Shown: positions 1 through 48,116, numbered from the stretch's first letter. The stretch: DNA of 48,116 bases from Prochloron didemni P4-Papua_New_Guinea (GCA_000252485.1 JH610585.1:1-48116); one strand, 5' to 3'. Translations and numbers: made by a program. Notes: generated by a model from the letters alone, not told the origin.

Positions 1-149
1 TCAGGAGCTATCAACTACTTTTGAACACACCCGGGAGAGGGGAGAAGAACCAAGGATTAGAGAGACTATTTGAAGATTTGTTTCGTTCTCTACAACAGAA
101 TGTTAATTATAATTAAAAATATTTACGATACCTCTCGGGAAAACGAAAG

Positions 150-170
150 CCGCGACGTTTTAACTCGCGG
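150..170. repeat. Short hairpin (CCGCGA stem), upstream of tnpB
   Basis: Perfect 6-bp stem CCGCGA/TCGCGG around the 9-nt loop CGTTTTAAC. Nearly the same hairpin occurs at 5351-5372 with loop TGTTTTGAAC and similar flanks (TCGCGGAT). Its place about 110 nt before tnpB fits the subterminal hairpin of an IS200/IS605-type left end. The second copy would then be an orphan end or a small palindromic repeat. The role is inferred; the hairpin is seen directly. Confidence 0.5.
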
Positions 171-232
171 ATGAAGTTGACTCGGCGAATTCCCAAAGCC
201 TGTATCTCTGTTAATTGACTTTAGCACAAAGA

Positions 233-261
233 TTGACAAATTTATATTTTTTTGTTATTGT
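233..261 (+). promoter_or_regulatory. Probable sigma70-type promoter of tnpB
   Basis: TTGACA (233-238) and TATTGT (256-261) are separated by 17 nt, a good match to housekeeping promoter spacing. The start codon at 282 follows about 20 nt later, with a purine-rich AAGAAGAGG stretch just before it. No transcription data. Confidence 0.5.
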
Positions 262-281
262 AAAAGAAGAGGTAAAATATA

Positions 282-1544
282 ATGTACGGATGCCAACAAG
301 ACTTAATCAAAAACCCTGAATGCTTGCCTTTTCTAGAATATCTTTGTATAACCGCGAATAAGCTAATTAATTGTGGAATATATCTCGCCCGTCAGCAGTA
401 CTTTAAATGCGGCTATATTATCAGCAAATATGAACTCGAAAAGCAGCTGAAGCAAAATCAAAACTTTAAATTTCTTTTTTCTCAAGCTGCTCAACAAACG
501 TTGAGAGGAGTTGCTGAGTCCTTTAAATCTTTCAAGGAACTTTCCAAAAAGTACAAAAAAGGAGAACTAACAAACCGTCCGCGACTACCCAATTACCGAA
601 AAAAAGGAGGAATGGGATCTATAACCTACCCCAGGCAGGCATTAAAACTAAAAGAAGGGAAAGTCCGAATTCCTCTCGGCTTGAAAGTAAAAGCCGCTTT
701 CAAAGTCGATGCTTTCTTCCTTCCATTTCCCACCAATCTAAACTTTAATTCGATTAGGGAAATCAGGATTCTCCCTCGTAACGGTTGCTTCTATGTTGAG
801 TGGGTGTACAAATTAGAAACCCATCAAGTCGAAGTTGATAAAAAGAAAGTCTTGGGAATTGACCACGGGCTTGATAACTGGTTGACTTGCGTCAGCAACA
901 CGGGGAAGAGCTTTGTTGTTGATGGTAAGCATCTTAAATCCGTCAACCAATGGTATAATAAACAAATAGCTAGAATAAAAGAGGGAAGGCCCCAAGGATT
1001 TTGGTCAAAAAAACTTGCAAACATTACAGAGAAACGCAATCGCAAAATGCGAGATGCAGTCAATAAAGCAGCAAGACTACTAATCAATTATTGTTTAAAA
1101 AATGGCATCGGTAGGATAGTATTTGGCTGGAACAAAGGTCAAAAAGACGGTATCGATATCGGTGCAAAAAATAACCAAAAATTCGTTCAAGTTCCTACGG
1201 CAAAACTCAAGGAACGCATCAAGCAGTTGTGCGAACAGTATGGGATTGAATTCATGGAAACAGAGGAAAGTTATACTTCGCAAGCATCGTTTTTAGATGA
1301 TGATTTCTTGCCGACATTCGGTGCAAAACCCGAAAGCTGGAAACCATCAGGAAAGCGAGTCAAACGAGGATTATATCGCTCTGCCAATGGCAGTTTAATT
1401 AATGCGGATGCAAATGGAGCGGCCAACATTTTAAGAAAAGTAGCGACAACTTTAGAGTTATCTCTTAAAGGAGTCAGTAGCGGCGCGAGTACTACGCCTG
1501 CAAGAGTTCATTTTTGGGCTGCTTGCGAATCCCCGTCTCTTTAG
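282..1544 (+). CDS. tnpB: TnpB-type RNA-guided nuclease of an IS200/IS605-family element
   Basis: A 420-aa TnpB (OrfB). TnpB proteins cut DNA at sites specified by an RNA from the right end of their own transposon, and so help the element persist. An N-terminal helical/OrfB domain is followed by a split RuvC fold. RuvC-I is GIDHGLDNWL with Asp at about residue 194. RuvC-III is NADANGAANI with Asp at about 376. At the usual RuvC-II glutamate position (about 279-286) the sequence reads IVFGWNKG, without Glu; candidate replacements lie in ETEES (about 326-330). No CxxC zinc-ribbon pairs are present between RuvC-II and III, a variant known among cyanobacterial TnpBs. No tnpA is nearby, so any movement would need a transposase in trans. 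The stop codon lies inside the right-end hairpin. The family call is firm; activity is unknown. Confidence 0.93.
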   Translation: MYGCQQDLIKNPECLPFLEYLCITANKLINCGIYLARQQYFKCGYIISKYELEKQLKQNQNFKFLFSQAAQQTLRGVAESFKSFKELSKKYKKGELTNRPRLPNYRKKGGMGSITYPRQALKLKEGKVRIPLGLKVKAAFKVDAFFLPFPTNLNFNSIREIRILPRNGCFYVEWVYKLETHQVEVDKKKVLGIDHGLDNWLTCVSNTGKSFVVDGKHLKSVNQWYNKQIARIKEGRPQGFWSKKLANITEKRNRKMRDAVNKAARLLINYCLKNGIGRIVFGWNKGQKDGIDIGAKNNQKFVQVPTAKLKERIKQLCEQYGIEFMETEESYTSQASFLDDDFLPTFGAKPESWKPSGKRVKRGLYRSANGSLINADANGAANILRKVATTLELSLKGVSSGASTTPARVHFWAACESPSL

Positions 1545-1559
1545 AGCGGGGAGTGTCAA
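1531..1559 (+). ncRNA. Putative 3' end of the TnpB guide RNA and transposon right end
   Basis: A hairpin (CCCCG, bulged T, CTC / GAG CGGGG) overlaps the tnpB stop and is followed by GAGTGTCAA. In IS605-type elements the guide RNA scaffold comes from the 3' end of tnpB and ends at a TCAA-like cleavage site; the following 16-20 nt act as the guide. Here TCAA is 1556-1559, so the guide would begin at 1560. The RNA start cannot be seen but is probably within the tnpB 3' coding region. Inferred from family knowledge plus the visible hairpin. Confidence 0.5.
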
Positions 1560-1853
1560 AGAAATAAGCGGCTATCTGAGAGTGAGTCAATTATTGATAC
1601 CTTATGGGATGTAATCACTAAGAAGATCTGAAGCCAAAAAATCGATAGTTTGGTTTAGAGAAATAATAAGTAAAATTACTTATTAAAGACTGGTTAGCGA
1701 TTAATATTCCGTAATACTAGCTGGCAGATCGAGAGGTAATTCTGGCACATTGGTATTAGAAGGCTCTTTATGAGAGAAGTTTTCTATCTAAGGAATACGT
1801 CTAACAAAATCCTTCAGCAAATCATATCATAGTCAGCACCAGGGAATTCAATC

Positions 1854-2027
1854 ATGAATACTAAAATAAAATTATTTTGGCTGCCGATCTGGGAATATCT
1901 CAATCAACCTCTTTTTAATTCTCAATCGGTTTGGAAACCCAGTAGATTCTCCTATTTATACACTATCAAATTACTAGAAAACTGCTGGAAGCAAGAATCT
2001 GCTTCGGAAAGCCATCATCGTCATTAA
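1854..2027 (+). CDS. Small hypothetical protein (57 aa)
   Basis: Open frame from ATG to TAA encoding about 57 residues, starting MNTKIKLFWLP and ending in a His-rich tail (SESHHRH). The content is rich in Trp, Tyr and Leu. It is the only plausible gene between tnpB and obgE. There is no clear Shine-Dalgarno, only a weak AGGGAA 10 nt upstream. I do not recognise a family. It could be a real small protein or a chance frame in otherwise empty DNA; a conserved-homologue search would decide. Confidence 0.35.
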   Translation: MNTKIKLFWLPIWEYLNQPLFNSQSVWKPSRFSYLYTIKLLENCWKQESASESHHRH

Positions 2028-2197
2028 GATTTTTTGTAGTATGCTGTCTTGTCAACTTTATCGATGTGCTTCTAATGCTTCCGGAAAAGTATTCAAAGCT
2101 GACTCTCTGAGAAATCAAGCTAAAACCTTTGCTATTTGCATGATTGATTCATAGCACTAAACATTACAATGCGACTACACTAAACAAGTGTTTTGCT
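2028..2197. other. Non-coding stretch before obgE 3' end
   Basis: Together with 1580-1853 this is the rest of the gap between tnpB and the 3' end of obgE. It is AT-rich with no tRNA, no convincing terminator and no further ORF. Nothing else recognised. Confidence 0.4.
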
Positions 2198-3208
2198 TTA
2201 AGTTCTTAGAGAGTCAGGAGTTAATTGCTCCAAAGTTTGCCAAATAGTTTGTAAAAGAGGATTTAATCCAGTCCCAGCAACAGCAGAAATAGGGAAAATT
2301 GGCTGACCAAAGGAAGCTAGTTCTGCTTCCACTATTTCTCTAATTTCTCTGTCCACAGCATCCACTTTATTGAGACCGATAACTTGAGGTAAGGAAGGCA
2401 AACCTTTCCCATATGCTGTTAATTCTGCTTGAATAGTTTGATAGTCAGCAATAGGGTTTTCTGCAGTTAAATCGATTAGATGGAGTAATAGACGAGTTCG
2501 TTCGATATGGCGGAGAAAATCATGACCCAAACCAACTCCTGTATGAGCGCCTGCAATCAATCCGGGAATATCAGCAAATACAGTCCCATCCCCAGTTGGT
2601 TTCCGCACTACTCCCAAATTCGGCACTAAGGTGGTAAAGGGATAATTTGCTACTTTGGGACGAGCAGAAGAAAGAGCTGAAATAAGAGTAGACTTACCGG
2701 CATTTGGTAAACCAATAATGCCTACTTCTGCCAGTAACTTCAACTCCAAGCGCAACCGTCGCACCTCTCCTGGCAATCCCGGTAAAGCCAATTCTGGTGC
2801 GCGGTTGTTATTGCTCAAAAAATGCTTGTTCCCCAAGCCTCCCTTACCTCCTCGGGCAATGCAGATTTCCTGTCCCGCTGCCACCAAATCCCCCAGCAAT
2901 TGGCCGCTATCAGCATCATAAATAACTGTACCGCAGGGTAGTTTAATGGGGAGATCGCGCCCTGATGCCCCAGTACAATTATTGGGACCTCCTCGCTTAC
3001 CATCTTCTGCCTTGAAACGACGGGCGTATTTAAAGTCCAGCAAGGTTTGCAAATGCTCGGCCCCCTGTAGAACAATAGAACCTCCCCACCCTCCATTTCC
3101 TCCAGCAGGGCCCCCAGCCGGAACGTATTTTTCTCGCCGAAAGGCTACAATCCCGTCGCCCCCTTTACCTGCTTCCACCTCAATTTCTGCTAGATCGATA
3201 AATTGCAT
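2198..3208 (-). CDS. obgE: GTPase ObgE/CgtA
   Basis: A 336-aa Obg-family GTPase, an essential ribosome-associated GTPase involved in 50S maturation and stress signalling. The N-terminal Gly-rich Obg fold covers about residues 1-158 ([32 protein letters not shown]). The G domain follows: P-loop GLPNAGKST, switch region [12 protein letters not shown]3 DIPGLI, and G4 NKVD. The length matches the short cyanobacterial forms that lack an OCT C-terminal domain. The start is the ATG that places the conserved [19 protein letters not shown] at the N-terminus. It is the first of three minus-strand genes (comF-like, TerB/Mo-nitro_C, obgE) separated by short gaps. Confidence 0.97.
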
Positions 3209-3271
3209 TTATTCTCAGAATCTCTCTCTCTTTTCTCTACGTCCTCTGCGCCTCTGTGGTTTATTATTATT

Positions 3272-3988
3272 TCATATATATTCTGAAACATCCTCACCAC
3301 AATCATCAGCTAAATAGGATAAAGCCCGAAACCTCAAACCCACCAACTGCTCGTAAAGAGGATTTAGCTTGCACATAGGGGGTATATGGACAATTTTGTG
3401 ACCGAAAAGCTTTATATCCCGCTCGAAAGGACATTGAGAGGGAACCATTTTACAGATAAATTTGGCCACCCGAGGTTCGTGAACTTCCATGCCATCTAAC
3501 CAATGTCTAACTGGCTGTAAGAGATTTGGATGTAGTTCGGTTTTGCTTGCTGCAAGAGGATGAGGAATAGTTTCCGTTTCCCCAGGGCTTACAGACTCCT
3601 CAGCTTTGGTGGCTTCTGGTTTATAGAGAGTATGTTCTAGAGAATGAAGAGCTTCTACTTTTAAGCCCAAAGCATCGCTAAAAGCATGTAACAGTTCTGC
3701 TTCTGGTTCGGAGTAAACTCCATCGGCAACGGCTACCAATACTCCCGTTCGCAAGAAATTTTCCGCTGTGGTTTTGTCTTCACCCAAAGCTACAGCTAAT
3801 TCTGGGGGGGTAATGGGGGTCAAAGTTTCTATATCCCCATCAGTAGCTAATTCATTATGAGTGAACTGAGCGATTAACTCTTTTTCCTCTGGATCGAAAT
3901 GTCCGTCAGCCCAAGCAATAGCCAGTAAACCCCGGAGCCATGCGATAATTTGGTCGTTCGTATAAGCGGATTTAGTAGCTGTCTCCAT
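3272..3988 (-). CDS. TerB-like domain plus Mo-dependent-nitrogenase C-terminal domain protein
   Basis: A 238-aa two-domain protein. Residues about 10-125 form an acidic all-helical TerB/DjlA-like domain with two repeats of the AWADGHFDPEEKELI and VAVADGVYSEPEAELL type. The C-terminal ~85 residues (LLQPVRHWLDGMEV to LADDCGEDVSEY) match the cyanobacterial domain annotated as Mo-dependent nitrogenase C-terminal, including CPFERDIKLFGHK and HIPPMCKLNPLYEQL. Despite the name, this domain is common in cyanobacteria lacking nitrogenase and its function is unknown. A short acidic linker rich in Thr and Glu joins the two parts. It lies 63 nt upstream of obgE and 13 nt downstream of the comF-like gene on the same strand. 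The domain calls are family knowledge; the role is unknown. Confidence 0.85.
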   Translation of the reverse strand: METATKSAYTNDQIIAWLRGLLAIAWADGHFDPEEKELIAQFTHNELATDGDIETLTPITPPELAVALGEDKTTAENFLRTGVLVAVADGVYSEPEAELLHAFSDALGLKVEALHSLEHTLYKPEATKAEESVSPGETETIPHPLAASKTELHPNLLQPVRHWLDGMEVHEPRVAKFICKMVPSQCPFERDIKLFGHKIVHIPPMCKLNPLYEQLVGLRFRALSYLADDCGEDVSEYI

Positions 3989-4001
3989 GAAAATCTAGCG
4001 A

Positions 4002-4682
4002 TTAATTGAGTTTTGATTCCATTTTAGCTTGTTCCCTAGCAGCCACTGTCACTATACCCACTACATCAATTCCTTGCTTCCTCATTACTCGAGCAGCTTC
4101 AGAAGCAGTTTGTCCGGTAGTATAAATATCATCTAAAATTAATACGCTAGAAGAAGGATGCCGCCTCTGTAAGTCTTTTTCTATCACAAAAGCATCCTTT
4201 ATTTGTTCTTTCCTCTCTTGAAGATTTAAATTAAAGAAAGCCTCAGTAGCCTTAATCCGTTTTAAACTCTTTGCTGCCAAACTATAGCCTGTGTAGCGAC
4301 AAAAACTTCTTGCTAACAGTTCAGCTTGATTAAAACCCCGTTTTTGTAATCTTTCTTTATGAATTGGAATGGGAACTACAGTCAATTTTTTCTTCTTTCT
4401 GAGGGGACTCGCATCGCTCCAAGCCTTACCCAACCAATATCCTAGGGGTCTTGCTAGTTCTGGGTGGTTGTTGTATTTGAGAGAGGCGATCGCCCGTTTC
4501 AGTTCTCCACCATAGACACCCCAAACAAACAAAGGCAAATCTCCTTGCCAAAATTGATTGCAGTTGGCAAACTGACAGTCATGCAATCGTCTTTCACAAT
4601 CTTGACAGATAATATGGTCAGCGGAACGAGAACACAAAGGACAATTGTCCTTGAGCAGCAGAGATAACAAGCTTTTGAACAT
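4002..4682 (-). CDS. comF: ComF family phosphoribosyltransferase-like protein
   Basis: A 226-aa ComF-family protein. The N-terminus has a four-Cys zinc-binding motif (CPLC about 15-18 and CQDC about 26-29). The C-terminal half is a type I PRTase fold with the PRPP-binding loop VLILDDIYTTGQT, and KKLTVVPIPIHKERLQKRGFNQAELL just before it. In competent bacteria ComF is needed for DNA uptake at the inner membrane; in cyanobacteria it is needed for natural transformation where tested. The length is typical. It is the first gene of the minus-strand trio ending with obgE. Confidence 0.9.
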   Translation of the reverse strand: MFKSLLSLLLKDNCPLCSRSADHIICQDCERRLHDCQFANCNQFWQGDLPLFVWGVYGGELKRAIASLKYNNHPELARPLGYWLGKAWSDASPLRKKKKLTVVPIPIHKERLQKRGFNQAELLARSFCRYTGYSLAAKSLKRIKATEAFFNLNLQERKEQIKDAFVIEKDLQRRHPSSSVLILDDIYTTGQTASEAARVMRKQGIDVVGIVTVAAREQAKMESKLN

Positions 4683-4930
4683 CAGAGTTTAGTTTAGTTT
4701 TGGCTAATTACAATTAATTTTTTGGCGAAACTGTTCCTGATCAAAAATAGTTAACTTAATAGCAAAATTGGAAATGATTATAAAAATATGATAATATAAA
4801 TCAATAATCAATTCTAGCCTAGCTCTAACCGTAAAAAAAACCTTAGAACTAGATTATAACATCTAGACTTGATTCTCAAGCAGATTTTAGATTATCTTAA
4901 ACAATACTTGACCAATAAGCGATTTAATCT

Positions 4931-5299
4931 ATGACTTCAGCAAACACTGAGAAAACAAACAGCGATAAATCCCTAGTGGCAATGAAAAGTTTTGCCGAGA
5001 AGTACGCGGAACGCACCGAAACCTACTTTTGCCTAGATCCTTCGGTAACAGCAGTAGTTATTGAAGGACTAGCCAAGCATAAAGCAGAGTTGGGAGCGCC
5101 CTTGTGTCCCTGTCGCCACTACGAAGATAAAGAAGCAGAAGTGAAAAATGCCTTCTGGAATTGTCCCTGCGTACCAATGCGAGAGCGCAAAGACTGTCAC
5201 TGCATGTTGTTCCTCAAACCAGATGATGATTTTGTGGGGGAAAAACAAGAAATTGACCTAGAATATATTGAAGAAGTACGACAAAATATGGGCAATTAA
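4931..5299 (+). CDS. ftrC: Ferredoxin-thioredoxin reductase, catalytic subunit
   Basis: A 122-aa catalytic (beta) chain of ferredoxin-thioredoxin reductase. It passes electrons from photosynthetic ferredoxin to thioredoxin through a 4Fe-4S cluster beside a redox-active disulfide. All diagnostic cysteines are present: CPC in APLCPCRHY, CPC in FWNCPCVPMRE, and CHC in KDCHCMLF. The length agrees with plant and cyanobacterial orthologues. It is a stand-alone gene with about 250 nt of AT-rich DNA upstream, as expected since the variable subunit is usually encoded elsewhere. Confidence 0.97.
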   Translation: MTSANTEKTNSDKSLVAMKSFAEKYAERTETYFCLDPSVTAVVIEGLAKHKAELGAPLCPCRHYEDKEAEVKNAFWNCPCVPMRERKDCHCMLFLKPDDDFVGEKQEIDLEYIEEVRQNMGN

Positions 5300-5350
5300 T
5301 CCCACAAGTACAGCGACTAAACTCGTTATAACTTAATTAAGTACCGCGCA

Positions 5351-5372
5351 CCGCGATGTTTTGAACTCGCGG
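5351..5372. repeat. Short hairpin, second copy of the CCGCGA element
   Basis: Stem CCGCGA/TCGCGG with loop TGTTTTGAAC, located between ftrC and the DUF309 gene and 28 nt before the latter's start. It matches the hairpin at 150-170 upstream of tnpB. No T-run follows, so it is a poor terminator. It may be a remnant of an IS200/IS605 end or an independent palindromic repeat. Confidence 0.45.
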
Positions 5373-5400
5373 ATATAGCGCAACCAGATGCAGGAACATC

Positions 5401-5796
5401 ATGCTACCGCAAAGATTTTGGCAGAGTTTGGAAGAATTTAATCAAGAGCAGTTTTATGCCTGTCACGATACTTTAGAAGCATTGTGGATGGAAGCCTCAG
5501 AACCTGATAAACAATTCTATCAAGGAATTCTTCAAATTGCAGTTGGCTGTTATCATCTTAGTAATTATAACTGGCGCGGTGCAGTAATTTTATTAGGGGA
5601 AGGAAGCAAACGTCTGACTGACTATCAACCTTGCTACGAAAGTATTGATATTGATAGGTTGCTTGCTGAAAGTATTGAACTTTTACAAGCATTACAAAAG
5701 TTGAAACCAGAAAAGATAGAAGAATTTGTCCAAGAAAGACAATCAGTCAGCAGTATTAACCCACCTTTGCCGAAAATTGTCAGAGTAGAGGTTTAG
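5401..5796 (+). CDS. DUF309 domain protein
   Basis: A 131-aa protein with the DUF309 helical bundle: FNQEQFYACHDTLEALWM, then FYQGILQIAVGCYHLSNYNWRGAVILL. The conserved acidic/His residues (E, CHDTLE, Q) resemble a metal- or ligand-binding site, but the family has no assigned function. The ATG has a weak AGGAA 7 nt upstream. The C-terminal ~30 residues after the domain are variable. It precedes the lpt cluster by about 90 nt; no functional link is evident. Confidence 0.85.
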   Translation: MLPQRFWQSLEEFNQEQFYACHDTLEALWMEASEPDKQFYQGILQIAVGCYHLSNYNWRGAVILLGEGSKRLTDYQPCYESIDIDRLLAESIELLQALQKLKPEKIEEFVQERQSVSSINPPLPKIVRVEV

Positions 5797-5889
5797 AAGT
5801 GGAACTTCTTTGAGTCTGAGAACGTCACGGTAATTGCGCAGTGCAATTGTACTATTCTCAATAAAACTTAGAAATTATTTAAATAAATC

Positions 5890-6357
5890 ATGATTCGCTC
5901 CTTCTCCTTATCCTTACCCATTAGCCTTAAGCGTCATTTTGGCTTATTTCTTGGTTCAACAGTAGCAATTATAAGTCTTCTTGCTATTTCCCCCCCACTT
6001 AGAGAAGTCCAAGCTCAAGTTGCCGCAGAAGATCATAAAATACTAGTCCGCGCGGATGTTCAAGAAGCAGACTCGGAAACTGGAATAATTACGGCACGAG
6101 GTAATGTACAAGTTAATTATCCAGCCCGAAAATTGCAAGCAACAGCAGCTATAGCTCAATACTACACTAAAGAGCGTCGTCTCATCCTCACAGGCAATGT
6201 TTACGTTCTTCAAGAGGGTAATAGTATTAGAGCCGAGAAAATGATTTATTCCATTGATGAAGGTCGCTTTATCGCTACTCCGAAACAAGATCAACAAGTA
6301 GAATCGATCTATATCATCCCAGAATCTCCTGAGTCCAGGGAATCAGCATCTAATTAA
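5890..6357 (+). CDS. lptA: LptA/OstA-like periplasmic LPS-transport protein
   Basis: A 155-aa protein with an N-terminal signal peptide (basic start, hydrophobic stretch about residues 18-35, cleavage probably near VQAQVAAED). A short OstA/LptA beta-jellyroll follows: TGIITARGNVQVNYPARKL, then RRLILTGNVYVLQEGNSIRAEKM. LptA proteins bridge the periplasm and carry LPS from the inner-membrane LptB2FG machine to the outer membrane. The adjacent lptB and lptF/G-type genes strongly support this role. Only about 24-48 nt separate it from lptB, so co-transcription is likely. Confidence 0.88.
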   Translation: MIRSFSLSLPISLKRHFGLFLGSTVAIISLLAISPPLREVQAQVAAEDHKILVRADVQEADSETGIITARGNVQVNYPARKLQATAAIAQYYTKERRLILTGNVYVLQEGNSIRAEKMIYSIDEGRFIATPKQDQQVESIYIIPESPESRESASN

Positions 6358-6405
6358 ATATTCATGTTAAAGACATCTTAATTGATAATTGTTGATTCAA
6401 TTGAT

Positions 6406-7134
6406 ATGACCATTATCTTAGAAAATGTACAGAAATACTACGGCAAAAGATTAGTCGTCAACCGAGCAAATATTAGAGTTGCGCGGGGAGAAATTGTGGG
6501 ACTGCTCGGTCCCAATGGAGCGGGAAAAACCACGACATTTTATATGGCTACGGGTTTAATCAAACCGACTCAAGGGAAAGTTTGGCTCGACGATCAAGAT
6601 ATAACTTCGTTTTCTCTGGATAAACGGGCCAGTTTGGGTGTTGGTTATCTTACCCAACAGGCGAGTATTTTCCGCAACCTGAGCGTGGGGGAAAATATCC
6701 AACTTGTCTTAGAACAAACGGGAATAGCTGCAGCTAAAAGGCAAATGCGTTTAGAGGGATTACTGAAAGAGCTTCGCTTGCAAAAAGTTGAGACAACCAA
6801 GGGTGCGGTAGTGTCTGGTGGAGAAAGACGACGTACAGAGTTGGCAAGAGCTTTAGCTGTAGGGGAAAAAGGACCGCAATTTTTACTGTTAGACGAACCT
6901 TTTGCTGGAGTGGATCCCATTGCTGTAGACGAAATTCAATCCATAGTAGGGGAGTTGCGATCGCGGGGCATGGGTATCTTGATTACAGATCATAACGTGC
7001 GAGAAACGCTAGAAATTACTGATCGCGCCTATATTATGAGAGATGGAGAAATTCTCGCCAACGGTAATGGGGAAGAACTTTACAATAATCCTTTGGTGCG
7101 AAAATATTATTTAGGTGATCGATTTAAAGTATAG
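6406..7134 (+). CDS. lptB: LPS export ABC transporter ATP-binding protein LptB
   Basis: A 242-aa ABC ATPase of the LptB type that powers LPS extraction from the inner membrane. Walker A is GPNGAGKTT, the Q-loop is LTQQASIFRNL, the signature VSGGERRRTELARAL and Walker B FLLLDEPFAGVDP, with the switch His in LITDHNVRETL. The C-terminus AYIMRDGEILANGNGEEL is typical for LptB. The frame opens at a TTG (6382), but the internal ATG at 6406 gives the usual MTIILENVQKYYGKR N-terminus and family length, so I chose it. It lies between lptA and the LptF/G permease, forming a complete local transport operon apart from the second permease and LptC/D. Confidence 0.95.
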   Translation: MTIILENVQKYYGKRLVVNRANIRVARGEIVGLLGPNGAGKTTTFYMATGLIKPTQGKVWLDDQDITSFSLDKRASLGVGYLTQQASIFRNLSVGENIQLVLEQTGIAAAKRQMRLEGLLKELRLQKVETTKGAVVSGGERRRTELARALAVGEKGPQFLLLDEPFAGVDPIAVDEIQSIVGELRSRGMGILITDHNVRETLEITDRAYIMRDGEILANGNGEELYNNPLVRKYYLGDRFKV

Positions 7135-7154
7135 TTGTGGGCCTGTAAAGTGGG

Positions 7155-8321
7155 ATGAAAAAAGCTAAATTACCCATCTTCTCTAGAAAAATTCCAGGCT
7201 TATCGGTCATGGATCGTTACATTCTTATAGAACTGTTCATGCCTTTCCTGTTTGGTGTGGGTTTATTTAGTTCTTTAGGAGTGGCTGTTGGGACTCTCTT
7301 TGAGCTAGTGCGGAAGGTAACGGAATCTGGTCTACTGATAGATGTTGCTATTAAAGTACTAATTTTAAAAATGCCAGAGTTTATCGTTTTAGCATTTCCC
7401 ATGTCAGTACTATTAGCAACCCTGATGGCATACAGTCGTTTGGCTAACGACAGTGAAACTATCGCCCTGCAAAGTATTGGAGTCAGTATTTACCGCATCG
7501 TTCTCCCGGGCTTAATTTTCAGCCTTTTTGTTACTGGATTAACTTTTCTCTTTAACGATTTTGTCGCTCCTGCAGCTAATTCTCAAGCATCTGTAACCCT
7601 GAACCAAGCCTTAGGAAAAAGCAAACTTCCTTTTACAGAAAGGAATATAATTTATCCAGAATATCACAACGTTAAACAAGCGGATGGCAGCAAGCAGAAA
7701 GTGATGAATCGCTTGTTTTACGCGGAAGAGTATGATGGACAAGAGATGCAGGGTTTGACCATTCTCGACCGTTCTCAAGCAGGAATGAACCAAATCATCA
7801 CCTCCCAATCAGCAGTTTGGAACGTGGAAGATGGACTTTGGGACTTTTTTAACGGAACCATTTATTTGATTGCTCCTGACGGTTCTTATCGCAATATTGT
7901 CCGCTTTCAACACCAACAAATATCCCTACCTAAAGCGCCTTTAAATGTGGGAAAAAAATGTAAAGACTATGGAGAAATGAATATTTTTGAAGCAAGGGAA
8001 TGTTTGAATAATTTGTATTTGAGCGGTGATGAAAAGAAAATTCGCAAGCTCAAAGTACGGATTCAGGAGAAATTTGCTTTACCCTTTGTCTGTCTGGTTT
8101 TTGGTTTTGTAGGTGCTGCTTTAGGTGTGAGACCCAATAAGATTGGCAAAGGAACTAGTTTTGGAATTTGTGTGTTGGTGGTTTTTTGTTACTATTTGCT
8201 GGCATTTATTTCCAGTTCTCTGGGGATTTCTGGGATCTTTACTCCTTTTATGGCTGCGTGGTTGCCTAATTTTATCGGTTTGACAGTGGGAGGAAGTCTG
8301 TTGGTTCAGTCGGCTAGATAG
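7155..8321 (+). CDS. LptF/LptG family (YjgP/YjgQ) permease
   Basis: A 388-aa inner-membrane permease. There are three transmembrane segments in the N-terminal third (about 25-50, 65-90, 110-130), a periplasmic beta-jellyroll (about 140-290), and three more segments at the C-terminus (FALPFVCLVFGFVGAALGVRP onward). This is the standard LptF/G topology. These permeases pair with LptB to lift LPS out of the inner membrane. Cyanobacteria commonly carry a single copy next to lptB, as here, so I leave the F/G assignment open. It starts 20 nt after lptB. Confidence 0.9.
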   Translation: MKKAKLPIFSRKIPGLSVMDRYILIELFMPFLFGVGLFSSLGVAVGTLFELVRKVTESGLLIDVAIKVLILKMPEFIVLAFPMSVLLATLMAYSRLANDSETIALQSIGVSIYRIVLPGLIFSLFVTGLTFLFNDFVAPAANSQASVTLNQALGKSKLPFTERNIIYPEYHNVKQADGSKQKVMNRLFYAEEYDGQEMQGLTILDRSQAGMNQIITSQSAVWNVEDGLWDFFNGTIYLIAPDGSYRNIVRFQHQQISLPKAPLNVGKKCKDYGEMNIFEARECLNNLYLSGDEKKIRKLKVRIQEKFALPFVCLVFGFVGAALGVRPNKIGKGTSFGICVLVVFCYYLLAFISSSLGISGIFTPFMAAWLPNFIGLTVGGSLLVQSAR

Positions 8322-8330
8322 GACGAGTAT

Positions 8331-8505
8331 AGTAATGAGCAATGAACAATGAACAATGAACAATGAACAATTAACAATTAACAATTAAGAGGTTGATCAG
8401 AAAAATGCCCATGCACGCTTTGTACAAAGGTGATGTAGCAGATGCAGCACTTTTGTATAAATAATGTGGCATGTAATGATATTTTAGGAGCGAAGCGCTA
8501 TATTT
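8331..8505. repeat. Dispersed intergenic repeat family A, copy 1
   Basis: The order is: a tandem AACAATG/AACAATT heptamer tract; AAGAGGTTGATCAGAAAAATG; a block centred on the palindrome CTTTGTACAAAG; GGTGATGTAGCAGATGCAG; and GAAGCGCTATA at the end. The same arrangement is found at 10171-10320 and, up to the central block, at 31384-31497. Each copy directly follows the stop codon of a gene on the plus strand. No ORF; probably a mobile palindromic repeat or a structured 3' element. Confidence 0.7.
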
Positions 8506-9012
8506 TATATTTTAGTTGTTGGATTAAAAAATGCGATCGCCGAAATTTAAAAACACTTATCTATCCCTCTTTTGTCATTCTCCGAGTTCAATTAATAATA
8601 AATAAGCCGGATTAACCAAAAAGAGTAAAAAAGAAATATAGGACTTAAGGGCTGGTATTGATTTGAATTGGCGCTCGCGTAGCGATCTGCGAAGAGTGTG
8701 CATTCACTTGGTCATGGACAAAAAATTACGTAAAGTACCGATTGTGTTGGGTTTCGTTACCTCAACCCAACCTACGAAAAATAAACGCCATTGATACTGC
8801 TTTTGACTACAGCGATTGCTGTGGTGGGCAATGCCCACCCTACGAAAAAACTCTCTTCGACTACTTTTGAGCACACCCTTCTTACTCAAACCCAAAAGCT
8901 GACTTCTGTAATCGGGCAACTTCTTTTTTTTTTCGGCATTTTTTGGTCAAGTGGGATGGAGATAATTTATAATGTAACTGGAATTGATATAAATCCTTAG
9001 TTATTTTGTAAT
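8506..9012. other. Gene-free region with palindromic repeats
   Basis: About 500 nt without a credible gene. It holds a HIP1 octamer near 8533, a GTAGGTTGGGTT-family half element (about 8744-8776, minus orientation), and a small GTGGGCAATGCCCAC hairpin followed by CCTACGAAAA (8824-8850). A stretch CTACTTTTGAGCACACCC near 8860 is also seen, with one change, near position 14. Short frames across it consist of repeat sequence and are not annotated. Confidence 0.6.
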
Positions 9013-10167
9013 ATGGCATCTCGAAACAACATTCCTAACTCATCTCGCTATTTCAAAGCAAAACTAAAACCCCTCAAGCGACCGATGTTTTGGATATCTA
9101 CTGGGTTTTTAGCTCTCTGTTTTGTATCTCTGTCCATCTATTGGAAGAATCCAGAGTGGATAACTGAAGAAATTGAAGAGCCCGCAACCTTAGAGGATAT
9201 TGAAATCAATAATGCGGATCTGAGCAAAACTGGAGAGGTTAACAGGGAACAGTTAGTACCTGATGGAACCCAGCAGCAGATTAATCCTAACCAAAGTTCG
9301 GATGAGGCGATCGCCTTAGATGATAATATTCCTCTGGAATCGGAGACTTTAGCCGATCAATTGCAACGAGAGCAGGAATTTGGAACTGATGGGGGTGGGA
9401 TTGTTAATCCCGATGGATTGTTCTTTAACCCCAATACTAGTAAAAGTAAAGAAATTCAGACTGGAGATTGGTCCAATCCCATTCAATCTTTACCTACAAA
9501 GTCTGCTGCTGAAAATGCAAGGAATTTTCCAAGCTACTCATCTTTATCGCAGATAAAATCAAGCAATCAGCCGTTAGTAGATTTGAAAGCACACCCTTTG
9601 CAAGATGCTCTCAATAATTTTTCAACTGACAATTCCTGGACAAATCTCGAGCAGTCTGGAAGAAGAGCTAGTAGTTCAATAACTAAAACCTCAAATTCAG
9701 CTAAGAATAGCTTATCTAACGAGATAACTAATTATCGTTCTTTTAGTCAAAATAATAGTTCTAGTAGTCCTTCGCCTACGTCTCTGCCTAGTTACCCTAA
9801 TTATTTGAATAATTCATCAACTCTAGGCAATTTCACCTCACAAAATCAGCGAACAAATAATGCTCAACTAGGTTACAATCAAGGATTGAATCAATTGAAT
9901 CAATCGAGAGTTAGCAATAATAGCCGCTTCAATTCTAATTTAGCTAGTCCGGGAGTTCAACCCCTTCAAACAACCCAAACTAGGAGAAATCAGCCGCAAT
10001 TTAATAATACTAAATTCCAGCCTTTTCAACAACAGCAAGGAAATTTAAATCAGTTTAATTACAACAATCAGTTCCCAAATTATCAAGGAGAAACACAGGG
10101 ACTAAACAATACAGGTTATGGAAACCAATTTCCAAACTTTCAAGGCCAACAACAAAATTTCAATTAG
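9013..10167 (+). CDS. Asn/Gln-rich protein with one N-terminal membrane segment
   Basis: A 384-aa protein of unknown family. A basic N-terminus precedes a single hydrophobic helix (about residues 30-46, FWISTGFLALCFVSLSIYW). An acidic linker (ITEEIEEPATLEDIEI) follows, and then about 330 residues of low-complexity, disordered-looking sequence rich in Asn, Gln and Ser, becoming N/Q/F/Y-rich at the C-terminus (FNNTKFQPFQQQQGNLN). The basic-inside pattern suggests an anchored protein with a long extracytoplasmic tail. The N/Q-rich tail resembles aggregation-prone or prion-like sequences, which is inference. Flanked by family A repeats on both sides. The ATG start is supported by the membrane segment. 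Confidence 0.75.
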   Translation: MASRNNIPNSSRYFKAKLKPLKRPMFWISTGFLALCFVSLSIYWKNPEWITEEIEEPATLEDIEINNADLSKTGEVNREQLVPDGTQQQINPNQSSDEAIALDDNIPLESETLADQLQREQEFGTDGGGIVNPDGLFFNPNTSKSKEIQTGDWSNPIQSLPTKSAAENARNFPSYSSLSQIKSSNQPLVDLKAHPLQDALNNFSTDNSWTNLEQSGRRASSSITKTSNSAKNSLSNEITNYRSFSQNNSSSSPSPTSLPSYPNYLNNSSTLGNFTSQNQRTNNAQLGYNQGLNQLNQSRVSNNSRFNSNLASPGVQPLQTTQTRRNQPQFNNTKFQPFQQQQGNLNQFNYNNQFPNYQGETQGLNNTGYGNQFPNFQGQQQNFN

Positions 10168-10170
10168 TTA

Positions 10171-10320
10171 TAGCAATGAGCAATGAACAATTAACAATTA
10201 AGAGTTCGTGCAAGAAAAATGCCCCTTTCGCTTTGTACAAAGGTGATGCGCCAGATGTAGTAATTTTGTAAAAACACTGTGGTATGTAACGACAATTTAC
10301 TCGCGAAGCGCTATAGTTTT
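10171..10320. repeat. Dispersed intergenic repeat family A, copy 2
   Basis: Begins AGCAATGAGCAATGAACAATTAACAAT shortly after the stop of the N/Q-rich gene, continues through AAAAATGCCC and the palindrome CTTTGTACAAAG, and ends GCGAAGCGCTATAG. Same order as copy 1 (8331-8505) with several point differences, so the copies are related by descent and not just by simple repeats. It is followed at 10373-10408 by an unrelated AACCAACAACC minisatellite. Confidence 0.7.
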
Positions 10321-10406
10321 TATTTATTCATGTCTCAATTATGCAACGCCGAATTTTGAAGGAAGATTAACCAACAACAAATAACCAACAACCAACAACC
10401 AACCAA

Positions 10407-11834
10407 CTATGATTGAAAATTATCGATAATCGCTTGAGCGAACTCAGAACACTTTAATGGTGGTTCCACTGGGGGAACCATCAGACGAGCCAAATCGTAA
10501 GTAACTTGTCTGGAGGCAATAGATTTGGCAATTCCCTTTTTAATTAGGTCAGCTGCTTCTTGCCAGCCCATAAACTCTAACATCATTGCTCCGGAAAGAA
10601 TCACGGAACCGGGATTAATGCGGTCTAAACCAGCGTGTTTTGGCGCAGTACCGTGGGTAGCTTCAAAAATAGCGCAATTGTCGCCAATATTCGCTCCCGG
10701 TCCCATTCCCAAACCACCAACAAGAGCAGCTAAAGCATCGGATAAGTAATCTCCATTTAAATTCATGGTTGCTAAAATGGAATACTCGTCTGGTCGAGTT
10801 TGAATTTGTTGGAAAATGCTATCGGCAATGCGATCGTTAACCAGCACTTTCTCTTGCCATTTTCCCCCACCGTGACTTTCCCAAATTGCCTCGAGAACTG
10901 CTTCTACCTCCCGAGAGATTTTCTCTTGCTTGTCAGGGGTCAAAGTATTGTAACCAGGTTCGATGAAACGAGCATTTTCTTCTACTGTCAGCTCGGGATT
11001 TTTTTCTTTATTGCTTAAAATCCAGGATTCCCTTTCTGTAACGCAATCAGCTCTAAACTCGGTGGTGGCAACTTCGTAGCCCCAATCCCGAAAAGCTCCT
11101 TCGGTGTACTTCATAATATTGCCCTTATGGACCAAAGTAACTTTTTGCTTGGCTTTAGGCAAGCGCAGAGCATGTTGGATAGCGCGACGTACCAAACGTT
11201 GAGAACCTATTTTACTAATTGGTTTAATACCAATGCCGGAATCTAGGCGAATTTGCTTGTTGCCATGTTCTGGGGTTGCTGGAATCAGTTCCCTATTGAG
11301 AAAATCAATTAACTTTTGACCAATTTCACTTCCTTGAGGCCATTCAATCCCCAAATAGATATCTTCTGTGTTTTCCCGATAGACGATCGCGTCAACTTTT
11401 TCGGGATATTTGTGGGGCGAAGGAGTACCGAGATAATAACGACAGGGTCGCACGCAGGCGTAGAGGTCGTTAATTTGCCGCAAGGCAACATTGAGGGAGC
11501 GAATGCCTCCTCCAACAGGAGTTGTCAGAGGTCCTTTGATGGCAATACCATATTCTTTAATTGCCTTGAGGGTATCTTCTGGTAAATATTGATAAGTACC
11601 ATAGAGATCGCATGCTTCGTCCCCAGCGTAGATTTTAAACCAATGGATTTTGCGCTTGTTCCCATAGGCAGTAGCCACAGCTTCATCAATCACTTTTTTG
11701 GCAGCAGGCCAAATATCTACCCCTGTGCCATCTCCCCTAATAAAAGGGATAATGGGATTGTCTGGAACTATGGGTTCCTCGTCTTTAAAGATAATGGAAG
11801 CTCCAGCATCTGGAGGAGTGATTTTCTCGTACAT
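10407..11834 (-). CDS. icd: NADP-dependent isocitrate dehydrogenase
   Basis: A 475-aa isocitrate dehydrogenase (isocitrate + NADP+ to 2-oxoglutarate + CO2 + NADPH). In cyanobacteria this makes the 2-oxoglutarate used for ammonia assimilation and nitrogen sensing. Landmarks are [17 protein letters not shown], the substrate Ser/Asn region [48 protein letters not shown], the metal-binding aspartates in [13 protein letters not shown] and [21 protein letters not shown], and [26 protein letters not shown]. The length fits cyanobacterial Icd, which carries a C-terminal insertion relative to E. coli. Transcribed away from the response-regulator gene. Confidence 0.98.
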
Positions 11835-12029
11835 AAACTTTGGTTAAAGAGAATTTATTGTTTAGCCAACTACCAAATCTTGCCGAGCATGGATATGAGC
11901 TAAGAGCTAGAAGCCCTAATATATAGGTAAACTCTAGCCGGTAGTATACTGCCGAAATCAAGACTTTCTGTGATTTGACAGACTGCTCGTCTCTCGATAG
12001 GTAAACTATATATTAACTGCCTTGATGCC

Positions 12030-12066
12030 AAGCACAATACCTCCTAACTAGGAAGGTATGATGCTT
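12030..12066. promoter_or_regulatory. Long imperfect hairpin between icd and the response regulator
   Basis: AAGCA, then ATACCTCCTA, a 2-nt loop, TAGGAAGGTAT and TGCTT form nested complementary arms with a 2-nt internal loop and one bulge. It lies in the divergent intergenic region, 57 nt before the response-regulator ATG. No T-run follows on either strand, so it is not an obvious terminator. It could be a leader structure or a protein-binding site; the function is unknown. Confidence 0.4.
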
Positions 12067-12122
12067 AAAACAAATATCTAGTTTAAATTAGTTAGTGACT
12101 CCAGTGAAATTAGCGGCAAAAT

Positions 12123-12836
12123 ATGAAAAAAATATTAGTAGTGGATGATGACAACATCCTCCGTACTGTTTTAAAACATTACCTGGAAAAACAGGGATAT
12201 CAAGTTGAAGAAGTCAGTGGCGGTAGTGACGGGTTAAGTGCATTTGAACAATATCAACCGGATTTAGTGGTTTCCGATGTGTCGATGCCAGAAATGGACG
12301 GATTGGAATTTTGCCGTAATTTGCGATCCCAGCCAGAAGGTAAATTGGTACCTTTTATTTTTCTCTCTGGTCGAGACGATCTGGAAGATAAAATTAAAGG
12401 ACATTCAATGGGGGCAGACGATTATTTGACAAAACCTTTCGAGATGCGAGAACTGCTGGCTAAAATTGAAAGTCAGTTGGAGAGAGCTAACAGAATCCAT
12501 GGGGAGATTATCCGCTTGATCGAGAGCCAACTTAAGGATAGTACCGCCATTGGTGGTTCCTCAGCAACATTGCTGTCATTGAATCGAGCGGATGGCAGTT
12601 CTGATGTTGAAAACAAAGAAAAATCGGCTCCAGAACTTTTGACTCCAGCAGAAACGCGGGTATTTTGGGAAGTTATTCAGGGATTAACTAATAAGGAAAT
12701 TAGCGAACATTTGTATATCAGTCCTCGAACGGTACAAACTCATTTGAGCAATATCCTGGGTAAATTAAATTTGGAGAATCGGGCGCAACTGGTTCGGTTT
12801 GCCTATGAAAAAGGTTACGAACGGGTGGATTATTGA
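12123..12836 (+). CDS. NarL/LuxR-type two-component response regulator
   Basis: A 237-aa response regulator. The receiver domain (about 1-125) has the acidic pair in VDDDN, phospho-acceptor Asp in VVSDVSMPEMDG, and the conserved Lys in YLTKPFEMRE. A short coiled-coil-like linker (ERANRIHGEIIRLIESQ) and a Ser-rich spacer lead to a LuxR helix-turn-helix (LTPAETRVFWEVIQGLTNKEISEHLYISPRTVQTHLSNILGKL). It could be the cyanobacterial Rre1/Ycf29 type, but I cannot separate this from other NarL regulators by eye, so no symbol is given. No sensor kinase is adjacent. Its TGA overlaps the start of the following nucleotidyltransferase gene, which implies translational coupling. Confidence 0.9.
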   Translation: MKKILVVDDDNILRTVLKHYLEKQGYQVEEVSGGSDGLSAFEQYQPDLVVSDVSMPEMDGLEFCRNLRSQPEGKLVPFIFLSGRDDLEDKIKGHSMGADDYLTKPFEMRELLAKIESQLERANRIHGEIIRLIESQLKDSTAIGGSSATLLSLNRADGSSDVENKEKSAPELLTPAETRVFWEVIQGLTNKEISEHLYISPRTVQTHLSNILGKLNLENRAQLVRFAYEKGYERVDY

Positions 12837-13327
12837 TGAAGGACAGCTTTAGTCTGGAAGAAGTACTCGCAGCGATCGCAGCTAAACCAGAACAATGGCG
12901 GCCTCTAGTCTTTACTAATGGCTGTTTCGATCTTCTGCATGTGGGTCACGTTCGCTATTTAACGGTGGCAAAATCCCTGGGAAAATCTCTGGTGGTAGGT
13001 TTAAATAGCGATCGCTCGGTGCAACAAATTAAGCCCCCCAAACCTGGTGTTCCTCCCCGACCTCTGATTCCTGAATCAGAAAGAGCAGAGGTACTAGGGT
13101 GCCTCAAACCAGTGGATGCTGTGGTTATTTTTACTGCAACTACTGCGAGCAGTGTCATTGAAACTCTGAAACCGGAAATCTATGTTAAAGGAGGGGATTA
13201 CACTATTTCTACTTTACCTGAAGCTCCAGCAGTCGAAGGTTATGGGGGTAGAATTGAATTGGTGCAAATAGAAATTCCTATTTCAACTACGGCGATCATC
13301 CATCGGATTCTGGAAAGTAATGTTTGA
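12836..13327 (+). CDS. rfaE2: RfaE2-like ADP-heptose-type cytidylyl/adenylyltransferase
   Basis: A 163-aa nucleotidyltransferase of the cytidylyltransferase-like superfamily. It has the HxGH motif in FTNGCFDLLHVGHVRYL, then VVGLNSDRSVQQIKPP, RAEVLGCLKPVDAVVIF, KPEIYVKGGDY, and ISTTAIIHRI in the position of the ISTSxxI motif. This set matches the adenylyltransferase half of HldE (D-glycero-beta-D-manno-heptose 1-phosphate adenylyltransferase), here as a stand-alone protein. I take the ATG at 12836, which overlaps the upstream stop by one base, over a TTG three bases earlier. Substrate specificity is inferred from the family. Confidence 0.88.
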   Translation: MKDSFSLEEVLAAIAAKPEQWRPLVFTNGCFDLLHVGHVRYLTVAKSLGKSLVVGLNSDRSVQQIKPPKPGVPPRPLIPESERAEVLGCLKPVDAVVIFTATTASSVIETLKPEIYVKGGDYTISTLPEAPAVEGYGGRIELVQIEIPISTTAIIHRILESNV

Positions 13328-13370
13328 GATTTGGTCTAAGATTAAAAACTATCGTACAGTTAACTAACAT

Positions 13371-14066
13371 ATGGAAGAGATACAAGATCTGCGCTCTCAA
13401 TTTCAATCTGGCTCGGAGAAAAATCAACTGCAGCTGATTCCGAAGCTGATGGATATTGGGGAAGAAGGTTGGGAGATATTGATGGAATTTTTACTTAATT
13501 CTCAGTCTAGCCCAGTTAATTTGACTATGGGGAAAGCTTATCAGACTCTTTGTCAAGTCAATACCGCTAAAACGGAAGAATTTCTCCAAACTAATTTTCC
13601 CTATGGTGTTGTTTCTCTACAATCTCAAAAAAATATAGATTACCTCCCGTTGCAGCGATCGCTCTCTAAACTTGACTTTGAGGGTGCTGATGTCCTTACC
13701 TTAGCTCTTCTGTGCGAATTAGCGGGTTCCGCTGCAATTGCGCGAAAGTGGTTATACTTTACGGAAGTGGATAACTTTCCCAGTATGGATCTAGAGACAA
13801 TCGATCGCCTCTGGTGGTTTTATTCAGAAGGGAAATTTGGTTTTTCCGTACAGCGAAAGATTTGGCTGTCTTTAGGTAAGGATTTTACCAAACTGTGGTC
13901 AAAAATAGGTTGGAAGTCTGGGAAAAATTGGACTCGCTATCCTAATGAATTTATTTGGAATCTGTCAGCCCCCCAAGGTCATCTTCCTACATCCAATCAA
14001 TTACGGGGTTCACAAGTAATTCAGTCTCTCTTCTGTCATCCGGTCTGGGAGAAAAGGGAACTCTAA
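13371..14066 (+). CDS. gun4: GUN4 domain protein
   Basis: A 231-aa GUN4 protein with the cyanobacterial N-terminal helical bundle (about 1-85) followed by the GUN4 core (about 95-225). Core motifs are LQRSLSKLDFEGADVLTLALLCELAG, MDLETIDRLWWFYSEGKFGFSVQRKIWL, and W(S)KIGWKSGKNWTRYPNEFIWNLSAPQGHLP. GUN4 binds protoporphyrin IX and Mg-protoporphyrin IX and stimulates the ChlH subunit of Mg-chelatase in chlorophyll synthesis. The length matches Synechocystis Gun4, so this is the genuine regulator and not one of the many GUN4-domain fusion proteins. It begins 43 nt after the rfaE2-like gene. Confidence 0.95.
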   Translation: MEEIQDLRSQFQSGSEKNQLQLIPKLMDIGEEGWEILMEFLLNSQSSPVNLTMGKAYQTLCQVNTAKTEEFLQTNFPYGVVSLQSQKNIDYLPLQRSLSKLDFEGADVLTLALLCELAGSAAIARKWLYFTEVDNFPSMDLETIDRLWWFYSEGKFGFSVQRKIWLSLGKDFTKLWSKIGWKSGKNWTRYPNEFIWNLSAPQGHLPTSNQLRGSQVIQSLFCHPVWEKREL

Positions 14067-14558
14067 GTAAAGAAAGCCGAAAACAGGTTTATTTCCCTTT
14101 ACTATTTAGTTATTAGCATTCTTGAATCTGCCGATCCTGGCGGTGAAGTGCGGATTCACGTCTCTCGCAAAAGCAAGACTTTGAATATTGCAGTCTGGGT
14201 TTCTCACCCCTGGTTGGGGGATGGTTTACCTCAAGTTGAATTTAACTTACCCCTATTGACCAATTATCTAGATCAGGCTTTGGCGGATACTACTGATGAT
14301 GAGACTGAATCAGAAATTAGCGATTCGGTCGTTGGCTATCAAATTCTCACATCTTCTACCCTAGCAACAGCATGGGAGAAACTTCGAGAAGAAAAGGAAA
14401 AGTCTGACACAAAAACAGGTCGCGAAATTCTCGGACTGATCCTGAGCTGTAATTTAGTAGAAATGCACGGAGGAAAAATTACCGTTCAAGGAGACTCTAA
14501 ATCTGGCTATCGGTATGTGTTAAAGTTACCGAAATTAGACAAGTATAGTAGTGGATAG
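14067..14558 (+). pseudogene. C-terminal remnant of a histidine-kinase-like ATPase
   Basis: Open frame continuing directly after the gun4 stop codon in the same frame. From about 14115 it reads ISILESADPGGEVRIHVSRK, then LNIAVWVSHPWLGDGLP, an acidic insert, and REILGLILSCNLVEMHGGKITVQGDSKSGYRYVLKLP. The last part is the characteristic end of a HATPase_c domain (L.LS..L.E.HGG.I...S..GYRY...LP). The His-box, the clear N-box and the upstream sensor are absent. The only start codons are a GTG at 14148 and weaker ones, with no good ribosome site. I regard it as the tail of a degraded kinase gene; a small expressed regulator cannot be excluded. Confidence 0.55.
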
Positions 14559-14741
14559 TGGATAGTGGATAGTGGATAGTTGATAGTTGATAGTTGATAT
14601 AGCAACCGCTATACAAAAAAGAAAGACTTAAACTAAATAACAAACAACCAACAACAAACAACCAACAACCAACAACCAACAACAAATAACCAACAACCAA
14701 CAACCAACAACCAATAACCAACAACCAATAACCAACAACCA
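14548..14741. repeat. Heptamer and AACCAACA minisatellites
   Basis: First a run of GTGGATA/GTTGATA heptamers (14548-14600). Then TATAGCAACCGCTATA, a small inverted repeat (14598-14613). Then an irregular array of AACCAAC/AACAAAC units running up to the ictB-like start codon (about 14638-14741). Such short tandem repeats are typical of filamentous cyanobacterial intergenic DNA. They leave no room for an ordinary promoter or Shine-Dalgarno in the last 100 nt before the gene. Confidence 0.8.
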
Positions 14742-16112
14742 ATGAACGATTCTCTCTGGACTAAATTGGTACTTTCTAATTTGCAGTTCTATCAGTGGCG
14801 AGGTGGAAGTTATCTCTATGGATGGGTCGGTTTAGTTCAATCTTGGCGTGAGAGTAGCTGGTTACTACAGCAGTGGGAAATTTTGGGAGGTTTATTGATT
14901 AGTTTGGTACTGGTGTTAGCTCCTTTTGTCTCTACCAGTTTAATTGGCTTGTTGTTGTTGGCCTGTGGTGGCTACTGGGTACTGCTGACGGTATCGGATA
15001 CCGATCAACCAGGAGCAAGTTCCATTCATCTGCTAGTACTTTTATATTGGTTTATCGCTACTGTAGCGACAGCTTTTTCTCCAGTGAAATTGGCGGCTTT
15101 TTCTGGCTGGATCAAGCTGACTCTTTATTTATTTTTCTTTGCTCTGTCAAGCAAAGTTTTCCGTTCCGGTCGAATGCTGGGAATTGTCATTACTATTCTG
15201 CTTCACGTCGCTTTAGTAGTGAGTATCTATGGAGTGCGACAGGAGTTTTTTGGGGTGGAACAATTGGCTACTTGGAATGACCCTAATTCCCTTTTGGCGC
15301 AAGATACGCGAGTTTATAGTTATTTAGGCAATCCCAATTTGTTGGCGGGATATTTGCTGGGGGCGATCGCTCTCAGTCTGGCGGCTGTTTTTATTTGGCG
15401 TGGTTTGTTGCCAAAAGCCCTAGCCGTAACCATGGTTTTGGTTGACTCCGCTTGTTTGTATTTTACCGATAGTCGCGGCGGCTGGATTGGCATGGTGGTG
15501 TTAATCTTGACTTTTTTGCTATTGCTGCGCTACTGGTTTAATGACTTGCTCTCTCCTTTCTGGCGGACTTGGTTGCTGCCAATGGTAGTTGGTGGTTTAG
15601 CTGGGTTTTTAATAGTAGTAGTGTTGTTAGTAGAACCTTTGCGCCTCCGGGTTTACAGTCTGTTTGATGGTCGAAATAATAGCACTAATAATTTTCGCAT
15701 CAATGTTTGGCAAGCAGTGTTTGAGATGATCCGTGATCGCCCTATTCTGGGCATCGGACCGGGTAACAGTGCTTTCAATAAAATTTATCCTCTCTATATG
15801 CGTCCCAACTATTCTGCTTTAAGTGCTTATTCTATCTTTCTGGAAACCATTGTGGAAACTGGGATTCTTGGTCTTAGCTGTTTTGTCTGGCTTGTTACTG
15901 TGACTGTTCATGGGGGAATGGTTCAGCTGGAGCGTTTGCGCCAGGAAAAGAACAATCAAGGGTTGTGGGCGATCGCCGCCATTGCTGCCATGGCAGGCAT
16001 GTTGGCTCACGGCATTGGGGATACTGTATGGTATCGTCCCCAAATCAACACTCTTTGGTGGTTGATGGTTGGCATTATTGCCAGCCAATACAGAACAGAC
16101 ACGGGAAATTGA
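14742..16112 (+). CDS. ictB: IctB-like O-antigen-ligase-family membrane protein
   Basis: A 456-aa polytopic membrane protein, about ten predicted segments, with the Wzy/O-antigen-ligase C-terminal region: DSRGGWIGMVVLILTFLLLL, then NNFRINVWQAVFEMIRDRPILGIGPGNSAFNKIYPLYM. The N-terminus (LWTKLVLSNLQFYQWRGGSYLYGWVG) and full-length match to cyanobacterial IctB. IctB was named as a putative inorganic-carbon transporter; its direct transport activity is disputed and a polysaccharide role is equally plausible from the family. The start codon sits directly at the end of a minisatellite with no visible Shine-Dalgarno. Confidence 0.85.
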   Translation: MNDSLWTKLVLSNLQFYQWRGGSYLYGWVGLVQSWRESSWLLQQWEILGGLLISLVLVLAPFVSTSLIGLLLLACGGYWVLLTVSDTDQPGASSIHLLVLLYWFIATVATAFSPVKLAAFSGWIKLTLYLFFFALSSKVFRSGRMLGIVITILLHVALVVSIYGVRQEFFGVEQLATWNDPNSLLAQDTRVYSYLGNPNLLAGYLLGAIALSLAAVFIWRGLLPKALAVTMVLVDSACLYFTDSRGGWIGMVVLILTFLLLLRYWFNDLLSPFWRTWLLPMVVGGLAGFLIVVVLLVEPLRLRVYSLFDGRNNSTNNFRINVWQAVFEMIRDRPILGIGPGNSAFNKIYPLYMRPNYSALSAYSIFLETIVETGILGLSCFVWLVTVTVHGGMVQLERLRQEKNNQGLWAIAAIAAMAGMLAHGIGDTVWYRPQINTLWWLMVGIIASQYRTDTGN

Positions 16113-16127
16113 TAGCAGTTTGTTTTT

Positions 16128-16160
16128 CGTAGGTTGGGTTGAGGTCACGAAACCCAACAT
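16128..16160. repeat. GTAGGTTGGGTT-family half element
   Basis: TCGTAGGTTGGGTTGAGG followed by TCACGAAACCCAACA; the internal GGGTT and AACCC arms form a small hairpin. It is one member of a family seen throughout the window (8744, 20763, 21554, 26160, 29028, 31510 and 31697). It lies just after the ictB-like gene. Confidence 0.75.
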
Positions 16161-16183
16161 GGTTTGTTTTTCTAAAGTTTAGG

Positions 16184-16250
16184 CTAGCACCTCTAAAGTG
16201 CTATTTTTTGAATTTTGAATTTCTCAGTTTGAATTGCGCGTAGTGCTATA
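16184..16250. repeat. Degenerate copy of the 105-bp MITE-like element
   Basis: Shares the (TTTTGAA) run and the terminal TTGAATTGCGCGTAGTGCTATA with the full elements at 35111-35215 and 37465-37569. The left half is missing or diverged. Located between the convergent ictB-like and tetR genes. Confidence 0.6.
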
Positions 16251-16251
16251 T

Positions 16252-16827
16252 CTAACGAAGAAGTAGATGTAGGAGACTATTGATGAGGCGATCGCCTTCC
16301 ATGGGCACTATTTTTTCCCCATACAACATTACTTGTACTATTTTAAAATAAACCAATGAGCCAAGAATTACTCTAGCAGTAGCTTCTCTATCCTCAATTT
16401 CTAGTTCTGGTCTAGATGCCAGGTACTGGCTGAGAACTTCAATCCCCGGTTTGACTAGGTTACTGACGAAAGTCTCAGCTAGTTTGGGAAACCGTCCCGA
16501 CTCTCCTACAATTAAACGGATAAAGGTCAAATCTTCTGTATCTTCACAGGCTAAATCTACCATCTTCGTAGCAAACTGGCGTAAAACAACTTCCGGTTCT
16601 CCTTGTAAAAGGCTATGATTCCCTTGGCTAAATACTTCTGAATATTTTTTCTTCGCCAGTCTTTCTACTAGAGCGACAAATAATCCTTCTTTGTCCCCGA
16701 AGTGGCTGTACACCGTGGTTTTAGAAACTGCAGCTGCTTTGGCCACTCGGTCCATGCTAGTGCCGGCATAGCCTTGGACCAAAAATTCTTTCATCGCTCC
16801 TTCCAGGATTTTCTCTTTTTTTTCCAT
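16252..16827 (-). CDS. TetR/AcrR family transcriptional regulator
   Basis: A 191-aa TetR-type regulator. The N-terminal helix-turn-helix is clear: KILEGAMKEFLVQGYAGTSMDRVAKAAAVSKTTVYSHFGDKEGLFVALV. The C-terminal ligand domain (about 70-190) is helical and variable; it includes RLIVGESGRFPKLAETFVSNL, typical of AcrR-C-like regulators of exporters. It is divergently transcribed from the devBCA-type operon. The shared intergenic region contains a perfect 21-bp palindrome, so it probably represses this exporter and itself and responds to an exported or toxic compound (inference). Confidence 0.92.
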   Translation of the reverse strand: MEKKEKILEGAMKEFLVQGYAGTSMDRVAKAAAVSKTTVYSHFGDKEGLFVALVERLAKKKYSEVFSQGNHSLLQGEPEVVLRQFATKMVDLACEDTEDLTFIRLIVGESGRFPKLAETFVSNLVKPGIEVLSQYLASRPELEIEDREATARVILGSLVYFKIVQVMLYGEKIVPMEGDRLINSLLHLLLR

Positions 16828-16870
16828 TTAGTAGATCTTTTTTTATTCTTTGGTCTATACTAGCAGTAGT

Positions 16871-16891
16871 AAAACTAAACTGTTTAGTTTT
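16871..16891. promoter_or_regulatory. Probable TetR operator: perfect 21-bp palindrome
   Basis: AAAACTAAAC and its exact reverse complement GTTTAGTTTT are separated by a single T. It lies in the 91-nt gap between the divergent tetR and devB-type starts, 27 nt before the devB ATG. Length and symmetry fit a TetR-dimer site, and the position allows control of both promoters. Seen directly; regulator assignment is inferred from adjacency. Confidence 0.75.
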
Positions 16892-16918
16892 ATTTTGGCT
16901 CCGGGAGGTCCAGTTCAT

Positions 16919-18286
16919 ATGATCGGTAAAAACAATATCGCTCAAAACCCCGATCCCTCATCTGTTCCCGGTTCTTGGCAGAAGTCTCTCCTACTGGTGA
17001 CTGCTGCAACTTTAGTAGCTGGGGGCTGTGGGGTTTACGCTCTCTCTCGCTCGGGATTGCTCAGTTCCCCTCTCAAAACTCCTGTGGGGGGAGAGACGGT
17101 CGCCGAAGTCAGTGTGCCGGAAATTAAGACGGTGACGGCCTTGGGCTATTTAGAACCCTCTGGAGAAGTAATCCAACTTGCCGCTCCTACATCGGCAGAA
17201 AGCAACCGAGTGGAGCAACTCTTGGTTAAAGAGGGAGATTGGGTCAAACAGGGAGAGATTATCGCTATTCTGGATAGCAGAAATAGACTGCAGGCTGCTC
17301 TACAAGAAGCCATGGCTCAAGTAGAAGTGGCGCGATCGCGCCTGCAACAAATCCAAGCAGGAGCGAAACAAGGAGAGATTAAAGCAGCGTTCGCCAGGTG
17401 GCAGCAGACTTTAGCGGAGTTGGAAGGGCAGGTGATTACCCAAAGAGCAACTATTGCTAGCGTGAAAGCGCAGTTGCAAGGAGAGTCCAGCGCTCAACGA
17501 GCTACTATTGAAAGAATTAAAGCTGAGTTAAACAACGCTGGAATTGAGTGCGATCGCTATTTATTATTATATCAAAATGGAGCTGTATCTGCTTCCGCGC
17601 GGGACAGTATTTGTTTGCAAGCGGAAACTGCCCAAGAAAGGTTGGAGGAAGCTAAAGCTACTCTCAATCGCATCCTGACTACTCGTCAAGAACAAATTGA
17701 AGAAGCTACCGCTAATCTGAATCGTACTGTAGCCACGGTAGCGAAACAAGCTCAGGAAGCCAAAGCTACTACAGATGCCATAGGGGAAGTGCGTCCCGTA
17801 GACGTGCAGGTGGCTGCAGCAGAACTGGAAGTGGCAAAAGCAGCAGTATCCAGGGCTGAGGCTAATTTGGATTTGGCAGAAGTGCGATCGCCCATTGAAG
17901 GACAGGTGTTGGAAATCCACACTCGTCCCGGAGAATTAATTGCTCCTGAAGGCATTGCCGAGTTGGGACAAACTCAGCAAATGTACGCCGTGGCTGAAGT
18001 ATATGAAAGCGATGCGGGGAAAATTAGCTTGGGACAGTCTGCGAAAATATTTGCCGATTCTTTACCGAGGAAATTGGAAGGAACGGTAGAGCAAGTAGGT
18101 TTGCAAGTACGCCGTCAGGAAGCCATTAACACCGACCCCGCCGCCAATATTGATGCCAAAGTAGTAGAAGTGAGAATTAAGTTGGATCAAGCAGCTACGG
18201 AAACAGTAGCAGGTTTAACTAACTTGCAGGTAAAAGTGACGATCGATTTGAACCGCACACTTCGGCTTCGCTCAGTGGAACGATGA
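16919..18286 (+). CDS. devB: DevB-type membrane fusion protein (HlyD family)
   Basis: A 455-aa periplasmic adaptor of an ABC exporter. One N-terminal membrane segment (LLLVTAATLVAGGCGVYALS), a biotinyl-lipoyl-like half (VTALGYLEPSGEVIQL, VKEGDWVKQGEIIAILDS), a long coiled-coil hairpin (about 125-315, Ala/Glu/Gln-rich), the second lipoyl half (VRSPIEGQVLEIHTRPGELI), and a beta-barrel end. In Anabaena DevB works with DevC, DevA and TolC to export envelope glycolipids; homologues in other cyanobacteria export other substrates. I place the start at the ATG with GGGAGG 10 nt upstream. An in-frame codon at 16850 would run through the operator palindrome and is rejected. Confidence 0.92.
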   Translation: MIGKNNIAQNPDPSSVPGSWQKSLLLVTAATLVAGGCGVYALSRSGLLSSPLKTPVGGETVAEVSVPEIKTVTALGYLEPSGEVIQLAAPTSAESNRVEQLLVKEGDWVKQGEIIAILDSRNRLQAALQEAMAQVEVARSRLQQIQAGAKQGEIKAAFARWQQTLAELEGQVITQRATIASVKAQLQGESSAQRATIERIKAELNNAGIECDRYLLLYQNGAVSASARDSICLQAETAQERLEEAKATLNRILTTRQEQIEEATANLNRTVATVAKQAQEAKATTDAIGEVRPVDVQVAAAELEVAKAAVSRAEANLDLAEVRSPIEGQVLEIHTRPGELIAPEGIAELGQTQQMYAVAEVYESDAGKISLGQSAKIFADSLPRKLEGTVEQVGLQVRRQEAINTDPAANIDAKVVEVRIKLDQAATETVAGLTNLQVKVTIDLNRTLRLRSVER

Positions 18287-18338
18287 ACACAGATGAACAC
18301 AGATGAAGACTGATTAACTATCAACTATCAACTGCTAT

Positions 18339-19514
18339 ATGTTTAGTTTAATTAAAAAATTAGCTCGAAGAACTCCTTTAGGCTGGCTTCAACTCAGTCG
18401 AGAAAAAACCCGCTTTTTAGTAGCTCTGTCCGGGATTGCTTTTGCTGACATTCTCATTTTCATGCAGTTAGGATTTGAGGGGGCTCTTTATGAGAGTAAT
18501 AGTCGGCTTCATCGCAGTCTCAATGCTGATGTTATTTTAATCAGTCCCCAAGGCAGAAACTTGGTAAATATATCCACTTTTTCTCGACGGCGGATTTATC
18601 AAGCCTTGGATGTACCTGGGGTGAAATCTACCGAGGCCCTCTATACTAATTTTGCTGATTGGAAGAATCCTGAAACTAGAAAGAAAACCAGTATTTTAAT
18701 CGTAGGAACTAATCCGAACCACCAAGCATTTAATTTACCTGGAGTTAATGCTAATTTAGAGAAAATTAAATTGCCAGATACTGTGGTATTCGACCGCGCT
18801 ACTAGAGGAGAATATGCGGAAACTATTGCGGCGCTTGAGGCAGGAAAAACTCCCACTACGGAAATAGAAAGGCGCACCATTACTTTGCATGGACTGTTTG
18901 AAGTAGGAGCATCTTTTGCTACCGATGGCACTTTAATTACTAGCCAAGAAAATTTTTTGCGCCTCTTTCCTAGAAGGCAAACTGGGGCTATTAGTATCGG
19001 TTTAGTGGAACTAGAAGCGGGTGCAGACCCAACTCAAGTTACTGCTGCTTTAAATGCTCATTTACCAGAGGATGTTCGAGCTTTAACTTTAGAAGAATTT
19101 ATTAACTTCGAGAAAGATTATTGGGCGAAAAATACTTCCATTGGTTTTGTCTTTAGATTGGGAACCATGATGGGCTTTATTGTGGGAGTTATTTTAGTCT
19201 ATCAGGTTCTTTCTACTGATGTGAACGACCACATGGCAGAATATGCTACTTTTAAAGCTATGGGCTATAGGGATTGGTATTTATTGGGCATAGTATTTGA
19301 AGAAGCAATTATTTTAGCTTTAGTGGGATTTATTCCTGGGTTTTCTATCTCTTTAGGTTTATATTCCATGACTCGCAAGGCTACTAATTTACCCATCTAT
19401 TTGACTATGGCCAGGGTAATATTTGTGCTGGCACTGACCGCCATTATGTGTAGTTTGTCGGGGGCGATCGCCACTCGCAGACTTCAAGCTGCTGACCCGG
19501 CGGATATTTTTTGA
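18339..19514 (+). CDS. devC: DevC-type ABC exporter permease
   Basis: A 391-aa MacB/FtsX-type permease. It has one membrane segment near the N-terminus (FLVALSGIAFADILIFMQLGFEGALYES), a large periplasmic domain (about 60-265), and three C-terminal segments (LGTMMGFIVGVILVYQVL, FEEAIILALVGFIPGFSISLGLY, and the final VIFVLALTAIMCSLSGAIATRRL). The DevC-specific patterns TPLGWLQLSREKTRFLVALSGI and MAEYATFKAMGYRDWYLL are present. It follows devB after a 52-nt gap that itself carries ATGAACACAG repeat units, and precedes devA across a longer minisatellite. Confidence 0.93.
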   Translation: MFSLIKKLARRTPLGWLQLSREKTRFLVALSGIAFADILIFMQLGFEGALYESNSRLHRSLNADVILISPQGRNLVNISTFSRRRIYQALDVPGVKSTEALYTNFADWKNPETRKKTSILIVGTNPNHQAFNLPGVNANLEKIKLPDTVVFDRATRGEYAETIAALEAGKTPTTEIERRTITLHGLFEVGASFATDGTLITSQENFLRLFPRRQTGAISIGLVELEAGADPTQVTAALNAHLPEDVRALTLEEFINFEKDYWAKNTSIGFVFRLGTMMGFIVGVILVYQVLSTDVNDHMAEYATFKAMGYRDWYLLGIVFEEAIILALVGFIPGFSISLGLYSMTRKATNLPIYLTMARVIFVLALTAIMCSLSGAIATRRLQAADPADIF

Positions 19515-19740
19515 ACCGCAGATGAACGCAGATGAACACAGATGAAGGCAGATGAATACAAATAAATACAGATGAAGGCAGATGAACACAGATGAATACA
19601 AATGAAGGCAGATGAATACAAATAAATACAGATGAACGCAGATGAACACAGATAAATACAAATGAAGGCAGATGAATACAAATAAATACAGATGAAGGCA
19701 GATGAACACAGATGAATACAAATGAAGGCAGATGAACGAA
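19513..19740. repeat. Decanucleotide minisatellite between devC and devA
   Basis: About 22 units of a ~10-nt repeat (variants AGATGAACAC, AGATGAAGGC, AGATGAATAC, AAATAAATAC) fill the whole gap and run through the devA start codon. There is a higher-order period, with the block AGGCAGATGAATACAAATAA recurring about every 80-90 nt. On the minus strand the array is open in several frames, giving spurious Ile/Cys/Leu/His-rich translations. The same unit appears as a short run at 18286-18306 and inverted at 31613-31640 and 31773-31803. Confidence 0.92.
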
Positions 19741-20427
19741 GAATCGGTAATTAGTATAACTGGATTGGACCACTATTTTGGTAAAGGTCAACTGCGCAAA
19801 CAAGTACTATTTGAGATTAATTTAAATATTGCTGCTGGAGAGATTATTCTTATGACTGGTCCTTCTGGCTCCGGCAAAACCACCCTTCTCACCTTAGTCG
19901 GGGCGTTGCGAGCAGTCCAGTGCGGCAGTTTGCAAGTATTGGGACAAGAACTTTGTGGTGCCAGTAAAGGCAAGCAAGTACAAGCCAGACGGAATAACGG
20001 CTATATTTTCCAAGCCCACAACTTACACCGCAGTCTCACCGCTATGCAGAACGTGCAAATGGGTTTGGAAGTACACGGTTCCTTCTCCTCACGGGAAATG
20101 AGACGCAGGTCCGTAGAGATGTTGGAACAGGTTGGATTGGGCGATCGCGTTCATTATTACCCCGAAGACCTGTCTGGGGGACAAAAACAAAGAGTGGCCA
20201 TCGCCCGTGCCTTAGTGAGTCATCCCCGCATCGTTCTCGCGGACGAACCTACCGCAGCCTTGGATAGTAAGTCCGGTCGAGACGTGGTTAATTTAATGCA
20301 GCGATTGGCCCAAGAACAAGGATGTACTATTTTGCTAGTCACTCACGACAATCGTATCCTGGATATTGCCGATCGCATCGTCCATATGGAGGATGGAAAG
20401 TTAGCCAGTGCTGCAGCAGTTCCTTAG
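19732..20427 (+). CDS. devA: DevA-type ABC exporter ATP-binding protein
   Basis: A 231-aa ABC ATPase of the LolD/MacB class. It opens with VISITGLDHYFGKGQLRKQVLFEINL (the DevA hallmark LDHYFGKG), Walker A GPSGSGKTT, Q-loop FQAHNLHRSL, signature LSGGQKQRVAIARAL, Walker B RIVLADEPTAALD and switch LLVTHDNRI. It forms the third gene of the devBCA-type operon. The ATG lies in the last units of the minisatellite, so its ribosome site is made of repeat sequence (AGGCAG 6 nt upstream); repeat-number change could alter coupling to devC. Confidence 0.94.
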   Translation: MNEESVISITGLDHYFGKGQLRKQVLFEINLNIAAGEIILMTGPSGSGKTTLLTLVGALRAVQCGSLQVLGQELCGASKGKQVQARRNNGYIFQAHNLHRSLTAMQNVQMGLEVHGSFSSREMRRRSVEMLEQVGLGDRVHYYPEDLSGGQKQRVAIARALVSHPRIVLADEPTAALDSKSGRDVVNLMQRLAQEQGCTILLVTHDNRILDIADRIVHMEDGKLASAAAVP

Positions 20428-20511
20428 TGGAATATTATTTATTTGACCTCTCTTAAAGAGTTTTAGCTATGATTATATCAAATACGAAAAAGGATGCTAC
20501 AGATAAAGAAG

Positions 20512-20673
20512 ATCCCCCTAAATCCCCCTTCAAAAGGGGGACTTTCTAGCCTCCCCCCTTCAAAAGGTGGACTTTCTAGCCTCCCCCCTTCAGAAGGTGG
20601 ACTTTCTAGCCTCCCCCCTTCAGAAGGTGGACTTTCTAGCCTCCCCCCTTATTAAGGGGGGCTGGGGGGGATC
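20512..20673. repeat. Palindromic CCCCCTAAATCCCCC element with four 30-bp tandem units
   Basis: Begins CCCCCTAAATCCCCCTTCAAAAGGGGG. It then has four head-to-tail 30-bp units (ACTTTCTAGC CTCCCCCCTT CARAAGGTGG) at 20541-20660, ending ATTAAGGGGGGCTGGGGGGGATC. Every unit contains a CCCCTT...AAGG hairpin. Related single copies occur at about 28588-28620 and 48039-48090. No coding potential. Confidence 0.85.
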
Positions 20674-20762
20674 CAACGTTAAAGCTTGTACTAATTGTTT
20701 ATAAATACTATTTATTTATACCAAATATTTTCGTAATTTATCTAAAAATGTGGATTCTTATC

Positions 20763-20866
20763 GTAGGTTGGGTTGAGGCAACGAAACCCAACAAACCAGG
20801 AGGTTTATATTGGGCTTGCCCTGAGTGGTAGTCGAAGGTTTTTTCTATCACTTTACCCAACCTACC
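20763..20866. repeat. GTAGGTTGGGTT-family element (about 104 bp)
   Basis: Starts GTAGGTTGGGTTGAGG and ends with the inverted TTTACCCAACCTAC. The interior has AACGAAACCCAACAAACCAGGAGGTT, a GGTAGTCGAAGG block, and TCTATCACTT. It is closely similar in order and length to 21554-21656, so these two are sister copies of a MITE-like element with ~12-bp terminal inverted repeats. Confidence 0.8.
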
Positions 20867-20889
20867 AATACTGAGATATAATAGGGGAT

Positions 20890-20983
20890 TGGATTGCAGC
20901 CAAGAAACCGGGTTTCTCTTATTATTTTAAGGATTAATGTTGAAACTTTGCAAAGAAACCCGGTTTCTCAACCCACGGGACGA
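20890..20983. repeat. GAAACCGGGTTTC-family element
   Basis: GATTGCAGCCAAGAAACCGGG, TTTCTC, a TATTATTTTAAGGATTAATG spacer, and AAAGAAACCCGGTTTCTCAACCCACGGGA. GAAACCGGGTTTC and GAAACCCGGTTTC are each self-complementary. Other members lie at 22840-22934, 26012-26098, 27067-27164, 28306-28403, 28466-28540 and 33019-33116. Confidence 0.8.
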
Positions 20984-21065
20984 CCTCAATCTATACTGCC
21001 ATGGGATAAACTATTTGTAGCAAATATTTTTGTATTTCATCTAACCTCACTCATTAAAATAAAAT

Positions 21066-21242
21066 TCAATCGCGGCAACTCCAAGATAATCCGAGAGATT
21101 CAATGATAGATGGGGGGAGTGACAAAAAACTTGTGAAGCCTGTATCGATAACAGCATCAATCATTATCTTGGGAAAGTTGACATGACCAACTGCAATCTT
21201 GATGATAGCCTCACAGCGATCGTTGACCATACCGAACATCAT
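21066..21242 (-). pseudogene. Truncated retropepsin-like (clan AA) aspartic protease
   Basis: A 58-codon frame starting with ATG overlapping the stop of the upstream 91-aa gene (ATGA). It reads MFGMVNDRCEAIIKIAVGH, then FPKIMIDAVIDTGFTSFLSLPPSIIESLGL and stops after SWSCRD. IDAVIDTGFT is the catalytic DTG loop region of single-domain retropepsin-like proteases common in cyanobacteria, which are about 120-130 aa. Only the N-terminal half remains: the flap and the C-terminal LLGMxLL part are missing and the downstream sequence is unrelated. The 4-nt overlap with its usual partner gene shows that the pair was once an operon. Confidence 0.7.
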
Positions 21243-21514
21243 AGGATTTTCCTTAGACTTCGGCTGCCAAAGCGAAATACTGCCCGATGTCCAATTCTAA
21301 TGACCCAAGGTTGAGCATCGGGATATCTTTCAAATAATCGTTCTGTTGCATTCACAATATTATCAGCAACCTCAAAAGCTCCAGTTTCAATATCAATAGC
21401 TACAATCTGACCATGATTGCCTTCCTCAACTTGAGAACGTATTTTATTTTCGTAGAGTTCATTGCCCCGTTGAGCAAATTCTTCTTTGCTATAGCGCGGT
21501 TGCCTAACTGCCAT
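21239..21514 (-). CDS. Conserved hypothetical protein, partner of the retropepsin-like gene
   Basis: A 91-aa protein: YSKEEFAQRGNELYENKIRSQVEEGNHGQIVAIDIETGAFEVADNIVNATERLF, then PDAQPWVIRIGHRAVFRFGSRS. I recognise this as a widespread small cyanobacterial family that usually precedes, with a short overlap, a small aspartic-protease gene, as here. No function is known; the organisation resembles toxin-antitoxin-like pairs but that is only inference. The start ATG is preceded by AGAGGT. Because the partner is truncated, this may be a decaying locus. Confidence 0.75.
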   Translation of the reverse strand: MAVRQPRYSKEEFAQRGNELYENKIRSQVEEGNHGQIVAIDIETGAFEVADNIVNATERLFERYPDAQPWVIRIGHRAVFRFGSRSLRKIL

Positions 21515-21553
21515 TAATTTGACCTCTCTTCTTGCTCCCCCCTTAATTATATC

Positions 21554-21656
21554 GTAGGTTGGGTTGAGGCAACGAAACCCAACAAACCAGGAGGTTAATG
21601 TTAGGAGTTCTTTGATTGGTAGTCAAAGGGTTTCCCTATCGCTTTACCCAACCTAC
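21554..21656. repeat. GTAGGTTGGGTT-family element (about 103 bp), sister copy
   Basis: Same ends and internal order as 20763-20866: GTAGGTTGGGTTGAGG, AACGAAACCCAACAAACC, AGGAGGTTAATG, a TGGTAGTCAAAGGG block, CCCTATCGCTTTACCCAACCTAC. The two copies bracket the 91-aa gene and the truncated protease. Confidence 0.8.
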
Positions 21657-21714
21657 TAAAACTAATTAATCTATCATTAATCTTCAATAATTGCTCCCCC
21701 CTTAAGATATTCAT

Positions 21715-22335
21715 TCATCGCTTTATTTCAAGCCATTTAACTCTCAAATCTCGAACCGCATCTCTAACTTGCCGCTGTTTCTTAGATAAAGAAGATGAAC
21801 CAGTTTTAACTTCAACCAACCAGATGCCTTTAAGATTCCCATGATCTAGTCCGTCAAACACAATTAAATCAATGGGAGATCCAAGAAATCGGGTATCTTT
21901 AGGGTTGAAACTAAAATCTGGTAGATATGGGACGAAATGCTCCGTTACCTGTCCTCTAATAACCGATTTACTTTTTTCAATAGCTTCCTGTCTTATTTGT
22001 TTGGTATTTTCTTCTTTCCACTGTCTTAGTAACAACTCAGCTTCCTGTTGAGCAATTTTCTTTTGTTCTAGAGTAATACGTTCAATTTCTCTTTGCTGCC
22101 AATTTTCATATTGCTCTCTCGCCTTTCTATTAACTTCCTCATTGAGACGATTGAGACGAGAGTTAGCTTCACGTTGAGCTATGTCTCTCTGTTCCCGTTT
22201 AATATATTCATAATCTTTACTTTTCCAAGAATCATATTTTTCTTTTACTCTCTGTTCAACTCTAATATTTACTCTGTAGAGTTGATATCCAAGTATTGCT
22301 ATCACAATTACTAATATTACAACTATTAATTCCAT
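21715..22335 (-). CDS. Holliday-junction-resolvase-like (Endonuc_Holl) protein with membrane anchor
   Basis: A 206-aa protein. One N-terminal hydrophobic helix (LIVVILVIVIAILGYQLY), a long charged coiled coil (about 25-125, rich in QRE/EE/KK), and a C-terminal domain: DTRFLGSPIDLIVFDGLDHGNLKGIWLVEVKTGSSSLSKKQRQVRDAVRDLRVKWLEI. The D...D, EVK and KKQRxxRDAV pattern is that of the 'Endonuclease related to archaeal Holliday junction resolvase' family, a PD-(D/E)XK fold with Asp in PIDLIVFDG and Glu-x-Lys in VEVKT. Function in bacteria is not established. The membrane anchor makes a classical recombination role unlikely. Confidence 0.85.
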   Translation of the reverse strand: MELIVVILVIVIAILGYQLYRVNIRVEQRVKEKYDSWKSKDYEYIKREQRDIAQREANSRLNRLNEEVNRKAREQYENWQQREIERITLEQKKIAQQEAELLLRQWKEENTKQIRQEAIEKSKSVIRGQVTEHFVPYLPDFSFNPKDTRFLGSPIDLIVFDGLDHGNLKGIWLVEVKTGSSSLSKKQRQVRDAVRDLRVKWLEIKR

Positions 22336-22374
22336 AGTGACTCCTTAAGTTCAAGACTATAAATATCCTTTGGA

Positions 22375-22470
22375 TTATTGGCAATAATTAGGTAATCTTG
22401 GTACTTCTACAATAAATGCTTCGTCTTCTTCATTCCAATAGATAGCTAAATCCTATTTAATTAAAGATAT
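22375..22470 (-). pseudogene. hicB remnant
   Basis: The minus strand reads IK(stop)DLAIYWNEEDEAFIVEVPRLPNYCQ(stop). It lines up with the intact HicB at 23676-23888 (IKYELVIYWSEEDEAFIVEVPELPGC). There is a stop where the Tyr codon should be, and the frame ends shortly after the LPxC motif. DNA similarity to the intact gene is obvious over about 80 nt. A decayed duplicate of the antitoxin gene. Confidence 0.75.
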
Positions 22471-22555
22471 TTACTATTGGTTGTAGAACATCTTATATTT
22501 AGCACAACGATAGCCTAATTATCAACCCCCTCTGTGGTAAACCTTGCTCAAATTC

Positions 22556-22756
22556 TCAAATTCCCAACCCAAAATTACCCACAATCGCCAAAACATCCTT
22601 CCTTTCAATTATCCCATTCCCATCAATATCAGCTGCAGCATTAAAATCCACATTCCGCACTTCGTATTGTACGATATAATAATACAAATTAGATTCAAGA
22701 CTACATTTTGAAGCATGATATCTTAATGATGGAGAGATATTTATTGATTGTACCAA
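22556..22756 (-). pseudogene. Dockerin/EF-hand-like C-terminal fragment
   Basis: The 66-codon frame ends with VDFNAAADIDGNGIIERKDVLAIVGNFGLGI. This is a dockerin type I / calcium-loop segment (DIDGNGIIERKDVLAI with Asp, Asn and Glu ligands) like those at the C-terminus of large secreted cyanobacterial proteins. The 30 residues before it look random. Probably the tail of a lost gene; it could in principle be expressed. Confidence 0.45.
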
Positions 22757-22839
22757 GTCAACTCTTGAAAAAGCAATGGAAATAAAAAAAATCTAACATT
22801 TCTCTAATCTAGTAGCATGGCACATGGAATGTGGAATAG

Positions 22840-22934
22840 ATTGCAGCCCAGAAACCGGGTTTCTAGCATTATTTTCGGCTCCATACCCAAATTTGTGAAA
22901 GAAACCCGGTTTCTCAACCCACGGAATAATCTAA
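22840..22934. repeat. GAAACCGGGTTTC-family element
   Basis: GATTGCAGCCCAGAAACCGG, TTTCTAGCATTATTTTCGG, and GTGAAAGAAACCCGGTTTCTCAACCCACGG. Same family as 20890-20983. Further on (23030-23070) is a short heptamer run of the CAACTGTCAACT type. The rest of 22757-23109 has no gene. Confidence 0.75.
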
Positions 22935-23109
22935 AATAATTTATAGCCTTTCTGGGACTCAATATTTACATTATATACGGGCCTATGAACGTGTTAAGTA
23001 TTGAGTTCCAGCAACCGCAGGTTGCAGTATAACTATCAACTGTCCACTATCAACTGTCAACTGCTATATAATGTACAATTATAAATACATATACGACTTT
23101 AGATGAATC

Positions 23110-23361
23110 ATGGACACGATCGCATACACTTCTCTTAGGAGTAATCTAGACGAGACAATGGAAAAAGTTTGCGACAATCGCACTCCCATCACTATAACTC
23201 GTAGCAACGCTCGACCAGTTGTCATGCTTTCCCTAGAAGATTATCAGGCACTAGAGGAAACTGCTTACTTACTCCGCAGCCCTAAAAACGCCAAGCGACT
23301 CATGGATTCCATCGTTGAACTTGAAGCAGGACAAGGACAAGAACGGGAGTTGATTGAGTGA
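23110..23361 (+). CDS. yefM: YefM/Phd-family antitoxin
   Basis: An 83-aa antitoxin with the Phd/YefM N-terminal DNA-binding fold (YTSLRSNLDETMEKVCDNRTPITITRSNARPVVMLSLEDYQALEETAYLLRSPKNAKRLMDSI). The acidic C-terminus (ELEAGQGQERELIE) binds the toxin. It overlaps the downstream toxin start by 4 nt (GTGA), the classic antitoxin-first TA operon. It should autoregulate its own promoter together with the toxin. Confidence 0.95.
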   Translation: MDTIAYTSLRSNLDETMEKVCDNRTPITITRSNARPVVMLSLEDYQALEETAYLLRSPKNAKRLMDSIVELEAGQGQERELIE

Positions 23362-23612
23362 ACTTAATCTTCTCTAAAAATGCTTGGAATGACTACTTAT
23401 ACTGGCAAAGCACCGACCGTAAAGTGTTGAAAAAGATTAACACTCTTATTAAGGATATTCAAAGACAACCTTTTGAGGGTATCGGAAAACCAGAACCTCT
23501 CAAGCATGGTTTGTCTGGATACTGGTCTAGGCGAATTACCGATGAAGATAGAATGATTTATAAAGTGGAGAATGACTCAGTATTCATCGCTCAACTTCGC
23601 TACCACTACTAA
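23358..23612 (+). CDS. yoeB: YoeB/Txe-family mRNA interferase toxin
   Basis: An 84-aa RelE-superfamily toxin (MNLIFSKNAWNDYLYWQSTDRKVLKKINTLIKDI, then PFEGIGKPEPLKHGLSGYWSRRITDEDRMIYKV and IAQLRYHY). The YoeB catalytic set is visible: Glu in GIGKPEPLK, Arg in SRRITDEDR, and the terminal His-Tyr. YoeB cleaves mRNA in the ribosomal A site. GTG start overlapping yefM by 4 nt. The frame and all motifs look intact, so the pair is probably functional. Confidence 0.95.
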   Translation: MNLIFSKNAWNDYLYWQSTDRKVLKKINTLIKDIQRQPFEGIGKPEPLKHGLSGYWSRRITDEDRMIYKVENDSVFIAQLRYHY

Positions 23613-23675
23613 TTCATAGTTTGTCTAACAGTTTAGCTATTAGTTACTATAGCAAACTATAAAAAGTTATTGATA

Positions 23676-23888
23676 TTAAACATATATTAGCCGTCCTTTT
23701 GGTGAAGGAATGGGACGATCTAGATCCTTAGCTGTATCTATCCATTCTTGCATTACAATTTCTGCATTAGTAACAGCCTCTTGATAAGTTTTACCGTCAG
23801 CCATACAACCAGGCAATTCTGGTACTTCTACAATAAATGCCTCATCTTCTTCACTCCAATAGATAACTAGCTCGTATTTAATTAACAT
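23676..23888 (-). CDS. hicB: HicB-family antitoxin
   Basis: A 70-aa HicB-like protein: MLIKYELVIYWSEEDEAFIVEVPELPGCMADGKTYQEAVTNAEIVMQEWIDTAKDLDRPIPSPKG. This is the complete partial-RNase-H-like HicB fold without a C-terminal DNA-binding tail. I choose the second ATG (23888), which has AGGAG 6 nt upstream, over an ATG two codons earlier that overlaps that site. No HicA toxin is recognisable next to it; the region just upstream on the minus strand (to about 24000) has a short open frame of unclear origin. Orphan HicBs of this kind are frequent in cyanobacteria. Confidence 0.88.
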   Translation of the reverse strand: MLIKYELVIYWSEEDEAFIVEVPELPGCMADGKTYQEAVTNAEIVMQEWIDTAKDLDRPIPSPKGRLIYV

Positions 23889-24109
23889 TTCCATCTCCTA
23901 AACAATATTTGACAATTACACTTCTAATTTGTTTAACTTGATAAGCTTTTGTTTTAGCACCTTTTGGTTGTATATTAATAATTTCCTCGGACAGGAAGAT
24001 AAGCAAAAACAAGAAACAATTTAGAGCCGATATATAAGCTAGCTAATTACAAATTTTTTTCTTCTTTGATTCTGTGGTACAATGGACTATGAAAATATTT
24101 TATTAAAAA

Positions 24110-25897
24110 ATGCACCCAGTCGATTATTTCATCGTCGTTGTTTACCTCATAGCCATAGTCGCCCTAGGTATCTTCCTCTCCAAGAAAGCATCTTCCGGCA
24201 TAGAATCTTATTTCCTGGGCGATCGCAATCTTCCCTGGTGGGTTTTAGGAGCCTCCGGCATGGCCTCCAACACAGACTTAGCCGGAACCATGGTCATAGC
24301 CGCTTTAATTTACGCTTTAGGAGTGAAAGGCTTTTTCATCGAGATTCGCGGCGGTATCGTCTTAGTCATGGCCTTCTTTCTCATCTTCATGGGGAAGTGG
24401 AACCGCCGGTCCCAAGTGATGACTTTGGCAGAATGGATGAAATTGCGTTTCGGTGAGGGAAAACAAGGGAACATAGCCAGGATTATTAGTGCTTTAGCCA
24501 ATTTAATTACTTCTATTTGGATTATTAGTTATTTTGCCGTGGGAGGAGGCAAGTTTTTTGGGCAGTTTTTGGGCATAGGAGAGCGTCCTGCATCAATAAT
24601 TCTCATTCTTCTAGCCACAGTATATACAGCAGCCAGCGGTTTTCAAGGAGTAGTGTGGACGGACGTATTCCAAGGACTGTTAATCTTCATCGCCATTATT
24701 TACGTTTGCCTCCTCACTTTCCAAACCGTTACCCTCCCCGAACAATTTCCCGTTTCTGTCCCCTTAGGAGATGGAAGTTTTCAAGAAATAACTGCTAATT
24801 TAAGCGACTGGAGTAATATCTTTCCTCCCGTACAATTAGATATCCCTGGAAATTATTCTATTTACAACTTATTCGGCATTACCATCTTCTTCTACTTGCT
24901 CAAAACCCTCTTAGAAGGTTGCGGTGGAGTGGGAGGTTACATGACTCAGCGCTATTTTGCCGCTAAAAGTGACAGAGAAGCTGGTTTATTATCCTTATTT
25001 TGGATTGTATTATTAGCATTCCGTTGGCCCCTAGTCACCGCTTTTGCCCTTCTCGGCATCCACTACAACCTCACCACCCAATCCGTCATTGCCAACCCAG
25101 AACTAGTGTTACCCACCGTTATCGCCACCTACATTCCTATTGGGATAAAAGGGTTATTAGTAGCTTGTTTCATTGCTGCAGCCATGTCCACTTTTGACTC
25201 CGTTATTAATTCTGCTGCAGCTTATTGGGTCAAAGATATTTATCAGGCTTATCTCAAACCGGAAGCTAGGGATAAAGAACTGCTCAATCAAAGTCGTCTC
25301 GCTTCCCTAGCGGTAGTGTTATTGGGATTGTTATTCAGTTTTCCCAACGTCAACATTAACGATATTTGGGGTTGGCTAACTTTCGGTTTCGGTTCCGGCT
25401 TGTTCGTTCCCTTATTACTGAGATGGTATTGGTGGCGCTTCAACGGCTACGGCTTTGCTTGCGGCATGGTAGCGGGAATGATGGCAGCGATTATTACTAA
25501 ATTGCTGGGTATTTCTTTGCCCGAATATGCCAACTTTCTTCTTCCCAGCAGTATTTCTCTCATCGGTTCTATTCTGGGAACTCTACTTACTGCTCCTACA
25601 GAAAGAGCAGTGTTGGAAAACTTCTATCGCATCACCAGGCCCTTTGGAGTTTGGGGAACTATTGCTACCAGTTTACCCAGTAATATTCAAGCCAAAATTA
25701 AAATAGAAAATCGCAGGGATATTCTTGCCGCTATTATTGCCGTTCCCTGGCAGTTAGTTTTGTACCTGGTCGGCATGGTGTTGATGATGAAACAATGGCA
25801 AAGTTTTGGTTGGCTTTGTTTAGTATTTATTTGGCTTTCTCTTGGTTTGTATTTTCTCTGGTTTAGGTATTTGGATAAAGAAGTGAAAGTTGATTAA
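24110..25897 (+). CDS. Sodium:solute symporter family transporter
   Basis: A 595-aa member of the SSS (sodium:solute symporter) family. About 13-14 membrane segments; the N-terminus has the family pattern (VVYLIAIVALGIFLSKKASSGIESYFLGDRNLPWWVLGASGMASNTDLAGTM). FQGVVWTDVFQGLLIF and AAAMSTFDSVINSAAAYWVKDIY are the other SSS signatures, including the Na2-site Ser/Thr region. The substrate cannot be told from sequence: sugars, proline/pantothenate-type and others are all in the family. A C-terminal extension (about 500-595) contains two more hydrophobic helices. Monocistronic; no regulatory gene adjacent. Confidence 0.92.
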   Translation: MHPVDYFIVVVYLIAIVALGIFLSKKASSGIESYFLGDRNLPWWVLGASGMASNTDLAGTMVIAALIYALGVKGFFIEIRGGIVLVMAFFLIFMGKWNRRSQVMTLAEWMKLRFGEGKQGNIARIISALANLITSIWIISYFAVGGGKFFGQFLGIGERPASIILILLATVYTAASGFQGVVWTDVFQGLLIFIAIIYVCLLTFQTVTLPEQFPVSVPLGDGSFQEITANLSDWSNIFPPVQLDIPGNYSIYNLFGITIFFYLLKTLLEGCGGVGGYMTQRYFAAKSDREAGLLSLFWIVLLAFRWPLVTAFALLGIHYNLTTQSVIANPELVLPTVIATYIPIGIKGLLVACFIAAAMSTFDSVINSAAAYWVKDIYQAYLKPEARDKELLNQSRLASLAVVLLGLLFSFPNVNINDIWGWLTFGFGSGLFVPLLLRWYWWRFNGYGFACGMVAGMMAAIITKLLGISLPEYANFLLPSSISLIGSILGTLLTAPTERAVLENFYRITRPFGVWGTIATSLPSNIQAKIKIENRRDILAAIIAVPWQLVLYLVGMVLMMKQWQSFGWLCLVFIWLSLGLYFLWFRYLDKEVKVD

Positions 25898-26339
25898 TAT
25901 TATTTGTAGGGGGGCACACTTCCACTTAGCTCAGTGACAAGCATGTGGTCTCACTCTTCTATCTCCCCTCTCCCCTCTGCGTCCTCTGCGTCCTCTGCGG
26001 TTTATTTTGGATTTCAGCCCAGAAACCCGGTTTCTTCTATTATTTTAGGAATTAATGCCCAAATTTGGCCAAGAAACCCGGTTTCTAAACCCACGGGATA
26101 ATCTAAATTTTCATTTATAGTTGACAACTCCGAGCGAAATACCATATATTGTTAGAGTAGTAGGTTGGGTTAAGCGATAGCGCAACCCTTCGGCTACGCG
26201 GTCCCTGAGCGGCAGTCGAAGGGCAGGGACCGCCCAACACAACTCCCTTTGGCTGTTGGGTTTCGTAACCTCAACCCAACCTACAATCTATTTCACTTTC
26301 TGCTAATTATAGAAACAACTCACTTTATCCTTCCTCTAA
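25898..26339. other. Gene-free repeat cluster
   Basis: In order: a CTCTGCGTCCTCTGCG minisatellite scrap (25974-26003, like 3237-3262); a GAAACCCGGTTTC-family element (26012-26098); and a GTAGGTTGGGTT-family element with inverted ends (26160-26284) whose centre is GC-rich and contains a GCAGGGACCG/CGGTCCCTG palindrome pair. No gene seen. Confidence 0.75.
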
Positions 26340-26359
26340 TTGAAACAAGGAGAAACTAA

Positions 26360-26572
26360 ATGACTGCTCAAACTCACCAATATACCTTGGGTCCAAAATC
26401 CTCAGAAGCATTAAAGCAATTAGCCACAAAGCTAGGAATTAGTGAAGGGGACGTTATTCGCAACGGAATTCTCGTCATGGCACTTTATGCCGACATCAAA
26501 CAAAGCAATAAAGAAATCATCGTACTTAAGAATCTAGAAGACAATACCGAGACAGAATTACTGCTAGCTTGA
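26360..26572 (+). CDS. Small RHH-like protein, duplicate pair 1
   Basis: A 70-aa protein: YTLGPKSSEALKQLATKLGISEGDVIRNGILVMALYADIKQSNKEIIVLKNLEDNTETELLLA. The central part resembles ribbon-helix-helix/CopG-type proteins (LGISEGDVIRNGILVMALYAD as the second helix pair), but the usual N-terminal beta strand is weak. It has a strong AAGGAG 7 nt before the ATG. It overlaps a possible TTG of the following membrane-protein gene (TTGA), so the two are probably translated together. A paralogue of 27626-27838. The function is unknown; a regulator or antitoxin-like role is inference. Confidence 0.8.
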   Translation: MTAQTHQYTLGPKSSEALKQLATKLGISEGDVIRNGILVMALYADIKQSNKEIIVLKNLEDNTETELLLA

Positions 26573-26589
26573 GAATTAAATTACCAGAT

Positions 26590-27045
26590 ATGAATCCTGA
26601 AGAGAGCCAACAAGGCGATAAATTAAACTTAGATACTGCCGTCGCCACAGAATCTAGAAGTTCTGGACGGACAATTGACTCTACAGTTGCAGAAAGACAA
26701 CTAGGTAATTATATATCAGAGGCTACAACAGAAGATGCCAAATATTCTGCCGCCGAACGAGCTAAATTTAAAGCAACTATTGCCAGTGGTTTAGCCATAT
26801 CTATTTGGATAATCATTGGTATTATCGTCATTATTCATATTGGAACTGTTGCTTTGCTCTGGGTGTCTCCTCCTAGTTGGATAGATAGTACGAAAGATGC
26901 GGCAGAACAGTTAGAAAGAGCTAGCAAAAGTATTGATGAAATAGCTAAAACTTTGTATACCTTTCTCGGTACGTTAGCCACAGCTATCACTGGATATTAT
27001 TTTAACGAATCTGCTGCAGCACGACGAGATAATTCTGCCGATTAA
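26590..27045 (+). CDS. Small membrane protein, duplicate pair 1
   Basis: A 151-aa protein with a polar acidic N-terminus, one hydrophobic segment (about 80-102, AISIWIIIGIIVIIHIGTVALLW) and a second weaker one near the C-terminus (YTFLGTLATAITGYYF), connected by QLERASKSIDEIAKTL. No family recognised. I use the ATG at 26590 because it aligns with the ATG of the paralogue at 27856 (MNPEESQQGDKLNLDTA against MNTQSDRGNKPDLETAP). The frame can extend to a TTG at 26569 overlapping the upstream stop. The last ~45 codons are almost identical in DNA to the second copy while the first half has diverged. Confidence 0.75.
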   Translation: MNPEESQQGDKLNLDTAVATESRSSGRTIDSTVAERQLGNYISEATTEDAKYSAAERAKFKATIASGLAISIWIIIGIIVIIHIGTVALLWVSPPSWIDSTKDAAEQLERASKSIDEIAKTLYTFLGTLATAITGYYFNESAAARRDNSAD

Positions 27046-27066
27046 AAATCGAATTTTTGTCGATCG

Positions 27067-27164
27067 GGACTTACGCAAACAAGCCAAGAAACCGGGTTTG
27101 GAGTCCGAATAAAACGGCTAAAACCCAGAGTTTTAGTTCAGAAACCCGGTTTCTGCGTAAGTCC
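27067..27164. repeat. 98-bp MITE-like element, copy 1
   Basis: Terminal inverted repeats GGACTTACGCA and TGCGTAAGTCC enclose AAGCCAAGAAACCGGG and AGTTCAGAAACCCGGTTTC. Exactly the same length and ends as 28306-28403, and the same layout as 33019-33116. Copies 1 and 2 are nearly identical and belong to the larger tandem duplication. Confidence 0.88.
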
Positions 27165-27625
27165 TATTGATGTAAGGGATTGGTAGAAGGAGAGGGCGCA
27201 AGGCTGTGTACCCCTACTCAGCACTGTATCCGGGTTTCTTCTATTATTTTAGGAATTAAAGATGTCTAATGAAAATCTTTCCCAAAATAGTATCAAAGTA
27301 TATTGGTGGGCAATGCTACTTCTATATATAAGCAAAACTTATATATCTCAGCTAATTCTTGAATATTTTTTATATCTTTTAAATTAGTCCATCATCCCCA
27401 AAATAGCCAAAGTTCAGCAGTTTACATTTCTTAACAAACTATTTTTGACGAAACCTCTTGACAAGTCCGACCACAATACATATACTTTATATATAGGCAG
27501 ATCCACAAGAGGTGCCGAAACCCTATATATATCAAGGCATCCCTCGTTTTTGGAGATGTCTAGTAGGAAGCCTTGCTATAACAAGTTATTCTATACTTCC
27601 TCTAATTGAAACAAGGAGACAAACG
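27165..27625. other. Intergenic spacer of the tandem duplication
   Basis: About 27165-27258 is nearly identical to 28404-28498. The part around 27320-27441 (TTCTATATATAAG, AACTTATATATCTC, then AGCAGTTTACATTTCTTAACAAACTA) is again found at about 28637-28907. No gene. TTGACAAGTCCGACC near 27457 followed by TATACTTTATATA could be a promoter for the second pair, since it lies upstream of 27626. Confidence 0.6.
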
Positions 27626-27838
27626 ATGGCTGCTAAATACAATAATTTTACCTTAGACCCTAAATCATCAAAGGAATTACAAAAAATAGCCGATCAGCTA
27701 GGAATTACGCAAGAAGATGTTCTTCGTAAAGGAACGCTTGTCATGGCACTGTATGCTAAATTCAAAGAAGATGATAAAAAAATCATAGTGATGAAAGATA
27801 GAGAGAAGAATACGGAGACTGAATTGATCCTCGCTTAA
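27626..27838 (+). CDS. Small RHH-like protein, duplicate pair 2
   Basis: A 70-aa paralogue of 26360-26572: FTLDPKSSKELQKIADQLGITQEDVLRKGTLVMALYAKFKEDDKKIIVMKDREKNTETELILA. The start is the ATG with AAGGAG 7 nt upstream, giving exactly the length of the first copy and sharing the same leader (CCTCTAATTGAAACAAGGAGA). A longer in-frame opening at 27512 is not used because its N-terminal part reads leader DNA. About half the residues differ from copy 1, so this pair is older than the nearly identical DNA flanking it. Confidence 0.8.
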   Translation: MAAKYNNFTLDPKSSKELQKIADQLGITQEDVLRKGTLVMALYAKFKEDDKKIIVMKDREKNTETELILA

Positions 27839-27855
27839 TAATTAAATCACTATAG

Positions 27856-28284
27856 ATGAATACTCAAAGCGATCGAGGCAATAAGCCAGATTTAGAAACT
27901 GCGCCTATAGAGTCTAGCAGTTCTGGACTCTCACTTGAGGATCTAGCTGCAAAGGAAATTGGCGATCGCACACTAAATTTCAGTGGTTCCGAATTACGAG
28001 CTAACTGGAAAGCCAGAATTGCTGGTTTCTTAGCTATGTTTATTTGGGTAGTAATTGGTATTATTGTAATTATTCATATTTGGAGCGTTACTCGCCTCTG
28101 GAGCCATCTTCCCAGTTTAATAAACAGTACGAACGAAGCAGTAGAACAGTTAGAAAGAGCTAGCAAAAGTATTGATGAAATAGCTAAAACCTTATATACC
28201 TTTCTGGGTACGTTAGCCACAGCTATCACTGGATATTATTTTAACCAATCTGCTGCAGCACGACGAGATGATTCTGCCGATTAA
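27856..28284 (+). CDS. Small membrane protein, duplicate pair 2
   Basis: A 142-aa paralogue of 26590-27045. It has a polar N-terminus, a hydrophobic helix (MFIWVVIGIIVIIHIWSVTRLW), then QLERASKSIDEIAKTLYTFLGTLATAITGYYF and a polar tail ending ARRDDSAD. The C-terminal 45 residues are essentially the same as copy 1, whereas the N-terminal 60 residues are strongly diverged. ATG start 17 nt after the RHH-like gene. The conserved end may be an anchor or interaction part and the variable part the specific one; this is inference. Confidence 0.75.
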   Translation: MNTQSDRGNKPDLETAPIESSSSGLSLEDLAAKEIGDRTLNFSGSELRANWKARIAGFLAMFIWVVIGIIVIIHIWSVTRLWSHLPSLINSTNEAVEQLERASKSIDEIAKTLYTFLGTLATAITGYYFNQSAAARRDDSAD

Positions 28285-28305
28285 AAATTGAATTTTTGTC
28301 GATCG

Positions 28306-28403
28306 GGACTTACGCAAACAAGCCAAGAAACCGGGTTTGGAGTCCGGATAAAACGGCTAAAACCCAGAGTTTTAGTTCAGAAACCCGGTTTCTGCGTAAG
28401 TCC
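28306..28403. repeat. 98-bp MITE-like element, copy 2
   Basis: Near-identical to 27067-27164, with the same GGACTTACGCA/TGCGTAAGTCC ends. It is followed by the same downstream 95 nt (TATTGATGTAAGGGATTGG onward), confirming a segmental duplication and not independent insertion. Confidence 0.88.
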
Positions 28404-28465
28404 TATTGATGTAAGGGATTGGTAGAAGGAGAGGGCGCACGGCTGTGTACCCCTACTCAGCACTG

Positions 28466-28552
28466 TATCCGGGTTTCTTCTATTATTTTAGGAATTAATG
28501 CCAAAATTTTACAAAGAAACCTGGTTGTCTTACCCACGGGATAATCTAATAT
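28466..28552. repeat. GAAACCCGGTTTC-family element, degenerate
   Basis: ATCCGGGTTTCTTC, TATTATTTTAGGAATTAATG, ACAAAGAAACCTGG, and CCCACGGGATAATCTAAT. Same spacer block as 26012-26098. An open frame over it (28498-28713) is made of repeat sequence and not counted as a gene. Confidence 0.7.
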
Positions 28553-28653
28553 CAAATCTGAAAATGTTTGCTACAAATGGGGACTATCCCCCTAAATCCC
28601 CCTTACCAAAGGGGGACTTTTGTAGTTTATTCTTATTTCTATATATAAGTATA

Positions 28654-28747
28654 ATACCAAATCCGCTTTACAGAGTAGAGGAAAAAACAGCCTGTAAGCT
28701 AGACAGTGTCTAAAGCGTTACTATACTTTTTAACCCGGATTTGGTAT
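28654..28747. repeat. 94-bp MITE-like element with perfect 12-bp inverted ends
   Basis: ATACCAAATCCG at the left and CGGATTTGGTAT at the right are exact inverted copies, enclosing about 70 bp without coding potential. Flanked by TATAAGTATA and AACTTATATA. A similar CCCCCTAAATCCCCC palindrome lies just before it (28588-28618). Confidence 0.8.
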
Positions 28748-28864
28748 AACTTATATATCTCGCCTAATTGTTGAGAGAATTGTAGGGTGGGCATCGCCCA
28801 CCACAACCAAATTTTATCTTCTTAAAGAGAGAGCAATTAAAAGATATCTAATAAAAATCTTTTC

Positions 28865-28907
28865 CAAAATAGCTAAAATTCAGCAGTTTACATTTCTTAA
28901 CAAACTA
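28865..28907. repeat. Third copy of the duplicated-pair leader segment
   Basis: AAAATAGCTAAAATTCAGCAG followed by TTTACATTTCTTAACAAACTA matches 27399-27441 upstream of the second RHH/membrane pair with a few changes. No RHH or membrane gene follows here; the next gene is the NACHT NTPase. This indicates a gene-less remnant of a third unit. Confidence 0.65.
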
Positions 28908-29027
28908 GGAAAGAATAAAGGTTGACAAGCAGGAATTAAAGGGATAAAGTGAGGATGAATTGAAAGTTGGGTTTACTGTTTCTGGGATTGATAAACCGCA
29001 GAGAAAACAGGAGAGTTATAAACAATT

Positions 29028-29217
29028 GTAGGTTGGGTTGAGGTAACGAAACCCTTCGGCTACCCTTCGGCTCCGCGGTCCCTGCACTTCGGCTACGCGG
29101 CCCCTGAGGGTCGTCGAAGGGCAGTGACCGGGTCGTCGAAGGGCAGGGCAAGCGCTCAGGGCAACGCCCAACAGCACCAAGTTGTGTTGGGTTTCGCTAT
29201 CGCTCAACCCAACCTAC
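29028..29217. repeat. Large GTAGGTTGGGTT-family element (190 bp)
   Basis: GTAGGTTGGGTTGAGG at the left, CGCTCAACCCAACCTAC at the right. The interior is locally GC-rich with repeated CCCTTCGGCTACGCGG and GTCGTCGAAGGGCAG motifs that can fold back on each other. It lies 58 nt before the NACHT gene, so it occupies that gene's promoter region. Confidence 0.8.
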
Positions 29218-29274
29218 GAAAAATTAACTCGATCTCTAAATTCTACAACTTATTTTTAATTCACTAAATCTACT

Positions 29275-31386
29275 ATGATAGGAATAGAACCTTTTTTAAT
29301 TCCAGGAGCGAAAATTCTTTGGGAGCTTACTGAATCCCTTGGTGAGAAACGTTTACAATCAATTGCCAACGAGATAGAAGCTAAAAAAGCATTAAAGACA
29401 TATTTTGATAAATATAAGAGTAGATATGGTTCATTAAAACTGTTGGCCATGCCTCAATCGGTGGATTTGGAATCTGTTTATACTCCCGTTCGATTTTTAG
29501 ATAGATTAACTATTGGTAGTTTTCAATCTCTTCCAGATTTGGTGGAAGCTTACCGAGACAGTGCAAGGCGCAGATTTCAAAGAGAAAAATCAGATAATCG
29601 GGATGGCATTGAAGTAGCGAAGGAAAATCAATATTTAATGGTATTGGGGGGACCGGGAACGGGAAAATCCACTTTTCTCCGTCGTGTAGGTTTGGAAGCT
29701 TTTAAAGGAAAAGATGGTCAATATGAACATGACTGTCTTCCCGTTCTCTTGGAGTTGAAACGTTTTCAAAGTGACGAAAATAACAAGATAAATCTAATCA
29801 AAGCGATTACAGAAGAGTTTCACAATTTTGGCTTTCCTCTTTCAGAAGAATTTACCATCAAAGCTCTAGAAGAGGGAAAACTGCTGCTATTGCTAGATGG
29901 ACTGGATGAAGTACCGAAAATTAATTTAGCTAAAGTAATTGATGGGATTGAGAGTTTGGTCACCAGATACGAGAACAATCGCTTTATTGCTTCTTGTCGC
30001 ATTGCCGCTTATCGGAGTTTGAACCAGTTCCGGGATATCCAACTGGCAGATTTTGAGGACGACCAGATTCAACAGTTTATTAATAACTGGTTTCAATCGG
30101 ATTTGGATAAAGAATGGGATACTGCCGCTAAATGTTGGTCAACTTTGAATGAAGAAAGGAATATATCGGCGAAGGAGTTAGCTCAAACTCCCTTGTTATT
30201 AACCTTTCTCTGTTTGGTTTACGGCGAATATCTCCGCTTTCCCGTTCAACGAAGCCAGTTGTATCAAAAAGCTTTAGATATTTTATTGGAAAAATGGGCG
30301 GCGGAAAAAAGGGTGGAATATGGGGAAATTTGCCCGGGGTTAAATGTAGAAGTGGAGAAAGTGTTGCTTTCCCAAATCGCTTACGATAGTTTTGCTACGG
30401 ATCAACTCTTTTTTCCCCAGGATGAGTTGCTGAAGAGAATCAAAGATTTTTTGCAAGATACGGCGGACAAGCCGAAATATTTCGATGGCAAAGCGGTTTT
30501 GGAGGCCATCGCCATTCAACAAGGAATTTTGGTGGAACGAGCGGAAGGAATTTACTCTTTTTCCCATCTCACTTTGCAGGAATATTTAACTGCTCTCTTG
30601 ATTAAGGAAGAAGATAAGGAAGATAAGTTAGAAGAGTTGGTTCACCAACATCTTACTGATGAGCGTTGGCAAGAGGTGTTTTTATTAGTAGCTGGTTTGA
30701 AGAGTAGTGCCGATAGATTATTAGAGTTAATGGAAGTGGGAGCTAGAAAGTTAATTGATAGTCCTAAATTGAAGGAATTATTACTCTGGGCGGAAGAAGC
30801 TACTGCTGGGTCGGAAGGAGATATTTCTCCTGCTGGGAAAAGGGTGATCGCGATCGCCTACGCCAACGCCAACGCCTACGCCCTCGCCAAAGCCTTCGCT
30901 AACGCCTACGCCCTCGCCTACGCCTACGCCAACGTCTACGCCTACGCTCTCGCCAAAGCCTACGCCAACGCCAAAGCCTACGCCCTCGCCAACGCCTACG
31001 CCCTTGCCTACGCCAACGCCAAGGCCCTCACCAACGCCAAGGCCCTCGATCAATTTATAGAACTTGCTGGAGACTTAGAAAAGTTAAAAATTTTCTCACA
31101 AGTAAATTTTACCCAATTGACTGGAAATTTGCAAGCACTTCAAGCCAAAATACCCGAGGATTCCTCTACTGAAAAAGTACATCGAGAGTTTTTCTTCCTG
31201 ATTGTGAATACTTGGCTTGAAGCTTTACATTTCAACCCAGAACAGGTCACTTTATCCGAGGAAGAATTAACAGCATGGCGAAAATACTTCTACGTCAACA
31301 AACTCATAGTAGATTGTAAAGAAGCAGCAGTACGAGTATCCCGCAGTACCTGGTGGTCAATGGAACAAAAAATGCTCCGAGTATAG
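29275..31386 (+). CDS. NACHT-domain STAND NTPase with Ala-X dipeptide repeat tract
   Basis: A 703-aa NACHT NTPase. N-terminal ~115 residues are helical ([32 protein letters not shown]) as in other cyanobacterial NACHT proteins. The NTPase follows: Walker [10 protein letters not shown] (about 125-133), Walker [12 protein letters not shown] (203-213), sensor-type [10 protein letters not shown], and the winged-helix part ([37 protein letters not shown]). Residues about 523-595 are an almost pure Ala-X alternation (X = Tyr, Asn, Leu, Lys) encoded by a GCCnnC hexamer repeat. The last ~100 residues are a helical tail. Bacterial NACHT proteins related to NLRs act in phage defence, which is the most likely role here. 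No separate effector gene is adjacent, so an effector would have to be in the chain itself. Confidence 0.92.
30852..31050 (+). repeat. In-frame hexanucleotide repeat in the NACHT gene
   Basis: About 33 units of GCC followed by TAC, AAC, CTC or AAA encode alternating Ala. The tract is far more GC-rich than the rest of the gene and is open on the minus strand as a Gly-Val-rich frame, which is an artefact. The unit is 6 nt, so gain or loss of units keeps the reading frame. Confidence 0.92.
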
Positions 31387-31497
31387 CAATGAGCAATGAA
31401 CAATTAACAATTAACAATTAACAATTAAGAGGTTGATAAGAAACATGCTCATGCACGCTTTGTACAAAGGTGATACAGCAGATGCAGTACTTTTGTA
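31384..31497. repeat. Dispersed intergenic repeat family A, copy 3
   Basis: AGCAATGAGCAATG, AACAATT heptamers, TAAGAGGTTGATAAGAAACATG, CTTTGTACAAAGGTGATACAG and CAGATGCAGTACTTTTGTA. It begins within the stop codon of the NACHT gene. Closer to copy 1 (8331) than to copy 2 (10171); the right part ending GAAGCGCTATA is absent. Confidence 0.7.
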
Positions 31498-31509
31498 GTT
31501 TATTCCATC

Positions 31510-31586
31510 GTAGGTTGGGTTGAGGTCACGAAACCCAACGGCACGAGTTGTTGTGTTGGGTTTCCCTATCGCTCAACCCAACCTAC
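31510..31586. repeat. GTAGGTTGGGTT-family hairpin element
   Basis: GTAGGTTGGGTTGAGG to CGCTCAACCCAACCTAC, 77 bp, able to fold over most of its length. A one-sided copy follows at 31697-31750. Between and after them are short runs of CATCTGTGTT units (31613-31640, 31773-31803), the inverse of the devC-devA minisatellite. The whole 31387-31803 gap carries no gene. Confidence 0.8.
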
Positions 31587-31803
31587 AATTGCTGAAATAT
31601 AATCCTAAATCATCTGCGTTTATCTGTGTTCATCTGTGGTAAAATCGAACAAAAAATGCTCCGACCTTAACAAGGAGTAATTAACAATTAAAATAGAAAC
31701 CCAACACAACTTGGTGCTGTTGGGTTTTGCTATCGCTCAACCCAACCTACAATTGCTAAAAACTTATCCTAAATCATCTGTGTTCATCTGTGTTCATCTG
31801 CGG

Positions 31804-32817
31804 TTAAAAAATCATATTCCAACCAAAATGCTGAAATCCTGCTTCCAAATTTAAGATTTGCTCTGGATAAACCCCTTCTAGATCTATCAACTTCACCTCA
31901 GCCCCTGCAGTCACTTTCCCAATAACTGCAGCTCCTGCTCCCAAACCCTCTACCAAAGCCATTGCCTCTTTTTCCGGAAGACTCAGCACCAGTTCAAAGT
32001 CCTCACCTCCAGATAAAGCCCAATCTAATGCTCTTTCGGCCCCAAATTTATGCCAACCAGGAAATAGAGGAATAGCATGGCGATAGATTTGGGCTCCCAC
32101 CCCACTACAGCGACAAATCTGGATCGCAGCATCTGCCAAACCATCGCTACTATCCATGCCCCCAACTCGCCAATTATCTCGCAGAATATTCTCGATCTGT
32201 GCCACTGCATCTAACCTCGGTACCGGTCGCCTATGTTTCTCTAACAAATAGTCTCTCTGAGCAACTTCTAGATTATTCTTTTCTTCTGGGTGCAAAAGTA
32301 ATTCTAATCCCGCTCTGGAACCACCGTGGGTTCCCGTAACTACTATGGCATCTCCTGGTTTGGCCGCAGAACGGGAAATAACCCGATTCGGGTGAACTTG
32401 ACCGCAAGCAGTAATAGCTACTGTAATTACTTGAGAACGGCATATATCTCCCCCCACAATGGCACAATTATATTGTTCCAAACAAAGCTGCAATCCTCGG
32501 TAAAGTCCCTCCACCCAATCTAATCTAACCTGAGGAGGAAGGCTCAAACCCACTGTAATACCCAGAGGAACAGCTCCCATGGCCGCTAGGTCCGATAAAT
32601 TAGCAGCTGCCCCACGCCAACCCACATCTTCTGCACTGGTAGTTTTGTCGCTAAAATGCACTCCATCTACCAACACATCTGTTGTCACCACCAAAGATTG
32701 ACCGGGAGAAACGGTCAATAAAGCTGCATCGTCCCCCACAATCTGAGGAGGACAAAAGCTTTGTAGTCTTTTTAAAAGCCCCTGTTCGCCAAGATCTTTA
32801 ACTGTTTTTACTAACAT
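31804..32817 (-). CDS. thiL: Thiamine-monophosphate kinase
   Basis: A 337-aa ThiL that phosphorylates thiamine monophosphate to the cofactor thiamine diphosphate. It has the PurM-like architecture: GDDAALLTVSPGQSLVVTTDVLVDGVHF (metal/ATP-binding aspartates), ED(V)GWRGAAANLSDLAAMGAVPLGITVGLSLP, IVGGDICRSQVITVAITACGQV, GDAIVVTGTHGGSRAGLELL, GGMDSSDGLADAAIQICRCSGVGAQI and LSGGEDFELVLSLP. Length and motifs are standard. Minus strand, alone; its 5' end faces the psbB region. Confidence 0.97.
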   Translation of the reverse strand: MLVKTVKDLGEQGLLKRLQSFCPPQIVGDDAALLTVSPGQSLVVTTDVLVDGVHFSDKTTSAEDVGWRGAAANLSDLAAMGAVPLGITVGLSLPPQVRLDWVEGLYRGLQLCLEQYNCAIVGGDICRSQVITVAITACGQVHPNRVISRSAAKPGDAIVVTGTHGGSRAGLELLLHPEEKNNLEVAQRDYLLEKHRRPVPRLDAVAQIENILRDNWRVGGMDSSDGLADAAIQICRCSGVGAQIYRHAIPLFPGWHKFGAERALDWALSGGEDFELVLSLPEKEAMALVEGLGAGAAVIGKVTAGAEVKLIDLEGVYPEQILNLEAGFQHFGWNMIF

Positions 32818-33495
32818 CTTAATAAATAAGTATTCATCGGCGTTGGGAAGTTGATTCAGTTGCTTGAGCGATCGCCCTACTATCCAAGCTTGAAGAAAAC
32901 CAACCTCTTGGAAAATGAGGTGCCAGAGAGAAATAGTATAATAAGTTTGCCATTAACAAAAATAAGTTCTAGCAAAGCTTTCCAAGCTTGAAGAAAACCA
33001 ACCTGCGATCGTCGGGTCAGGACTTACGCAAACAAGCCTAGAAACCGGGTTTCTTGCCAGATAATAAGGGTTAATGCAGATCTTTAGTTCAGAAACCCGG
33101 TTTCTGCCTAAGTCCTAAGCTTTTGGCGTACAAAGGCATCTTTGCAGAGCATTATATCATAGAAATCCAGAAGATGAAGGAGAATCTGTAACAAACCGGG
33201 AAAGCTCTGAAAACCTTTGTCCGTCCTTCAATCTTGTCACAGTACTTACACCGGGCGCTACCCAAAACCCCATTAGCTGCCAAAAGCAGTCAATCCAGCA
33301 AAAAAGAATTACCGATGCCCTAGTCCTGTATAATGTCTAAATGTTATAAAATTTTACCAGACTGTTAGAAGATGTAAAGAACTCTTGCAATTGAGTCTAA
33401 GAATAGTTACACTTCTTTAAAGTTTGATTTTTAACATAGATAAGAAAACAAGAGTCTAACGAGACACTTTAAATTCAAGAGGAGGAGCGTAGTCG
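32818..33495. other. Long gene-free region upstream of psbB
   Basis: About 680 nt. It contains an exact 24-bp direct repeat (TCCAAGCTTGAAGAAAACC + AACCT) at 32883-32906 and 32981-33004, a 98-bp MITE-like element (33019-33116), and an AT-rich psbB leader. TAGACTTAGA-type inverse of TTGCAATTGAGTC near 33387 is only a weak promoter candidate. No ORF of note. Confidence 0.6.
33019..33116. repeat. 98-bp MITE-like element, copy 3
   Basis: AGGACTTACGCA at the left end and TGCCTAAGTCCT at the right, with AGCCTAGAAACCGGG and TTTAGTTCAGAAACCCGG inside. Same length (98 bp) as copies 1 and 2, but more diverged in the middle (CCAGATAATAAGGGTTAATG). Sits upstream of psbB. Confidence 0.85.
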
Positions 33496-35025
33496 ATGGG
33501 ACTACCTTGGTATCGAGTACATACCGTTGTTATCAATGATCCGGGACGACTGATAGCGGTGCATTTGATGCATACCGCTTTGGTGGCCGGTTGGGCTGGC
33601 TCCATGGCTCTCTACGAGCTAGCTATTTTCGATCCTAGCGACATGGTCTTGAATCCCATGTGGAGACAAGGCATGTACGTACTACCCTTTATGTCCCGTA
33701 TAGGTGTTACCGGGTCTTGGCGCGGTTGGGACGTAACTGGAGTAGAAGCTGACCCGGGTTTCTGGTCTTTTGAAGGTGTTGCAGCTGCTCACATCGTTCT
33801 TTCCGGCATGCTGTTCTTAGCAGCAATCTGGCACTGGGTTTTCTGGGATTTAGAACTGTTCGTTGATGAGCGCACTGGCGAATCAGCTCTAGACCTGCCC
33901 AAGATGTTTGGCATTCACCTCTTCTTATCCGGTCTGCTCTGCTTTGGCTTCGGTGCTTTCCACCTCACTGGTCTTTGGGGTCCTGGATCTTGGGTTACTG
34001 ACCCCTACAGCCTCACGGGACACATGGAGGCCGTAGCGCCAGAATGGGGACCAGCCGGTTTCGATCCTTTCAACCCAGGTGGTATTGTGGCTCACCACAT
34101 TGCTGCTGGTATTGTGGGGATTATCGCTGGCTTATTCCACCTCAGCGTTCGTCCGCCAGAGCGTCTCTACCGCGCCCTGCGCATGGGTAACATCGAAACA
34201 GTACTCTCCAGCAGTATTGCTGCTGTCTTCTTTGCTGCTTTTGTAGTAGCGGGAACCATGTGGTATGGTTCTGCTGCTGCTCCTGTAGAACTCTTCGGTC
34301 CCACCCGCTATCAATGGGATAGCGGCTACTACCAGCAGGAAATCCAGCGTCGAGTTGATGCTAATTTGGCAGAGGGAGATACTCTGACGGAAGCTTGGGA
34401 TAAAATTCCTGAAAAACTTGCATTTTACGATTATATCGGCAACAACCCCTCTAAAGGTGGTCTCTTCCGCGTCGGTCCTATGACTGATGGGGACGGGATT
34501 GCTCAAGTATGGCAGGGACATCCGGTATTTAAAGATGGAGAAGGTCGGGTACTGACGGTTCGCCGCATGCCCAACTTCTTTGAAACCTTCCCCGTTGTCT
34601 TGACTGACTCGGAAGGTGTAGTTCGTGCTGACATTCCTTTCCGTCGGGCTGAGTCGGAATTAAGCTTTGAGCAAACTGGCGTTACTGTTAGTTTCTACGG
34701 CGGAAGTTTGGATGGGCAAACCCTGACCGATCCTCCTGTAGTAAGACAATATGCTCGTAAGGCTCAATTAGGCGAACCCTTTGAGTTCGACAAGGAAACC
34801 ACTAACGCAGACGGCGTGTTCCGTACCAGCACCAGAGGTTGGTTTACTTTCGGTCATGCAGTCTTTGCTTTATTATTCTTCTTCGGTCACATCTGGCATG
34901 GCGCTCGGACTTTGTTCCGCGATGTTTTCGCTGGTATCGATCCGGAACTGGAGGAAGAACAAGTGGAATGGGGTTTCTTCCAGAAAGTGGGAGACAAAAC
35001 CACCCGCAGAACCGAACCTATTTAG
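33496..35025 (+). CDS. psbB: Photosystem II CP47 chlorophyll apoprotein
   Basis: A 509-aa CP47, the inner antenna protein of photosystem II that passes energy to the reaction centre. Six membrane helices with His ligands for chlorophyll (for example [107 protein letters not shown]). A large lumenal loop lies between helices V and VI. Length and sequence are near-standard. AGGAGGAG ends 8 nt before the ATG. It is followed by a strong intrinsic terminator and then psbT. Confidence 0.99.
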
Positions 35026-35067
35026 GTTGGTCTTTATTTAGAGGAGTTCCCTCACTTTTTTTCTCCT

Positions 35068-35090
35068 AGCGGGCGCAAGCCCGCTTTTTT
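35068..35090 (+). terminator. Intrinsic terminator after psbB
   Basis: AGCGGGC - GCAA - GCCCGCT stem-loop followed by a run of T (35085-35090), a textbook rho-independent structure with a stable GCAA tetraloop. It lies 42 nt after the psbB stop and ahead of psbT, so psbT probably depends on read-through or its own promoter. Confidence 0.9.
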
Positions 35091-35110
35091 AATCAACTTC
35101 CTTAGACTTT

Positions 35111-35215
35111 TATAGCACTACGCATTTAGGTTAGGACATTAATAAAGCCTGAAACCTAGTCATAGCCTCTTTTTGAATTTTGAATTTTGAATTTTGAATT
35201 GCGCGTAGCGCTATA
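35111..35215. repeat. 105-bp MITE-like element, copy 1
   Basis: Terminal inverted repeats TATAGCACTACGC and GCGTAGCGCTATA (12 of 13 match) enclose AAAGCCTGAAACCTAGTCAT and a (TTTTGAA)n run. The same element, in inverted orientation and exactly the same length, is at 37465-37569; a partial copy is at 16184-16250. It lies between psbB's terminator and psbT. Confidence 0.88.
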
Positions 35216-35288
35216 CTTTGAGACTCCCGATTATTTTTGGTCATTTTGTTGATAAACTAGGAGCGGAGCATTTAGGAATTTTTAACAA

Positions 35289-35384
35289 ATGGAAAGTGTT
35301 GCTTACATTTTAATTTTGGCTATGGCTTTGGCCGTTCTTTTCTTTGCGATCGTTTTTCGCGAACCCCCTCGCATCAACAAATAA
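35289..35384 (+). CDS. psbT: Photosystem II protein PsbT
   Basis: A 31-aa single-helix subunit: MESVAYILILAMALAVLFF, then AIVFREPPRINK. This is the canonical PsbT sequence and length. PsbT stabilises the photosystem II dimer and the acceptor side near the QA site. The psbB-psbT order is conserved in cyanobacteria and plastids. Here the two genes are 263 nt apart and separated by a terminator and a MITE-like element. Confidence 0.97.
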   Translation: MESVAYILILAMALAVLFFAIVFREPPRINK

Positions 35385-35508
35385 TTTGTTGTTCAATTTT
35401 TCCTTCGGCGACCTGGCCAAGCCCAATTAATCTTAATGCCGCCATCAACTTCCATCATTCTCGTCTAGGAAAATCTTTCTTTTTTCCCAGACCATTGATC
35501 GGGAGTTA

Positions 35509-36063
35509 ATGGCTTTTAATCTCATGAACTGTCCTCATTGCCAGCATACTGACAGTCGGGTTCTCGAGTCTCGTTCTACGGAAGCTGGACTCAGCATTCG
35601 CCGACGCAGAGAATGTTTGCGCTGCCAACATCGCTTTACTACTTACGAAAGAATTGAATTCTTTCCTCTAACCGTAATTAAAAGGGATAATTCTCGAGAA
35701 TCTTTCGATCGCTCTAAACTATTGCGGGAAATTATTCGCGCCTGCGAAAAAACAGGTATCTCAGACTCCAAGCTAGAAACTATTGTAGCAGAAATTGAAG
35801 CTCAATTTCAACTGCTGCAGCGCCGAGAAGTTACCAGCACCGAAATTGGCCAGTTAGTACTCAAGTACTTGCGCAATCTTTCGGAAGTAGCTTACGTTCG
35901 CTTTGCTTCTGTTTATCAACAATTTCAAGGAATTAAGGATTTTGTCGCTCTCCTCAAACTACTGGAGGAAGAAACTAAACATATTCAAACTGAGGCCGAT
36001 TCTTCAGATTCGTCTTGCTTAGAAAATAGAGAATCTGAAAATCTTGCGAATTTAATAACTTAA
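35509..36063 (+). CDS. nrdR: Transcriptional repressor NrdR
   Basis: A 184-aa NrdR, the ATP/dATP-sensing repressor of ribonucleotide reductase genes. The zinc ribbon is complete ([43 protein letters not shown], two CxxC pairs). The ATP-cone follows ([30 protein letters not shown] and [17 protein letters not shown]). It is slightly longer than the usual ~155-170 aa, from a C-terminal acidic/Ser-rich tail and five residues before the conserved MNCPHC. The Met at 35524 is a plausible alternative start. Gap of 124 nt after psbT; no functional link. Confidence 0.96.
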
Positions 36064-36338
36064 TCGAAACGTACCAATAGGGTAAGTCTTCTTTATCTGG
36101 ATCCAATTAAGCAATTTTTACTTGTGGCGATGGTCAGATTTGTGTACTATGGATAATTGGACTAAAATTGCTAAAATCGAAGTAAACTGGCGAGTAACTC
36201 AGATATTAGGCAAAGGGGTATTGTCAGATACCTTCTTGTCATCCCCTTCTAGATACTGTAGGCTGCACCCTGCTAAGTAACTTGAACCAACAGGAGGCAT
36301 AGCAATTAAAAAGATCATCCCTAGGAAACTAAACCCAC

Positions 36339-37328
36339 ATGCTCACTCAAAAAGAAATTACTAAAGATATTGGCTTTACCCACGAAGATTTTGCCGCTCT
36401 TCTCGACAAGTACGATTATCACTTTAGCCCTGGAGACATCGTACCGGGAACCGTATTCAGCATGGAACCCAGAGGCGCTCTGATTGACATTGGTGCTAAA
36501 ACAGCAGCATATATTCCCATTCAGGAAATGTCAATCAACCGGGTTGACGACCCCGTTGAAGTTTTACAGCAAAATGAAACCCGCGAATTTTTCATTTTGA
36601 CTGATGAAAATGAAGACGGTCAGCTAACTCTTTCTATTCGCCGGATCGAGTACATGCGAGCTTGGGAAAGAGTGCGGCAACTTCAAACGGAAGATGCTAC
36701 AGTGCGTTCCAATGTCTTTGCTACCAACCGAGGGGGGGCATTAGTTCGTATTGAGGGTTTGCGGGGCTTTATACCTGGTTCTCACATCAGCACCCGCCAA
36801 TCAAAAGAAGATTTGGTCGGTCAGGATTTACCTCTCAAGTTCCTGGAAGTAGATGAAGAACGAAACCGCTTAGTTCTCAGCCATCGTCGCGCTTTGGTAG
36901 AGCGAAAGATGAATGGTTTGGAAGTGGGAGAAGTGGTAACTGGTTCGGTGCGGGGAATCAAACCCTATGGTGCTTTTATCGATATTGGTGGGGTCAGCGG
37001 CCTGCTGCATATCTCAGAAATTTCCCACGACCATATCGATACGCCCCACAGCGTCTTTAATGTCAATGATGAATTGAAAGTGATGATTATTGACTTGGAT
37101 GCAGAACGGGGTCGCATTTCCCTTTCCACGAAACAAATCGAACCGGAACCTGGGGATATGCTGAAAAATCGGGAGCTAGTCTTTGAGAAGGCGGAAGAAA
37201 TGGCTGAGAAATATCGTCAGAAACTCCTGGCTGAAGCATTCGCGAAAAATGGCTCGGAAATTGAAGCGCCTCCAGCTTTAGCAGAAGAAGAGGAAATTCC
37301 AGTTGCATCTGAGGAATTAACTGATTAA
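36339..37328 (+). CDS. rpsA: 30S ribosomal protein S1
   Basis: A 329-aa S1 with three S1 (OB-fold) domains, the cyanobacterial/plastid form, shorter than the six-domain E. coli protein. Domains: about 30-100 (GDIVPGTVFSMEPRGALIDIGAKTAAYIP), 115-185 (ATVRSNVFATNRGGALVRIEGLRGFIPGSHIS), 198-270 (GEVVTGSVRGIKPYGAFIDIGGVSGLLHISEIS). An acidic C-terminal tail follows. S1 binds mRNA leaders during initiation. A near-perfect Shine-Dalgarno (AGGAGG, 36292-36297) lies 41 nt before the ATG, too far for normal use; no good site is closer. Confidence 0.97.
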   Translation: MLTQKEITKDIGFTHEDFAALLDKYDYHFSPGDIVPGTVFSMEPRGALIDIGAKTAAYIPIQEMSINRVDDPVEVLQQNETREFFILTDENEDGQLTLSIRRIEYMRAWERVRQLQTEDATVRSNVFATNRGGALVRIEGLRGFIPGSHISTRQSKEDLVGQDLPLKFLEVDEERNRLVLSHRRALVERKMNGLEVGEVVTGSVRGIKPYGAFIDIGGVSGLLHISEISHDHIDTPHSVFNVNDELKVMIIDLDAERGRISLSTKQIEPEPGDMLKNRELVFEKAEEMAEKYRQKLLAEAFAKNGSEIEAPPALAEEEEIPVASEELTD

Positions 37329-37364
37329 CTAGTTAGTTAGGTAATTAATTAAAACTCATTTGAG

Positions 37365-37389
37365 AAAAGAGGGATTTTCCCTCTTTTTT
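37365..37389 (+). terminator. Intrinsic terminator after rpsA
   Basis: AAAAGAGGG - ATTTT - CCCTCTTTT hairpin continuing into T residues (TTTTTT ending at 37389). 37 nt after the rpsA stop. A typical rho-independent terminator, and the A-rich left arm could serve the opposite strand too. Confidence 0.85.
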
Positions 37390-37464
37390 GATATAGAGCC
37401 AAATATCCTATAGGGTAATTTCTTGAGAACTTTCGATTCCTTCTAGTTCAATACTATCAACTCT

Positions 37465-37569
37465 TATAGCGCTACTTAAGCATCAAAATTCAAAATTCAA
37501 AATTCAAAAAGACGGCTATGACTAGGTTTCAGGCTTTATTAATTTCCTAACCTAAATGCGTAGTGCTAT
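37465..37569. repeat. 105-bp MITE-like element, copy 2 (inverted)
   Basis: TATAGCGCTACTTAAGCATC, (AAAATTC) units, GGCTATGACTAGGTTTCAGG, CTTTATTAATTTCC, and TGCGTAGTGCTAT. It is the reverse complement, with few changes, of 35111-35215. The pair brackets psbT, nrdR and rpsA in opposite orientation. The rest of 37570-37777 holds a CCCCCTAAATC scrap and no gene. Confidence 0.88.
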
Positions 37570-37777
37570 CCCCCTAAATCTGGCGTTGCACAATTGCGGG
37601 ATGATAGTCCAATTTCAATGAGCTGAAACTATTGATAAATAAGGACAAAATTTTGGGCATATATCCAAATCATCCCCGACCGATGCAACGCCCCAATTCT
37701 ATTTGGAAATAATTCCCCAGTATTGCTATAAATTGAAATAGTCCCAATTTTGTCTAGTGCGATCGCTCTCCTAACCT

Positions 37778-39481
37778 ATGCTAGATGGAAATTATCTCCG
37801 TTCCAGCTTATTCGATCTTGACGGTCGAGGCTACAAAGCTTATATCGATATCAAAGGAAGTTACCAGTTCCGAGATTTTATCCTGATTATCGATCACGTC
37901 CAGGGAGATCCTTTTGCTTCTCCCAGCAAGTTGCGAGTCAAGATTCCCCACTCAGTTGCTGGCTTTCCCCCAGAACTCTATCAGTCCCGGCCTAGAGAAA
38001 TCGCTCTGCGAGACTATCTTACTCGGGAATTTACTGCTGCAGCAAGCTTCGTCAGTTCTTTCCGAGGCACTGGGAAAAGTGGACTGATTTCTATGGCTAA
38101 TACGGGTCAAGAGGTTTTGGAGCGCTCTTCTGTTTTAATCAACGATAACTGTATTGAAGTGCGCTTTCTAGTGGGACTGCCGGCGCGGGGACGGCGGATT
38201 TTAGGTCATCAAGCGGCAAAAATGCTCTGCGAAGATATTCCGGATATAGTAGATAGCGCTCTTAAATATGAGAACCTCAATAGTAAAAAGATTCAAAAGC
38301 AAGTAGAAACTGTTGAAGATGCCCATTGGTTGCGCCAACAATTACCGAAAAAAGACTTGGTAGCATTTATTGCCAATGGCTCCATTCTACCTCGCAGTAG
38401 TGGTGTAGACCCCACTCCTTTGGTTAAAGATGCTGTTCCTTTCCAAGCGCCTCCATCTATGTCGGTGGAGTTTAACTGTCCCAATCAGGGTTTAATTCAA
38501 GGAATGGGGATTTCTGCTGGCATTACTTTAATTGTGGGAGGGGGCTATCACGGTAAATCTACTTTACTCAAGGCGCTCGAATTGGGAGTATACGATCGCG
38601 TTCCCGGTGATGGGCGGGAATTTGTAGTTACCAACCCAGCTGCGGTGAAAATTCGGGCTGAAGACGGACGCTCTATTGCTGGAGTTAATATATCTCCTTT
38701 TATCAATCAATTGCCCCAAGGTCGTTCCACTACTAATTTTTCTACCGCCAATGCCAGCGGCAGTACTTCCCAAGCGGCTAATATTATCGAAGCCTTGGAA
38801 GCAGGAGCGGAATTGTTGTTGCTGGATGAAGATACTGCTGCAACTAATTTCATGATTCGCGATCGCCGCATGCAGCAGTTAATTTCTAAAGATAAGGAAC
38901 CCATTACCCCTTTTATCGATAAGGTGCGGCAACTTTACCAGGACTATGGGGTTTCGATTATTTTAGTCATGGGAGGAAGCGGCGATTATTTCGAGGTGGC
39001 AGACACTACTATCGCCATGGAAAATTTCCAACCCTATAACGTTACAGAAAAAGCCAAGGCTATTGCAGCTAAACATGCCAACGAACGTATTCCGGAAGGG
39101 GGAGCGGAGTTCGGCAATATTACCCCCCGAATACCCTTAGAAGAAAGTATCGACCCCAGTCGGGGGAGGAAAGCGGTCCAATTAAAGGTGCGGGATGTGG
39201 ACGAAGTGGCTTTTGGTAGCGAAGATATCGATTTAGCAGCAGTGGAACAGATTGTAGATCCGGGACAATTGCGGGCGATCGCATCTGCTATTGTTTACGC
39301 CAAGGAAAAGTATTTGAACCGTTCCCGTACCATTCCAGAAATTCTCACCAAGGTGATCATGGATATAGAAGCACAAGGGTTGGATATTCTGACAGAGTTT
39401 CCCCAAGGAGATTTAGCTTTATTTCGTCGGTTTGAATTAGCTGCAGCTCTCAATCGCTTGCGTACTCTGAAAGTAGAATAA
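37778..39481 (+). CDS. ABC-class P-loop ATPase (DUF, ABC_ATPase family)
   Basis: A 567-aa member of the 'predicted ATPase of the ABC class' family. An N-terminal ~240-residue domain (YKAYIDIKGSYQFRDFILIIDHVQGDPFASPSKLRVKIP, ALRDYLTREF) is followed by an ABC-like nucleotide domain: GMGISAGITLIVGGGYHGKSTLLKALELGVYDRVPGDGREFVV with Walker A GGGYHGKST, EAGAELLLLDEDTAATNFMIRD as Walker B, and ILVMGGSGDYFEVADT. A C-terminal region (ITPRIPLEESIDPSRGRK, then IDLAAVEQIVDPGQLRAIASAI) is conserved. No function is established; some database entries mislabel it as isopentenyl-diphosphate isomerase. No membrane partner is nearby, so it is not a transporter ATPase. Confidence 0.92.
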   Translation: MLDGNYLRSSLFDLDGRGYKAYIDIKGSYQFRDFILIIDHVQGDPFASPSKLRVKIPHSVAGFPPELYQSRPREIALRDYLTREFTAAASFVSSFRGTGKSGLISMANTGQEVLERSSVLINDNCIEVRFLVGLPARGRRILGHQAAKMLCEDIPDIVDSALKYENLNSKKIQKQVETVEDAHWLRQQLPKKDLVAFIANGSILPRSSGVDPTPLVKDAVPFQAPPSMSVEFNCPNQGLIQGMGISAGITLIVGGGYHGKSTLLKALELGVYDRVPGDGREFVVTNPAAVKIRAEDGRSIAGVNISPFINQLPQGRSTTNFSTANASGSTSQAANIIEALEAGAELLLLDEDTAATNFMIRDRRMQQLISKDKEPITPFIDKVRQLYQDYGVSIILVMGGSGDYFEVADTTIAMENFQPYNVTEKAKAIAAKHANERIPEGGAEFGNITPRIPLEESIDPSRGRKAVQLKVRDVDEVAFGSEDIDLAAVEQIVDPGQLRAIASAIVYAKEKYLNRSRTIPEILTKVIMDIEAQGLDILTEFPQGDLALFRRFELAAALNRLRTLKVE

Positions 39482-39649
39482 CCCGTCTCTATATTTTACC
39501 ACTATTCAAGAGGGAAGCGGACGGTAAGAATATCTCCAAGTATTTTTACTCTTTAGGGGCGATCAATCCGCTTTGCGGTGCGATCTGCGAAGCAGCACTG
39601 CGTGGGCTCTTCCCAGATCGCTTCGCGAGCGCCTTCCAGATTTTGGCTA

Positions 39650-40537
39650 CTATTTCTTATCTAGCCAAGCAATTAAATCTTCACTTGTAGTGAAATCAAA
39701 TTGTGCCTCCGTTAATTCTTCTAACTGGGAAATGGATAAAGAACGAATTTTTTGCTCTACAGTAGGGTCGATAGTAGCAAAGCGTCGAGATAATAAGCGA
39801 ATTAATACAGAGGCCGTTCCAAGTTGTTCTCCTTGCTGCAAACCTTGTTGTAAACCTTGCTGCAAACCTTGCTGCAAACCTCTTTGTTCTCCTTGAGTAA
39901 TTCCCTTTTGCAGGATATCTTGATAAATAACCGAACCTTCCATTAGTTCCTCCCGAAATAGTTGACGAATTACATCTTTTTCAAATCGCAAACCTGCTAG
40001 CACTTCTGCTGCAGCGGAGATACTTCTTTTCTGCTGGGTATCTTCTAGTTTAGCTACTTCTTGTGTTACTTGCTCCAACAAAATTTTCGGTTCGTTACTG
40101 CGGGTTAAAGTAGCTAGAGGTAGCAAGGCTGGGTCAGCAAGAAAAGGAGCCGGGTCTTCTTCCCAGAGACGGATAACCCGATAAGAATGGCTGGTATTTT
40201 GCTCTGAAAATTTATTTTGGAAAACTTGTTCGGAGCTAGTTTCTTGTAAGAAAATCACAATTTGGTCGATTTCACACCAATATTGTCCGTACAGTAGAGT
40301 CCAGTATTTGAGCATTCGATAGGGAATCGGTGGCTCTGAATAGGGTAGGGTTTGGAATTCTATTTGGGTGATTTTTTTGCCCGTTCGTACAAGTATCAGG
40401 GCATCGGCTCTGATGGGTTCCGGAATTATTTCTGTCTTTAAGATGGAGACATTTTCTGGTTCTTCGTCCAGCAGCCAGCGAATAAAACTGGTTGCGTAGG
40501 TTTCCGCCAGGTATTTACAGGTGTTGTCGTAAGCCAA
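39650..40537 (-). CDS. Rpn-like PD-(D/E)XK nuclease with C-terminal DUF4351 module (full-length copy A)
   Basis: A 295-aa DUF2887/Rpn-type protein. The nuclease-like part (1-198) starts LAYDNTCKYLAETYATSFIRWLLDEE and has a PD-(D/E)XK-type site: Asp in RADALILV (about 45) and Glu-x-Gln in IEFQT (60-62). From Met199 the C-terminal module follows: MEGSVIYQDILQKGITQGEQRG, four LQQG repeats, EQLGTASVL, and the DUF4351 end (IRLLSRRFATIDPTVEQKIRSL). I start at the TTG codon used by the sister copy (42633); the frame opens further to 40744 through unrelated palindromic DNA. The codons before Met199 form GGGAGG with 5-nt spacing, a built-in ribosome site (39954-39949) for separate production of the C-terminal module. 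Last gene of the minus-strand block. Confidence 0.88.
   Translation of the reverse strand: MAYDNTCKYLAETYATSFIRWLLDEEPENVSILKTEIIPEPIRADALILVRTGKKITQIEFQTLPYSEPPIPYRMLKYWTLLYGQYWCEIDQIVIFLQETSSEQVFQNKFSEQNTSHSYRVIRLWEEDPAPFLADPALLPLATLTRSNEPKILLEQVTQEVAKLEDTQQKRSISAAAEVLAGLRFEKDVIRQLFREELMEGSVIYQDILQKGITQGEQRGLQQGLQQGLQQGLQQGEQLGTASVLIRLLSRRFATIDPTVEQKIRSLSISQLEELTEAQFDFTTSEDLIAWLDKK
39943..39954 (-). promoter_or_regulatory. Internal Shine-Dalgarno and start in copy A
   Basis: Inside the full-length gene the minus-strand sequence is GGGAGGAACTAATG: the codons for Arg-Glu-Glu-Leu-Met. GGGAGG is 5 nt before an in-frame ATG. The five stand-alone copies begin at this same Met with the same spacing. 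The same arrangement is in the other full-length gene at about 42039-42050. Confidence 0.7.
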
Positions 40538-40564
40538 GGTTTTCGTTGTTAGTGGTTTCTTTCC

Positions 40565-40725
40565 TATCTTAGCAAGTCTGTGCGAGTTCGAGGCGATCGC
40601 CTCCAGCGGCGCTTCGCGATCAGGCGAAGCCTGCCACTGCGTGTGCTGCGGAGCAGATCGCTTCGCGAGCGCGCTTGAGCGGCGCTTCGCAGATCGCTTC
40701 GCGAGCGCCTTCCAGATTTTGGCTA
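40565..40725. repeat. GC-rich palindromic patch with GCTTCGCGAGCGC units
   Basis: Several copies of AGATCGCTTCGCGAGCGC and GGCGCTTCGC plus HIP1-type GGCGATCGCC, mutually inverted. It separates copy A from copy B. A shorter relative precedes the array at about 39570-39640 and another at 42687-42745. It is much richer in GC than the neighbouring genes and has no coding role. Confidence 0.75.
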
Positions 40726-40995
40726 CTATTTCTGATCTAGCCAAGCAATTAAATCTTCACTGGTGGTGAAATTAAATTGTGCGTCCGTTAACTCTTCTAA
40801 TTGGGAAATGGATAAAGAACGAATTTTTTCCTCTACAGTAGGGTCGATAGTAGCAAAGCGTCGAGATAACAAGCGAATTAATACCTTTGCTTCTCCTTGT
40901 TGTAAACCTTGCTGCAAACCTTGCTGTAAACCTCTTTGTTCTCCTTGAGTAATTCCCTTTTGCAGGATATCTTGATAAATAACCGAACCTTCCAT
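40726..40995 (-). CDS. Stand-alone DUF4351 module (copy B), RpnS-like
   Basis: An 89-aa protein identical in plan to the last part of the full-length nuclease: MEGSVIYQDILQKGITQGEQRG, three LQQG repeats, EAKVLIRLLSRRFATIDPTVEEKIRSL, ISQLEELTDAQFNFTTSEDLIAWLDQK. AGGAGG lies 5 nt before the ATG. The upstream nuclease part is absent and replaced by a short spacer (about 66 nt to copy C). By analogy with RpnS proteins it could bind and block the full-length protein; not shown here. Confidence 0.75.
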   Translation of the reverse strand: MEGSVIYQDILQKGITQGEQRGLQQGLQQGLQQGEAKVLIRLLSRRFATIDPTVEEKIRSLSISQLEELTDAQFNFTTSEDLIAWLDQK

Positions 40996-41061
40996 CAGTT
41001 CCTCCTCTTATCTTAGCAAGTCTGGGCGATCTAAAAGAGATCGCCTTCCAGATTTTGGCTA

Positions 41062-41367
41062 CTATTTCTTATCTAGCCAAGCAATTAAATCTTCACTTGT
41101 AGTGAAATTAAATTGTGCCTCCGTTAATTCTTCTAACTGGGAAATGGATAAAGAACGAATTTTTTCCTCTACAGTAGGGGCGATGGTAGCAAAGCGTCGA
41201 GATAATAAGCGAATTAATACATTTGCTTCTCCTTGTTGTAAACCTCTTTGTTCTCCTTGCTGTAAACCTTGCTGTAAACCTTGCTGTAAACCTTGTTGTA
41301 AACCTCTTTGTTCTCCTTGAGTAATTCCCTTTTGCAGGATATCTTGATAAATAACCGAACCTTCCAT
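41062..41367 (-). CDS. Stand-alone DUF4351 module (copy C), RpnS-like
   Basis: A 101-aa copy with the longest repeat tract of the array: GEQRG, four LQQG, EQRG, one more LQQG, then EANVLIRLLSRRFATIAPTVEEKIRSL. AGGAGG with 5-nt spacing. Spacer to copy D 66 nt. Intact frame; the C-terminus ends WLDKK like the full-length proteins. Confidence 0.75.
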   Translation of the reverse strand: MEGSVIYQDILQKGITQGEQRGLQQGLQQGLQQGLQQGEQRGLQQGEANVLIRLLSRRFATIAPTVEEKIRSLSISQLEELTEAQFNFTTSEDLIAWLDKK

Positions 41368-41433
41368 CAGTTCCTCCTCTTATCTTAGCAAGTCTGGGCG
41401 ATCTAAAAGAGATCGCCTTCCAGATTTTGGCTA

Positions 41434-41703
41434 CTATTTCTTATCTAGCCAAGCAATTAAATCTTCACTGGTGGTGAAATTAAATTGTGCCTCCGTTAAT
41501 TCTTCTAACTGGGAAATGGATAAAGAACGAATTTTTTGCTCTACAGTAGGGGCGATAGTAGCAAAGCGTCGAGATAATAAGCGAATTAATACATTTGCTT
41601 CTCCTTGTTGTAAACCTCTTTGTTCTCCTTGTTGTAAACCTCTTTGTTCCCCTTGAGTAATTCCCTTTTGCAGGATATCTTGATAAATAACCGAACCTTC
41701 CAT
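41434..41703 (-). CDS. Stand-alone DUF4351 module (copy D), RpnS-like
   Basis: An 89-aa copy. Repeat tract GEQRG-LQQG-EQRG-LQQG, exactly as in the full-length copy E, then EANVLIRLLSRRFATIAPTVEQKIRSL. AGGAGG 5 nt before ATG. It lies 66 nt downstream of full-length copy E in the direction of transcription, so it is the most likely recent duplicate of that gene's end. Confidence 0.75.
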   Translation of the reverse strand: MEGSVIYQDILQKGITQGEQRGLQQGEQRGLQQGEANVLIRLLSRRFATIAPTVEQKIRSLSISQLEELTEAQFNFTTSEDLIAWLDKK

Positions 41704-41769
41704 GAGTTCCTCCTCTTATCTTAGGAAGTCTGGGCGATCTAAAAGAGATCGCCTTCCAGATTTTGGCTA

Positions 41770-42633
41770 CTATTTCTTATCTAGCCAAGCAATTAAATCT
41801 TCACTTGTAGTGAAATCAAATTGTGCCTCCGTTAACTCTTCTAATTGGGAAATGGATAAAGAGCGAATTTTTTGCTCTACAGTAGGGTCGATAGTAGCAA
41901 AGCGTCGAGATAATAAGCGAATTAATACATTTGCTTCTCCTTGTTGTAAACCTCTTTGTTCTCCTTGTTGTAAACCTCTTTGTTCCCCTTGAGTAATTCC
42001 CTTTTGCAGGATATCTTGATAAATAACCGAACCTTCCATGAGTTCCTCCCGAAATAGTTGACGAATTACATCTTTTTCAAATCGCAAACCTGCTAGCACT
42101 TCTGCTGCAGCGGAGATACTTCTTTTCTGCTGGGTATCTTCTAGTTTAGCTACTTCTTGTGTTACTTGCTCCAACAAAGTTTTCGGTTCGTTACTGCGGG
42201 TTAAAGTAGCTAGAGGTAGCAAGGCTGGGTCAGCAAGAAAAGGAGCCGGGTCTTCTTCCCAGAGACGGATAACCCGATAAGAATGGCTGGTATTTTGCTC
42301 TGAAAATTTATTTTGGAAAACTTGTTCGGAGCTAGTTTCTTGTAAGAAAATCACAATTTGGTCGATTTCACACCAATATTGTCCGTACAGTAGAGTCCAA
42401 TATTTGAGCATTCGATAGGGAATCGGTGGCTCTGAATAGGGTAGGGTTTGGAATTCTATCTGAGTGATTTTTTTGTCCGTTTTTACAAGTATCAGGGCAT
42501 CGGCTCTGATGGGTTCCGGAATTATTTCTGTCTTTAAGATGGAGACATTTTCTGGTTCTTCGTCCAGCAGCCAGCGAATAAAACTGGTTGCGTAGGTTTC
42601 AGCCAGGTATTTACAGGTGTTGTCGTAAGCCAA
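41770..42633 (-). CDS. Rpn-like PD-(D/E)XK nuclease with C-terminal DUF4351 module (full-length copy E)
   Basis: A 287-aa near-duplicate of copy A. Nuclease part (1-198): AYDNTCKYLAETYATSFIRWLL, Asp45 in IRADALILV, Glu60-x-Gln62 in QIEFQT, then YGQYWCEIDQIVIFLQETSSEQVFQ. Only a few residues differ from copy A (for example VKTDKK against VRTGKK, and TLLEQ against ILLEQ). The C-terminal module from Met199 has repeat tract LQQG-EQRG-LQQG. Start codon TTG. The internal GGGAGG-AACTC-ATG is kept. Rpn proteins of E. coli are DNA nucleases toxic when unrestrained. Whether the Glu-x-Gln variant cuts DNA is unknown. Confidence 0.88.
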   Translation of the reverse strand: MAYDNTCKYLAETYATSFIRWLLDEEPENVSILKTEIIPEPIRADALILVKTDKKITQIEFQTLPYSEPPIPYRMLKYWTLLYGQYWCEIDQIVIFLQETSSEQVFQNKFSEQNTSHSYRVIRLWEEDPAPFLADPALLPLATLTRSNEPKTLLEQVTQEVAKLEDTQQKRSISAAAEVLAGLRFEKDVIRQLFREELMEGSVIYQDILQKGITQGEQRGLQQGEQRGLQQGEANVLIRLLSRRFATIDPTVEQKIRSLSISQLEELTEAQFDFTTSEDLIAWLDKK

Positions 42634-42775
42634 GATTTTCGTTGTTAGTGGTTTCTTTCCTATCTTAGCAATTCTGTGCGACTTTTAGGCGATCGCGGAG
42701 CGAGCAGACTGCGTGGGCTCTTCGCTCCTCTGAGCGCGATCGCCTTACAGGTTTTGACTAATATTTTTTATCTAG

Positions 42776-43042
42776 TCAAGCAATTAAATCTTCATTGGTG
42801 GTGAAATCAAATTGTGCCTCCGTTAATTCTTCTAATTGGGAAATGGATAAAGAACGAATTTTTTCCTCTACAGTAGGGGCGATAGTAGCAAAGCGTCGAG
42901 ATAATAAGCGAATTAATACAGAGGCCGTTCCAAGTTGTTCTCCTTGTTGTAAACCTTGCTGCAAACCTTGCTGTAAACCTCTTTGTTCTCCTTGAGTAAT
43001 TCCCTTTTGCAGGATATCTTGATAAATAACCGAACCTTCCAT
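42776..43042 (-). CDS. Stand-alone DUF4351 module (copy F), RpnS-like, slightly truncated
   Basis: An 88-aa copy with three LQQG repeats and the EQLGTASVL variant. It ends FTTNEDLIA because the conserved Trp codon (TGG) is TGA here, removing the last five residues (WLDKK). The upstream site reads GAGGAGGGACTA before ATG, again AGGAGG-like. Probably functional apart from the short tail, or an early step of decay. Confidence 0.7.
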   Translation of the reverse strand: MEGSVIYQDILQKGITQGEQRGLQQGLQQGLQQGEQLGTASVLIRLLSRRFATIAPTVEEKIRSLSISQLEELTEAQFDFTTNEDLIA

Positions 43043-43108
43043 TAGTCCCTCCTCTTATCTTAGCAAGTCTGGGCGATCTAAAAGAGATCGCCTTCCAGAT
43101 TTTGGCTA

Positions 43109-43390
43109 CTATTTCTTATTCAACCAAGCAATTAAATCTTCACTTGTGGTGAAATCAAATTGTGCCTCCGTTAATTCTTCTAATTGGGAAATGGATAAAG
43201 AACGAATTTTTTCCTCTACAGTAGGGGCGATAGTAGCAAAGCGTCGAGATAATAAGCGAATTAATACAGAGGCCGTTCCAAGTTGTTCTCCTTGTTGTAA
43301 ACCTTGCTGCAAACCTTGCTGTAAACCTCTTTGTTCTCCTTGAGTAATTCCCTTTTGCAGGATATCTTGATAAATAACCGAACCTTCCAT
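43109..43390 (-). CDS. Stand-alone DUF4351 module (copy G), RpnS-like
   Basis: A 93-aa copy with three LQQG repeats and EQLGTASVL, ending FTTSEDLIAWLNKK. The ATG at 43390 has AGGAGG 5 nt upstream. The frame can be read 11 codons further back to a GTG (SYRELFQEEL), clearly a leftover of the nuclease part (QLFREEL), which shows that this unit derived from a full-length gene by deletion. It starts 45 nt after the stop of the 446-aa gene, linking the array to the helicase block. Confidence 0.75.
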   Translation of the reverse strand: MEGSVIYQDILQKGITQGEQRGLQQGLQQGLQQGEQLGTASVLIRLLSRRFATIAPTVEEKIRSLSISQLEELTEAQFDFTTSEDLIAWLNKK

Positions 43391-43435
43391 GAGTTCCTCC
43401 TGAAATAGTTCCCGATAAGACACGAGATTGTGCCT

Positions 43436-44776
43436 CTAATCAACCTGGACGTTTTTAGTTTTAACTGGAATATACAGTGAAAAACGTCCTTCTTTTTCAT
43501 TGCTTTTTTGCCAGCTAATTCCCTCTGGATCTCTTTTTTTAGACCATTCAGAAAAATTGTTTTTGTATTTGCTTGCAGCAGATATAAATGTTTTTTTCTT
43601 CATCCCAAATCTTGTGGCAAGTTCAGATGAAGTTAAGCGCAGATCCTCAAAAGTAGATACATCCTCTGGTTGTTGCATTTCCTCTGCGGAGGATACCAAC
43701 GAGTAAGAAGGCGTAGCTGTGGGTCCGTACTCATTCGTAGATTCAGAATTTTCTTGAGAATTCTGATTATCTTTCTCTAGAGGTGTAGGATCAACTTGGG
43801 GTTCTTGGCTCAAATCCGATTCAGTTGTATTGTCGGGCTGTAGCATATTGCCATTTTGGTTCGGCTGAACAGGAATAACCTCTTTCGGTCGTTCCGTTTT
43901 GTTTGGCTCGATAGATAGTTGGTTTAAATCCACCAGTCCTTGCTGCAAGTAATCAATTAAGGTATCCAGTTCTTCCCCCTTGTAGAACTGAAGCAGTTTC
44001 TCTGCTGCTTTCTTGGGGTTATCCATTCTGACCTGTTTGGAACGGTCTTTTATCTCCAACAAATTTTTAACGTAATCATTGAGTTCTCGGCTGTAAGTAG
44101 ATTCTTTGTACTCATCTTCCGGAATTGGGTTAGTATCAATGTACTGACTTATCCGCAGCCCAATTAAATCTCGATTTTCAATGTACTCCCGCTCTTCAGC
44201 CGTTAGGTTGTCTGGATCTTTGATACTCCGTCCTAATTTGGCAGCAATATCTATGGCAATTAACTCTTTGTTGAGTAACTCATCAATAACCGGAATAGCT
44301 TGGGCTGCACGCTTGGCAGCACAAATCAGATCTGTTCGTATTCCCTGACGAGATTCGTCGATAAGCGTCCGAAAGAGGCGTTGAACTTCCGGGTCTGAGC
44401 TAAGAAGATTATCTACAGTTTCTATATCCGTTGCCAAACCATTGGGACGTTTAGCTGTAATGAAAGCCCGAAAATTCTCCGAATTAGTGCCTTTGGTATA
44501 ACGACAGTAGTAAGGGGTTACCACTCCCTTACCTACATAGAAACATTCCCAAGCTTTGTTCTCAATAATTTCCTTAATGTATTGAGGAATTTTCAGGACA
44601 AAAGCGAAATCTTTGGCAATACCAGAAGCAATACTGTCAGATAGCAAAAAGGCTTTAGCTGCTTTGTCATGTTCATTTTCTGGAAGTCGATCTTCTTCAG
44701 AAACAACTTTTTCAATGACAGCTAAATCTGGTAGATTAGATTGACTTGGAGCGATTGTATTAAATTCATTATTCAT
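43436..44776 (-). CDS. Uncharacterised 446-aa protein coupled to the helicase
   Basis: I do not recognise the family. N-terminal region (about 1-75) is acidic; a middle region (DSIASGIAKDFAFVLKIPQYIKEIIENKAWECFYVGKGVVTPYYCRYTKGT, then FRAFITAKRPNGLATDIETVDNLLSSDPEVQRLF) looks globular. About residues 290-370 are a disordered Asn/Gln/Pro/Ser linker. The C-terminal ~70 residues look like a helix-turn-helix domain (LTSSELATRFGMKKKTFISAASKYKNNFSEWSKKRDPEGISW). I use the ATG with GGAGG 9 nt upstream, which is 1 nt after the helicase stop; an earlier Met overlaps the helicase. The arrangement suggests that the two act together, perhaps with this protein giving target recognition. Confidence 0.8.
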   Translation of the reverse strand: MNNEFNTIAPSQSNLPDLAVIEKVVSEEDRLPENEHDKAAKAFLLSDSIASGIAKDFAFVLKIPQYIKEIIENKAWECFYVGKGVVTPYYCRYTKGTNSENFRAFITAKRPNGLATDIETVDNLLSSDPEVQRLFRTLIDESRQGIRTDLICAAKRAAQAIPVIDELLNKELIAIDIAAKLGRSIKDPDNLTAEEREYIENRDLIGLRISQYIDTNPIPEDEYKESTYSRELNDYVKNLLEIKDRSKQVRMDNPKKAAEKLLQFYKGEELDTLIDYLQQGLVDLNQLSIEPNKTERPKEVIPVQPNQNGNMLQPDNTTESDLSQEPQVDPTPLEKDNQNSQENSESTNEYGPTATPSYSLVSSAEEMQQPEDVSTFEDLRLTSSELATRFGMKKKTFISAASKYKNNFSEWSKKRDPEGISWQKSNEKEGRFSLYIPVKTKNVQVD

Positions 44777-44777
44777 C

Positions 44778-46703
44778 TTAGATTTCCTCCGTTCTTTTTC
44801 CTGTTTCACTAGCGGCAATACGTTCTAGCAACCATCGATAAATAGATTCCCAACCTTGATAACCGATATAGTCTTTACTAGAGAATCCATGTTTTGATTT
44901 AGCGCAATTATGAATTTCTTTGAGATGTTTTTTTCTTTCGTCGTCGCTGTCATTGGGATATAAAAGATAAGCTAATTGATTAACTTTTTTGTGCACCTTT
45001 TTCCTGGCATACTTTGCTTTTTCATCAGATAGCATGGTAGCATATTCCGAGGGAAATCCTAGTGGAATTTCTTCATTGGGAACCGGTTCTAAGGAAGGTT
45101 CTGAATTAATAGCTTCTCGATATTTTTCATGATAGAACTCGAAGAGATCGGGATCGTTCATAAGCTTGTGTGCTAAATGCGCTGGTGTTTTATGCCAGTC
45201 TCGAAAAAAGTCATTGTTCTCAACAAGCCATTCAGCAACTTTAGTGTATTCCGGCGAAATTTCCTCTCCATCAACAATTTGCGCTCCCATTTCTCCGGTT
45301 GAAGCAAGAGGAATAAAATTAGATAACGAGGAAGAGTTTGGCTTTTCATCCTCATTAGATTCTACCACCTTCTGATCATCATTTGGTGTTTTTGGCTCGT
45401 TAATTACATGCGCCACCTCATCAAGGACATCTATTGCTAATTGAATGAGTGTGGGATGAGCGGGAATTAGGGTTTCGACGGATTCAGGAGAATCTTGAGC
45501 GGGGAAAAGACGTAATAAACGCCCTAAATCTTGCATGAACGATAAAGGAGCGCAAACATTGGTGGCGTGAATTCGATATTTGAGACGGTTGATTGAAATA
45601 CCTTCCCCCAGCATATTCACCCCAATAATCCAAGAACGGGCTCCAATTCCTGTTTCCGCTGCAAACTCTTCGATAAGTCGGCTTGAATCTTCTTTTAATT
45701 TGAAATTAGCACTGAAGTTAGAGTCATCGTCCTCTTTGGATACTACAATCAGCGCTTCCTCCCCCGTAAGACTTTTGATGCGCTTTTTCATTTCTTTTGC
45801 CGCTGAAATCTTGGGAACTCTGACGTAAGTAGCAGATTCGGCAAGTCCCTTAGCACGATCGCGTTTCATCCGCTTGTGCGCCCATAAAATAGCTTCTTTG
45901 ACCCAATCACCATCTACAAAAATGGCGGTATTTAGTGCATCTCTTAATTTTTGTTCCGTTGTAGCGCTAGTAAACTTTTGCCCTTCATATTTAGCTTTAT
46001 TGCGGATATATTTAAATTCTCCTTCTAAACTGACAAACGAAAAAGAAGGAATAATTTCATCTCGTAACGCATCGGCTAGAGTGTAGCGAAAATTAGGAAC
46101 GCATTTGTAAGTATTTTCATCAACTGGTTCGTAAATTAACCAATTGCCTAGAATTCTGTTTTTGTCAGAACGGAAAGGAGTTCCAGAAGTCATTAGACGG
46201 TGAGATACCACCGAATCTGGGAAAGCTATCTTGCAGGCTTGTCCAAATGAAAGTTCGTGACTGGCATGATGAACTTCATCCAAAATTAGGAAAACTTTAC
46301 CTGCAAAGCTTTTTTCTAGATCTTTTGCTAAATTTGGAGCATTTTGGGGTTTGGTCAACCATTGATAGCTAACCACCAAGCCTTGATAATACTGGTCTAA
46401 GAGTTGCTGGGGGTTTGGCAATCCTCCCAATCTATTATCAGTTCCCGAATAATAGAGATTTAAATCAAAAAGTTCACGAGCATCTCGAGCGTACTGTTTT
46501 CTGAGATGTTCTGATGGAGTCACCACAACAACAAATTTCCAATCTAGGATTGTTTGCAATGAAACGAAAACCAACAACGATCCACCTGTTTTTCCCGCTG
46601 ATGTACAGGCTTCAAGCAAAAAGTTTTTCTTTTTGAGGGAGTCTGTCTGGTACTGTCGGACAAATCGTTCTTGCCAGTCTCTGGGCTGGAATCTATTGCT
46701 CAT
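44778..46703 (-). CDS. DEAD/DEAH-type superfamily 2 helicase
   Basis: A 641-aa SF2 helicase of the type III-restriction/UvrB-like ResIII group. Motif Q region FQPRDWQERFVRQY, Walker A variant EACTSAGKTGGSL (SAGKT), motif Ia VVVVTPSEHLRKQYARD, motif II LILDEVHHASHE (DEVH), motif III MTSGTPFRSD, motif V-like IIGVNMLGEGISI and motif VI MQDLGRLLRLF. The C-terminal ~220 residues are a helical extension of unknown type. I place the start at the second Met (46703, MSNRFQPRDWQERF), preceded by AGAGG; a longer frame to 46754 runs into the divergent promoter. Such helicases are frequent in restriction and defence operons. No methylase or nuclease is directly fused. Confidence 0.9.
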   Translation of the reverse strand: MSNRFQPRDWQERFVRQYQTDSLKKKNFLLEACTSAGKTGGSLLVFVSLQTILDWKFVVVVTPSEHLRKQYARDARELFDLNLYYSGTDNRLGGLPNPQQLLDQYYQGLVVSYQWLTKPQNAPNLAKDLEKSFAGKVFLILDEVHHASHELSFGQACKIAFPDSVVSHRLMTSGTPFRSDKNRILGNWLIYEPVDENTYKCVPNFRYTLADALRDEIIPSFSFVSLEGEFKYIRNKAKYEGQKFTSATTEQKLRDALNTAIFVDGDWVKEAILWAHKRMKRDRAKGLAESATYVRVPKISAAKEMKKRIKSLTGEEALIVVSKEDDDSNFSANFKLKEDSSRLIEEFAAETGIGARSWIIGVNMLGEGISINRLKYRIHATNVCAPLSFMQDLGRLLRLFPAQDSPESVETLIPAHPTLIQLAIDVLDEVAHVINEPKTPNDDQKVVESNEDEKPNSSSLSNFIPLASTGEMGAQIVDGEEISPEYTKVAEWLVENNDFFRDWHKTPAHLAHKLMNDPDLFEFYHEKYREAINSEPSLEPVPNEEIPLGFPSEYATMLSDEKAKYARKKVHKKVNQLAYLLYPNDSDDERKKHLKEIHNCAKSKHGFSSKDYIGYQGWESIYRWLLERIAASETGKRTEEI

Positions 46704-46756
46704 AGAGAATACCTCTCTGCTAAAATGGCGATACGTAGCTCCGAAGGAACTCAAAC

Positions 46757-46800
46757 GTATCTCAATCGTATCCTAATTGTATCTCATTTGCATCCCATGG
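46757..46800. promoter_or_regulatory. Four 11-bp direct repeats (iterons) at the divergent promoter
   Basis: GTATCTCAATC, GTATCCTAATT, GTATCTCATTT and GCATCCCATGG follow each other with an exact 11-bp period; the last covers the start codon of the RHH gene. One helical turn per unit is the usual spacing of cooperative ribbon-helix-helix operators. They lie between the RHH gene and the helicase, so one set of sites could control both. Confidence 0.75.
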
Positions 46801-47105
46801 CAAGAACCAGTAAAGATAAAACCATTTCCATTCGACTGTCTCAAACCATGTTGGAAGCGTTAGATGCCCGCGCTGTCTTGGATGAAAAGGATAGAGCGCA
46901 AGTGATACGAGAAGCGATCTCTTCACATTTGGACATAAACAACGAAGTTGAGTCCCAAGTCAATTCTTTGAAGCAAAGTGTCACCAAGCTTGAAAGAGAG
47001 CATCAACAACAGAAGAAGAGTACCGAAGCCCTAGGAAAACGAATGGATGAAATGAGTCGTTTGCTCACCTATTGCATAGAACGCTTACCGTCAAGGAAAA
47101 CTTAG
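46797..47105 (+). CDS. Ribbon-helix-helix (CopG-like) regulator with coiled coil
   Basis: A 102-aa protein. N-terminal RHH domain: KDKTISIRLSQTMLEALDARAVLDEKDRAQVIREAISSHLDI, with the beta-strand TISIRL and two helices. It is followed by a coiled coil (VESQVNSLKQSVTKLEREHQQQKKSTEALGKRMDEMSRLL). I start at the ATG at 46797; the longer frame from 46671 would overlap the helicase 5' end and include the iterons. It is divergent from the helicase operon and very probably autoregulated through the iterons, but the target is inferred. Confidence 0.85.
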   Translation: MARTSKDKTISIRLSQTMLEALDARAVLDEKDRAQVIREAISSHLDINNEVESQVNSLKQSVTKLEREHQQQKKSTEALGKRMDEMSRLLTYCIERLPSRKT

Positions 47106-47207
47106 AAAAGGTTCCGGGCGATCGCGATCACGCTTCCGCTCATCTGTTCAGCCAATGTTCGTCTAATTTTACTAACATCATCCCGATCACGGAGTGGCGC
47201 TGCGCGA

Positions 47208-47358
47208 TCACAAGGGTAAAAGTTCCTCTTCTTTCGCCAGCGTAGCAGCCACCCGCACATTTTCTTCAGTTAACGGTGGATATTCTCTAACAATCTCTTC
47301 TAAGGTCAATTCTTGTGTCAAGTTATCCAGAATGACAGCCAGTGAGATTAAGCAAATT
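47208..47358 (-). pseudogene. DUF433 antitoxin-like remnant
   Basis: Minus-strand frame: ISLAVILDNLTQELTLEEIVREYPPLTEENVRVAATLAKEEELLPL. This is the C-terminal half of DUF433 (VILDNLxxGxTxEEIxxEYPxLTxEDVxAALxYA), the small HTH antitoxin-like proteins that pair with PIN-domain/DUF5615 toxins. The N-terminal third is missing and there is a stop (TAA) just upstream. No toxin remains. Confidence 0.7.
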
Positions 47359-47406
47359 TGGTATTAACTCATTTTAGATTAAGTTGATAAATACTCTCTT
47401 AACCAA

Positions 47407-47856
47407 CTAAGAAGTCACTTGACAATAACTATTAATTCCATTAACCAATGTTTTTTCTCTACTGCCAATTTTTTGCAACTTCTCCTTAGTTGACTTAGCA
47501 GTTTTCACTTCTTTAGCTTGTAAAGCCCTCACAAACTCTCTAGTTGCTTCAGCATGATGCCGATAAAGTTGAACGAATCCATCTTGATATTCTTGTAACT
47601 CTTCATCGGCAATTGTCAGCCCTTCCATCTCTTCTGCCACTGCGTCAAAAGTATCCGCTACTCCCAGAGCTTTTTGTTCGTCTTTCGTCTCGCTATTTTT
47701 GCTAGTTTCTTCATATATCTTATTGGTGACGGCAATAATTTGCTGGCATTGATATAATTGGGAATCAGCACAACTAACTGTTAATATGTTGAAACCAATC
47801 CCTAGGGACAGAAATACAGCAGTAATAGGAGTAGATTTAGAAAAGACTAATTTCAT
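47407..47856 (-). CDS. Small secreted or lipoprotein-like hypothetical protein
   Basis: A 149-aa protein with a signal peptide (MKLVFSKSTPITAVFLSLGIGFNILTVSCADSQ). The Cys in LTVSC could be a lipidation site, though the lipobox is imperfect. The mature part is helical and charged: YQCQQIIAVTNKIYEETSKN, DTFDAVAEEMEGLTIADEELQEYQDGFVQLYRHHAEATREFVRAL. I recognise the general type from cyanobacterial genomes but no function. I take the Met at 47856; the longer frame to 47949 reads heptamer repeats. Confidence 0.75.
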   Translation of the reverse strand: MKLVFSKSTPITAVFLSLGIGFNILTVSCADSQLYQCQQIIAVTNKIYEETSKNSETKDEQKALGVADTFDAVAEEMEGLTIADEELQEYQDGFVQLYRHHAEATREFVRALQAKEVKTAKSTKEKLQKIGSREKTLVNGINSYCQVTS

Positions 47857-47861
47857 GAGCA

Positions 47862-47925
47862 GTTGACAGTTGATAGTGGATAGTTGATAGTGGATAGTTG
47901 ATAGTGGATAGTTGATAGTTATACA
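47862..47925. repeat. Heptamer repeat (GTTGATA/GTGGATA)
   Basis: About eight units alternating AGTTGATAGT and AGTGGATAGT just upstream of the small secreted protein. The same unit type is at 14548-14600. It places the promoter of that gene in or behind repeat DNA. Confidence 0.8.
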
Positions 47926-48034
47926 GTAAGCTGACGGTTGTGCTTTCACTCAATACTAAACAGGAAAGAGACCGTTATATAAATATACCTCATTAATCAA
48001 AAAAAACGCTATAATATACAATAAAAAAAATGCT

Positions 48035-48095
48035 TATCCCCCTAAATCCCCCTTAATAAGGGGGACTTTTTCAACTTTCCCCTTATTAAGAAGTA
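48035..48095. repeat. CCCCCTAAATCCCCC palindromic element
   Basis: ATCCCCCTAAATCCCCCTTAATAAGGGGGACTTTTTC, followed by TTTCCCCTTATTAAGAAG: two nested CCCCTTA/TAAGGGG hairpins. Same family as 20512-20673 and 28588-28620. The window ends shortly after it. Confidence 0.75.
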
Positions 48096-48116
48096 TTGGG
48101 ATTGCTCCTCCCTTCG

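Follow-up and report, generated by a model that had tools for sequence, protein, structure and literature searches.

A 48,116-nt stretch of DNA from Prochloron didemni P4-Papua_New_Guinea (hereafter the window) carries an Rpn-like system that is well supported and unusual in its array of five free-standing copies. Seven copies of one DUF4351 module of ~90 amino acids lie on the minus strand; in two of the seven (FL1 and FL2) it is joined to an Rpn-like domain of PD-(D/E)XK type, and five are free-standing (S1 to S5). The gene-within-gene antitoxins of E. coli Rpn proteins, with their variable repeats and protection against phages, were described by Zhong et al. (2023; PMC10327210), and the discoverers of Rpn describe it as the first characterised example of a toxin gene that contains the gene for its own antitoxin (PMC10327210). 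A simple role of the separate copies as extra antitoxin does not fit well, either in the window or in E. coli. The array comprises the following features.

39650..40537, minus strand: FL1, full-length gene for an Rpn-like nuclease (295 aa, TTG start); N-domain carrying a D...EXQ motif, 4-aa repeats and DUF4351
39650..39943, minus strand: internal ORF of FL1, putative RpnS-like product of 97 aa; GGGAGG at 39949-39954, ATG at 39943
40538..40725, minus strand: region upstream of FL1, with the TTGCTAAGATA leader as in the short genes
40726..40995, minus strand: S1, free-standing module, 89 aa; repeat length equal to FL2
40996..41061, minus strand: spacer S2-S1, 66 bp; inverted repeat GGCGATCT-CTTTT-AGATCGCC, leader TTGCTAAGATA, AGGAGG
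41062..41367, minus strand: S2, free-standing module, 101 aa; repeat length that of FL2 plus 12 residues
41368-41433, 41704-41769 and 43043-43108, minus strand: further 66-bp spacers of the S2-S1 kind
41434..41703, minus strand: S3, free-standing module, 89 aa; same repeat block as in FL2
41770..42633, minus strand: FL2, full-length gene for an Rpn-like nuclease (287 aa, TTG start)
41770..42039, minus strand: internal ORF of FL2, putative RpnS-like product of 89 aa; GGGAGG at 42045-42050, ATG at 42039
42776..43042, minus strand: S4, free-standing module, 88 aa; early TGA, last few residues missing
43109..43390, minus strand: S5, free-standing module, 93 aa; preceded in frame by the remnant of a full-length gene, which reaches 43423

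The open reading frames, the Pfam DUF4351 matches (FL2, E 3e-20; S3, E 1.3e-19) and the DNA identity of ~95–98% in the post-repeat parts of the modules confirmed the seven minus-strand modules, two fused and five alone, that a first-pass annotation of this DNA had reported. Its common start also held: in all seven modules GGGAGG or AGGAGG ends 5 nt before the ATG (in S4, GAGGAGG is followed by GACTA), and in FL1 and FL2 the stretch from the Shine-Dalgarno sequence to the ATG lies in the coding frame and reads Arg-Glu-Glu-Leu-Met. Some details of the copies needed correction. S4 is cut by its TGA, the upstream remnant of S5 reads RELFQEEL in frame, and the repeats are mixed, comprising GEQRG and LQQG units and ending in GEQLGTAS or GEAN/GEAK. 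The four spacers are nearly identical 66-bp units; between module groups, at 40538-40725 and 42634-42757, their place is taken by palindromic GCGATCGC-rich (HIP1/STRR-like) repeats. Chance similarity and misread ORFs were ruled out by module identity, the shared spacers and the constraint described below. The assembly has 690 contigs, the array falls within a single one of them, and the copies, FL1 and FL2 included, are near-identical, so the copy number is provisional.

A simple sigma-70 promoter and terminator scan of the short genes detected none at the spacers, and promoter-like sites were fewer than in shuffled sequences. The leader common to short and full-length genes is only suggestive in this respect. 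Directly upstream of the array, a gene for a 460-aa protein without family (43436-44818, minus strand) adjoins a helicase gene (ResIII/DEAD; 44778-46754, minus strand) similar to PbeA (E 1.8e-15) and to dnd restriction-type helicases, and the two look defence-like. Further away, a NACHT-domain protein with the C-terminal helical domain NCH2 is encoded at 29275-31386 (plus strand), a possible NLR-type defence gene.

Membership of the long protein in the Rpn family is likely, though short of proven. The catalytic-type residues D45, E60 and Q62 (D45 plus an E60-F-Q62 motif) were invariant in 30 sequences, and the AlphaFold model (mean pLDDT 85) predicted a mixed core with strands flanked by helices, as expected for PD-(D/E)XK; the catalytic core that marks the Rpn family is thus seen in both the invariant residues and the predicted fold. 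PD-(D/E)XK nucleases (2vld, EcoO109I, Kpn2I, Cap4) were among the better Foldseek matches, all of which were weak, with none below E 0.001. FL2 matched the Rpn profile TIGR01784 with E 9e-10 and 38.8 bits, under the curated cut-off of 52.1, and 16 of 30 relatives matched the TIGR01784 or COG5464 profile at E<=1e-3. Relatives are annotated as Rpn family or DUF4351. PADLOC returned only a weak 'putative invertase' match.

Comparative evidence on the internal start was obtained from an alignment of 82 full-length proteins, namely FL1, FL2 and 80 from as many related cyanobacterial loci. The internal Met is invariant (82/82). Three residues ahead of this Met, the Glu codon that forms the Shine-Dalgarno sequence is GAG in 81 of 82 genes, compared with a GAG share of 31% among all Glu codons of these genes, 10% at the Glu adjacent to it and at most 66% in other conserved Glu columns; these columns are a fair control because the aligned sequences are related. 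Of 79 long forms, 42 start with TTG, 23 with GTG and 11 with ATG, and in 51 of 76 cases the anti-Shine-Dalgarno match is 3 nt or shorter; the internal start is an ATG with a 4–5 nt match in 78 of 79. Such an asymmetry is what a scarce toxin and an abundant inhibitor would need. The signal holds in most of the more distant loci, with the L156 clade lacking a recognisable internal Shine-Dalgarno sequence. An in-frame internal start with a ribosome-binding site, as in an RpnL/RpnS toxin–antitoxin pair, was thus found on purely comparative grounds. It is almost certain that a short inhibitor-like protein is also made from the full-length gene, and the Rpn-like gene-within-gene organisation proposed in the first-pass annotation is supported by the invariant Met, the GAG preference and the weak TTG/GTG starts.

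The short form is predicted to consist of one long helix with the 4-residue repeats inside, followed by three helices, which resembles the description of E. coli RpnAS (PMC10327210). RpnAS was not retrieved with the short form by profile search or by fold search. A phage origin was rejected, as no match to the short protein was found among 50,697 phage records. Repeats of four residues in variable number, early in the short protein, are a feature of RpnL/RpnS pairs and are present here. So is the free-standing RpnS arrangement, in which a separate gene beginning at the internal start lies beside the long gene (five in the window). The free-standing copies may act as antitoxins.

The layout indicates that internal deletions in full-length copies, together with tandem duplication, gave rise to the free-standing genes. 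The leader TTGCTAAGATA is common to short and full-length genes, and four short genes of the window are joined at the ribosome site itself, behind the spacers. The same genome holds a broken full-length gene with two short genes on contig C172 and a full-length gene with one short gene on contig C689. One short gene on C172 still has the full-length leader, the TTG start and, ahead of the module, 13 codons in frame; it is an intermediate of internal deletion. Genome-wide, 33 DUF4351 matches were counted; further modules lie on contigs C63 (13637-14089), C664, C437 and C424, some of them being tandem or carrying different N-terminal parts. In E. coli, ypaA starts with a copy of the rpnE internal site, both genes having the same AAAAGGAGAGATTA site before the ATG. 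In a distant genome (L156, G005:C25, 3669-4707), a full-length gene is followed by three near-identical short genes at 350-bp spacing, all one repeat longer than their full-length gene.

Differences among the copies indicate that the free-standing genes evolve under purifying selection. The short genes of the window show 8 silent and 7 replacing differences (pN/pS 0.25, P=0.008), and with those of C172 added P fell to 0.0004. Short-gene groups from Okeania, Nostoc, Dolichospermum and one further genome agree with this constraint: in five groups, pN/pS was 0.06–0.40, with the frame kept and the ribosome site usually kept. No constraint was seen in one pair of short genes (G004; pN/pS 1.12). All of these values come from simple star counts, which are somewhat non-independent. 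Release of the module as separate genes, claimed in the first-pass annotation, is not new, as it is already known (PMC10327210).

Free-standing modules outlive broken nucleases. In two Okeania loci (L011, L012) a stop lies exactly at the codon for the catalytic Glu of full-length homologs; L011 nonetheless keeps its internal module and three free-standing copies open. On C172 the nuclease part has a frame break and the modules are intact. Decay of single copies also occurs, by the premature stop in S4, loss of the ATG (L010) or of the ribosome site (L018), and in L055. The modules exchange sequence, as 18 of 21 informative site pairs failed the four-gamete test among the seven. FL1 and FL2 differ at 9 of 591 nt in the N-domain and their post-repeat proteins are also nearly identical, yet their repeat blocks differ; GEQLGTAS is common with S4 and S5, and GEAN with S2 and S3.

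Repeat length was measured against the domain profile. Lengths vary by 4-residue steps (24 of 28 neighbour differences are multiples of 4), and neighbours are mostly unequal. Among 20 cyanobacterial loci with a short copy downstream of a full-length gene, the first short copy differed from it in repeat length in 16 and equalled it in 4, the latter being about the rate of random pairs (13.6%, P=0.34). In the window, S1 and S3 have the length of FL2, none has that of FL1, and S2, S4 and S5 equal neither; S2 has no counterpart in length among the full-length genes of its module type found in the genome. S4 and S5 share their repeat length with the C689 full-length gene and the broken C172 copy, where length alone cannot prove pairing. 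The earlier ideas of "dosage" or "matching different toxins" thus find little support in these lengths.

The E. coli sample comprised 13 genomes with rpnE and ypaA, K-12 included, 12 of them readable for both copies. None of the 12 pairs matched; strains with the same combination are not independent, and seven distinct rpnE/ypaA combinations were seen (27/31, 47/31, 47/35, 59/43, 31/43, 47/27, 51/35). In K-12 (L189, 12634-13002), ypaA is one 4-residue repeat longer than the internal module of rpnE. In a single published test, a change of one repeat abolished inhibition for RpnC (PMC10327210), a mismatch rule that rests on this one experiment and leaves "dosage" weakly supported. Should it hold generally, most of the free-standing copies would fail to inhibit the neighbouring nuclease, and S1 and S3 would serve FL2. 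No statement on a repeat mismatch of free-standing RpnS was found in the main text of PMC10327210.

We consider it somewhat better than an even case that this is a cyanobacterial Rpn-type system with mini-genes born of nuclease loss, of which S1 and S3 inhibit FL2 and the others are kept for other or former repeat lengths. FL1 and FL2 would each yield a PD-(D/E)XK nuclease, made weakly from TTG, and a C-terminal repeat/DUF4351 protein, made strongly from the internal ATG. If E. coli RpnL/RpnS is a guide, the short protein would attach to its matching domain within the long protein and keep the latter inactive. Full-length copies would repeatedly have lost the nuclease domain by internal deletion, which left the leader and the internal ribosome site beside the module, and the resulting mini-genes would then have been tandemly duplicated. 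These are constrained and presumably translated, and they exchange repeat blocks with the full-length genes. S1 and S3 probably add inhibitor for FL2; S2, S4 and S5 would most likely inhibit versions with other or former repeat lengths, and would owe their retention partly to the continual change of repeat number by recombination in the array. A broader proposal, which we put forward tentatively and rather doubt, is that selection maintains the free-standing RpnS genes as a set of different repeat lengths that recombine with one another. The neighbouring nuclease could then change its repeat number with an inhibitor of the old or the new length always present. Mismatch with the neighbour would then be the normal state, also in E. 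coli.

Other explanations draw on the same data. The free-standing modules may be debris of unequal crossing-over within a gene rich in repeats, expressed without specific benefit and slowly decaying. The chance-like frequency of neighbour matches, the decaying copies (S4, L010, L018, L055), the extensive recombination and the variation of arrays among loci would all be expected of such by-products, but the low pN/pS in five groups (the G004 pair apart), the preserved frames and ribosome sites, and the modules that stay open beside broken nucleases in C172 and L011 make this unlikely, if still deserving of serious weight. Quite unlikely, in our view, is that the short genes serve mainly as donors that alter the repeat number of the nuclease by gene conversion. 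The four-gamete incompatibilities and the repeat blocks of FL1 and FL2, which differ between near-identical flanks and are each common to other modules, suit such a reservoir; recombination by itself, however, is no proof of selected diversification, and constraint on the protein sequence suggests that the products matter.

That the five copies simply raise the amount of a single antitoxin available to FL1 and FL2 appears improbable: all copies have the same start and a strong ribosome site, and S1 and S3 agree with FL2 in length (S3 also in its repeat block), but S2, S4 and S5 fit neither long gene, no readable rpnE/ypaA pair matches, and the RpnC result speaks against tolerance of a changed repeat. 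We give hardly any credence to an unused internal ATG, with Met and Glu codon reflecting protein or codon constraint in an ordinary nuclease gene accompanied by fragments. The residues around the Met are indeed strongly conserved as protein, but the GAG choice is silent and peculiar to the Shine-Dalgarno column, the short genes begin exactly at this Met, rpnE and ypaA have the same site before their ATG, and the E. coli internal starts have been shown to be used (PMC10327210).

Judging by the mismatch in repeat number, the separate copies probably do more than raise the dose. With two long genes and five short ones of at least three lengths, nearly identical in their remaining sequence, the window is a ready panel for a pairwise check of the repeat-matching rule, and mismatch together with recombination makes the array a useful test case. 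Through the silent-codon signal, the internal start is extended to a wide range of Cyanobacteria.

Free-standing RpnS genes downstream of rpn, some annotated as DUF4351, and rpn arrays made by tandem duplication have been described (PMC10327210). DUF4351 (PF14261) is a Pfam domain of unknown function, and the window modules share it as C-terminal domain with other cyanobacterial proteins; our literature search found no paper with both DUF4351 and cyanobacteria. The system of the window resembles E. coli rpnA-E in its N-terminal PD-(D/E)XK domain, its internal in-frame start with a ribosome site, its C-terminal repeat helix varying in 4-residue steps and its array of tandem duplications. It differs in its DUF4351 C-domain in place of an E. 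coli-type RpnS, in its occurrence in Cyanobacteria and in having five free-standing copies in one array. Its short genes are like the free-standing RpnES (ypaA) and the downstream RpnCS in lying beside a long gene and in having the same Met and the same ribosome site, and like ypaA they differ in repeat number from the long gene (rpnE). Whereas E. coli has one copy downstream of rpnE, in the window two long genes are accompanied by five copies, which come in at least three lengths.
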